Positions 1-35,000 of a DNA stretch of 35,000 nucleotides are shown here, one piece after another. Within the stretch, counting starts at the first letter, position 1, and the number at the start of each line of letters is the position of its first letter. The stretch lies in NCBI GenBank assembly GCA_019113985.1, contig DXGJ01000065.1, forward strand, positions 1 to 35,000, written 5' to 3'. The stretch is from Candidatus Levilactobacillus faecigallinarum (GTDB lineage Bacteria; Bacillota; Bacilli; Lactobacillales; Lactobacillaceae). The notes under the pieces are model-generated. The model saw only the letters and a program-made list of their open reading frames with translations. It made no database searches and was not told the origin of the DNA. The position numbers were made by a program, and so were the translations under genes.

Positions 1-565
1 TTTTGTGGGCGATACGGTCCATTGCGCCTGGAATCGCGGCCATCTCTGACTTAAGTTGACCGGCCAATTGTCGAGCTTGCGTCTGGAAGCGGTGCATCCG
101 GGCCTCGGCACTGGCCGCCTGTTCGTTAATCCGAGACGCCTGCTTCGGGTCCCCAGCGGACAGTGCGGAACTGCCCAGGCTCTTAAGGTTCATCATGCGT
201 TCTTGCGCGGCCCGGGCCTGCTCCATCTTGGAGTCAATCTCGGACATCATCGCGTCGACCGATTTAACGGTGGTCGTTTTCATGCGGCCTACGTTGCCCG
301 CCATCGTTTTGGCGGCCGCACCGGACCCACTGTCGATGATCTCTTTAAAACGATTCATGGCACCGGATACTGTTTCGTTGAGTCCCTTGACCTGCTCAGC
401 AATCTTATCAATACCCTTATTAACGTTCATTGAATCGTTCGCCCGGTCAGAATCGCCCTTTAGCTTGCCAACAATCCCCGAAAACTTCTCTTGCAACTCA
501 TCCAGTTTTGGTTGAATGTTCGCGGTGTTGATATCAAATAACACTTGCAGTGTTTCCAAATCCAT
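1..565 (-). CDS. Phage tail tape measure protein (N-terminal part, runs off the window)
   Basis: The reading frame is open from an ATG at 565 to the left edge, giving about 188 residues. It starts MDLETLQVLFDINTANIQ and is rich in Ala, Gln, Lys and Met in long predicted helices, with AKTMAGNVGRMKTTT near the middle. That is the usual look of the N-terminus of siphophage tape measure proteins, which set tail length and help eject DNA. A strong GGAGGTGAG site precedes the ATG, and the start overlaps the stop of the upstream tail-chaperone frame as TAATG, so translation is probably coupled. Its place directly after the frameshifted chaperone pair is the conserved siphophage order. The C-terminal part is outside the window, so length and any peptidase or transglycosylase domain cannot be judged. 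Confidence 0.88.
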   Translation of the reverse strand, partial: MDLETLQVLFDINTANIQPKLDELQEKFSGIVGKLKGDSDRANDSMNVNKGIDKIAEQVKGLNETVSGAMNRFKEIIDSGSGAAAKTMAGNVGRMKTTTVKSVDAMMSEIDSKMEQARAAQERMMNLKSLGSSALSAGDPKQASRINEQAASAEARMHRFQTQARQLAGQLKSEMAAIPGAMDRIAHK

Positions 566-1041
566 TAGCTCTCACCTCCTTGCTTAGCGTTACGGGCCGC
601 CCGAATTGCCTCGGCCTGCTTCATAAATTCGAGACGGTCCTGCTGCCACTCGGGAACAGTTTCCTTCGGCTGCGTCTCTGTTGGGTCATCGTAGTTCAGG
701 AAGCCATACATTTTCTGGATGCTCGGCATCTTGTTGGGCTCATTCATCGCAAAGGCAATCAACTCGGATAGCTTATGGTCCATGATGCCACGTTCCCGCA
801 GGGCGTCCATGTGGCGCAGGCGATTAGCCTCAACCTGAATCACAATTTCCTTAAGCGTCATGTCCCAGTAATCATCAGCACCCACACCGGCCCGGACCGC
901 CAGCGGATACATGGCCGTCAACATCTCTGTGACGGTGTCGTAGGTCTCTACAGGCCGGTCTCGTCCTGGTCCGTCGGTTGCGCGTCCAGGGTAATCTCTT
1001 CCACTTCCACCTTCTTGGCCTTGGAAGTACCCTTGCTGTTG
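565..1041 (-). CDS. Tail assembly chaperone, frameshift extension (gpT-like part of gpGT)
   Basis: This frame has no good ribosome site of its own and is read by a -1 shift from the gene starting at 1358. After the slip at 1041-1047 it is open through a Gly-rich linker into a conserved-looking domain (MLTAMYPLAVRAGVGADDYW at 865-924), ending with a stop that overlaps the tape measure start. In lambda, gpG and gpGT keep the tape measure soluble and recruit tail-tube subunits; the extension carries the tube-binding part. The ATG at 924 could also serve as an internal start, but no Shine-Dalgarno site is visible there. The family role is inferred from position, the two-frame arrangement and the slippery site. 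Confidence 0.8.
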   Translation of the reverse strand, partial: QQQGYFQGQEGGSGRDYPGRATDGPGRDRPVETYDTVTEMLTAMYPLAVRAGVGADDYWDMTLKEIVIQVEANRLRHMDALRERGIMDHKLSELIAFAMNEPNKMPSIQKMYGFLNYDDPTETQPKETVPEWQQDRLEFMKQAEAIRAARNAKQGGES

Positions 1042-1358
1042 AAAAAACCTGCATCGTTGAAGAGGTCGCTTAATGTCAGGAACAAATCCATTGGTGAGTT
1101 GCCGTCATCCAAGTATTCTTGGAAGGCTTTAACCATTTCACTATCCTTGATACCGTGCTTTTGATTGGCACCTTTAAGGACAATCATGATTTCGTTAACT
1201 GGGGGGAGTTTCATTCCACCATCCGCATTCATGAATAGAGACATCGCGGACTTCCCTAACCGCTTTTCAATATTCACCAATGCCTTGCCATCCAACTTCA
1301 AACTCAGGTTTAAGCTACCAAATTGAAACGGGGTACCCATGCTTGCTACTTTTGCCAT
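948..1358 (-). CDS. Tail assembly chaperone (gpG-like)
   Basis: The start MAKVASMGTPFQFGSLNLSL is preceded by GGAGGAAAATATTT; an upstream in-frame extension to 1412 lacks a ribosome site, so I chose 1358. The 136-residue product is the normal-frame chaperone. It contains the slippery run in the codons for Gly-Phe-Phe about 30 residues before its end and finishes with an acidic tail (TDQDETGL). It lies between the major tail protein and the tape measure, as in lambda-like and SPP1-like siphophages. It is expected to bind the tape measure during tail assembly and not to be part of the virion. Confidence 0.8.
   Translation of the reverse strand: MAKVASMGTPFQFGSLNLSLKLDGKALVNIEKRLGKSAMSLFMNADGGMKLPPVNEIMIVLKGANQKHGIKDSEMVKAFQEYLDDGNSPMDLFLTLSDLFNDAGFFNSKGTSKAKKVEVEEITLDAQPTDQDETGL
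1041..1047 (-). promoter_or_regulatory. Programmed -1 frameshift slippery heptamer T TTT TTC
   Basis: On the minus strand the gpG codons read GGT TTT TTC, giving the canonical X XXY YYZ heptamer in the correct phase. Slipping back one base leads into the -1 frame, which is open through to the stop at 565. Phase, sequence and location all match known gpG/gpGT recoding. I did not find a clear downstream pseudoknot by eye. Confidence 0.82.
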
Positions 1359-1439
1359 AAATATTTTCCTCCAAATTAAAAAGCCGCCCCGGCCAATGCC
1401 AGAACTGTGCATTTCATAGGCGACTAAAGTTCTATTCTG

Positions 1440-1701
1440 CTAGGCGGCGTCCGTTACGGTTACCGCAGTCGTTGCCGTCTTATCACCCGCCGTAACGGTG
1501 ACCGTGGCACTACCGGCCTTTACACCAGTAATGGTCCCATCAGCCGTGACAGTGGCAATCGTGTCATCATCGATGCTGTATGTCACCGTCTTGTCGGTTG
1601 CATCGGCAGGGACCACCGTGGCGGTCACCTTAACGGTCTTGCCCACCTCAACAGATGCCGTCGCTTGGTCCAGTGTTACGCTGGTAACCTCAATCTTGCT
1701 T
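1440..1701 (-). CDS. Ig-like (BIG2) extension of the major tail protein, reached by +1 frameshift
   Basis: The frame offset from the major tail gene encodes a textbook bacterial Ig-like group 2 domain: KIEVTSVTLDQATASVEVG, then a VPADATDKTVTYS segment and a GTITGVKAGSATVTVTAG segment, about 85 residues in all. It has no start codon or ribosome site near the beginning of the domain. It overlaps the end of the tail gene, so it is best read as a C-terminal extension made on a minority of tail subunits (about 253 residues for the fusion). Ig-like domains added by frameshifting to phage tail and capsid proteins are established; they decorate the virion surface and may bind cell-wall sugars weakly. 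Confidence 0.8.
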
Positions 1702-2205
1702 GGGGCTACTACTCGCCGCACCGGCAGCGGGTGAATCCCCGAAGTCAGGCCCGTCGGAAACAACAACGGTAATGGTGTAAGTAATCCCACCGTTAACGGC
1801 CGCTTCACCCATTTGAATGGAGAAGGACCCGGTAAAGGTCACCTGCATGCCATCGGCGTAAGTTACCCGCCAGTTGTATTGCTTCCGGTCCCCAGACTTG
1901 CCGTGAATGACGTTCCAGGACGGCCCCTTGTACTGCACGGAGAATGCCAGGGAACTAGCAGCATCAATCCCAGCAATTTGCTTGACCCGGGTATCTGACA
2001 GCGTGGTCACGTCGATATCTTGGGGTGCCCCACCTAACGCGGGAATCGTCTTAACGTCGGCGACCACCGTGTAGTCTGTCCCACCAGGTTCCGCATACTC
2101 CAGCTTGGTCCCCGTAGCGGCCAGTCCCTTGGATGAATCAACGTTGGCTGCCGTATCGGCGAAACGTTGCAGGTTCAACCGGTCAGAATTCAATTCTAAA
2201 CTCAT
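1690..2205 (-). CDS. Major tail (tube) protein
   Basis: The 171-residue protein starts at an ATG preceded by AGGAGGAAATGAA. It has the composition and segment order of siphophage tube proteins (a TTLSDTRVKQIAG segment, then GPSWNVIHGKSGDRKQYNWR and a GGITYTITVVVSDGPDF C-terminal strand). It follows the tail terminator gene and precedes the chaperones. The N-terminus carries RLNLQRFAD, the same LQRFA motif found in the scaffold and capsid proteins, so it may be trimmed after Phe15. Its C-terminus ends AAGAASSSPKQD, a flexible linker in which the +1 frameshift site lies. Confidence 0.85.
   Translation of the reverse strand: MSLELNSDRLNLQRFADTAANVDSSKGLAATGTKLEYAEPGGTDYTVVADVKTIPALGGAPQDIDVTTLSDTRVKQIAGIDAASSLAFSVQYKGPSWNVIHGKSGDRKQYNWRVTYADGMQVTFTGSFSIQMGEAAVNGGITYTITVVVSDGPDFGDSPAAGAASSSPKQD
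1699..1704 (-). promoter_or_regulatory. Candidate +1 frameshift site CCC AAG in major tail gene
   Basis: The tail frame reads AGC CCC AAG CAA GAT TGA. A +1 slip of the proline tRNA from CCC to CCA continues as AGC AAG ATT GAG GTT, joining SSSP to SKIEVTSV of the Ig-like domain. A +1 slip on CCC has been described in Listeria phage PSA structural genes. The exact slip codon here is inferred. Confidence 0.6.
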
Positions 2206-2216
2206 TTCATTTCCTC

Positions 2217-2594
2217 CTATCGCGTCGCTTGGTAGACGCGTCTTAGTTGATTGTCAACAACACCACTCGCCGTGATGATTGACCGGGAGAACCCGGCCTG
2301 ATTGGCCTGCTGCACACTGGTAGCAAACCCAATTGCCCCGAACTTATCGGTAATCTCATCAGCGATGGCGGTGATGCTGCCTTGTTTCTTGAAAATGTCG
2401 ATTGCGATTTTCCACTTGGTGTCCGTCTCAATCATGTTGGCATCCCGAACGTATGGCTCCCGCTGGGTGCTGTAGATGGCCATCGGAAACACGGTGATTT
2501 TGTCGGGGTACTCGGGGTGGACCTCCTTCAACGCGCTCACCGATTGCAGAATCTCCGCAGTCTGCTTGTTCATGTTGTAGATGTTACTTTCCAA
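2217..2594 (-). CDS. Tail terminator / minor tail component
   Basis: This gene lies between the HK97 gp10-like gene and the major tail gene, the usual place of the tail terminator that caps the tube and joins it to the head. I chose the TTG at 2594 (ESNIYNMNKQTAEILQSV) because AAGGAG sits at good spacing; an ATG at 2573 is the alternative, and the longer frame to 2753 lies inside the upstream gene. The 125-residue size fits the family. Visible segments include KITVFPMAIYSTQREPYV and a C-terminal GFSRSIITASGVVDNQLRRV strand. Function is assigned mainly from synteny. Confidence 0.65.
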   Translation of the reverse strand: MESNIYNMNKQTAEILQSVSALKEVHPEYPDKITVFPMAIYSTQREPYVRDANMIETDTKWKIAIDIFKKQGSITAIADEITDKFGAIGFATSVQQANQAGFSRSIITASGVVDNQLRRVYQATR

Positions 2595-3135
2595 GTTCGC
2601 CCAACTCCTTCTGTACGTGTTCCTTAATAACGTCTGGCCCATCTTCACCCGCGGTCTCGATTGCTGGTGCCATAAATTGCCGGGCCGGTTGCCCGTTCGT
2701 CCGGTAGAACTTACGGTGATTAATGGTAATCTCCGGCATGCCGTACACCGCATTCAAGTCCGTGTCGACCAGGTCGGCTGGAATGAACCAGGGGTGCTGC
2801 GTATACACCGGATCAATCCCATCAGGTAAGTTCTTGGGAGACGCCTCACCAACTAGCCCGGTCCCTAGTTCGCGATAAGTGGCGACAGGATTGTCGGACC
2901 ATAGTCGGCCGACTACCTTGCCATCGGTATCTTCCATGACTTCATACTTAAGGGAACTGCTCAGCTCACCGGTACTGTGTTGCATGCTCGATTGCAGCTC
3001 TCTGACTGCTAGTTCATCGGCCTCTTGCACAATATCAAATGCTGAATCCCACAAGGCGTTGTGGAGCTTCTCCGGCATCTGCTCCAGTTTATGGAGTAGC
3101 TTATCGGTACCAAGCACTCTAATCTCCATCGTCAC
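2584..3135 (-). CDS. HK97 gp10-like neck/tail-completion protein
   Basis: About 183 residues, beginning MEIRVLGTDKLLHKLEQMPE. The pattern of an N-terminal helix with a Leu zipper, a GELSSSLKYEV strand, an ATYRELGTG segment and the late PARQFMAPAIE motif is typical of HK97 gp10 family proteins, which act at the head-tail joint. The start may be GTG at 3135 or ATG at 3129, both close to GGTGG; either overlaps the end of the preceding gene. An acidic C-terminal tail follows the conserved region. Confidence 0.75.
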   Translation of the reverse strand: MTMEIRVLGTDKLLHKLEQMPEKLHNALWDSAFDIVQEADELAVRELQSSMQHSTGELSSSLKYEVMEDTDGKVVGRLWSDNPVATYRELGTGLVGEASPKNLPDGIDPVYTQHPWFIPADLVDTDLNAVYGMPEITINHRKFYRTNGQPARQFMAPAIETAGEDGPDVIKEHVQKELGELGK

Positions 3136-3472
3136 TCACCACCCGTTTAATCATCACGTTTACATGGTCCGAGTAAGTCTGAATGGCTGTAATGGTGTAA
3201 TCAGGATTAGCCGCGGCCGGGACGGTCAGGCAAACACCATCGTTCTCGTTCTGGCCTTCTACAATCGCATCGCCCTGATACAGCAGACGCTTCATGTAAG
3301 CCAACTCTTCGCCATAAATGGCGGCATTGACCTGGCCCCCGGCTGGCTGTGCGTTTACCTTGATTGGCACCGCATCGGCCCAGTCAGTGATAACGTTGCC
3401 TTCATCGTCCTTACCGTCCACCTTGCGGCGTAAATAAACCGTCCGCAGACTCTTACGCGCTAATCGCATCAC
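3119..3472 (-). CDS. Head-tail joining (head closure) protein
   Basis: A 116-118 residue protein lying third in the connector block. It begins MRLARKSLRTVYLRRKV and has a VYLRRKVDGKDDEGNVITDW strand pair and a TITAIQTYSDHVNVMIKRV C-terminus, consistent with the small beta-rich head-closure proteins of SPP1-like and HK97-like phages. The ATG at 3469 overlaps the upstream stop as TGATG, with GGAG nine bases before it. Assignment rests on size and gene order. Confidence 0.65.
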   Translation of the reverse strand: MMRLARKSLRTVYLRRKVDGKDDEGNVITDWADAVPIKVNAQPAGGQVNAAIYGEELAYMKRLLYQGDAIVEGQNENDGVCLTVPAAANPDYTITAIQTYSDHVNVMIKRVVSDDGD

Positions 3473-3780
3473 AGATCACTCCATTTCGCGACCCGGTACC
3501 GCCGAAGCGGCCGCTGGATGCTTTCGGGAATGTCAGTCACGAACGAGCGAACAACATTGCCTTCCGTCCGCGCTGACTCGCCCTCGGTATCCAGTCGATT
3601 AAAGTACACAACGGCTAACTGTTTGGCGTAAGTCGGCATCCCGCCGGTCAGTACGTCACGATGGGTAAAGTCCAGCACAACGACCGTTGCGTCCTCATAC
3701 AGGGTAGTGATTAAATCCTTGTCAGAATCATCGGCCCCCAGCCGGACCATCAATTTCTTGATTGTTTCATCATCAGCCAT
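3469..3780 (-). CDS. Head-tail connector (adaptor) protein
   Basis: About 103 residues from the ATG at 3780 (MADDETIKKLMVRLGADD), preceded by GAGGTGGTCAGA. The mostly helical N-terminus with a GADDSDKDLITTLYEDA repeat of acidic helices, then VVVYFNR and an EGNVVRSFVTDIPESIQ strand, matches the gp6/gp15-like adaptor family that sits under the portal ring. It is the first gene after the capsid gene, the usual place. Confidence 0.7.
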   Translation of the reverse strand: MADDETIKKLMVRLGADDSDKDLITTLYEDATVVVLDFTHRDVLTGGMPTYAKQLAVVYFNRLDTEGESARTEGNVVRSFVTDIPESIQRPLRRYRVAKWSDL

Positions 3781-3791
3781 TCTGACCACCT

Positions 3792-4856
3792 CTAGGCTAA
3801 CTTGATTGGCTTTGCTTGGAATACTTCATTGGCACCAGGGAAACTTGGCAGAGCCACAGCAGAAGCCTTTTCCCAAACACCCACAGGGTCTTCCCCTGCG
3901 CTGTAGACCTTGGCAAACACATTGCCAATGGACTGCTTTTGAACGGCAGGGTCATTCAGGCCGGTAACCTCGTCAGGGGTTGGGCCAAAGACCTTTTCAC
4001 CCGGCGTGTCGTCCGACATGATGACAAAGGCGTCCTCTGGGAAGTAACGGTGGGAAACCAGCGTGTTGCCGACCTGTTCGTTGTACTTATCGTCGTACGT
4101 CCGAATGATTGGCAACCCTTGTGCCTGCATGAAGGCATCGAAGTCACCTTGACCCAGCGCCCGCGTTGAAGTCCCGTAGACTGCCTTTAAAACGCTGGCG
4201 TTCCGCGTCAACAGTCGGTAAATCTTCTTGGACGTCAGAACGCGTGTTCCGGTAACGTCCATAGCATCGGCCCAGTCAGTGATGTCCTTGATTGGGTCCG
4301 CGCTATCGTTATCCCAAGTCGTACCACTCTTTCCCGTTAAATCAGCCTTGTGTGCGGATGGTACCTGGTAATCGAAGGTCGCCTTTTGCTTGGTGTCAGG
4401 GTCAACGACTTCAACAGTCCCAGTTGCTAGGGCGTCCATTGACATCTTTTCAACTTGCGCCAAAACGCCTTGCACCAGTGAGTCGATATCGTCGAATACC
4501 CGGCTTTGCATGTAATTTGCTTCGGCCGCGTTCCGGGGACTTTGAAGTGCAATCAAGTCTTCTTCCTTCAATTGCATCTTCCGCTTGATCAAAGCCAATT
4601 CGAGGGAAAGCTTGTCAGCTTGCCGACTACCAATCTCGGCTTCCGTATCAAACGCGGAAACATGCGCAATGACTGGAATTCGATTACCAGCATAGATTTG
4701 GTCCAGCTTTAACGACTGGGTCCGTCGTGCCGGGAAAAGCGCATCCCCCATAAATGGCTTGTATTGCCGATTTCGCACGTAATCCAATACATCTGGTTGA
4801 CTAAACAGTTCCGCAATCGAGGCGAAACGTTGTAAATTAATAAATTGTCCTCGCAT
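3792..4856 (-). CDS. Major capsid protein (phage lambda gpE family)
   Basis: 354 residues, the normal length for the lambda gpE-type capsid family. Family-like segments visible include GDALFPARRTQSLKLDQI, an IKRKMQLKEEDLIAL helix and the late YSAGEDPVGVWEKAS region. It follows the scaffold and a small head protein. Its N-terminus is MRGQFINLQRFAS, carrying the LQRFA motif (codons at 4821-4835); cleavage after Phe11 would leave a 343-residue mature protein. The LQRFA codons are nearly identical in DNA to those of the scaffold and tail genes. Confidence 0.9.
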   Translation of the reverse strand: MRGQFINLQRFASIAELFSQPDVLDYVRNRQYKPFMGDALFPARRTQSLKLDQIYAGNRIPVIAHVSAFDTEAEIGSRQADKLSLELALIKRKMQLKEEDLIALQSPRNAAEANYMQSRVFDDIDSLVQGVLAQVEKMSMDALATGTVEVVDPDTKQKATFDYQVPSAHKADLTGKSGTTWDNDSADPIKDITDWADAMDVTGTRVLTSKKIYRLLTRNASVLKAVYGTSTRALGQGDFDAFMQAQGLPIIRTYDDKYNEQVGNTLVSHRYFPEDAFVIMSDDTPGEKVFGPTPDEVTGLNDPAVQKQSIGNVFAKVYSAGEDPVGVWEKASAVALPSFPGANEVFQAKPIKLA

Positions 4857-4874
4857 TATCTAATAATGCCTCCC

Positions 4875-5264
4875 TTACTTAGTTGCGCTGCTACCCGCGT
4901 CCGTGCCACTCTGAGTGGTTCCGGTCGTGGTAGCCAACGCGTCAGCGTCCTTGAAATGAATGGCCGTCATTGCCTTCATGGCATCAGCGGAAGGTGCCAC
5001 TGGCAAGTTCTGGCCCAATAACCAGCCTTCCATTAACAGCGACGTCATTTGTGGTCCCTCGCTAACATCGGCTCCATTCAACAGAATCCCCTTAGCCTTA
5101 GCATCGTTGCTCGGCCAAATGGTCCCGGCTGGGATTACCTTGTGACCCAGTTCATCGGTGACGACAGCGGCGTTGGTGTCGTCAACCATCGTTGGGAAAC
5201 TTGTGAACTTCTCCGAGGCCAGGAAATTCGTTTCATTCCATGTAACCTTCTTACCAACGTACAT
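4875..5264 (-). CDS. Small head protein, probable capsid decoration/stabilising protein
   Basis: 129 residues placed between scaffold and capsid, where lambda gpD-type decoration proteins or capsid accessory proteins lie. The sequence is weakly conserved in appearance: MYVGKKVTWNETNFLASEKF at the start, HKVIPAGTIWPSNDAKAKGI in the middle, and a low-complexity Thr/Ser/Gly tail (ATTTGTTQSGTDAGSSATK). The middle segment, with a replaceable-value pattern of VIPAGTIWP and KGIL, resembles gpD-like proteins. No LQRFA motif is present. Confidence 0.55.
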   Translation of the reverse strand: MYVGKKVTWNETNFLASEKFTSFPTMVDDTNAAVVTDELGHKVIPAGTIWPSNDAKAKGILLNGADVSEGPQMTSLLMEGWLLGQNLPVAPSADAMKAMTAIHFKDADALATTTGTTQSGTDAGSSATK

Positions 5265-5276
5265 ATTGCAAACCTC

Positions 5277-5948
5277 CTAATTGATTGCCCAGGGGTTACT
5301 ACCCGCGGGCTTCTGAGCATCGTTACGCTTATCAGCGATTGTCTCGCCTGCTGACTTCTTGCCTGCGGCGGCACCCGCGGCGCCCGGCGTATTGGCAGAT
5401 TCAACAAGCTTCTTGTCAACGCCTTCTCTAACGGCGCCTTGATAGGCAGTCTTTAACGTCTGGTACAACGGGTCCAAGTCCTCTACCTTCTTGACGTTCA
5501 ATGACGCATCAGCAAAAACATCAGCCAAGGACGTTGGGAGACCATCGGCACTCAGGCGCGAGACAATCCCGGCCCGATTGAGCTTGATGTTCATGTCCTG
5601 TTCCTTTTGGTCAAGCTCCTTGGCCCGTTTGTCGTTGTCGAATGCCTGTTGCTCGGCTGGGGTCATCTTGTCATAGTCCTTTTGCTCGTGGGCTTCTTTC
5701 TCCCATTTAGCCTTGGCTTTCTCCAATGTTCCCGCAGTCTTCTTGTCGTACCAGCTATCTAAATCGGACTGGCTCTTAAAGACAATCGCGTTAGGATCCG
5801 TTTGCTGACTATTCGGATTGTCGGTACCTTGGCCGTCGCCCTGGGTATTGGTGTTTGTGTTTTCCGCACCAGTCCCCTGGCTGCCTTCACCGTCTCCATC
5901 GCCCTCGGCAAAACGTTGCAGGTCTAACTTCTCGCTAAAATTAAGCAT
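5277..5948 (-). CDS. Capsid scaffold protein (DUF4355-like)
   Basis: 223 residues from the ATG at 5948, preceded by GAGGAGGATACACA; the frame continues upstream to 6062 without a ribosome site. The layout is typical of Firmicute phage scaffolds: short N-terminus, an acidic Gly/Thr/Asn/Gln linker, a highly charged coiled coil (KAKAKWEKEAHEQKDYDKMT through DNDKRAKELDQKEQDMNIKL), then NRAGIVSRLSADGLPTSLAD and a basic C-terminus. The N-terminus MLNFSEKLDLQRFAEGD contains the LQRFA motif with the full L-x-L-Q-x-F-A pattern of ribosomal protein L27 (codons at 5907-5921). It would guide capsid assembly and leave before packaging. Confidence 0.85.
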   Translation of the reverse strand: MLNFSEKLDLQRFAEGDGDGEGSQGTGAENTNTNTQGDGQGTDNPNSQQTDPNAIVFKSQSDLDSWYDKKTAGTLEKAKAKWEKEAHEQKDYDKMTPAEQQAFDNDKRAKELDQKEQDMNIKLNRAGIVSRLSADGLPTSLADVFADASLNVKKVEDLDPLYQTLKTAYQGAVREGVDKKLVESANTPGAAGAAAGKKSAGETIADKRNDAQKPAGSNPWAIN

Positions 5949-6109
5949 TGTGTATCCTCCTCGGCCCACGCACGCTGATTCACTGCATGAAAAAAGCACC
6001 CCACACACGCCGAATGGCTCATGTACGATGCTCAGTTCGTGATTGCAGTAGTAGCAGCTCACGCACGCCTATTTAATTGGGTAGTTTTATGACTTGCCTG
6101 GGTCAAGCA

Positions 6110-6301
6110 TTAAACGCCTGCCAGGTACATTCCCAGCAGAATGACGGCCGCCCACGAGACAATCCCCGCGATACAGATTGCCGCAAATTGCTGGTAACGC
6201 TGGCGGTCGCCCAATAAATCTCTATCAAAAAGAGCCAGTAGCGAAATAATCACTACCAGCCCCATAATAATCTGAAATCCTATCACATTATCAGTCCTCA
6301 C
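6110..6301 (-). CDS. Small two-helix membrane protein
   Basis: 63 residues with two clear hydrophobic segments (FQIIMGLVVIISLLALF and AAICIAGIVSWAAVILLGMY) joined by a short polar loop. The first codon is a GTG overlapping the stop of the upstream gene; a second GTG at 6286 has a better site (TGAGG at nine bases) and may be the true start. It is the third gene in a row after the MuF head protein, so it may belong to the same accessory unit. No family recognised. Confidence 0.5.
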   Translation of the reverse strand: MRTDNVIGFQIIMGLVVIISLLALFDRDLLGDRQRYQQFAAICIAGIVSWAAVILLGMYLAGV

Positions 6302-6573
6302 ATCGCAATGACTTTAATCTCTCGCCATTGGTCACGAATCTTCTTGCCATCAATTACATAGTCGAGAATCTCGTCTGGATCATCGTTTGATTTAAACTGG
6401 TGATCGAAGTCACCATTATCTTTTGAGATAATACTGTTACCTTTGTCGTCCGAACCGATATACCACTCAACACCATTGATTTTAATCTGGACTTCCATGT
6501 GAACATCCAATGCGAAACGTAGTTCTTCAAGTGATGTTAGTCGGTCTGAATCATGTTCATTTACGTTTCTCAT
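6298..6573 (-). CDS. Small acidic protein, candidate immunity protein for the MuF toxin domain
   Basis: 91 residues starting MRNVNEHDSDRLTSLEELRF, with AAAGGATTG before the ATG and an overlap with the end of the MuF gene. It is acidic and looks like a small alpha/beta fold: a helix (SLEELRFALDVHM), a strand pair (VQIKINGVEWYIGSDDKG) and a C-terminal helix ending KIRDQWREIKVIAM. Size, acidity and position directly after a toxin-like C-terminus are what immunity proteins of polymorphic toxins show. The pairing is inferred from position; the fold and function are not established. Confidence 0.6.
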   Translation of the reverse strand: MRNVNEHDSDRLTSLEELRFALDVHMEVQIKINGVEWYIGSDDKGNSIISKDNGDFDHQFKSNDDPDEILDYVIDGKKIRDQWREIKVIAM

Positions 6574-8245
6574 CAATATTCACAATCCTTTCCGCCTTGT
6601 TCAATGGCCGATATGGGCTTTCACGTACAAATGTTTTCTTACCATCGGCTCGCTCTTGAGTCGTCCACGTATGGGCATGCGGGGCCAACGGATGTAATTT
6701 GCTATTTCCATGATGGGTAAAATCAATATCCAATCGTGGCTTTCCTGTAACTCCATAATAGCGGCGCTCAATCAATTGACCATCAATCATACGATCAAAT
6801 GTCGAATTAGGATAGCTAACAAAGGGAACCTTGTGGGCTGCCTCACTGATGTGATTCTTTAAGGCCTCACGCTCCGCGTTAACCTCTCGAACAGTTCCAA
6901 CTAACGCGTGGTACCCTTCAATATCATTATACTTCATCGCCTGAAACTTATCGAAAGATTCGGGCCCATTATCTACACCTAAAACATCCTGGTAACGCCG
7001 ATACTGCTTCAGGTCTTGGGAAGCATTCTGGGACTTGGTACGCGTTGCCGTTATTGCATCTCGGCCATGCTTCTTAATCAACAACTGCTCCCAATCCCGG
7101 TAAGTCGCATCGGCCGGTATCTTAATGGCCTTGTTGGCGATTGGGTCCCGCGCTGTCCGATAGCCGCCGCGCTTAGTCCTAGTAAAGTGTGCCACCGCAA
7201 TGGTCCGGCAATATGGATGAAATGGTGGGTAGGTTCCAGCAAAGCCCGCACACTTGGCGTCTTTCACGGCATACACACGGCCGTCATGCTTACGACAGAA
7301 CTCAGACGTACGGAAATCCAATACCGCGAGTAGCGAATACTTCTCGGTGCCGTGCTCCTGCCAGCCATGTAGCTTAGCTTGCCCGGCAAAGTAGGCTGAC
7401 TCCGTACGAATCAAGCGCCGGGCATCGCTGGCACTGCTGCCAAACTGTTTCATGATGGCCTGCCGCATGTCGCGTTCACTCATACCGCTCATTTGCTTGG
7501 CGGCAAAGAGTTGTTGCAACGAAGCGGCCAGCTTGTCGGTATCGTGCCAGATGCTCTGTGAATAATTCTTGCCGTACCAGGGCGTCTTTAACATCTGGTC
7601 CACATAATCGGTACTCAGCTCTTTAAAGTGCGTGACCGACTTGTCGTGAGCCACATCGAGACGTTGTACAACATCCCCCGTCTTAGGTTCAACAAAGTTA
7701 ATGACCTCGTGTTTATCGGTGTCGACCGTCGGGACCGTGTCGCCTTGGTACACGCCAAAGTCCCGTTGAGTCCGGCCAATAATTGATTCGGTCGCCGCAC
7801 GATTATAGGCGTCCTGCATGGCATCAATGTAATACGGCTTGGATTCAGTCAGTTCAACGTCAGCTAATCGCTTAGCCACCACGTAGGACTTTGCCCGGAG
7901 TAGCTCCAGCTGGGTAATGCGGTGTTTTACCGCCAGCCCATCAAGATACGTCTGCAGTTGCTTCTTAACCTGCTTGTTCTGGGTCGACTTAATCAAGGCG
8001 TGCAGCTGGGCCAATTGTGCGGGCGTCACCTGGGTATTGAGAATCCTCGCGACCTCAGCCGGCGTTAGCCCGGACTTGTCGAGATATCGCTTGTACACTT
8101 TATCAGCTTCACCAACTAGGTACTGCTGAGCTTGCATGTAAGCCCGTATCAGTACGTCAATATGGTCAGACCCCTTATCATATGTTTGTTGCTCTAGCCA
8201 CAGTGCGCGGCGCTCCCAGTAGGTCAGCTTATCCTTGTCCGCCAT
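6557..8245 (-). CDS. MuF minor head protein with C-terminal toxin-like extension
   Basis: 562 residues. Residues 1-270 are helical; the Mu gpF/SPP1 gp7 domain follows, with RTESAYFAGQAKLHGW from Arg280 and the closing Cys/His cluster (CRKHDGRVY, then PPFHPYCRT with Cys346). Ordinary minor head proteins end near here. This one continues for about 200 residues, ending in a distinct charged domain with LDIDFTHHG (Asp506, Asp508, His511, His512), LHP (His518) and HAHTW (His523, His525). MuF proteins fused to variable toxin domains are a described polymorphic-toxin class of temperate phages. Packaging it in the head would allow delivery with phage DNA. The toxin activity here is inferred. The start overlaps the stop of the Prp gene. 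Confidence 0.82.
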   Translation of the reverse strand: MADKDKLTYWERRALWLEQQTYDKGSDHIDVLIRAYMQAQQYLVGEADKVYKRYLDKSGLTPAEVARILNTQVTPAQLAQLHALIKSTQNKQVKKQLQTYLDGLAVKHRITQLELLRAKSYVVAKRLADVELTESKPYYIDAMQDAYNRAATESIIGRTQRDFGVYQGDTVPTVDTDKHEVINFVEPKTGDVVQRLDVAHDKSVTHFKELSTDYVDQMLKTPWYGKNYSQSIWHDTDKLAASLQQLFAAKQMSGMSERDMRQAIMKQFGSSASDARRLIRTESAYFAGQAKLHGWQEHGTEKYSLLAVLDFRTSEFCRKHDGRVYAVKDAKCAGFAGTYPPFHPYCRTIAVAHFTRTKRGGYRTARDPIANKAIKIPADATYRDWEQLLIKKHGRDAITATRTKSQNASQDLKQYRRYQDVLGVDNGPESFDKFQAMKYNDIEGYHALVGTVREVNAEREALKNHISEAAHKVPFVSYPNSTFDRMIDGQLIERRYYGVTGKPRLDIDFTHHGNSKLHPLAPHAHTWTTQERADGKKTFVRESPYRPLNKAERIVNIDEKRK

Positions 8246-8543
8246 TAGCGTTCACCGCTTCAAAGCTGACGTTCTTAGGGTATTGCTTGGCTAACTGTTT
8301 AATCATGATTTCAAACGAATTAACCATTCTAAAATCACCGTTATCCAGTAACGTTGCCTGTAACTTAGCGGCATTCCCGTCGTCATTCGTCTGTTGCTTT
8401 ACCAAAGAGACTTGCAATTGACTAAAAAGCGTGGAAACGGCGGCACAAACAATATCATGCCCAAACGGCGCTTCTAACGCATGGCCTTCAATTGTGATTT
8501 CAACGCTATTCGTGCTGAGGTTTGCCATCGTTACCTTGATCAT
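8229..8543 (-). CDS. prp: Prp-like cysteine protease (YsxB family), phage-encoded
   Basis: About 104 residues from the ATG at 8543, preceded by AGGAGGGATTCCGCG. The family's two catalytic landmarks are present: EGHA (His21) and DIVCAAVS (Cys33), at nearly the same positions as His22/Cys34 of Staphylococcus aureus Prp. Host Prp removes the N-terminal extension of ribosomal protein L27 at an L-Q-F-F-A motif and, in phage 80alpha, cuts the same type of motif in scaffold and capsid proteins. Here the gene sits between portal and MuF genes, and the scaffold, capsid and major tail proteins all carry LQRFA near their starts. It is therefore probably the phage's own maturation protease. Confidence 0.85.
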   Translation of the reverse strand: MIKVTMANLSTNSVEITIEGHALEAPFGHDIVCAAVSTLFSQLQVSLVKQQTNDDGNAAKLQATLLDNGDFRMVNSFEIMIKQLAKQYPKNVSFEAVNANGGQG

Positions 8544-9945
8544 CGCGGAATCCCTCCTGTTCGTCATTGTCGGTGTCTGGTACTTGTGGCTCGCCGCCCA
8601 TCGCTTCGCGTTGCGTCTTAACCTGCTCCGCGGTCTGTTCCTTCATGAGCGCGTCCAACTTCTTCGGGTCGTAATCATCAGGCAACCAGCCATAACTAAT
8701 CAGCCGTGGGATAATTCCATCGGCGTTCTTGATGTTGCTGATAACGTCGCTCATATTGATTGGAATGTTCAATGTGAATTGAACCTTAACGTCGTTGATA
8801 TCCACTGATTCAGCCTTAATCCGCATCATGTTTTGCAACAACTTTAGGCGGCGTCGAATCCCCTTCTTAAAATACTGCTCCTTAGATGACACTAAGTTAA
8901 GCAAGCCAAACAGCTTATACTTCATGGCCTCACCGGAAACATTGCCAGCAAAATCGCGATCGTTCATGTTGGGGACATTACTCATTTCATGGATATCATT
9001 GCTGATTGAGTCAGACAAGGTCTGCTGCTGACTTTCATCGAGCGTCTTGGTTAACCATTCAATTGAAGTACCCTCTGTCTTAGGGCTAAGACCATCAAGC
9101 ATCTTGTTCTTAGACAGATTACCCGCAATCTCCGTACCGTAACCCAATAGAATTGCATCAACGAAGTTGTCCTTGTCGGTAATCCGGTCAGACTGTAGGT
9201 TGTTGTAAGCATCGATCTGTGAGATGAGTTGCTCATAGTCGCCCTGCTCCTGCTTGTTATTGAGAATCTCGTTAATTGGTTCCTGACCCCAATACTGTGG
9301 CGTAATTTTCGGATACCCAATTGCAAAGTTACCCTGGTCCAGATGGTCACCGCGCATTGTCCGATACTGGATGAGTTTATTCTGCGTGTACACGGAAATC
9401 ATCGAGCCATTACGTTCACCGGCTAAGTTGAACTTAGGCACCACGTAAACGCCAAACAGCACGTTCTCGTCCTCACTATCATCAGTCACTACGAAGGTGT
9501 TACGCGGGTCGAGCGTTGCAATATGTTCAACGGTCGTTTCGCTATCCACCGCCGTTAAGTACAGCATTTCGTACGCCACACCGTAACACGACAAATCATG
9601 TTCTATCTCCGTATCGTGTGCTGAGATATCCATGTGATTAAGTACGTCCGTCAATTGGGAAATGTTGTCTCCGTCTTGCGTCACGTAGGTAATGGGCCGC
9701 CCGGTCATCATGCCGACAATCATATCGGTGATGTACTTGGCATGATTGACCATGATGTGTGTGTCTTTGGCCTGCGGATTGTTGGTCATGGTGCGCTTCA
9801 TAATTTCGTGTTTGCCTAGGTAATAGTCCCTTAAGTGATTGAGCCGCTGTACTCGATTAGACTGTAAGTCCAGCAGGTTGTTCAGCAGCTCCAAGGGTGG
9901 GTTATTTGGATTGTCTAATAATGTTGCATCAATTTTGAATGCCAT
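8506..9945 (-). CDS. Portal protein (SPP1 gp6-like)
   Basis: 479 residues from the ATG at 9945; GAAAGGGGG lies seven bases before it, whereas a nearer ATG at 9951 abuts the site. Family features include the N-terminal DYYLGKHEIMKR segment, MVNHAKYITDMIVGMMTGRP, the stem region LNNKQEQGDYEQLISQID and LFGLLNLVSSKEQYFKKGI. The last 60 residues are acidic and Gln-rich. It forms the packaging and ejection channel and follows the terminase genes directly. Confidence 0.9.
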   Translation of the reverse strand: MAFKIDATLLDNPNNPPLELLNNLLDLQSNRVQRLNHLRDYYLGKHEIMKRTMTNNPQAKDTHIMVNHAKYITDMIVGMMTGRPITYVTQDGDNISQLTDVLNHMDISAHDTEIEHDLSCYGVAYEMLYLTAVDSETTVEHIATLDPRNTFVVTDDSEDENVLFGVYVVPKFNLAGERNGSMISVYTQNKLIQYRTMRGDHLDQGNFAIGYPKITPQYWGQEPINEILNNKQEQGDYEQLISQIDAYNNLQSDRITDKDNFVDAILLGYGTEIAGNLSKNKMLDGLSPKTEGTSIEWLTKTLDESQQQTLSDSISNDIHEMSNVPNMNDRDFAGNVSGEAMKYKLFGLLNLVSSKEQYFKKGIRRRLKLLQNMMRIKAESVDINDVKVQFTLNIPINMSDVISNIKNADGIIPRLISYGWLPDDYDPKKLDALMKEQTAEQVKTQREAMGGEPQVPDTDNDEQEGFRDDQGNDGKPQHE

Positions 9946-9959
9946 TGTCATCCCCCTTT

Positions 9960-11300
9960 CTATCCGAATACCTTCGGCTTGGCCTTAGCAATAGCTTTAC
10001 CTTGTTTCAGGCCCAGCTTCCGTGCATTATCTATTGCAAAATACTTGAACGCATCAGGTGTATGGTCATTCACCTTGACCACCTTAGGATAATCACTCTG
10101 AATTGTCTTTTGGTCCCACTGATATTGCCGGTGTTGCTCGATGAATATCTGGTTGGCCGGAATATCCATGTAGTAAACGCGTCCCTGGGCCAACAAAGAT
10201 GAAACATAATCAATCATGTCCGCCTCATCCTTCTTGGCTACCCCGTGCCACTGCTCGTTGTATTCCTTCACGAACTCATTTCGCAATGCACCTTCGGCAG
10301 AATCAATGGTGCGTTTCAAAAGGTGCACCCGATACTCGCCGTTCATGTTCTCTTCAAATGTGTGAATCTCCGGTACCAGGTCACTAGGCGCCTTCTTGCG
10401 CACCTGCTTAGCTGGCGAGTAGTAATAGGTGTTCAGCAGAATCACCTTACCCCTGGCCGTGAGACCAATTGCTAGGCAAGTTGTGGCTGAGTTTATGTGC
10501 CCCGCATCTGTCGTGTAAGCAATGTCGGTCAGCGGGTCGTCTGGGAACAACTCCTTAATTGGGTGGAACAGGTCCATGTTATAGACGTTGGTTCCCAACC
10601 CAACCTCTTCACCCAGGTACATCCAGCGGTAATAGTCGTAATCGTTCTGTTTGACCACCTTAATTTCATCTAGGTAATCCTGCGACAGAAACCCCAGCAC
10701 ATCGTCCTTATACGTCGAGTGGTCAACATACCAGTTAGCCATCCCCCGACGTGAATCCGCCCACTGATTAATCCATTCGTACGGATTACGCGGTGGATTA
10801 TAACTGCAATAAGTGATAACGTGCATTCCCGGTGGCAGATTCTTACGGGTAAAGGAGAGCCGGACTGTATCGATTTCTTCCCAACTGCCGAACTCGGCTA
10901 ACTCTTCAAACCAGAGCCACCGAACATAACCGTTGGCAATGATGATTGACTTCAATTTTTGTGGGTCATCGACACCGCTAAAGTAAAACGCGGTCCCCGT
11001 TTTCTTGTGCATGATTCGGTACGGAGACGTCGTGAACCTGAATTGGCTTTCAACATGTAATTCGTAGATGGCCCACTTAATTTGCTCGTAGACTGACAGC
11101 CCAATGTTCTTGCCGACTTTACGCATAACCAGAGCATTACCGTGCGGGTCCATTAAAAAATCCGTAACTAGCTGAATGCTAATCACGGATGATTTAGTTG
11201 AACCACGGCCACCCTCTAGTACCTTATTGAGTGCATCGGAGAACAGAACGTTATCGAAATGAGGGTTAATCAGGTTGTCCAGATTCACGTTGATTTCCAT
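9960..11300 (-). CDS. terL: Terminase large subunit
   Basis: 446 residues from the ATG at 11300 (MEINVNLDNLINPHFDNVLF), preceded by GGAGGAATAAGG. The ATPase Walker A is EGGRGSTKSS (Lys36), a normal variant in SPP1-like terminases; Walker B is WLWFEELAEF. The nuclease domain follows, with DAGHINSATTCLAIGL and a late KKDEADMIDYV segment carrying acidic residues. The type of the flanking portal suggests headful (pac) packaging. The gene overlaps the end of terS by about 35 bases. Confidence 0.92.
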   Translation of the reverse strand: MEINVNLDNLINPHFDNVLFSDALNKVLEGGRGSTKSSVISIQLVTDFLMDPHGNALVMRKVGKNIGLSVYEQIKWAIYELHVESQFRFTTSPYRIMHKKTGTAFYFSGVDDPQKLKSIIIANGYVRWLWFEELAEFGSWEEIDTVRLSFTRKNLPPGMHVITYCSYNPPRNPYEWINQWADSRRGMANWYVDHSTYKDDVLGFLSQDYLDEIKVVKQNDYDYYRWMYLGEEVGLGTNVYNMDLFHPIKELFPDDPLTDIAYTTDAGHINSATTCLAIGLTARGKVILLNTYYYSPAKQVRKKAPSDLVPEIHTFEENMNGEYRVHLLKRTIDSAEGALRNEFVKEYNEQWHGVAKKDEADMIDYVSSLLAQGRVYYMDIPANQIFIEQHRQYQWDQKTIQSDYPKVVKVNDHTPDAFKYFAIDNARKLGLKQGKAIAKAKPKVFG

Positions 11301-12060
11301 CCTTATTCCTCCGATCACTCCGAATCAGGTTAATGGTGACGTCATCACCGTCGGCCTTGTTATCCTTCAAATACTTCATGAGTTCAGCCTTAGCCTTCTG
11401 GTTATCAAACAGCTTGACTACTAGGCCATCTTTGCCGCGATGTACCTCTTGCACCAAGGACCAATCGATTTGGTCACTTGGCTTCAAATAAATATCGGAT
11501 ACATGCTTCTCAATCGGATTGTCGTTCATATCAAGTAGGACGTTGCCGTCATTATCTGTAACAAGTTCCGTGTGCACCTTATAATCAATCACATCACCCA
11601 AGCTAGCAAACGCCTGTTTAGCGTATTCCCGGGCGATATCCTCGGCGGTCACGTATAAGTCAGTCTTTTGTCGTTCCTTAAGCTCAGCCAATTGCTTCTT
11701 TACACTAGTTTTCGCCAGTAGGCCACTACCATTAACATTGGCCGTCTTCCAACCAGACTTATATGCCTTCATGTAGGCTTGGGTGGCATTAAAATCCTGC
11801 AAATAAAAAAGGCAGAACAGCTTCTGCTTCTCAGTCAGCTCACTGTTTGCCTCTAGTTCTTTTACCGCTTCTGGTATCTGTTTAGGTGCACCCTTTGATT
11901 TTGAATGCACCTTTTTCTTTGGGGGTGCACCCCGCTGCCACCCATTACGTCGTTTCCACGATTTGAAGGTGTTTACGGATATGTCATGTTTAGCCGCGAT
12001 ATCTGCGTATGACATCCCCAGCATATAATCTTCGTAAGCTGCTTTTTGTTTATCTGTCAT
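11266..12060 (-). CDS. terS: Terminase small subunit
   Basis: 264 residues. The N-terminus (KAAYEDYMLGMSYADIAAKH, then DISVNTFKSWKRRNGW) is a helix-turn-helix for binding the packaging site. A Lys-rich linker follows, then the conserved TerS core with LTEKQKLFCLFYLQDFNATQ, AYMKAYKSGW and GSGLLAKTSVKKQLAEL. The C-terminal third probably contacts the large subunit. The ATG follows GGAGGTGTGGTGATATGTC. In pac phages the packaging signal is often inside this gene; I cannot point to it. Confidence 0.9.
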   Translation of the reverse strand: MTDKQKAAYEDYMLGMSYADIAAKHDISVNTFKSWKRRNGWQRGAPPKKKVHSKSKGAPKQIPEAVKELEANSELTEKQKLFCLFYLQDFNATQAYMKAYKSGWKTANVNGSGLLAKTSVKKQLAELKERQKTDLYVTAEDIAREYAKQAFASLGDVIDYKVHTELVTDNDGNVLLDMNDNPIEKHVSDIYLKPSDQIDWSLVQEVHRGKDGLVVKLFDNQKAKAELMKYLKDNKADGDDVTINLIRSDRRNKDGNQRESGQPD

Positions 12061-12096
12061 GACATATCACCACACCTCCACACCCATGTTTTCGTA

Positions 12097-12633
12097 TTAT
12101 GTTTCTACTCTCTCGCCTGTCTTATCTGGAATAAAAAGATAGATACGACCTATCAAATTAACTATAGATAAAACTTCGTAAATAGACCCCAAAAATAGCG
12201 TCGCCCACAAAGTGTTAATAGTCACTTTCAGGAAAATTATGCTAATACTTGGAACTACATCGTAAACTAACGTAAAAACAATGATAAACACATTCAATTT
12301 AAAATTAAACATGATTCTCTTAAATAAAACACCTATGATGTGTTCCTTAACTTTATACCTACGAGCTCGTTTCACAAACTCCGATTTGTCATTCATAGAT
12401 ATAATCATAGATAACAAGATTCCCAGAATAGCCAAAATTATGGATGAGATTGTAATTGAGTCGCTCACACTTCCACGTAAGCTTTTTAAATGGCATAAAG
12501 AAAAAAGTACTGCGGACACCACAAAAGTTAATGTCCAAAGAACTAATGTTGACCAATAATGACGTATGAAATGCCATATAAGCTTAAAAAATTTTCCTAT
12601 ATTCTTTTTCACAATCATCCACCTCTTTTTCAT
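12097..12633 (-). CDS. Four-helix membrane protein, second gene of a cargo cassette
   Basis: 178 residues with about four membrane segments (STLVLWTLTFVVSAVLFSL; ITISSIILAILGILLSMII; LNVFIIVFTLVYDVV; TLWATLFLGSIYEVLSIVNL) and basic cytoplasmic loops. The ATG overlaps the stop of the preceding gene as ATGA, so the two are probably translated together; a GTG at 12612 with GAGGTGG before it is an alternative start. Base composition is clearly AT-richer than the structural genes. I recognise no named family. A cytosolic protein followed by a small multi-helix membrane protein recalls lambda RexA/RexB and Kiwa KwaA/KwaB, where the membrane partner is the effector; that comparison is only architectural. 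Confidence 0.75.
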   Translation of the reverse strand: MKKRWMIVKKNIGKFFKLIWHFIRHYWSTLVLWTLTFVVSAVLFSLCHLKSLRGSVSDSITISSIILAILGILLSMIISMNDKSEFVKRARRYKVKEHIIGVLFKRIMFNFKLNVFIIVFTLVYDVVPSISIIFLKVTINTLWATLFLGSIYEVLSIVNLIGRIYLFIPDKTGERVET

Positions 12634-13655
12634 GAGTTGGAAGTTGAACCTGAAATCAAACTTGCCTTGTCACGCATGTTACGTTCGTTAGATGATGGCG
12701 TCAAATAATTTTGCTCACAAAAGTTAATATACATGGACTCAGATGCAATTGTTGTTCGATTCTTAACATTCATTACAATAGATGAAGTTAACCTTGGCTC
12801 AATTAGATTAACAAAATCAAGTGCAGCATCCTCTTCAGCTCGCGAAGTAACATTCATCGAAACATCAGTATCTTTATTGTATAATGCTAAGACTTCATCC
12901 ATCAGTTCACGTACTGGCTCAGCCTTCAAGCTCTTCCCTTTGGGTTCTCGGGCCATCGACAACTCTATATTAAAACTAACCCCACTAATTTTTTTCAACT
13001 CCGTAATTGCTTTATTAATTGGGTTGTCTTTAAAGTCATCCGCGGCCGCAAAGCTAAAATCTGATCCTTTTACTGAGATTCGACGATAAATCTTATGCTT
13101 TTTCACCTTTGAAATCATTGAAGAATCAATCAAGGGCTCTAAGTTAACTCCTTTAGGATTGTTCTTCTCCGATTCCCCGCTAGCATCCTTTACCCGCTGT
13201 CTTAAGATGGCTAAGGCTGTTTGAATCTGGTTTGTTGATAATCCATAGTAATTCGATTGAACTACAAGTAACTTGTACTTGGCGTCATATATGAGTAAAT
13301 TAAATTCCCCAATATATTCGTCATCCTCTAAATCAAGAGGAACCTTATCGTGATTTAATTTCTTCTTGGAAGGAATATCCTTGGACCTGTTCTTAGATAA
13401 CTGAAAATAATAAATATCATTATCTTCGTCATAGTGAGCAGTATTCCATTCCATATCGGCAATTTCGTCCCCAAGTGGAACGGCCGTGTTCAATTCTTCA
13501 TGCTTATGGTTAATGAAAAACTCTATCAGTTCCTTCATATCCCATCTAACCACAGCGTCTTCATCCTCGCTGTCAATCAAGTATGGTGAAAAATAGTTAA
13601 AACGAATTTTTTTAACCGCATCTCGTTTTTTTCCTTTACCATCACTTTTTGTCAT
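12630..13655 (-). CDS. Cytosolic cargo protein (DUF6731-like), candidate defence/exclusion gene
   Basis: 341 residues from the ATG at 13655, which follows AAGGAGGGTTTTTC. The layout is: basic N-terminus (TKSDGKGKKRDAVKKIRFNY), a central beta-rich region with YYFQLSKNRSKDIPSKKK and LEDDEYIGEFNLLIYDAKY, then a helical region and a long C-terminal part with KISGVSFNIELSMA. The central pattern, with a P-S-K stretch followed by acidic residues and EYIGE, is what I recall for DUF6731 proteins, which have no settled function. The gene is AT-rich and has its own promoter, lies between the tRNA-like region and terS, and is coupled to a membrane protein. It is not needed for any known virion or replication step. 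Confidence 0.7.
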   Translation of the reverse strand: MTKSDGKGKKRDAVKKIRFNYFSPYLIDSEDEDAVVRWDMKELIEFFINHKHEELNTAVPLGDEIADMEWNTAHYDEDNDIYYFQLSKNRSKDIPSKKKLNHDKVPLDLEDDEYIGEFNLLIYDAKYKLLVVQSNYYGLSTNQIQTALAILRQRVKDASGESEKNNPKGVNLEPLIDSSMISKVKKHKIYRRISVKGSDFSFAAADDFKDNPINKAITELKKISGVSFNIELSMAREPKGKSLKAEPVRELMDEVLALYNKDTDVSMNVTSRAEEDAALDFVNLIEPRLTSSIVMNVKNRTTIASESMYINFCEQNYLTPSSNERNMRDKASLISGSTSNS

Positions 13656-13685
13656 GAAAAACCCTCCTTGTATCATTCAACTACT

Positions 13686-13694
13686 AGTATACCA
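13686..13694 (-). promoter_or_regulatory. Extended -10 promoter for the cargo cassette
   Basis: On the minus strand the sequence reads TGGTATACT, an extended -10 element (TGn plus TATACT), about 30 bases before the ATG at 13655. No good -35 is visible, which is acceptable for an extended -10. It allows expression apart from the late operon, for example in the lysogen. Confidence 0.55.
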
Positions 13695-13734
13695 AAATGG
13701 AGGGCTCCAAATTGTAAATGTTTCTACACAAATA

Positions 13735-13753
13735 GCCCGGATATAATCCGGGC
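13735..13753 (-). terminator. Strong hairpin between the tRNA-like region and the cargo cassette
   Basis: GCCCGGAT and ATCCGGGC form an 8-bp stem with a 3-base loop. On the minus strand it is followed by TATTTG, only a weak U-tract, so it may be a partial terminator or processing signal. It lies just upstream of the cassette promoter. Confidence 0.4.
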
Positions 13754-13799
13754 CAGAGCCAGCGTAGTTTTTAACTTGTATTATTTGTCCTGGTTCTAT

Positions 13800-13857
13800 A
13801 AGGCTGACGGGACTCGAACCCGCATGATAAAATGCCCACCGATTAGACCACAGCCTT
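13800..13857 (-). ncRNA. tRNA-like element 1 (58 nt, no normal anticodon arm)
   Basis: On the minus strand AAGGCTG pairs with CAGCCTT as a 7-bp acceptor-like stem. A good T-arm (GCGGG, loop TTCGAGT, CCCGT) directly precedes the 3' strand, and a D-arm-like segment (GTCTAATCGGTGGGC) follows the 5' strand. Only about 10 bases remain where a 17-base anticodon arm and variable loop should be. It cannot be an ordinary tRNA; it is either a decayed gene or a tRNA mimic. Confidence 0.5.
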
Positions 13858-13883
13858 ACCAACTAACAATCCAGAAAGGTTCA

Positions 13884-13911
13884 CGACTGGGAAAACTCAT
13901 AAAAGCAGTCG
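13884..13911. other. Hairpin between tRNA-like elements
   Basis: CGACTG (13884-13889) and CAGTCG (13906-13911) form a 6-bp stem around a 16-base AT-rich loop. It lies between two tRNA-like elements and may be a spacer or processing structure. No coding frame fits here. Confidence 0.3.
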
Positions 13912-13915
13912 CTAT

Positions 13916-13960
13916 ACCGCCGGTGGGAATCGAACCCACAATCAATCACCAGACGGCGGT
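13916..13960 (-). ncRNA. tRNA-like element 2 (45 nt acceptor plus T-arm minihelix)
   Basis: On the minus strand ACCGCCG pairs with CGGCGGT (7 bp) and a perfect T-arm, GTGGG with loop TTCGATT and CCCAC, sits next to the 3' strand. Only 14 bases join the 5' acceptor strand to the T-arm, so there is no room for D and anticodon arms. The result is the tRNA top-half minihelix. Confidence 0.5.
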
Positions 13961-14023
13961 CACAGAAAGGAAGAACGTGACTCAAAGGTCACACCACAGT
14001 CTCATTGCCCTGGATAGGGCAAA

Positions 14024-14068
14024 CTCTAGGTGAGGGGTTGCACCTCTTGCGGGTCTTTGCCCCTAGAG
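14024..14068 (-). ncRNA. tRNA-like element 3 (45 nt minihelix, T-loop with G55)
   Basis: CTCTAGG pairs with CCTAGAG (7 bp) around a T-arm-like hairpin, GAGG with loop TGCAACC and CCTC. Its length equals that of element 2. The loop differs from the tRNA consensus by G where U55 should be, the same change as in the element at 14279-14393. The T-stem is only 4 bp, so this one is weaker. Confidence 0.35.
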
Positions 14069-14158
14069 TAAGCAATGCGGGTGAGGTTACCAGCTCCGCT
14101 ATCAGGTCGCCGTGCACAACGGCCCGCTTTTGACGACAAGCTGTCACGGTTGCTTACC
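14067..14158 (-). ncRNA. Structured 92-nt element closed by a 9-bp helix
   Basis: GGTAAGCAA pairs with TTGCTTACT (one wobble). Inside are three potential hairpins: GACA-GCT-TGTC, GCCGT-TGTGC-ACGGC, and GCGG with CCGC around a loop containing AGCTGGTAA, a D-loop-like sequence. The outline resembles a cloverleaf but there is no T-loop consensus, so it is not a recognisable tRNA. The closing helix abuts the 45-nt element. Confidence 0.35.
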
Positions 14159-14278
14159 GCAATGCCATCTCCTAATTCAGTATGTAAGAGGCTCGTACCC
14201 ACTTAAGGATAGGCCCCGTTGACTAGTCCTGAATCTGATTGATTACACGACTTAACGCGAGGCTCAATCACGCCTTAT
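14159..14278. other. Non-coding stretch within the tRNA-like region
   Basis: No supported ORF. The heptamer GAGGCTC occurs twice in direct orientation (near 14188 and 14259), and ATTCAG/CTGAAT can pair around a 60-base segment. I see no tRNA T-arm here. It is probably part of the same transcript between the late regulator and the packaging genes. Confidence 0.3.
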
Positions 14279-14393
14279 GTTCTGGGTAGGGATTTGCACC
14301 CTACATGATTGCCATTTCGTCATGATCCCGCGCCTTTTTTCGAGGGCCCACAGCAACCTGGTTTACCACGTCTACCTATTCCGCCACCAGAAC
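14279..14393 (-). ncRNA. tRNA-Leu/Ser-like element (115 nt, aberrant middle)
   Basis: On the minus strand GTTCTGG pairs with CCAGAAC (7 bp). It is followed by TG and a class II style D-arm (GCGGAATAGGTAGACGT), and the 3' part has a T-arm, TAGGG with loop TGCAAAT and CCCTA. The T-loop has G instead of U55. Between D- and T-arms are about 65 bases with hairpins (CCC..GGG and CATGA..TCATG) but no convincing 5-bp, 7-loop anticodon arm. It may be a damaged or insertion-bearing tRNA-Leu. Confidence 0.45.
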
Positions 14394-14481
14394 CAAATCG
14401 GCTTATCGTCTCCGATTACCAATCATCTCATGCTACAAATTTACCATCAAAATGGGGGTTAGTTTTCTCGCTTTTTTCCAC

Positions 14482-14907
14482 TCATAAATCATACAAGCCA
14501 AGATTCTTTGCACACTCACGGATAAAGTCGTTCCGCAGTTCATATGCCCGTGCTTTGCCAACCCCTACCAAATTATTTTCAACTAGCCCCGTCAACGTGT
14601 ACCGGGGATGCCGTTTAAAGTATAGCTCTCCAATAATGGTCTCCGTGTCATGGCCCACACCATCCAGGCAATCATCAACAATCTCACGTTGCCGCTTAAG
14701 CGCATGAATGCGGCGGTCCTCGTCAATCGTAATGATTGCGCGTAGTGGTGCCTCGTTTCGCGTCATGGTTGCCCGGCCACCACCCACGTTCTCATCATCG
14801 GGTGTCGTCGGATAGCGCAATTCTTCCTCACGCCGCTCAATGTACTTATCAATCTTTGGATAATCCCGGAGAATGTCCTCCACTTTTCTAACGGTTGATC
14901 TCTTCAA
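14482..14907 (-). CDS. Late-gene transcriptional regulator (ArpU/RinA/DUF722-like)
   Basis: 141 residues from a TTG at 14907 (KRSTVRKVEDILRDYPKID) with AGGGGG eight bases before it; the longer frame to 14988 runs through an upstream small gene. The N-terminal helices with IERREEELRYP and the C-terminal helix-turn-helix region (YTLTGLVENNLVGVGKARAY, then ELRNDFIRECAKNLGLYDL) are typical of the short regulators that end the early operon and switch on late transcription in Firmicute phages. It lies just upstream of the tRNA-like region and terminase genes, its likely targets. The usual length is 130-150 residues. Confidence 0.78.
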   Translation of the reverse strand: MKRSTVRKVEDILRDYPKIDKYIERREEELRYPTTPDDENVGGGRATMTRNEAPLRAIITIDEDRRIHALKRQREIVDDCLDGVGHDTETIIGELYFKRHPRYTLTGLVENNLVGVGKARAYELRNDFIRECAKNLGLYDL

Positions 14908-14920
14908 GTCGCATCCCCCC

Positions 14921-15082
14921 CTAATAACTTTCGTCTCCACCAATCTCGCCATACTCATAGCTAAACGGTTCATCAGCGCTAGTCTCATTTTTCTTCAAAC
15001 AGTATTGCTCTGCCTCAGCCTCACTTACAAATACGCCAACTACAATAGCTCCATCTTCATCCTGATAAAGAGCCACCCACAT
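14921..15082 (-). CDS. Small acidic phage protein
   Basis: A 53-residue ORF (MWVALYQDEDGAIVVGVFVS at the start, ending IGGDESY) with GGTGGTGATTTC before the ATG. Its stop lies 13 bases before the TTG of the late regulator, with the regulator's ribosome site just after. The sequence looks like a beta hairpin followed by an acidic helix containing SEAEAEQYCLKKN. No family recognised; coding status rests on the ribosome site and tight packing. Confidence 0.6.
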   Translation of the reverse strand: MWVALYQDEDGAIVVGVFVSEAEAEQYCLKKNETSADEPFSYEYGEIGGDESY

Positions 15083-15111
15083 GAAATCACCACCTATTCA
15101 AAATAGAAATT

Positions 15112-15486
15112 TTATTTAAACATTTCCTCAATCTTGCTTGTAATTTGCTCGCGTCTATCAAAATCATCAATGGATTGCAGTTTTTTATAGATGTTATGGG
15201 CGCGATTATCCAATTTGAGTGATTTTTTCCGATGTTGTTCCCATAGGTCTGCTTGATTAGGAATGTCAGTTAGATAAGTGCTTCCTAGGAAACCGCCAAA
15301 AGGATCATCTTCTCGAATTGGAAACTTTCCCCTTTTAGCGAAGCGACTATCACGTTCATCCGAGTCCCTAACGTAAATTGATTTAGTATTAACCTTCGTG
15401 ACAACTACTTCATAGGTCCTATACCCTGTATCACCGGAATAAACTAGATACATCTTCTGCCCCACATCAACCTCGCTTGGTCTCAA
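15112..15486 (-). CDS. Hypothetical phage protein
   Basis: 124 residues starting MRPSEVDVGQKMYLVYSGDT. The N-terminal half looks beta-rich and barrel-like (GYRTYEVVVTKVNTKSIYVR), the C-terminal third is a charged helix (KKSLKLDNRAHNIYKKLQSI). A GGGGAACCG site precedes the ATG. It belongs to the run of small early-operon genes before the late regulator. I do not recognise a family. Confidence 0.65.
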   Translation of the reverse strand: MRPSEVDVGQKMYLVYSGDTGYRTYEVVVTKVNTKSIYVRDSDERDSRFAKRGKFPIREDDPFGGFLGSTYLTDIPNQADLWEQHRKKSLKLDNRAHNIYKKLQSIDDFDRREQITSKIEEMFK

Positions 15487-15524
15487 CGGTTCCCCTCCTT
15501 ACATAAATTAAAAGTTTTACCGAG

Positions 15525-15716
15525 CTACTTACCAGTAATAAACACAGTATCTAACGGAAAATCGTATTCTTCCGCAAAATCGGTGTCTGATGAAACAATG
15601 ACATCTGGATCATAGTCTGGAATCCAAAGAGCGGCTCCTGTTGGACGACTGTAAATGGCAACTTCTGTTTCTCCGTCACACTTTTGCAGTTCGTGGATTA
15701 AATCCTTGGCTTTCAT
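15525..15716 (-). CDS. Hypothetical small phage protein
   Basis: 63 residues, acidic, starting MKAKDLIHELQKCDGETEVA. The pattern of a short helix, then ETEVAIYSRPTGAALWIPD and a VIVSSDTDFAEEYDF strand, resembles small conserved proteins common in Firmicute phage early operons. GGAGATGGTACCAA lies before the ATG. Function unknown. Confidence 0.6.
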   Translation of the reverse strand: MKAKDLIHELQKCDGETEVAIYSRPTGAALWIPDYDPDVIVSSDTDFAEEYDFPLDTVFITGK

Positions 15717-15770
15717 TTGGTACCATCTCCTACATAAAATAAGAAATCTTGCTAAGCATCGGCTGGGTGC

Positions 15771-16049
15771 TTACTCGTCAATTTCTTCCAGCTCATCTAG
15801 TGGTACCTTGATAAGGTTCCCGCCATCTGGTATGAAAAAACCGATTCCCCGCCAGTAAACATCACGTGTGTGCGTCTCCCGCAGAGCGATTCCCAAGTAT
15901 TTACCTGACACGTCCTTCAGATTGAATTGCACTACATTAGCCTGAGAACTTCCATGTTCGTCCTGCATGACCTCACCACTCTTATATTTGCGATTGGTCT
16001 TGTCGTATGATCGTTGGTGCCAAATCACTCGCGTTCCTCGCTTAATCAA
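15771..16049 (-). CDS. Hypothetical phage protein, MIK-family paralogue A
   Basis: 92 residues. The start MIKRGTRVIWHQRSYD and the end IKVPLDELEEIDE match the neighbours at 16862-17125 (MIKRGTKIVWHRSSFD, ending EVPLEQVTEAGE) and 17118-17288 (MIKPHDKISW, ending EFPLEQLRLENQHD). The family looks like small beta-barrel proteins with a conserved N-terminal strand and a closing PLEQL segment. The ATG overlaps the stop of the preceding gene. Function unknown. Confidence 0.65.
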   Translation of the reverse strand: MIKRGTRVIWHQRSYDKTNRKYKSGEVMQDEHGSSQANVVQFNLKDVSGKYLGIALRETHTRDVYWRGIGFFIPDGGNLIKVPLDELEEIDE

Positions 16050-16333
16050 CTCATGGCCCCCCTAACTGAACTTTTTAGCCCTCGACTATCAACACTCGTC
16101 AACGCCAACTCGAACGCTAATCGCGCCACATTCTTGATAAACGGCAGGTAGGGCTTAAATCCAGATCCCCAGGCCATGCTGAACGTCTGATTATGCAAGA
16201 TAATGATCACTTGCCGGCCTCCCTCGAGAAGAACCTCGCTTGCGGGACAGCCATACTCACTATCACTGACCGTCACCACTGAATACCGACTATCCAGTTT
16301 TGAGACTTGCTGGTTGAGCTCTTGAATTGTCAC
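16046..16333 (-). CDS. Hypothetical phage protein
   Basis: 95 residues from a GTG at 16333 (TIQELNQQVSKLDSRYSVVT), with GGGGATGAA upstream. A helix is followed by alternating strands (QVIIILHNQTFSMAWGSG) and a C-terminal helix. It overlaps its neighbours by one to four bases on each side, so it is part of one tightly coupled transcript. No family recognised. Confidence 0.6.
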   Translation of the reverse strand: MTIQELNQQVSKLDSRYSVVTVSDSEYGCPASEVLLEGGRQVIIILHNQTFSMAWGSGFKPYLPFIKNVARLAFELALTSVDSRGLKSSVRGAMS

Positions 16334-16602
16334 TAGGGTTCATCCCCAATCACGTCATACGTCCGCTTGAAAATGGTTGACCTTACCAGATACAACTCAC
16401 CGTCAACCCCGCGCACAATAACATCCCCAATATTGGCATGCATCTTGCCCTCTAGTGTATTGACGTTCCATCCACCGTTAGGCACCTCATTGAGCTTACG
16501 ATTAGCCATGGCATTAAATACCCACACCGGAACCTCGTCATCAATTGACACATCAATAACACGCCATGCATCGAGAACAATTGGCTTCTTACGAATTATC
16601 AT
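16333..16602 (-). CDS. PGDYG-like phage protein
   Basis: 89 residues. The start IIRKKPIVLDAWRV and the C-terminal NTLEGKMHANIGDVIVRGVD followed by GELYLVRSTIFKRTYDVI show the strand order and G-D-x-I-x-x-G-V-x-G-E motif of PGDYG-type phage proteins. These are widespread in phage early regions and have no established function. The gene overlaps both neighbours by a few bases. Confidence 0.65.
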   Translation of the reverse strand: MIIRKKPIVLDAWRVIDVSIDDEVPVWVFNAMANRKLNEVPNGGWNVNTLEGKMHANIGDVIVRGVDGELYLVRSTIFKRTYDVIGDEP

Positions 16603-16865
16603 CGTTCTACCTCCAGCTCAATCTTGGGTGTGATTCGTAACGATCCTTCAACGATAGTGTCCAGGTTCAACGACATGCACCCGGCATGTAACCAGGTCCC
16701 AGACGGTGACACTGTCGGTTGCTTATCGCCCTGGTAGTCGTAAATGTGGAGCACCTCTTCCATCGCAAACTTTGGGACCATTACTGGAGTTCCATCCTTG
16801 CGCTTCTGCCCAGATGGCTCACTACCTACGCGGCACTTGTCCAATCTCTTAAATTCGATTCTCAT
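16599..16865 (-). CDS. Hypothetical phage protein
   Basis: 88 residues starting MRIEFKRLDKCRVGSEPSGQ, with strands HIYDYQGDKQPTVSPSG and a C-terminal LRITPKIELEVER. GGCGGGCGA precedes the ATG, which overlaps the upstream stop. No family recognised; the tight overlap with neighbours supports that it is translated. Confidence 0.6.
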   Translation of the reverse strand: MRIEFKRLDKCRVGSEPSGQKRKDGTPVMVPKFAMEEVLHIYDYQGDKQPTVSPSGTWLHAGCMSLNLDTIVEGSLRITPKIELEVER

Positions 16866-17125
16866 TCGCCCGCCTCCGTGACTTGCTCCAATGGGACCTC
16901 CGACATGTGTCCCGTGCTACCCTCGAAAATGGCTAGCACCATCTTACCGGCTGGCCGCGGCACCACACCGAAGCAGGTCCCGGTAACGTCTACCCGCCCA
17001 TGGTGTACTTTGTGTTCCTTGGTGTTACCATCGCTTAGCATCAGTTTTCCCTCGCGGTGCAGGCGCATTGCCTTGCTATCGAAAGATGAACGATGCCATA
17101 CAATTTTTGTTCCACGTTTAATCAT
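16862..17125 (-). CDS. Hypothetical phage protein, MIK-family paralogue B
   Basis: 87 residues, similar at both ends to the gene at 15771-16049 (shared MIKRGT, WHRSSFD versus WHQRSYD, and PLEQV versus PLDEL). The middle differs (HHGRVDVTGTCFGVVPRPAG versus NLKDVSGKYLGIALRE) but keeps the V-x-G-x-x-x-G spacing. The ATG overlaps the stop of the next paralogue upstream. Function unknown. Confidence 0.65.
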   Translation of the reverse strand: MIKRGTKIVWHRSSFDSKAMRLHREGKLMLSDGNTKEHKVHHGRVDVTGTCFGVVPRPAGKMVLAIFEGSTGHMSEVPLEQVTEAGE

Positions 17126-17288
17126 GCTGATTCTCCAATCTCAGTTGCTCTAGGGGGAATTCAAGGTACTTTCCCTGATGCTCAATCATGGCGGTCTGAT
17201 AGGCCTGACGGTTAACAATGCAATGAACAAATCCGAAATACCGCCGGCCATCTTCCAGCCAACTAATCTTGTCATGTGGTTTAATCAA
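17118..17288 (-). CDS. Hypothetical small phage protein, MIK-family paralogue C
   Basis: A 56-residue ORF from a TTG at 17288 with AGGGG eight bases before it. It starts MIKPHDKISWLEDGRRYFGF and ends EFPLEQLRLENQHD, matching the ends of its two longer neighbours while lacking their middle. Start and stop overlap the flanking genes by a few bases, and without it the operon would have a 156-base hole. I regard it as a real gene and a third copy of the family. Confidence 0.6.
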   Translation of the reverse strand: MIKPHDKISWLEDGRRYFGFVHCIVNRQAYQTAMIEHQGKYLEFPLEQLRLENQHD

Positions 17289-17649
17289 CGATATGGCCCC
17301 TAACGTTTTTGGATTTTTTAACTAAAACTTCTCGCCGTTTCAATGCCGAGTGAAGCGCGTCATTAGAGATCATGTATTCGCCGTTGAGCGTGAACTCGTC
17401 ATCGGCATTAAGGACCTTTGCAATCTGCCCGATTGTCATCTTCGACAGTGGTAGTCCTACGATGATTCTGTCCATAATCCGGCCACGCTTGCGACGGTCC
17501 AGTGGCACCTTTTCTTGAGTGTCAATCTCGCGTTCTACGTTCTGAATGTGTTTCACCACGTCTTGCGGCGCATTATCAATGCTCCCGTACTGAGACTCAA
17601 CGCGATGTAGTTCTGGCAACAGGCGATTCATCCCCTTACTCAAGGCCAA
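17281..17649 (-). CDS. Hypothetical phage protein
   Basis: 122 residues from a TTG at 17649 with AAGGACGGTGA upstream. It is basic and helical: SKGMNRLLPELHRVESQYGS, KVPLDRRKRGRIMDRIIVGL, then KMTIGQIAKVLNADDEFTL, which looks like a helix-turn-helix. A DNA-binding role is possible but not shown. Next in the operon are the MIK-family genes. Confidence 0.6.
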   Translation of the reverse strand: MALSKGMNRLLPELHRVESQYGSIDNAPQDVVKHIQNVEREIDTQEKVPLDRRKRGRIMDRIIVGLPLSKMTIGQIAKVLNADDEFTLNGEYMISNDALHSALKRREVLVKKSKNVRGHIVD

Positions 17650-17719
17650 TCACCGTCCTTTTCACGTGTTTAGCCGCTGTATACAATTCTTTGGTTAGTA
17701 ATTTTCCGAGGGTAATCAT
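17636..17719 (-). CDS. Very small basic phage ORF (27 aa)
   Basis: An ATG at 17719 with AGAAGGTGGGGGC before it opens a 27-residue frame (MITLGKLLTKELYTAAKHVK, ending RTVIGLE) that ends inside the start of the next gene. It fills an otherwise empty 70-base gap and has overlapping ends on both sides. It could be a real amphipathic peptide or only a coupling device. Confidence 0.4.
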   Translation of the reverse strand: MITLGKLLTKELYTAAKHVKRTVIGLE

Positions 17720-18174
17720 GCCCCCACCTTCTTTAACTTCTCTTCGTACCAGTGAAATGGTGCCATGATTTGGTATGCTCGGTTGAGGTCCGCCAAATTG
17801 AAGTAACCAAAGTGACATTGCCGCACAGAGATGCCCATCAGTTTTGCTAGTTGGCGGTAGCATGCCGCTCGGCTCCGTTTATGCGTGTGCCAGACCGCGT
17901 CAAACCGCGCATGGCATTTCTGCTTCATTTTTCGCATCTCAGGGGTTGCTAGCAATCCCAACGCTCGCCGCGAACCTTTACCCTTACCGTTATCGTGAAC
18001 ACCCACGCACGCCCCACATTCCGTACACAGGTAGCAACGGCCGTTGCCGTACTCCCGGCCATAGATCTCCCGATTGCTGGTCCAAACGACCTCACCGCCG
18101 CAGTACGGACAAAGTACCTCATCCCACCGAATTGGTGGTGCCGTCAGGCTGTCCACAAATTTATTTGCATCCAT
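17716..18174 (-). CDS. Zinc-finger phage protein (DUF3268-like)
   Basis: 152 residues from the ATG at 18174, ten bases after GGAGGATT. The N-terminal zinc site is CPYCGGEVVWTSNREIYGRE followed by CYLCTECGACVGVH, a four-cysteine ribbon as in DUF3268 proteins. The rest is helical and basic, with LLATPEMRKMKQKCHARFD and a C-terminal QLAKLMGISVRQCHFGYFN helix pair. Likely nucleic-acid binding, role unknown. The start overlaps the HNH gene stop region. Confidence 0.75.
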   Translation of the reverse strand: MDANKFVDSLTAPPIRWDEVLCPYCGGEVVWTSNREIYGREYGNGRCYLCTECGACVGVHDNGKGKGSRRALGLLATPEMRKMKQKCHARFDAVWHTHKRSRAACYRQLAKLMGISVRQCHFGYFNLADLNRAYQIMAPFHWYEEKLKKVGA

Positions 18175-18179
18175 GATGA

Positions 18180-18881
18180 TCAATCCTCCTCGGTCGAAAT
18201 AATATCCGCGCCGCGTTCGGCCCGCCAGTTACCTAAGCGCAACATCTCCGCAATCTCGGGCGTAATCCGTACACCCTTGAGCTGGTTCTTACGCATAAAG
18301 CTGTTGATGCCGATACGGTGCTGTTCCTGATGATGGGCCCGGCATAGCGCCATGACCGAATTGCCAACGTGTGAAATATGATTCCGATTTCGGCCAATGC
18401 CGACCGCGTGAACGTGCGCAATATCCGCTGGTTGACCGCAAATCATACACCGATGGAACTTTAGACACTGCAGGTCCCAGCCATACTGTTCTCGGATAGC
18501 ATCCACGGTGCGACTCGCAAACGGCACGTTATTCTCAAAGCAGAACGCCAGCAGGAACTCAATGAACCGACTTGCGGTCTCGATAGAGCAATCACTCAAC
18601 GAGAAGTCCTCGTAAAGTCCCTTGCGTAACGCGTACATCCGCTTAAGCTGTGTCTTGGTCAACTCGGGGATGTAGTTTCCACACCACCGGTCCACCTCGC
18701 CAATCATGGCGTAAATCTTGCTCCGCTGGTCCGCGGTGATGTGGCGGCCATCGTCAAATCGAACCTCCACCAACTGACCGATGTTCTTTTCGATGAGCCG
18801 CCGGTCGGGCGGATCAACATCATTCAAGTCAATGATTAGGTAGTGGTGAAACAAGCGCCGAATCTTACCAAATAATTGCAT
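18180..18881 (-). CDS. HNH nuclease (phage HNHc_6-like)
   Basis: 233 residues. The N-terminal half is helical; the C-terminal nuclease domain has the zinc site CMICGQ, the AHVHAVG core with paired histidines, then SHVGNSVMALCRAHHQEQH, which is the N and final H of the HNH motif. This form is common in the replication block of lactobacillus and streptococcus phages and may process recombination or packaging intermediates. The ATG overlaps the upstream stop as TAATG. Confidence 0.8.
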   Translation of the reverse strand: MQLFGKIRRLFHHYLIIDLNDVDPPDRRLIEKNIGQLVEVRFDDGRHITADQRSKIYAMIGEVDRWCGNYIPELTKTQLKRMYALRKGLYEDFSLSDCSIETASRFIEFLLAFCFENNVPFASRTVDAIREQYGWDLQCLKFHRCMICGQPADIAHVHAVGIGRNRNHISHVGNSVMALCRAHHQEQHRIGINSFMRKNQLKGVRITPEIAEMLRLGNWRAERGADIISTEED

Positions 18882-19618
18882 TAGCCAATCACCACCACTT
18901 GCTTTCGACTAATTAGAGGGGTTAGTTCCTCGCCAAAGTATTTCTTAATGGTCTGAATAGCATCATTGCGCCATGCACCACCGTCTGCTTCAAATAGAGC
19001 CCCCTTCATCCCTTCGTGCATCCGAAAAACAAACTGACTTTCGGATTGTTTAACCTCAGGGAATGTACGGTATGGCATTAACGTCACCGGATTAGGTACC
19101 TTCACATTTCCAACACTTGCAGCTCCCGTCCGTACAGCGGCAACTTGTGTGATACCATCATCAGTCGCCGTTTGGTCCGTGGATTCTTGATAATTGCCAA
19201 TAAATTTCAGCAGGGTAGCCTGATCGTCATTAGGTACAAATTGAGATTGAAGCGCAATATTAAGTTCTTCACGGTCATACCAGTTATGAAAGTGAAACTC
19301 TTCATTCTCTGGTTCTGCCACCATATACCGCGCACGACGACCCCACTGGTCCAGCAGACCTTCTACACGTACTTCTCTTGGCGAACAAATTTCGATTAAA
19401 ACTTGTCCCTTCTTTCCTAAATCCGAACTGTTTAATACAAAGTCCACAATGCTCCGTAAAGAACTAACCTGAAGTTCATCGGGAATGTTCTGGGGAATGA
19501 ATTCTCGGGTGTCTTCTCCCACAAGGAACGTATGCGTTTTATCCTCGTCAACAGCAACTGCTTTCCCGGCCGCCTGAATCGCTTGATTTGCTAGAAATTG
19601 AAATGCGTCTTTTTCCAT
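18881..19618 (-). CDS. DUF2303-like phage protein
   Basis: 245 residues. The best-conserved stretch is the C-terminal half: PVTLMPYRTFPEVKQSESQF, VFRMHEGMKGALFEADGGAW, then IQTIKKYF, matching the DUF2303/YfdQ pattern of a P-[FY]-R-T-F-x-E-V motif and an E-A-D-G-G-x-W motif. The ribosome site is weak (GCAGGTAATTAATT). Together with the RTP-like gene before it, it forms a pair often seen in Firmicute phages. Role unknown. Confidence 0.7.
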   Translation of the reverse strand: MEKDAFQFLANQAIQAAGKAVAVDEDKTHTFLVGEDTREFIPQNIPDELQVSSLRSIVDFVLNSSDLGKKGQVLIEICSPREVRVEGLLDQWGRRARYMVAEPENEEFHFHNWYDREELNIALQSQFVPNDDQATLLKFIGNYQESTDQTATDDGITQVAAVRTGAASVGNVKVPNPVTLMPYRTFPEVKQSESQFVFRMHEGMKGALFEADGGAWRNDAIQTIKKYFGEELTPLISRKQVVVIG

Positions 19619-19620
19619 AA

Positions 19621-20064
19621 TTAATTACCTGCTTTCCGTTGCTTTTGAAGGTCAATTACATTTTCAGATGTAGCAGCTTCTCTTTCTACCTTTTCGATTG
19701 GCTCACCTTTGTCATCCTTGAGTTCCTCATCGTCAGGATCAAAGTACGTCTGCCCTTTGGTGCCGCTCTTCAATTCATTGGCTTCGATGTATCCACCGTC
19801 GTTTCGCCCAACAAGCACGGTAGTGGTTGCTGCATTTTCTGGTACTAATGTCGCTTTTACTTGTGCATCCAGTGTGAGGGTATCTCGATTCTCACTTGGA
19901 GCCATGGTTAGGGTGATAGTGACCTTCCGTTTCTTCTTAGCATCTGTGTTAGGATTCAAAATGTTAGTCATCACATCCTTCATGGTGTGATCTAACTTTT
20001 CTTGAATGGCCCCGTTTGCCAATTCGGTCAAATCAACGTTAATTAATTTTTGCTGCTTGCTCAT
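19621..20064 (-). CDS. RTP-like phage protein (annotated elsewhere as replication terminator protein)
   Basis: 147 residues from the ATG at 20064 (MSKQQKLINVDLTELANGAI), preceded by GCGAGGTGCCGAGT; a 5' extension lies inside the previous small gene. Characteristic is NPNTDAKKKRKVTITLTMAP, followed by NRDTLTLDAQVKATLVPE, the typical signature of this phage family. The C-terminus is acidic and looks disordered. Despite its usual name, a replication-termination role is unproven. Confidence 0.72.
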   Translation of the reverse strand: MSKQQKLINVDLTELANGAIQEKLDHTMKDVMTNILNPNTDAKKKRKVTITLTMAPSENRDTLTLDAQVKATLVPENAATTTVLVGRNDGGYIEANELKSGTKGQTYFDPDDEELKDDKGEPIEKVEREAATSENVIDLQKQRKAGN

Positions 20065-20212
20065 ACTCGGCACCTCGCTTTGCATATTCAAATTCCTGTT
20101 TCATCCGTCGTTTAAAGTTCTCATTGCAGTTAGGACACGGCCCAGCTTGCATCCCGAATGACGACATTGTATGGATCACCTTTGTTCCGTGGCATAAAGG
20201 GCACTCTTTCAA
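20039..20212 (-). CDS. Small double zinc-ribbon protein
   Basis: A 57-residue ORF from a TTG at 20212, with GAGGTG upstream. It starts MKECPLCHGTKVIHTMSSFG and continues with CPNCNENFKRRM, giving two C-x-x-C pairs that could hold one zinc, then a basic/acidic helix. It overlaps the dnaC-like stop and the start of the RTP-like gene and fills the gap between them. No family assigned. Confidence 0.62.
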   Translation of the reverse strand: MKECPLCHGTKVIHTMSSFGMQAGPCPNCNENFKRRMKQEFEYAKRGAEYEQAAKIN

Positions 20213-21114
20213 AATTCAACACCTCGCCTATCTGGAGTCATCTCAGTGAACTTGATGATATGTCCCTTTACCTTTTTCTCAATTCGAGAGAGCAATTTTG
20301 GGTTATAAATATCATTAAGCTCATGACTATTCAAATTGGTCGTAATAATCGTGCAGTTTCGCTGATTTAGAATTCCATATAAGACGCTCTGTACAAACTC
20401 GCTAGCTTCTCGATTATCGCGTTTAAACGACGCCTCCGAACCCAGGTCATCTAGCACCAGCAAGTCCACATTTCCTAGTAAATCGACCATATTGTTTTCG
20501 GTATACCTGCTATCAGGAAAGTTAAAGCTATCCTTAATCAATCGCATTACTTCATTGACGCTGACAAACAAGCAAGACACCGGGATTGCAGCATGCTCAT
20601 TAACCGCATCAAGAATTGATAGAGCCAAATGTGATTTCCCACGTCCAGGTAAACCCGTAAACAATGTATTAAAGGCCATAGAGGTGTCCATTTTTTGAAC
20701 CTTATCACCGTGCTCTTTTTGCCGTCGACGTATCTCTTCCTGCTCTTTTTTATACTTAAGCGTGGCAATATATTGGTACGCCACCTTGCGCGCCGCATCC
20801 CAGTTAGCACTAGCTTCAGTGCTGACCGACTCATCATAATTTTTAAACGTGGCATTTTTAAGATCAGGGTCATCAAAGATGCTGTCACGTTCTAGAACGC
20901 CTGTTGTCTTACGCCGATGCCAATAGTTCTCTGCACACTGAGCAATCTCCTGACTGCGTTGCGCAATTTTTTCCTTCTGACATTCCGGGCAAAACGGTTC
21001 CTTGCCGGTCAGCCGAATCATGGGAACGTGGTGTCTTGGACACTTTTGACTTAGCTTTTGGACCTGGTCCAGTAGTGCAAAGTGGATTGGTCCCTTAGAA
21101 GTCGACTCCTCCAT
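20209..21114 (-). CDS. DnaC-like helicase loader ATPase
   Basis: About 301 residues from the ATG at 21114, with AAGGAGG upstream; a GTG at 21126 is possible. An N-terminal zinc-like segment (CPRHHVPM and FCPEC) is followed by a charged helix region, then the AAA+ core with Walker A FTGLPGRGKSHLA and Walker B LLVLDDLGSE, sensor 1 TIITTNLNSHEL and a terminal ...RIEKKVKGHIIKF. It would load the host replicative helicase at the phage origin, together with the replisome organizer encoded just upstream. Confidence 0.88.
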   Translation of the reverse strand: MEESTSKGPIHFALLDQVQKLSQKCPRHHVPMIRLTGKEPFCPECQKEKIAQRSQEIAQCAENYWHRRKTTGVLERDSIFDDPDLKNATFKNYDESVSTEASANWDAARKVAYQYIATLKYKKEQEEIRRRQKEHGDKVQKMDTSMAFNTLFTGLPGRGKSHLALSILDAVNEHAAIPVSCLFVSVNEVMRLIKDSFNFPDSRYTENNMVDLLGNVDLLVLDDLGSEASFKRDNREASEFVQSVLYGILNQRNCTIITTNLNSHELNDIYNPKLLSRIEKKVKGHIIKFTEMTPDRRGVEF

Positions 21115-21808
21115 AGGATTGCCCACCTCCTTGCGGCTGATTATTACGTTGATCGCGCTTAGCCCAGTTCCGGATAGTCGCTAGAAAATTCTTGTAGTGT
21201 TTACCGCTGGACGCTACGTAACTCGACAAACGCTCAATCCTGTTCTGCCAATCCTTGGGGAACTCCTTTTGGAGCTTCTCCATTTCCTTGTCGCTCAGCA
21301 GAACATTTTTGTATTCGCCGTATGCATGTCGGCTAATTTTATGCACAGGCTTTTTAGGCGGAGATGAAGGTTCGTCGACAGACGGACTACTGTTCTCTTT
21401 ACTACCCTTACCTAACCTATCCTTACCTAACCTAACCTGTGGTGACGAGCCGTCCACGGCACGTCCACGAACCGTATACGAACCGTTGACGCCTTCGTGA
21501 AGTTCATCCATCTCATCACCGTAAATCGTTGGTGTGTAGGTATCCTTCCGAATGTAATTGTGAATTTTCCAATCCCGAATGACGACTACACCTGAATCAA
21601 ACGTGAAAATAAACTGTTTAGCCATAAGTAATTTCAAATCATCATCAGAAGCACCAATCATGCGCTTAATCGTCTTGGAATTGGATACGAATCCATCATC
21701 ATCCGCATGCATATTTAGGTGAAAATACAGTGCCTGGGATGAGAGCGGCATGTCTAAAAATGTGTCGGTATCGGTTATTTTTTTACTGAACATTCTCCGT
21801 TGGGCCAT
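21095..21808 (-). CDS. Replisome organizer / replication initiator with internal iterons
   Basis: 237 residues. The N-terminal domain (FSKKITDTDTFLDMPLSSQA, then LYFHLNMHADDDGFVSNSK) is the winged-helix initiator domain found in DnaD-type phage replication proteins. A variable Ser/Pro/Lys linker (residues about 125-155) covers the repeated DNA at 21405-21439. The C-terminal part has LQKEFPKDWQNRIERLSSYV and NFLATIRNWAKRD. It overlaps the dnaC-like gene and follows SSB. Confidence 0.83.
   Translation of the reverse strand: MAQRRMFSKKITDTDTFLDMPLSSQALYFHLNMHADDDGFVSNSKTIKRMIGASDDDLKLLMAKQFIFTFDSGVVVIRDWKIHNYIRKDTYTPTIYGDEMDELHEGVNGSYTVRGRAVDGSSPQVRLGKDRLGKGSKENSSPSVDEPSSPPKKPVHKISRHAYGEYKNVLLSDKEMEKLQKEFPKDWQNRIERLSSYVASSGKHYKNFLATIRNWAKRDQRNNQPQGGGQSYGGVDF
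21405..21439. repeat. Iteron-like repeats inside the replisome organizer gene (putative phage origin)
   Basis: The top strand reads CCTTACCTAACCTA, TCCTTACCTAACCTAACCTG: two close copies of CCTTACCTAACC plus partial CTAACC units, encoding VRLGKDRLGKGS on the minus strand. Origins with short direct repeats inside the initiator gene are established for lactococcal and related phages. Replication from here is inferred. Confidence 0.55.
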
Positions 21809-21819
21809 GATTCACTCCC

Positions 21820-22266
21820 CTAAAATGGCATATCGTCATCGGAAACATTGATTGGGTCACCGCTATTGGCAAATGGATCATTAGTAGTCGAAGTCGGCGT
21901 CTGCTGCGGCATCGGCGAGTTCCCGCTTCCACCATAGTTGTTCTCGCTCCTTCTCTCCAAGAACGTAAAATCCTCAACGATTACCTCAGTCACGTACACG
22001 CGATTACCCTGTTGGTTTTCGTAATTACGTGTCTGAATATGCCCCTCAATGCCGACCAGTGAACCCTTGTGGAAGAAGTTTGCGAAATTCTCCGCGCCCT
22101 TACGCCAGATAACACACTGTACAAAATCCGCTTCACGTTCGCCCTGCTGATTTTTGAATCGGCGGTCTACGGCAAGATTGAACGTGCCGACGGCTGTACC
22201 GCCTTGTGTGTACCGCAAGTCAACATCCCGTGTCAGGCGGCCAGTTAGCACTACTCGATTAATCAT
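21820..22266 (-). CDS. ssb: Single-stranded DNA-binding protein
   Basis: 148 residues with the usual OB-fold start [20 protein letters not shown], the [15 protein letters not shown] strand, [20 protein letters not shown] and [18 protein letters not shown] Gly/Pro/Ser/Thr linker leads to the acidic tip DDDMPF, which recruits partner proteins. The ATG overlaps the Erf gene stop. It works with Erf and the initiator at the phage fork. Confidence 0.93.
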
Positions 22267-22970
22267 TTTTTATCATCCCCTTGGCTCTTTTTTGGATCAT
22301 CTGCCTTGTCACTTAGCTGGCGGGACACAACATCAATGAGTTCACGCCCCTGGTCATAGCTCAGCTTCTCAATCCCAGTAACATGTGACTTAATAAGATA
22401 GAACTTCTGAACCTCTGCAAGAGGCTTGTCGCCGAGGTTAGCCATCGATTTAAACAGCCCCATTAACTGTGTCATTTGCGCGTTAGTGATTGGCTTAACG
22501 CCCGGTTGATTCTGTCCACTGCCGCGTCCATTCTGCTGGTCTCGCGGGTCACTCTGTCTTCTATTCTGTTGGTTCTGATGATTGCTGGCCTGTTCCCCGT
22601 CGTCGTCAACATTCGATGAAATGCCGAACGCCGCCGATAAGGAATAACGCCGCGCATAGGTTTCGGCGGACCCAAAGCGTTGTGCATCTCGCTTGTCGGC
22701 GGGGATTGTGAGTGGCTCGAAAATCATGTACTCCCCACTGCTATGGATAATAAACGTCGACACACTTACTGAATGATCGCCAGAGGTCGCTTCTTGTCCC
22801 CAACTGAGCCCCTCGGGTAAAGCCTCATCAATGGCCTTTTGTACGCCCTCAAGGTCAACATAATTCTTTTTGAAGAAGGGATTCTTAGCTTCCTTCTTCG
22901 GTTGCTTGACCTTCACGCGAAACTCGTGCATGGCCTTCGCAATTGATTTAATGGAATCGCTAGTCTTCAT
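22263..22970 (-). CDS. erf: Erf-family single-strand annealing protein
   Basis: 235 residues starting at an ATG after GGGGGATTAGGA. The Erf core has [40 protein letters not shown] and [21 protein letters not shown] Gln/Asn/Arg-rich linker follows, then a C-terminal helical part ([19 protein letters not shown]). It promotes annealing and circularisation of phage DNA. The gene lies between Gam and SSB, as in other Erf phages. Confidence 0.9.
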
Positions 22971-22972
22971 TC

Positions 22973-23512
22973 CTAATCCCCCTTAGTCGGCTTAACCACC
23001 AGTGACATGGTGGCCTCTTTTTCAGTGGCCCCAGCCAACACCTGGCCGTCCTCGTTGACATAACGCCCCGCGACGAAATGGAACTGTTTCTTAATGGCCG
23101 CCTTATCTGGTTCCTCCTTGATTCTCAGCAGGTCGGTCAGCCCCTGGTCCTTGATGCTCTTCACCAGGGCACCCTCGGACCAGTTCACGCCGGCCGCCCT
23201 CTTGCGGGTCGACACCGTGCCATATGGCGTTTCAATTCGTGCTTTAGGGTCCGTCTGGCGAAGTTCCATCAGGTAGTCGCCTAATAGCCCCTCGAAGAAC
23301 CCGCGGCTGTCCTTATTGGCCTGTAGCTGACCGTCGCGCCACTCCTCAATACTATTAATTTGCTCTTGGGCGATTTGCTTAACATCGGCGTCCTTGGCAT
23401 CCAGTGCACGGTACTTGCGCATCGCCCAGGTTGCTGAACTAAGACTGTCAATCTTAAAGCTGGCGTCAGTAGATTGCGCCTGGTCTAGGTCGTGCTGTTC
23501 TAGTGCATCCAT
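22973..23512 (-). CDS. gam: Gam-like host-nuclease inhibitor
   Basis: 179 residues with GGGGGAAATCAC before the ATG. The family pattern is clear: two long helices (SATWAMRKYRALDAKDADVK through EQINSIEEWRDGQLQANKD), FFEGLLGDYLMELRQTD, then a small beta domain with ETPYGTVSTRKRA and the W-x-x-G-A segment. Gam proteins bind DNA ends and protect them from host RecBCD/AddAB-type nucleases. It is next to Erf. Confidence 0.88.
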   Translation of the reverse strand: MDALEQHDLDQAQSTDASFKIDSLSSATWAMRKYRALDAKDADVKQIAQEQINSIEEWRDGQLQANKDSRGFFEGLLGDYLMELRQTDPKARIETPYGTVSTRKRAAGVNWSEGALVKSIKDQGLTDLLRIKEEPDKAAIKKQFHFVAGRYVNEDGQVLAGATEKEATMSLVVKPTKGD

Positions 23513-23697
23513 GTGATTTCCCCCTTAGTTTTCAGTTCCAGCAATTGTCGTTTAGCCTGATCTAGGTCACGGAAGCAGGCTTCAAGGCCTTCATGATTAC
23601 TTGGGTCCACCGTGGTGTGATTGATAAAGAGCTTCGCGAGACGAATCTCACCCTTTAGGCACCAGCCCATTAGTGTTTCAAAAATTCGATTTACCAT
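23500..23697 (-). CDS. Hypothetical small phage protein
   Basis: 65 residues (MVNRIFETLMGWCLKGEIRL, ending KTKGEITWMH) after ACGGAGGATTTTTCA. It is helical, with a likely coiled coil in EACFRDLDQAKRQLLELKTK. Both ends overlap neighbouring genes. No family recognised. Confidence 0.6.
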   Translation of the reverse strand: MVNRIFETLMGWCLKGEIRLAKLFINHTTVDPSNHEGLEACFRDLDQAKRQLLELKTKGEITWMH

Positions 23698-23861
23698 TGA
23701 AAAATCCTCCGTTTCCGTCTACTATCGGAGTAGACAATTCTTTGTTCGAGCATTGTTGTTCGGTCCGCTAGCGGTGCAACGCTAACGGGCTTTTTTGATG
23801 TCCGTTCATTCAAATTGCGGAAGTACGTCGACTTTAGCGCTTGCCGAGTTCGTGACTTCAT
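23691..23861 (-). CDS. Small very basic phage protein
   Basis: 56 residues from the ATG at 23861 (MKSRTRQALKSTYFRNLNER) with TAGGAGGTG about ten bases before it. It is rich in Arg and Lys, ending SDSRRKRRIFQW, and probably binds nucleic acid. It overlaps the stop region of the HTH gene upstream and the start of the next gene. Confidence 0.55.
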   Translation of the reverse strand: MKSRTRQALKSTYFRNLNERTSKKPVSVAPLADRTTMLEQRIVYSDSRRKRRIFQW

Positions 23862-24105
23862 GCGACTGATCACCTCCTAAAAATTTGTGTGGTGTAATGA
23901 GCCATTCCAGGCTCATCCCCAACGCCCGCGCCAGGTCGCGAACTGTACTCAATCTCACATCCCCGACCTTCGCTGTGCGAATTGCCGTAAAAGTGGTTCG
24001 TGATAGTCCTGATTGACTGACGACATCTGGAATACTTAGGCCTTTGCAGGCCATAACAACTCTAACGTTGGTGGCTAGTGTGGCGTCCATTCGTACCTTT
24101 TCCAT
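23806..24105 (-). CDS. XRE-family helix-turn-helix protein
   Basis: 99 residues with AGGAGAAGCATC before the ATG. The HTH spans roughly residues 12-60: VRVVMACKGLSIPDVVSQSG, LSRTTFTAIRTAKVGDVRLS, then TVRDLARALGMSLEWLI. It is an early-operon regulator, possibly a Cro-like or modulator protein acting at phage promoters. The last 25 residues overlap the next small basic gene. Confidence 0.75.
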   Translation of the reverse strand: MEKVRMDATLATNVRVVMACKGLSIPDVVSQSGLSRTTFTAIRTAKVGDVRLSTVRDLARALGMSLEWLITPHKFLGGDQSHEVTNSASAKVDVLPQFE

Positions 24106-24196
24106 GATGCTTCTCCTTTCTAAGGATTAATTCGTAACCAATTCTCAACGCGCCGCCGATGCCGAACACCAGCGTGAAAATGATAACTGCTGTCAT
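24062..24196 (-). CDS. Small single-helix membrane protein
   Basis: 44 residues (MTAVIIFTLVFGIGGALRIG, then a basic tail). The first 20 residues form one membrane helix. The ATG overlaps the stop of the gene upstream as ATGA, and the 3' end overlaps the start of the HTH gene. Its ribosome site is weak (GATGG). Similar tiny membrane ORFs are frequent in lactobacillus phage early operons. Confidence 0.5.
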   Translation of the reverse strand: MTAVIIFTLVFGIGGALRIGYELILRKEKHHGKGTNGRHTSHQR

Positions 24197-24465
24197 TCGC
24201 CATCAGCGTCCGCATCCGCAATTGAGAAGGTGTATTGAATCAGACCGGATTCCTTTTTTGTGTTGGTGATGCGAATGCCATATTGGCCCAGGTTTTCGAT
24301 TGATTCATCGCTGAGCTCATTTTTGACTCGTGCGATAGCCGTCGTTTCACCAGCGCTAGAGGCAGTATCAATTGCCGCCGAGATGGTATAACCATCGTAT
24401 TTAACCTGATTATTTTGAGCCTTCAACGCGATTTCCCGCGCTTGGCTGTCTGTGATTGTGATCAT
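24193..24465 (-). CDS. Hypothetical phage protein
   Basis: 90 residues from the ATG at 24465 (MITITDSQAREIALKAQNNQ), preceded by AGGAGGAAACACA. Predicted order is helix, strand pair (GYTISAAIDTASS), helix, strand (YGIRITNTKK) and strand (IQYTFSIADADADGE). The C-terminus is acidic. No family recognised. Confidence 0.65.
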   Translation of the reverse strand: MITITDSQAREIALKAQNNQVKYDGYTISAAIDTASSAGETTAIARVKNELSDESIENLGQYGIRITNTKKESGLIQYTFSIADADADGE

Positions 24466-24476
24466 TGTGTTTCCTC

Positions 24477-24617
24477 CTAATCGAATAATTGGCTGAACCA
24501 CTTTTTAAACGACCCAGCATGTGTAACTGACTGACACAATGTGTACCCAGCAAAGATTGCAGCTCCATAGCGGGCCGCAAACCATACTGTTTCTGATAAC
24601 GCTTGACCGAAATTCAT
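24477..24617 (-). CDS. Small phage protein with one hydrophobic segment
   Basis: 46 residues (MNFGQALSETVWFAARYGAA, then IFAGYTLCQSVTHAGSFKKW) with GGGAGTGAGCTTA before the ATG. A central Ala/Phe-rich segment could span the membrane once. It fills the gap between two recognised early genes and its stop overlaps the next ribosome site. Confidence 0.5.
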   Translation of the reverse strand: MNFGQALSETVWFAARYGAAIFAGYTLCQSVTHAGSFKKWFSQLFD

Positions 24618-24661
24618 TAAGCTCACTCCCAATCGCTAATCATCAACGCCTAGCCCGGCAC

Positions 24662-24946
24662 TTAAATGTGATAATCCTGATGATCAGCGACAAACTTTTC
24701 GACGGCTCTACGCGAATACTTGGGATATTTACTCCCTGGAATTGGCGTCTGTGGAAAACCGTGTTGGTTCACGATGCGTTGCGTTAAATCGTTACTTACG
24801 TGGTAATACTCTTTGTTGACCTGTTGCGCGGTGATAAGGTCATCATTAGGTTGCAAGCGGTCCTGTACCTTAGCCGTCACATCTGGAAGCAGAGCCTGCA
24901 GCAGGGTCTGAATGACCACCTCACCGATTGCCGAGGTATCTTGCAT
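24662..24946 (-). CDS. DUF771/excisionase-like DNA-binding phage protein
   Basis: 94 residues with AAGAAGGTGACAAC before the ATG. An N-terminal helix is followed by LITAQQVNKEYYHVSNDLTQ and a winged-helix-like end with GSKYPKYSRRAVEKFVADHQ. The pattern of a small helix-turn-helix plus a K/R-Y-x-x-x-A-V-x-x-F end matches DUF771 and excisionase-like proteins. It is the last recognised minus-strand gene before the plus-strand insert, so it may act in DNA binding or excision. Confidence 0.6.
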   Translation of the reverse strand: MQDTSAIGEVVIQTLLQALLPDVTAKVQDRLQPNDDLITAQQVNKEYYHVSNDLTQRIVNQHGFPQTPIPGSKYPKYSRRAVEKFVADHQDYHI

Positions 24947-24965
24947 GTTGTCACCTTCTTTGCGA

Positions 24966-24971
24966 TATACT
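24966..24971 (+). promoter_or_regulatory. Possible -10 box for the plus-strand membrane gene
   Basis: TATACT lies about 50 bases before the ATG at 25020. The best upstream hexamer is TTGCAT with a long 19-base spacer, so the -35 is weak. Support is modest. Confidence 0.35.
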
Positions 24972-25019
24972 TTAGTTACTTCTTGTTGCTTACAAATTAA
25001 CTTAGGTGGTGATTTTTAG

Positions 25020-25601
25020 ATGGAACTAGCTGTACACATACAGTGGTGGAAACTAATCCCCTGGAAAGAAATCAGTACATATTTGGTCCCATTAGTTAGT
25101 ATCCTTGCTAGTTACCTAATTGGTAGAATACAAAGTTCAAATTCCCAGCGAAACGATGTACGCCAAAAGCGATATGAGCAACTTTATCTACCTGTTATTC
25201 GTGACCTGATTGAATCGGGATATTGGCGTACTGATCCTCAAGTGGCACACAAATCAATAGCAACTGATTTTTATCCAATGCTCAGTCAGCACATAGAATT
25301 AATGGGGAATCGTTCTGCTATAGCTTTCATAAATTTTGAAATGCCTTTGTTTACTTACAAAGTAGACTTAGGGCTATTACTCGATTCCCACAAAAATCCT
25401 AAGGAGACCCCATACAAGATTCCTCAAAAAGATAAGGATGCCTACAATATCGCCTTTCTCAGCCTAGTTGCGGCGCTATTAGCAGAAAGTAGCCAACTAG
25501 CACATAAGTTAAAATTTCCAGACCTATCAGAAACCATTTCAAGCAGTTTCGATTTACAAATGCATAAGTGGCTACAATTAGAAGACCAAGACCAGAACTA
25601 A
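25020..25601 (+). CDS. Membrane-anchored protein in reverse orientation within the early region
   Basis: 193 residues with GGTGGTGATTTTTAG before the ATG. One membrane segment lies near the N-terminus (YLVPLVSILASYLIG), followed by a basic, helical cytoplasmic domain (NDVRQKRYEQLYLPVIRDLI, then YPMLSQHIELMGNRSAIAFI and a Leu/Ala-rich helix). It is read opposite to all surrounding early genes, has its own possible promoter and is AT-richer. No family recognised. It may be an exclusion or defence gene expressed from the prophage. Confidence 0.65.
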   Translation: MELAVHIQWWKLIPWKEISTYLVPLVSILASYLIGRIQSSNSQRNDVRQKRYEQLYLPVIRDLIESGYWRTDPQVAHKSIATDFYPMLSQHIELMGNRSAIAFINFEMPLFTYKVDLGLLLDSHKNPKETPYKIPQKDKDAYNIAFLSLVAALLAESSQLAHKLKFPDLSETISSSFDLQMHKWLQLEDQDQN

Positions 25602-25631
25602 TAAGTTGTGTCATCTATCACCTCCCTCTAT

Positions 25632-25844
25632 TCAAATCTTAAGAAAATTAGATTCGTATTTGATTTTGTTATAGGCGTATTGAAGACTTGCGTATGCTAC
25701 ATCATGCGTTAAGTCTTCTTTTTTCATGAGATCAACAATCTCATCACCAATATGCCGACTTGTTTCACCAAACAAATCGCTAACGGGATTCTCTCTTCTA
25801 AAATCCTGCAGGTAAGTTGAACGGTTTGCTTCTAATTCGTTCAT
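25632..25844 (-). CDS. Hypothetical small phage protein
   Basis: 70 residues (MNELEANRSTYLQDFRRENP, ending NKIKYESNFLKI), acidic and helical, with DEIVDLMKKEDLTHDVAYAS in the middle. The ATG overlaps the antirepressor stop by four bases, so it is read in the same early transcript. No family recognised. Confidence 0.65.
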   Translation of the reverse strand: MNELEANRSTYLQDFRRENPVSDLFGETSRHIGDEIVDLMKKEDLTHDVAYASLQYAYNKIKYESNFLKI

Positions 25845-26617
25845 TCCGCTTCGTCCTCCATTCCCAGAAATTTGTTGATAAAGTACTGTTGACCCTTACC
25901 GGTCACTTTGGTGGTCACGCTGACTGTCGACCGGCCATCTGAATGGGTAACGACGGTTTCCTTGACGTCGAACAGCTTCATATCCATAGAGCGTTGCGTT
26001 GGCGTGTTGTACGAATCGCCCTTGCGACTACTTAGGTAATTATTCTCCCGCATCCAGCGGAACAGGCGATTCTGACCGATATCGATGCCATTCTGCTTGA
26101 TGGCCTTGGCCAGCGTCCCGATTAGGATAGATTTCTTGGAAGAGGTCACGGCATCGGCAAACAACGCTTTAGGTTGCATGACCGCGTTCTCGTCGTGGAG
26201 TCGTTGGTTTTCGGCCTTCGCTTCCTTGTAGCGCTCCAGTGCGGCAATCATCATATCTGGATTGGACAGCCACTCGGCGGCCGTGTCGGGTGCAACGTAC
26301 GCACCGTCGCGGCGAATGGATGGGAGAACTGTGCCGGTGACCCAGTGCTTAAATCGCTTGGCTGCCGGTAACTTGCTCGACATGATCAGTGAGTACACAC
26401 CGGATTCGGTGATAATAAGTTGTTCACGCAGTTGACCCGCGGTACCAATTTGGTACTTCAGCTTGTCCTCTCCATCAACATGGGCATTGATATCACGGCT
26501 CCCATTCTTATATCCCAAAACGTCAGCTACATCTTTGCCTACAAAATACGGAATGTTATTAACTAGAATCGTTCGTACCCTTTTTCCTTCAAAATTAAAT
26601 AATGTAACTTGATTCAA
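25841..26617 (-). CDS. Phage antirepressor (BRO-N plus KilAC)
   Basis: 258 residues from a TTG at 26617 (NQVTLFNFEGKRVRTILVNN); AAAGGTGG precedes it, and the longer frame overlaps the Cro gene. The BRO-N part has YFVGKDVADVLGYKNGSRDI and TESGVYSLIMSSKLPAAKRF, KHWVTGTVLPSIRRDGAYV. The C-terminal KilAC domain has SILIGTLAKAIKQNGIDIGQ, NRLFRWMRENNYL and GKGQQYFINKFLG. It would interfere with the CI repressor during induction. It is the second gene of the lytic operon, after Cro. Confidence 0.9.
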   Translation of the reverse strand: MNQVTLFNFEGKRVRTILVNNIPYFVGKDVADVLGYKNGSRDINAHVDGEDKLKYQIGTAGQLREQLIITESGVYSLIMSSKLPAAKRFKHWVTGTVLPSIRRDGAYVAPDTAAEWLSNPDMMIAALERYKEAKAENQRLHDENAVMQPKALFADAVTSSKKSILIGTLAKAIKQNGIDIGQNRLFRWMRENNYLSSRKGDSYNTPTQRSMDMKLFDVKETVVTHSDGRSTVSVTTKVTGKGQQYFINKFLGMEDEAE

Positions 26618-26618
26618 C

Positions 26619-26819
26619 TCATTCACCACCTTTTGTAAAATATTCAATTGAAACACCAAGCGCTTTTGAAACCTTGATGATGTTCTCGAAGCTTGGATTA
26701 TTTTCTTTCCACTTCGATACGTTTCCGTTTGATAAACCTGCTTCATGTTCCAACTGATAGATGCTCATATTTCGCAACTTCGCAAGTTGTACAATGCGTT
26801 GGTATACGTTGCTTACCAT
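26619..26819 (-). CDS. cro: Cro-like repressor (XRE family)
   Basis: 66 residues, almost entirely one helix-turn-helix domain: VYQRIVQLAKLRNMSIYQLE, HEAGLSNGNVSKWKENNPSF, ENIIKVSKALGVSIEYFTKG. It is a close relative of the N-terminal domain of the CI protein at 27067, sharing the Y-Q-R-I start and the L-S-N-G-x-[VI]-S-K-W motif, so the two probably bind the same operators. GGAGAGGGATAA precedes the ATG. Confidence 0.88.
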   Translation of the reverse strand: MVSNVYQRIVQLAKLRNMSIYQLEHEAGLSNGNVSKWKENNPSFENIIKVSKALGVSIEYFTKGGE

Positions 26820-26835
26820 TTATCCCTCTCCTTTC

Positions 26836-26847
26836 CGAAATATTTCT
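26836..26847. promoter_or_regulatory. Operator site O1 (CGAAATATTTCT)
   Basis: One base off the palindromic consensus AGAAnnnnTTCT shared by the sites in this region. It lies just upstream of the cro start and could repress cro directly. Confidence 0.45.
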
Positions 26848-26868
26848 AAGAAATATACACCTATCCCG

Positions 26869-26897
26869 TTGACAATTAATAGAAATGATTCTATTAT
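26869..26897 (+). promoter_or_regulatory. Rightward promoter for the cI operon with operator O2 in its spacer
   Basis: TTGACA, exactly 17 bases, then TATTAT. Operator AGAAATGATTCT (26881-26892) occupies the spacer and the first base of the -10. It points toward cI at 27067, giving a long leader of about 165 bases. Confidence 0.65.
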
Positions 26898-26930
26898 TAA
26901 ATCGTACTAAAGAGCCTGAACACTTCTCAT

Positions 26931-26941
26931 AGAAGCATTCT
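26931..26941. promoter_or_regulatory. Operator-like site O3 (AGAAGCATTCT)
   Basis: A shorter palindrome with a 3-base centre, AGAA-GCA-TTCT, lying between the two promoters. Confidence 0.35.
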
Positions 26942-26981
26942 GGATAGGATGTATTTGTTATGCTCCCTCAAGCACAGGTAC

Positions 26982-27010
26982 ATCGTATATCAGAAATATT
27001 TCTGTGTCAA
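26982..27010 (-). promoter_or_regulatory. Leftward lytic promoter with operator O4 in its spacer
   Basis: On the minus strand TTGACA, 17 bases, TACGAT. Operator AGAAATATTTCT (26992-27003) lies in the spacer. It reads toward cro, so its transcript crosses the rightward promoter at 26869-26897. Confidence 0.62.
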
Positions 27011-27021
27011 GAGTTTTATTT

Positions 27022-27033
27022 AGAACTGTTTCT
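27022..27033. promoter_or_regulatory. Operator site O5 (AGAACTGTTTCT)
   Basis: Matches AGAAnnnnTTCT. It lies 30 bases from O4 and between the leftward -35 and the cI start, so a repressor bound here could cooperate with one at O4. Confidence 0.45.
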
Positions 27034-27066
27034 GGGACCTATTTTTATTTGGAGGTTTATTATATT

Positions 27067-27480
27067 ATGACGACGTACCAGCGAATAAAGAAATTAGCAT
27101 CTCAACGCCACCTTAGCATTGCTGAACTTGAAAGAACCCTAAAGCTCTCCAATGGATCTATTTCTAAATGGGATAAATCAATGCCTAACTCTAAGTACTT
27201 AGCCATTGTTGCGGATTACTTCAGCGTATCTACTGACTACTTACTGGGTCGCACTGATATTCCTAGTTTCAGTGCTAGTGATGAACAGGACATTCAAAAA
27301 ACCGTTAATGACATGATAAAAGGACTTTCCAATAAAGAGTCACTTGCTTTTCTAAAAAACGGTAATGAAGAAATTGGCGAAACCGATGCTGAGCTGTTAC
27401 GTGCTTCATTGGAAACAGTTGCAAGACAATCTTTGTTATTGTCTCGCCAACGTTCCAAAAAGAATAACGATAACAAATAA
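27067..27480 (+). CDS. CI-like repressor (XRE family, no peptidase domain)
   Basis: 137 residues from the ATG at 27067, after TTTGGAGG. The N-terminal HTH (TYQRIKKLASQRHLSIAELE, LKLSNGSISKWDKSMPNSK) is followed by VADYFSVSTDYLLGRTD. The C-terminal part is a helical oligomerisation region without the Ala-Gly cleavage site and Ser/Lys dyad of LexA-type repressors. The next gene is an ImmA/IrrE protease, so induction is probably by proteolysis as in ICEBs1 ImmR/ImmA. Confidence 0.88.
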   Translation: MTTYQRIKKLASQRHLSIAELERTLKLSNGSISKWDKSMPNSKYLAIVADYFSVSTDYLLGRTDIPSFSASDEQDIQKTVNDMIKGLSNKESLAFLKNGNEEIGETDAELLRASLETVARQSLLLSRQRSKKNNDNK

Positions 27481-27493
27481 GGCCGGTGAGTTA

Positions 27494-27961
27494 ATGCAAC
27501 GCGAACAAATTAGAAATATTGCAATTAACCTTGTTAAAAAATACCAAACTAATGATCCCTTCAAGCTATGCAAATACCTCGCAATCCCTGTGTACTACTT
27601 GGAATTGGGAGACAATATCATGGGCTATCGTACAGATATGTACGGTGTCTCCTCAATCGTGATAAATTCGAGTCTGAACGCATCTGAGCAACGCATAACT
27701 TGCGGCCATGAATTAGGACACGATCAATGTGGGCATAATGACGACACTGATTTTTTGCGAAAATCATCGTTATATTCGCAAGTTTACAAAGGTGAATTTG
27801 AGGCTAATACATTCATGGTTGAATTAATGCTTGCTAAAAGTGATCTTGATGACATCGATACTCAAGAAGGCGTCCTAAGATCATTATCCATCCCAGCATG
27901 GGCTGCCAATTACGTTGATTGGGCTCATGTTAAAAAAATGCTGGTGGTGGCTAATCACTGA
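27494..27961 (+). CDS. ImmA/IrrE metallopeptidase
   Basis: 155 residues. The zinc site is GHELGHDQCGH (H-E-x-x-H), with a downstream GEFEANTFMVELMLAK helix that carries the third ligand region. Proteins of this type cut the cognate repressor on induction. GGTGAG precedes the ATG, 13 bases after the cI stop, so they are co-transcribed. A longer upstream frame overlaps cI and has no ribosome site. Confidence 0.9.
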   Translation: MQREQIRNIAINLVKKYQTNDPFKLCKYLAIPVYYLELGDNIMGYRTDMYGVSSIVINSSLNASEQRITCGHELGHDQCGHNDDTDFLRKSSLYSQVYKGEFEANTFMVELMLAKSDLDDIDTQEGVLRSLSIPAWAANYVDWAHVKKMLVVANH

Positions 27962-28013
27962 TAGCGTTATCATAATATTGTTAATCGATAAAGTGTTTGG
28001 GGAGATGGATTAT

Positions 28014-28610
28014 ATGGAAAATGACCATAAGGATTCAGTACAATCAAGTAAGGAAAAGCACGAACCAAAATTCTGGAAGGGAAATGGCCCCTCTGGCTTT
28101 ATCGACGGACTATTTGCCGCTCTCATTATTGGTACAATAAATATGCTTTGGCTAAACATTTGGCATCTAGGTTTAATCATTGGAATTATAGTTTGGCTAA
28201 TCGTTGGTACAAATCCACGTTTTAAAGATAAACGCACTCCTGAGCAGCGCCAGAAAGATTACGAGGAAGCAAAAAAGAAACTGGATGCTAAAAACACTCA
28301 GAACGCTGTGGCAAAAGAACAAAAGCATGCAGAAAAACAACAAATTAAAGTTGCAGAAGCTGGCGCCACTAAGATTACGGTCACCAAAGAAGAGAAGCCT
28401 TCACGTAAAGCACCGCACTGTCCTAAATGTAAATCAAACAACATTCAGATTCTTGATAATAAGCGTAAGTTTTCACTGACAAAAACTGTTGTGGGCGGAG
28501 TTATTGGTGCTGGCGCAGGTGCGGCAGTCGGTGCATTAGCCGGCAAGCGTGGTAAAAAGTATCATGCTGTATGTATGAACTGTGGTAAAAAATTTATCAT
28601 TAAGCTATAG
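28014..28610 (+). CDS. Membrane protein with glycine zipper and zinc ribbon
   Basis: 198 residues from the ATG at 28014, nine bases after GGGGAG. Order: polar N-terminus, two membrane helices (FIDGLFAALIIGTINMLWL; HLGLIIGIIVWLIVG), a Lys/Gln/Ala-rich coiled coil, HCPKCKSNN, then a Gly/Ala zipper (VVGGVIGAGAGAAVGALAG), and CMNCGKKFIIKL. The two C-x-x-C pairs form a ribbon interrupted by the zipper. It sits in the lysogeny block, where superinfection-exclusion genes are common. Function unknown. Confidence 0.75.
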   Translation: MENDHKDSVQSSKEKHEPKFWKGNGPSGFIDGLFAALIIGTINMLWLNIWHLGLIIGIIVWLIVGTNPRFKDKRTPEQRQKDYEEAKKKLDAKNTQNAVAKEQKHAEKQQIKVAEAGATKITVTKEEKPSRKAPHCPKCKSNNIQILDNKRKFSLTKTVVGGVIGAGAGAAVGALAGKRGKKYHAVCMNCGKKFIIKL

Positions 28611-28670
28611 CAACTAACCGTCCAGAAACCGATGACGTTAAAAGCTGACTTACATATCGGAGGGGTATTC

Positions 28671-29459
28671 ATGAAACATAGATTTATTACTACATTGGTA
28701 CTTACCGGAATGGTATTCGGTTCGTTGATACCTGCCACAAGTGTATCTGCCAAGAAGCATTCTTTGAAGAACCAGCACTTATCCGGCCTAAAGTTTAGTA
28801 ACAGTCAACTTAAGGGGAATGGTACAAAGGGCGCCAAAATTTCCGTCTATCATGGATCAAAAAAGCTTGGCTCTGCTAAAATTAAGCGCAGTAGCTTCAC
28901 CTTCAAATGGTCAAAGCTTAGAACTGTAAAAAACAACTGGCATCTTACCGTTGTTTCTCGCAAAAATGGGTATAAATTAAAAAAGGCAAGTGTTACTGCT
29001 AAGGCTTTCAAATCCAATAAAACTGCAATTAACTCAAAGGTAACAACACCTAAATCAGAATATCTTAATGGGACAACATTTGTTACGAAGGAAGGTACAC
29101 TGACCTTACACAGTAGCGTACGCGAATCAGATGGTATGGATGGTGAAAATATTCTTATTTTCTTGACCTACACCAACACCACCAAAAAGTCTCAAGACCT
29201 ATCCAGCATCGTTTACTATGACCTGGTGCCTAAGCAAAATTTAGGTAGTGTTACCAAAGAGCTTGAAATTAGTTCCGTTGATGAAGACTCTGCATACTAC
29301 AACAAAGCCCAGGTAATTGACTCTGAAGAAACAGTTAATCCTGGAGCAACCGTTTCCACCGTTGCTGCATGGACACTAAGTAAACGTTCGGCCCCCGTTA
29401 AAGTCACTCTGCAAACACCTCAAAGAGTACGAAGCTTCGGAACCATAACGTTCAACTAA
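28671..29459 (+). CDS. Secreted protein (DUF5067-like), lysogenic cargo
   Basis: 262 residues after GGAGGGGTATTC. A signal peptide is clear: basic start, hydrophobic core (FITTLVLTGMVFGSLI), then SVSA before KKHS. An Ig-like, Lys-rich segment follows (KGAKISVYHGSKKLGSAKIK), then a second beta domain with ENILIFLTYTNTTKKSQDLS and ETVNPGATVSTVAAWTL, matching the telokin-like DUF5067 pattern. It would be exported to the wall of the lysogen. Function unknown; possibly surface exclusion or host fitness. Confidence 0.75.
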   Translation: MKHRFITTLVLTGMVFGSLIPATSVSAKKHSLKNQHLSGLKFSNSQLKGNGTKGAKISVYHGSKKLGSAKIKRSSFTFKWSKLRTVKNNWHLTVVSRKNGYKLKKASVTAKAFKSNKTAINSKVTTPKSEYLNGTTFVTKEGTLTLHSSVRESDGMDGENILIFLTYTNTTKKSQDLSSIVYYDLVPKQNLGSVTKELEISSVDEDSAYYNKAQVIDSEETVNPGATVSTVAAWTLSKRSAPVKVTLQTPQRVRSFGTITFN

Positions 29460-29498
29460 AAAATGCGCATCCCCTCCCGCCAAGAAGTTGGATGCGCA
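29458..29498 (-). terminator. Hairpin with U-tract on the minus strand
   Basis: TGCGCATCC pairs with GGATGCGCA (9 bp) around an 17-base loop, with a run of A on the left that is a T-run for leftward transcripts. It shares loop words (CCCTCCCGC and AAGAAG) with the hairpin after the integrase. It would stop antisense transcription into the secreted-protein gene; for rightward transcripts it has no U-tract. Confidence 0.55.
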
Positions 29499-29613
29499 AA
29501 CCAAAATACATATCAGCAAGTGGATAATCCACTCGCTAGTTTCAAAGCACACAAATGTGCGCCTTTAACATATTCAATTCTAACCTAAAGGAGGTGGTTC
29601 CGAAAGTCCCTAT

Positions 29614-29645
29614 CTCAAAAAGCGCCTAGCCCGGCAACTTTTGAG
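29614..29645 (+). promoter_or_regulatory. Leader hairpin before the integrase ribosome site
   Basis: CTCAAAA (29614-29620) pairs with TTTTGAG (29639-29645), and GCC/GGC can pair inside. Its 3' arm touches the AGAGGAG of the integrase ribosome site, so folding may limit integrase translation. Confidence 0.35.
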
Positions 29646-29658
29646 AGGAGAAATAAAA

Positions 29659-31131
29659 TTGAAAAAAGAAGAAAGACTCAAGAAGGATAGTCGAATTTTT
29701 AGTTACTCTACCACTGCTCATGGCAAGAAGTACGGGGTTAATTTTTACCGTACCGTCCAGGGCAAAAAAATATCGCTCCGTCAGCAAGGCTTTACTAATT
29801 CCACCGATGCAATCGAATGGGCCGATGAGGCCGAGCGTGAAATATACCTTGCCAGCGGAACGGCCAAGCGCGTCACCGTTAGCGAATACTATTCGCAGTG
29901 GATGGCCCGTAACGAAGCATATTGGTCCCCCGATACCTACAACAACTACGAGCAGAAGTTTGAGAAATACCTCTTGCCAAAATTCGGTAAGGCCAAATTG
30001 CGTGATGTCACGAGAGAATCGTTTCAAAACTATATTCGCGAGTTAGAAACCGTTGAGCGTGGAGCTGGCCGAATCGGTTACTCGTCTAAGACAATTAGCA
30101 CCCTACGCGGCTACATGTCAACCATGCTAAATGACGCCGTTTATAGTGGTGTCATTCCAAGCAACAAGCTACGTAACTTGCGGGTTAAGGCGGGTATCGG
30201 TGTTCGCAACAATGAAATTTCAAAAGAAAAGTACGTGTTTGCCATTAAAACGGCGCAACGTGTACTCTCCCCAATGGCGTTAGCGGCGTTCTATCTGTCT
30301 TTAGTTGCTCTACGCCATGCAGAAATTTTAGGGATGCAGCCCAAGAACATCTATCCGGATCATGTTCACGTCGAGATTGCCCGGACGCATTGGAAGCCTG
30401 AAGGTGGGGACACCAAAACTCCTGCCGCCGTCAGAGACGTTCCAATCACGCCTAGAATCTATCAGCTGCTCCAGGAGGCCGTTAAATGTAGTCGCCAGGT
30501 ATATATGGACGCCGATAAGCAATTCGCCTCAGACAGCTTTATATTCGTTAATGAGAATGCTACCCCCTGGAGTTACACACGACTAAATCATATTTTCACT
30601 GATGAAGTGTCAGCTGCTATGGGGCAACGTGTTGCCGTCTACGAAAGTGGCAATATCTTTGTCGATGATAAGGACGGCCACCGTATATTCGTACGTCCCG
30701 ATGGCTTCATTGGCTATAAGCAAGCACCAGGCAAAACGGCCGGTGACCCTAGTCAGGTCAAACTACTCAAAAATATCATGGATGAACTTACTGGTATCGA
30801 AGTAGCGAACGCCGATGGCTCTAAGGTTATCGTCGACCGGTCAGTCAACAAAGGCAAGGCACGTGTTCAATCCGTAAACGCTCAGGGTAAAGTAACTGAT
30901 GATTTAATCATTCCGCCACACAAAAAAGTTGTTATCACCAATAATGCACACATTTTCCCGCATATGATGCGGCATGCCTTTGCCACTTTCTCATTACCAA
31001 ACGCCAAGGATCCAATTGACGTTATGAAGATTATGGGACATACAGATGTACGCATGACTCGGTTCTACGACAACGGGACCAAAGATGGTCAAACCAACAT
31101 CATCAACATGATGGATAAGCTAGCCGAATAA
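29659..31131 (+). CDS. int: Tyrosine-family integrase with an inserted segment
   Basis: 490 residues from a TTG at 29659; AGAGGAG lies eight bases before it. The N-terminal arm-binding domain is followed by the core-binding part (EYYSQWMARNEAYWSPDTYN). Catalytic residues are visible: Arg219 (ALRHAE), Lys253 (GGDTKTP), His435 and Arg438 (HMMRHAF), His461 (MGHTD) and Tyr470 (TRFYDNG). Most such integrases are 360-400 residues; here about 105 extra residues lie between the Lys and the H-x-x-R box, with Val/Lys/Asp-rich strand-like sequence. It catalyses integration and, with an excisionase, excision. Confidence 0.92.
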   Translation: MKKEERLKKDSRIFSYSTTAHGKKYGVNFYRTVQGKKISLRQQGFTNSTDAIEWADEAEREIYLASGTAKRVTVSEYYSQWMARNEAYWSPDTYNNYEQKFEKYLLPKFGKAKLRDVTRESFQNYIRELETVERGAGRIGYSSKTISTLRGYMSTMLNDAVYSGVIPSNKLRNLRVKAGIGVRNNEISKEKYVFAIKTAQRVLSPMALAAFYLSLVALRHAEILGMQPKNIYPDHVHVEIARTHWKPEGGDTKTPAAVRDVPITPRIYQLLQEAVKCSRQVYMDADKQFASDSFIFVNENATPWSYTRLNHIFTDEVSAAMGQRVAVYESGNIFVDDKDGHRIFVRPDGFIGYKQAPGKTAGDPSQVKLLKNIMDELTGIEVANADGSKVIVDRSVNKGKARVQSVNAQGKVTDDLIIPPHKKVVITNNAHIFPHMMRHAFATFSLPNAKDPIDVMKIMGHTDVRMTRFYDNGTKDGQTNIINMMDKLAE

Positions 31132-31320
31132 TTTTGTGCCTATGCCTTAAAACACAAAAAAGCGTCGAATCCCTTCCCGCAGAAGAGGTTCGACGCTTGA
31201 GGCACAAAATTCGGTAGAATACTCCAATATTGTGCTTATTTTGTGCTTCAGATAGGAAAATATAGGATTTCTGAGGAAAAGATAAAATCAGGAATGCTGT
31301 TATATCAGCCTTTTTGGCTC
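31131..31320. other. Probable right attachment region with integrase-arm-like repeats
   Basis: This gap separates the integrase from the host gene mecA, so the phage-host junction must lie here or very close. It has several copies of TTTGTGC or TTGTGC: 31133-31140, inverted at 31201-31208, and at 31229-31237 and 31240-31248. Such repeats are what integrase arm sites look like. The core cannot be fixed without the left end of the prophage. Confidence 0.45.
31155..31198 (-). terminator. Rho-independent terminator downstream of mecA
   Basis: AAGCGTCGAA pairs with TTCGACGCTT (10 bp, 19-base loop), with a T-run in the leftward direction. It ends mecA transcription before the integrase. A further outer repeat, ATTTTGTGCC at 31131 and GGCACAAAAT at 31201, can extend the structure. 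Confidence 0.7.
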
Positions 31321-31324
31321 CTCA

Positions 31325-32056
31325 CTAATCCTTATTTTGACCTAAAAAATAGAATCGGGTGAGCTCGAGTGACGAGTGTTCCATGACGAGTTCACCGTGT
31401 TCGGCCAAAACGTCCGGAGCAACTTGGGAGCGGTCGGCATACTCGTAAGCGACGGCCATGTCATCCTTGATGGCCTCCCGTGAGGTTTCATTAGTAAAGA
31501 AAATCAATTCCAAGTAGTACGCACCGTTGTATTGATACAGGTTCGAAGCGGCACTTTCGAGGTGTAGCACCCGCGCTAAACTAATCATATCTTCAAAGGT
31601 ATGTAGCTTAACGACCTGTGAGACGGTCGGCTGACCATCGTCACTCAGGTAATCCGCCACGTCGTTACTGTCACTAGCTGGCGTCTTACCCCCGATGTAG
31701 ATGTCCTTTTGGCCATCCTTCTCTAACAGGTGGGCTTTGAGCTGATCCGACACTTGATCGGGGTGATCGGTGTCGACACTGGCATCGGCCTGTTCCTCGT
31801 CAACCGGTGAATCCGGATCGACGTTCTTACTGATAAATAATTCTAGGCCATTGCGATTTGGTAACACCTGGAAGGTGACGGCATCGTTGTCCTGGAATTG
31901 GTGGTCAACGTCGACTTCTTCCAAGATACTGTAGAAGAAACTCTCGATTTGCTTATGGTTCCCCAGCAAATCCAACACGGTAATCCCGCGTTCGCTGAGA
32001 TCGTCGTTACCGATAACCACGCGAATCGTATTCTCGTTGATTCGTTCCATTTCCAT
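31325..32056 (-). CDS. mecA: Adaptor protein MecA
   Basis: 243 residues from the ATG at 32056 (MEMERINENTIRVVIGNDDL) after AAGGGGTGTTATTC. The N-terminal substrate-binding domain (SERGITVLDLLGNHKQIESF) and the C-terminal ClpC-binding domain (FEDMISLARVLHLESAASNL, then YNGAYYLELIFF and the end LTRFYFLGQN) are both typical, joined by an acidic linker. It delivers unfolded proteins and regulators such as Spx to ClpCP. It is a host gene and is intact to its normal end, so integration lies downstream of it. Confidence 0.93.
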   Translation of the reverse strand: MEMERINENTIRVVIGNDDLSERGITVLDLLGNHKQIESFFYSILEEVDVDHQFQDNDAVTFQVLPNRNGLELFISKNVDPDSPVDEEQADASVDTDHPDQVSDQLKAHLLEKDGQKDIYIGGKTPASDSNDVADYLSDDGQPTVSQVVKLHTFEDMISLARVLHLESAASNLYQYNGAYYLELIFFTNETSREAIKDDMAVAYEYADRSQVAPDVLAEHGELVMEHSSLELTRFYFLGQNKD

Positions 32057-32141
32057 GAATAACACCCCTTTCTCGTGGGTTGGGTATTGTCCTTGGTACT
32101 CATTCTAAACGTTTTTATTGGCATGTAAAGCAATGGTCACC

Positions 32142-32183
32142 AAAAAACTGGACTGCAAGTAGTATTTTCCCACAAATCCAGTT
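32142..32183 (-). terminator. Rho-independent terminator of spx
   Basis: AACTGGA (32146-32152) pairs with TCCAGTT (32177-32183); in the leftward direction the stem is followed by a run of T. It separates spx from mecA. Confidence 0.65.
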
Positions 32184-32201
32184 AGATGCAACTAATTAAC
32201 C

Positions 32202-32609
32202 CTAGTTTTGTCCATTTGCTAAGCGTTGGGCAGTTTTCAAAGCCGCAACGCGGACTTCTCGCGGCAAGAACCGCCGAATGTCTTCCTCGTTGAAGCCCAC
32301 CTGGATGCGCCGGTCATCAATCAGAATCGGCCGCCGAAGAATTCCCGGGTGCCGTTGAATGACTTGGAAGAGGTCGCCCAATGGAAGATCTTCGAGGCGG
32401 TCGGCAATCTCCTGGTACGCTCGTGAGCGTTTGGAGATGATCTCTTCGGTCCCGTCCTCGGTCAGCCGGAGAATGGCCTTAATATCAGTAATGCTTAAAG
32501 GGTGAGCAAAGATATTCTGCTCCCGATAAGCGATACCGTGGTCCTCCAACCAGAGACGTGCCTTGCGGCAAGATGAACAGCTTGGTGTCGTATACAATGT
32601 CACAGTCAT
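32202..32609 (-). CDS. spx: Spx-family transcriptional regulator
   Basis: 135 residues. The redox switch is TTPSCSSCRKA (Cys11, Cys14), followed by IISKRSRAYQEI, the RRPILIDDRRIQVGFNEEDI segment and RRFLPREVR, all typical of Spx. It binds the RNA polymerase alpha C-terminal domain and alters transcription under thiol stress; its level is set by ClpXP/ClpCP, and MecA can take part, which fits the neighbouring gene. It is a host gene. Confidence 0.93.
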   Translation of the reverse strand: MTVTLYTTPSCSSCRKARLWLEDHGIAYREQNIFAHPLSITDIKAILRLTEDGTEEIISKRSRAYQEIADRLEDLPLGDLFQVIQRHPGILRRPILIDDRRIQVGFNEEDIRRFLPREVRVAALKTAQRLANGQN

Positions 32610-32653
32610 TTGCGGTTCCTCCCTTTATCTATAACTTATATTTAATAATAACC

Positions 32654-32662
32654 ATTATATCA
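32654..32662 (-). promoter_or_regulatory. Extended -10 promoter of spx
   Basis: The minus strand reads TGATATAAT (TGn plus a perfect TATAAT) about 45 bases before the spx ATG at 32609. The -35 is weak (TTCCTT at 17 bases). Confidence 0.55.
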
Positions 32663-32715
32663 CGTTTAAGATAAAAAGGAAGCCCCTTTCGGCAACTATT
32701 TTATAGGCAGAACCA

Positions 32716-33456
32716 TTAGACCCGGTACGTGGTCCCCGCGTGAACGACACTGACAGGAATCGCGGGTCCGGCCGCGAGCTGCGCTTCTTGTTGCAGTTGC
32801 GCCAACGACCCCGTTTGGGGCAAATGCGTCAGTAAAAGCTGGCCCACCTGTGCCTGACGTGCCAAGTTCCCCGCCTGCGTCGAGGTCAGGTGCCACGCAG
32901 TCCCCTGGTGATCGGCGTAAAAGTTGGTGTCGGCCAATAGCACGTTTGCGTTGCCCGCCCAGTCCGTGAGTCCGGCAAAGGCTGCGGTATCCGCCGTAAA
33001 GGCCAGCGTTCGTCCCGTCGCCGTTTCCGTGATTCGTGGTGCGTAGGCTGGTACGGGATGGTGCGTTTCACCGAACGTCAGGGTAAAGGGGCCTAACACC
33101 AACGTTTGCGTTGGGTCGTACGCCCGACCAACCGTAGCATCGGGCCAAGTCAGGCCGGCAAAGGCCGCCTGATCCGCCGTATGCCCATAAATCGGCAACA
33201 CGGGTTCCTTCTTGTCCCCCGGTGCGAGCTGCCAGAGGTACTGTAGGACCCCTACATCGGCGGTGTGATCATGGTGATAATGGGTCAATAGAACCGCGTC
33301 TAATTGCAACGGATCTAAGTACCGCTGCAACGCCGTTAACGCCCCACTTCCGCAATCGAGGAGCAGGTGATAGTCCCCACTCGTGAGTAAATAACTACTT
33401 GTACCGATACCATTATAGGGATAGCCCCCATAACACCCTAAAACTGTTAATTCCAT
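32716..33456 (-). CDS. MBL-fold metallohydrolase
   Basis: 246 residues after AAGGATGATTCG. The metal motif is THYHHDHTAD (His59, His61, Asp63, His64), preceded by LLLDCGSG and followed by the third His in GETHHPVPAY and by Asp in LAFTADTA; LLLTHLP holds the last His. This is the RNase Z/YhfI-like branch of the superfamily. The substrate is not known; cyclic nucleotide or RNA phosphodiesters are possible. It is a host gene. Confidence 0.85.
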   Translation of the reverse strand: MELTVLGCYGGYPYNGIGTSSYLLTSGDYHLLLDCGSGALTALQRYLDPLQLDAVLLTHYHHDHTADVGVLQYLWQLAPGDKKEPVLPIYGHTADQAAFAGLTWPDATVGRAYDPTQTLVLGPFTLTFGETHHPVPAYAPRITETATGRTLAFTADTAAFAGLTDWAGNANVLLADTNFYADHQGTAWHLTSTQAGNLARQAQVGQLLLTHLPQTGSLAQLQQEAQLAAGPAIPVSVVHAGTTYRV

Positions 33457-33473
33457 CGAATCATCCTTTCGAA

Positions 33474-33525
33474 TAAACGTTTACTGTTTCAGTTTAGCGC
33501 GTGGGTGATTAGGTGTAAACGTTTC
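33474..33525. repeat. Two TAAACGTTT operator-like repeats
   Basis: TAAACGTTTA (33474-33483, a perfect palindrome) and TAAACGTTTC (33516-33525) start 42 bases apart, about four helical turns, and each is followed by CAGTTTA. They lie in the divergent gap between the MBL and ABM genes. Confidence 0.4.
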
Positions 33526-33546
33526 AGTTTAACGGGCTAAACGGGT

Positions 33547-33552
33547 TATAAT
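33547..33552 (+). promoter_or_regulatory. -10 box for the ABM-domain gene
   Basis: TATAAT lies about 28 bases before the ATG at 33580; the -35 region is poor, so an activator may be needed. The TAAACGTTT repeats are just upstream. Confidence 0.5.
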
Positions 33553-33579
33553 GAAAGTGTCAATGAGGAGGGATTCGCC

Positions 33580-34083
33580 ATGTTAGAAAGTCTAGCATTT
33601 ACGTTTGGTACTCGTGAAATTTTAAAGAAGTTCATCGCCGAACATCCCGACCGGAAGTTAGTTCTCCTGGCGAACTCGGCTGGCGATGATGAGGGGCTAC
33701 AGCTCCTAGATGTTTCGGGCCAACCCAGTTTGTTCAAAGCTGGCCTAAACTACCAGACACAGCTCCATCAGGGGGCTAGTGACTGGCAGGGCTTTTATCA
33801 TTTCAGCTATTTCAAGTTTGATCACGATACCGCCGACGTTTTCGACGCTAAAATCAATCGCCTGGCGGCCAGCGTTCCCCCACACGGAATGCGTGCGATG
33901 TACGTCCTGACGAAGGAAAAGGATGCCGGGAGTTACTTACTCTTAACCATCTGGAACGACAGTCAAGACTACTTGCTTTGGCGAGACACGCCGGCGTTCG
34001 AACCACTAAAGATTTATGCGACCAGCGCCAATCACTTCCACTCCGCGAGTTACCACCGCGTTAGTGCCTCTGAAACCAAGTAA
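33580..34083 (+). CDS. ABM/IsdG-like monooxygenase domain protein
   Basis: 167 residues after GAGGAGGGATTCGCC. The N-terminal half (LAFTFGTREILKKFIAEHPD) is variable; the C-terminal half has FDAKINRLAASVPPHGMRAM and YLLLTIWNDSQDYLLWRDTP, a ferredoxin-like ABM fold as in HmoB-type haem-degrading proteins, with W and F near the expected pocket. It may handle haem or another cofactor. It is a host gene ending at a strong terminator. Confidence 0.72.
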   Translation: MLESLAFTFGTREILKKFIAEHPDRKLVLLANSAGDDEGLQLLDVSGQPSLFKAGLNYQTQLHQGASDWQGFYHFSYFKFDHDTADVFDAKINRLAASVPPHGMRAMYVLTKEKDAGSYLLLTIWNDSQDYLLWRDTPAFEPLKIYATSANHFHSASYHRVSASETK

Positions 34084-34088
34084 TTGAG

Positions 34089-34116
34089 AACCCTTTCACG
34101 TCGGAAGGGTTTTTCT
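34089..34116 (+). terminator. Rho-independent terminator after the ABM gene
   Basis: AACCCTT pairs with AAGGGTT (7 bp, 9-base loop), followed by TTTTCTTTT. Confidence 0.8.
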
Positions 34117-34215
34117 TTTGGTCAAAAATCGCGTTACAATAAACCTATCTTTGTAGAAAGGCGGCGATGGTCTATTCGTCCATCCAATGCAGCAACCGAT
34201 AAAATATCACCGGAT

Positions 34216-35000
34216 TTGCCCCTGACACCGGCCCAGGAAAAGTTGGTCAACCACCTCTTTAGCTTCGTGACGGAGCATCTCACGGGCCCTAAGCCGGCCG
34301 TATTCACCCTCTATGGCGATGCGGGAACCGGCAAAAGTGTCGTGTTGGCTCATTTGTTCAATCAGATTCAAACGGCGACCCGAACCCAACCCACGAGTCC
34401 ACTTGCTGGAACAACCAATTACTTTTTGGTAAATCACCCCGAAATCTTGAAGGTCTATCGTGAGATTGCCGGACACCAGTCCCACCTCTTTAAAAAGGAC
34501 TTCCAACGACCAACGTCACTGATCAATCAACTTGCTCAGGGGAAAACGACTGCTGACGTGCTTGTCATTGATGAGGCCCACCTGCTGCTCTCCCAAGCGG
34601 ACCACTACAACAATTTTTACGGAGAGAATCAGCTCACGGCGCTACTTCAGTCGGCGAAGGTCGTGGTGGTCGTTTTTGACGAGACCCAGGTGCTGCGCAT
34701 GAAGAGTTATTGGACGGAACGACGCCTTGAGGCATTGGTCGCTCCTTTTCCACACCAGGCCTACCGCCTTACGCATCAATTTCGCATGCGGGCCAGTGAT
34801 GACCTGGTGGCCTGGATCAACGCCTTTACGCATCAAGACCTCCGCCCACTCCCTTCTTCGGGTGGCCCCGAGTATGACCTGCGCGTGTTTGACGACGCCG
34901 AAGAGATGCGCCGGGCAATTGTTGCCCGGAATCAGGAGGTGGGCCTCTCCCGCATCGTTTCCACGTCGGGGTACCCTTCCACCCTGGATGGTGGCAAGCA
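34216..35000 (+). CDS. DUF2075/Schlafen-like ATPase (partial; 5' end unclear)
   Basis: The frame is open to the right edge, about 261 residues. It has Walker A LYGDAGTGKSVVLAHL, Walker B DVLVIDEAHLLLSQAD, VVVVFDETQVLRMKS (motif III-like) and TERRLEALVAPFPHQAYRLT followed by HQFRM, the helicase-like core of DUF2075 proteins. The only ATG with a good ribosome site (34167, AAAGGCGGCG) is in another frame and meets TAA at 34200. The first in-frame standard start is the TTG at 34216, which has a poor site. An indel near 34170-34198 is likely. Host gene. Confidence 0.7.
   Translation, partial: MPLTPAQEKLVNHLFSFVTEHLTGPKPAVFTLYGDAGTGKSVVLAHLFNQIQTATRTQPTSPLAGTTNYFLVNHPEILKVYREIAGHQSHLFKKDFQRPTSLINQLAQGKTTADVLVIDEAHLLLSQADHYNNFYGENQLTALLQSAKVVVVVFDETQVLRMKSYWTERRLEALVAPFPHQAYRLTHQFRMRASDDLVAWINAFTHQDLRPLPSSGGPEYDLRVFDDAEEMRRAIVARNQEVGLSRIVSTSGYPSTLDGGK

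Follow-up and report, generated by a model that had tools for sequence, protein, structure and literature searches.

Phage heads are thought to mature with a protease of the phage's own, as in the HK97 and T4 types, or with a host ribosome protease, as in 80alpha. The locus analyzed here raises the question of what a relative of Prp, a host ribosome protease, does within a phage head cluster. The window, i.e. the whole stretch of 35,000 nucleotides, is a prophage region in a host assembly of 1.76 Mb (72% complete). Its − strand carries, in this order, terminase, portal, Prp, minor head, scaffold, small head protein, capsid, connectors, tail tube, DUF6096 and tape measure. Terminase, portal, Prp, minor head, scaffold, capsid, tail tube and DUF6096 were assigned by Pfam, and the remaining cluster genes were named from position. 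The relevant features are listed below, with | marking a predicted cut.

8506..9951, − strand: SPP1-type portal, directly upstream of prp (PF05133, E 8.6e-88)
8229..8543, − strand: Prp, cysteine protease of 104 residues, dyad His21/Cys33 (PF04327)
6557..8245, − strand: minor head protein, directly downstream of prp, without the motif (PF04233, Phage_Mu_F)
5277..5948, − strand: capsid scaffold, N-terminus MLNFSEKLDLQRF|AEG (PF14265, DUF4355/Gp46)
5907..5921, − strand: LQRFA site of the scaffold, predicted cut after Phe13
3792..4856, − strand: major capsid protein, N-terminus MRGQFINLQRF|ASI (PF03864, Phage_cap_E, E 2e-37)
4821..4835, − strand: LQRFA site of the capsid, predicted cut after Phe11
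1690..2205, − strand: tail-tube protein, N-terminus MSLELNSDRLNLQRF|ADT (PF08813, Phage_tail_3, E 7.4e-14)
2158..2172, − strand: LQRFA site of the tail tube, predicted cut after Phe15

The initial annotation had recognized a Prp-like protease with His21 and Cys33 in the head cluster, which was borne out by profile match and alignment. The gene lies between the portal and minor-head genes and overlaps the portal end. Its product matched PF04327 (Peptidase_Prp, MEROPS C108) with an E-value of 9.5e-15 and 55.1 bits, above the curated cut-off of 27, and matched phrog_4478 ('peptidase') in PHROG. Residues Gly20, His21, Asp30, Cys33 and Ser37 aligned with Gly21, His22, Asp31, Cys34 and Ser38 of S. 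aureus Prp (SaPrp), which are reported to be catalytic or essential (Hotinger et al. 2022, PMC9405229). The AlphaFold model (mean pLDDT 86.4) showed the strand and helix order given for the Prp family in that review (PMC9405229); residues 24-27 were of low confidence and sit in a loop that is flexible in SaPrp. Foldseek returned 14 matches with E ≤0.001, Prp-family entries throughout, including 2g0j, 1s12 and 7kld, the structure of S. aureus Prp in complex with a substrate mimic (7kld_B at E 9e-7). Judged by sequence and modelled fold, the protein is a Prp-family cysteine protease, predicted to cleave LQxF sites in front of Ala or Ser. The annotation 'peptidase' already exists for phage Prp genes, and the gene is thus not new as such. 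No ClpP- or herpes-type maturation protease was found among nine structural-cluster proteins (Pfam) or in 6298-6576.

A six-frame search of the window for LQRFA gave 3 occurrences, each at the N-terminus of a structural protein and within 15 residues of the start Met. This confirmed what had been noticed at the outset, namely the motif near the N-termini of scaffold, capsid and tail tube, with nearly identical codons (CTGCAACGTTTTGCC, TTACAACGTTTCGCC and CTGCAACGTTTCGCC; the capsid differs by TTA). The DNA pattern CTGCARMGNTTYGC was found twice in the window, in scaffold and tail tube, versus 0.02 expected; the capsid site falls outside this pattern because it uses TTA. The wider pattern LQ.[FLMYHW][AS] occurred 6 times in six frames, the additional instances being LQKLA, LQLHS and LQEFS. 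The scaffold start codon is preceded by AGGAGG. Note that the Pfam scan of the scaffold used 5277-5951, one codon longer than the gene. In the tail-tube model, residues 1-30 had pLDDT <50, within a model that was poor overall (mean pLDDT 57.9).

Separately, a Big_2 Ig-like domain (E 4.9e-19) was found at 1440-1808 (− strand), where, in a shifted frame, it overlaps the end of the tail-tube gene near AGCCCCAAG. It is probably part of a frameshifted long form of the tube protein, comparable to the joined tail-protein entry of phage BL3.

Leaders of this kind are known from Staphylococcus phage 80alpha, where LQxF|A is present on scaffold (LQFFA) and capsid (LQHFA) and the host's Prp, an enzyme of the same family, cuts both (Kizziah et al. 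2017, PMC5744158). Similarly, SaPI1 particles lack the first 14 capsid residues through Prp (PMC10541612). The window phage has the 80alpha-type trait of N-terminal LQxFA on scaffold and capsid, though not the host-only supply of protease: unlike 80alpha, in which no Prp match was found in the 18 kb head-tail region and the tail tube is without the motif, it encodes the protease and its tail tube bears the site. The major tail protein of Staphylococcus phage phi13 has LQHFA near its N-terminus, like the window tail tube. That motif has been noted in print, in a paper tying Prp to 'ribosomes, procapsids and tails' (PMC5744158); the initial proposal of a Prp site on a tail protein is thus not new in the form given. 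Unlike the window, the phi13 head region contains an annotated maturation protease and gave no Prp match; the motif was absent from the first 60 residues of the phi13 capsid. The capsid protease of phage Cp-1, reported to belong to Prp's clan (CR), is described as trimming ~40 residues from the capsid N-terminus (PMC9405229).

We consider it likely that the phage-owned Prp is dedicated to virions and trims scaffold, capsid and tail tube. The enzyme would cut between Phe and Ala in the N-terminal L-Q-x-F|A of the three proteins, removing the leader as each enters assembly. By analogy with L27 and 80alpha, the leader may serve as a removable assembly peptide on self-assembling proteins. An enzyme of its own would free the phage from the preference of the host Prp, here presumably paired with LQFF|S. 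Comparison with other phages and the fusions described below support the three proteins as likely substrates, as initially proposed, while the cleavage itself is a prediction.

Named phages with prp provided the closest parallels. In the Oenococcus phages phiS13 and Krappator149 and in Lactobacillus prophage Lj965, as in the window, prp follows the portal and LQRFA is present on scaffold, capsid and tail tube; the window Prp is 37% identical to that of Krappator149 and 33% to that of phiS13. Three others have sites on the same proteins (scaffold, capsid and tail tube, respectively): Latilactobacillus phage P1 (LQLFA, LQHFA, LQKFA), phiFL3A (LQFFA, LQIFA, LQLLA) and BL3 (LQLFA, LQKFA, LQKFA). 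TP712 (LQRFA on scaffold, LQRFS on capsid) and PLgT-1 (LQLFA and LQRFA) encode Prp and have tail tubes without the motif, which counts against trimming by the phage Prp. Among phages without a Prp match, PLE3 from L. casei carries a single site, LQFFA on its scaffold, and Javan74, phiSS12 and Javan253 showed no motif within 50 residues of the N-terminus in scaffold, capsid or tail tube. The tail tubes of these last three begin at the folded domain; note that they were picked since their tail-tube match omitted the N-terminus.

Across 19 tail tubes collected by similarity, the site varied at P2 and was invariant at its Gln, Phe and Ala. Of 118 relatives' genomes, 6 had this tail tube. In all five with LQRFA, the contig also encodes a second Prp, at 6-9 kb from the tail-tube gene (three of these genomes, the window's own included, belong to one genus), and the sole genome with a motif-less tail tube has a host-type Prp only. 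Tail-tube-like matches also occurred in open frames of 723-965 codons (G000:C50:8650-9069, G001:C2:45165-45584 and G007:C56:111414-111824), those in G001 and G007 ~11 kb from the tail-tube gene; these three were left out of the six-genome count.

We extended the comparison to Prp-encoding loci at large. Scans of IMG/VR contributed the best 80 of 355 and the best 80 of 316 relatives, and a scan of GTDB contigs the best 80 of at least 319. Pooled with other loci, and after removal of 100 loci with L27, these gave 290 loci among the matches listed, in which some contig-edge host copies may remain. Clustering at 90% identity yielded 137 Prp clusters, of which 88 had 8 kb of downstream sequence. 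In these 88 loci, again among the matches listed, the strict N-terminal LQxFA was found 174 times, and LNxFA, LKxFA and QLxFA 0 times each. The relaxed motif gave 198 occurrences versus 34 for LN, 14 for LK, 9 for LQxAF, 8 for LE, 6 for QL and 4 for the reversed form. Three motif-bearing ORFs were present in 36 loci, two in 28, one in 10, four in 6 and none in 8; one of the last (L229) is a fusion missed by our filter, and the other 7 count against the association. Motif-bearing capsids belonged to Phage_cap_E, Phage_capsid, Phage_capsid_3/4 and Gp13-like families, some of which may share one fold, and motif-bearing tail tubes to Phage_tail_3 and Phage_tail_2. This spread suggests that leaders were gained or kept in many lines with Prp at hand. 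One clade with Prp (L294, L378, L379, L428, L426, L251, L293 and L042) lacks the capsid site and keeps the site on other structural proteins.

Two further lines of analysis of the Prp sequences were abandoned. A specificity switch at the position of SaPrp Phe42, which stacks on the P1-P2 Phe (PMC9405229), failed as a rule. The window enzyme has Ser there, the Prps of other LQRFA phages have Glu, Thr, Asp or Gln, and the host Prp of the genus has Ile. Yet the LQLFA loci L147, L154 and L162 (GTDB contigs, which are probably host copies) also have Glu, as does L113 with its LQIFA and LQMFA sites, and Ile or Val was found alongside LQRFA in L511, L293 and L251. The rows compared still included host loci. 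A Prp tree was of no use for the direction of transfer, with host and phage labels changing 6 times versus 47 when shuffled and only 9 of 159 inner branches well supported.

Of the 137 Prp clusters, among the matches listed, 16 encode Prp and a scaffold-like protein as a single in-frame fusion that bears LQ[LM]FA where the two parts meet. In 15 of these the motif lies 5 to 26 residues past the Prp match with no intervening stop. The filter required an ATG within 30 codons before the motif, which these fifteen have, and internal initiation could thus also yield free scaffold. In the sixteenth, L229, the stretch from Prp to LQMFA contains neither ATG nor TTG and a single GTG; the nearest ATG is the Met codon inside the motif. 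A second copy of the motif is present in two fusions (L040 and L226). The downstream part matched phrog_13908 (function unknown) in L007 and L053, the two tested, and is scaffold-like in its make-up and in its place between Prp and capsid. As read from their sequences, the fusions independently support virion proteins as likely substrates of the phage Prp. In the literature searched, mostly non-subscription, we found no report that a phage-encoded Prp cleaves virion proteins or that Prp is fused to scaffold, nor any functional report on the Prps of phiS13, Krappator149 or Lj965; an earlier remark is possible in Wall et al. 2015, 2017. The parts seen of PMC8569155, PMC8987985 and PMC6893505 added nothing on phage-borne Prp.

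We next compared phages with and without Prp, counting 90% clusters and using the relaxed motif [LIVMF]Q.[FLIMYH][AS]. In a Prp-blind capsid scan, the capsid motif was present in 11 of 14 clusters with Prp and 0 of 13 without, the scaffold motif in 19/20 and 3/6, and the tail-tube motif in 16/16 and 0/1, respectively (3 capsid, 2 scaffold and 1 tail-tube clusters were set aside with no portal or Prp in reach). A Prp-blind tail-tube scan found motif and Prp together in 17 of 17 scorable clusters, with 1 set aside and no scorable cluster lacking Prp. Pooling with loci chosen by Prp gave 18/27 versus 0/13 for capsid E (Fisher p 8e-5), 28/29 versus 0/4 for the tail tube (p 1e-4) and 59/62 versus 11/18 for the scaffold (p 8e-4), all with kinship ignored. 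The remaining 9 of the 27 capsid-E clusters with Prp count against trimming by the phage enzyme. The 0/4 for tail tubes is biased, because three of the four were chosen for a match omitting the N-terminus. Loci L080 and L513 were scored as motif-less scaffolds in the pooled counts though the motif is present, and 3 capsid, 1 80alpha-type, 1 tail-tube and 3 scaffold clusters were set aside for want of a portal or Prp in reach. Against the association, Prp status changes only 3 times on the capsid tree and the association follows clades. An independent-pairs test of Prp against capsid motif was therefore dropped: the tree yields only 2-3 independent contrasts, with which significance cannot be reached.

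The 80alpha-type capsids behaved differently. Their scan gave a capsid motif in 1/1 clusters with Prp and 2/6 without, and a scaffold motif in 1/1 and 8/9; pooled, the capsid motif was present in 2/3 and 3/7. Clusters without Prp thus keep the scaffold motif, suggesting that here it goes with use of the host Prp. One such phage (L518, PQ554527.1), with LQMFA on an 80alpha-like capsid, LQFFS on the scaffold and no Prp match, is recorded from Acinetobacter baumannii. Acinetobacter is expected to lack Prp, which makes these sites odd there and tells against the proposal; the entry is perhaps a mislabelled Firmicutes prophage. Overall, the expected co-occurrence of prp and motif in related phages was seen for capsid, tail tube and scaffold, with the qualification that Prp-less phages with the motif exist. 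Motif-bearing phages that never carry prp and have no need of the host Prp had been named as grounds for abandoning the proposal; those found here without Prp (14 clusters) could use the host enzyme.

These phages bear on the strongest alternative, that the host Prp does the trimming, as in 80alpha, with the phage copy serving as a redundant booster or in the course of being lost. The host genome does encode a second Prp, between L21 and L27 and away from the head cluster. The Prp-less phages retaining the scaffold motif (the 11 of 18 clusters above) carry it as LQFFA, LQLFA or LQHFA, and LQHFA is a published site of the host Prp in 80alpha (PMC5744158, PMC9405229); the host enzyme might thus cut the window's sites as well. 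However, in phages of six genera (Oenococcus, Latilactobacillus, Lactobacillus, Enterococcus, Lactococcus and Brochothrix), prp follows the portal gene immediately or after no more than one small ORF or gap. The His and Cys are retained in those that were read, and in some phages Prp is fused to its presumed substrate. Moreover, P2 is Arg or Lys in 51 of 107 motif clusters of phages with Prp versus 0 of 14 without, where it is F in 7, H in 4, L in 2 and M in 1. Arg at P2 is not a phage-only mark: L27 of two MAGs (L144 and L191) carries LQRFA. L27 of L. johnsonii has LKLF'A in the review table (PMC9405229), as against the own Prp and three LQRFA sites of its prophage Lj965 (L510), a pair that constitutes a natural test of orthogonality. 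We therefore regard trimming by the host Prp as unlikely.

Less probable still is that the phages retain the LQxFA leader as a signal (for assembly, a chaperone or scaffold binding) rather than for proteolysis. Phage 80alpha remains viable with uncleavable capsid or scaffold, and it needs the scaffold leader but not the leader's removal (PMC5744158), as this reading would have it; both observations also fit a leader that first directs assembly and is later discarded. A pure signal is at odds with the invariant positions of the tail-tube site, which are P3 Gln, P1 Phe and P1' Ala, the residues read by the enzyme in the Prp structure (PMC9405229), with the presence of sites at Prp-scaffold joints, and with the absence of the whole leader from the three Prp-less streptococcal tail tubes, picked as noted for a match omitting the N-terminus.

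The phage enzyme had also been suggested to act on host L27. The phage and host Prps belong to the same Pfam family and have the catalytic residues in common, with 26% identity. They differ in position: the host ribosomal Prp is encoded beside L21 and L27 (rplU-prp-rpmA), L27 being its substrate in known cases, and the window copy, in the head cluster, lacks the rplU-rpmA position of an orthologue. The N-terminus of host L27, whose comparison had been proposed, is NLQFFSHHKGG, the type also given for L. rhamnosus L27 in the review table (PMC9405229), which makes Lacticaseibacillus the probable genus of the host. Its site, LQFF|S, is unlike the LQRFA sites of the phage and was found in 30 of the 30 L27 loci read in the window's genus (35 genomes searched). 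Action on L27 thus gained no support: the host encodes a Prp for itself, next to an L27 whose site is different. That the phage Prp mainly targets L27 and ribosomes in a take-over of translation, the virion motifs being host-Prp sites, is highly improbable despite its kinship with the L27 protease, given a gene in the head cluster, the unlike L27 site, and prp that accompanies virion motifs and in some phages is fused to scaffold.

A phage Prp that trims virion proteins has implications beyond the window. Tentatively, and with more reserve than for this phage, we suggest that Prp may be the maturation protease of many Firmicutes tailed phages, taking the same leader off scaffold, capsid and tube as a shared licensing step for head and tail, and that in gut phages a self-cleaving Prp-scaffold polyprotein may carry the protease into the procapsid. 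If true, the polyprotein would explain how the protease gains access to scaffold and capsid in those phages. Tail-tube trimming becomes a definite prediction. The finding also bears on whether Prp arose as a phage or a ribosomal enzyme, and it matters for drugs aimed at Prp, since the specificity of the phage enzymes may be different. In 80alpha, the purpose of a host ribosome protease in head maturation is described as unclear (PMC5744158). A phage-owned Prp with three likely substrates, in some phages fused to scaffold, would offer a compact system for probing what the cut is for.
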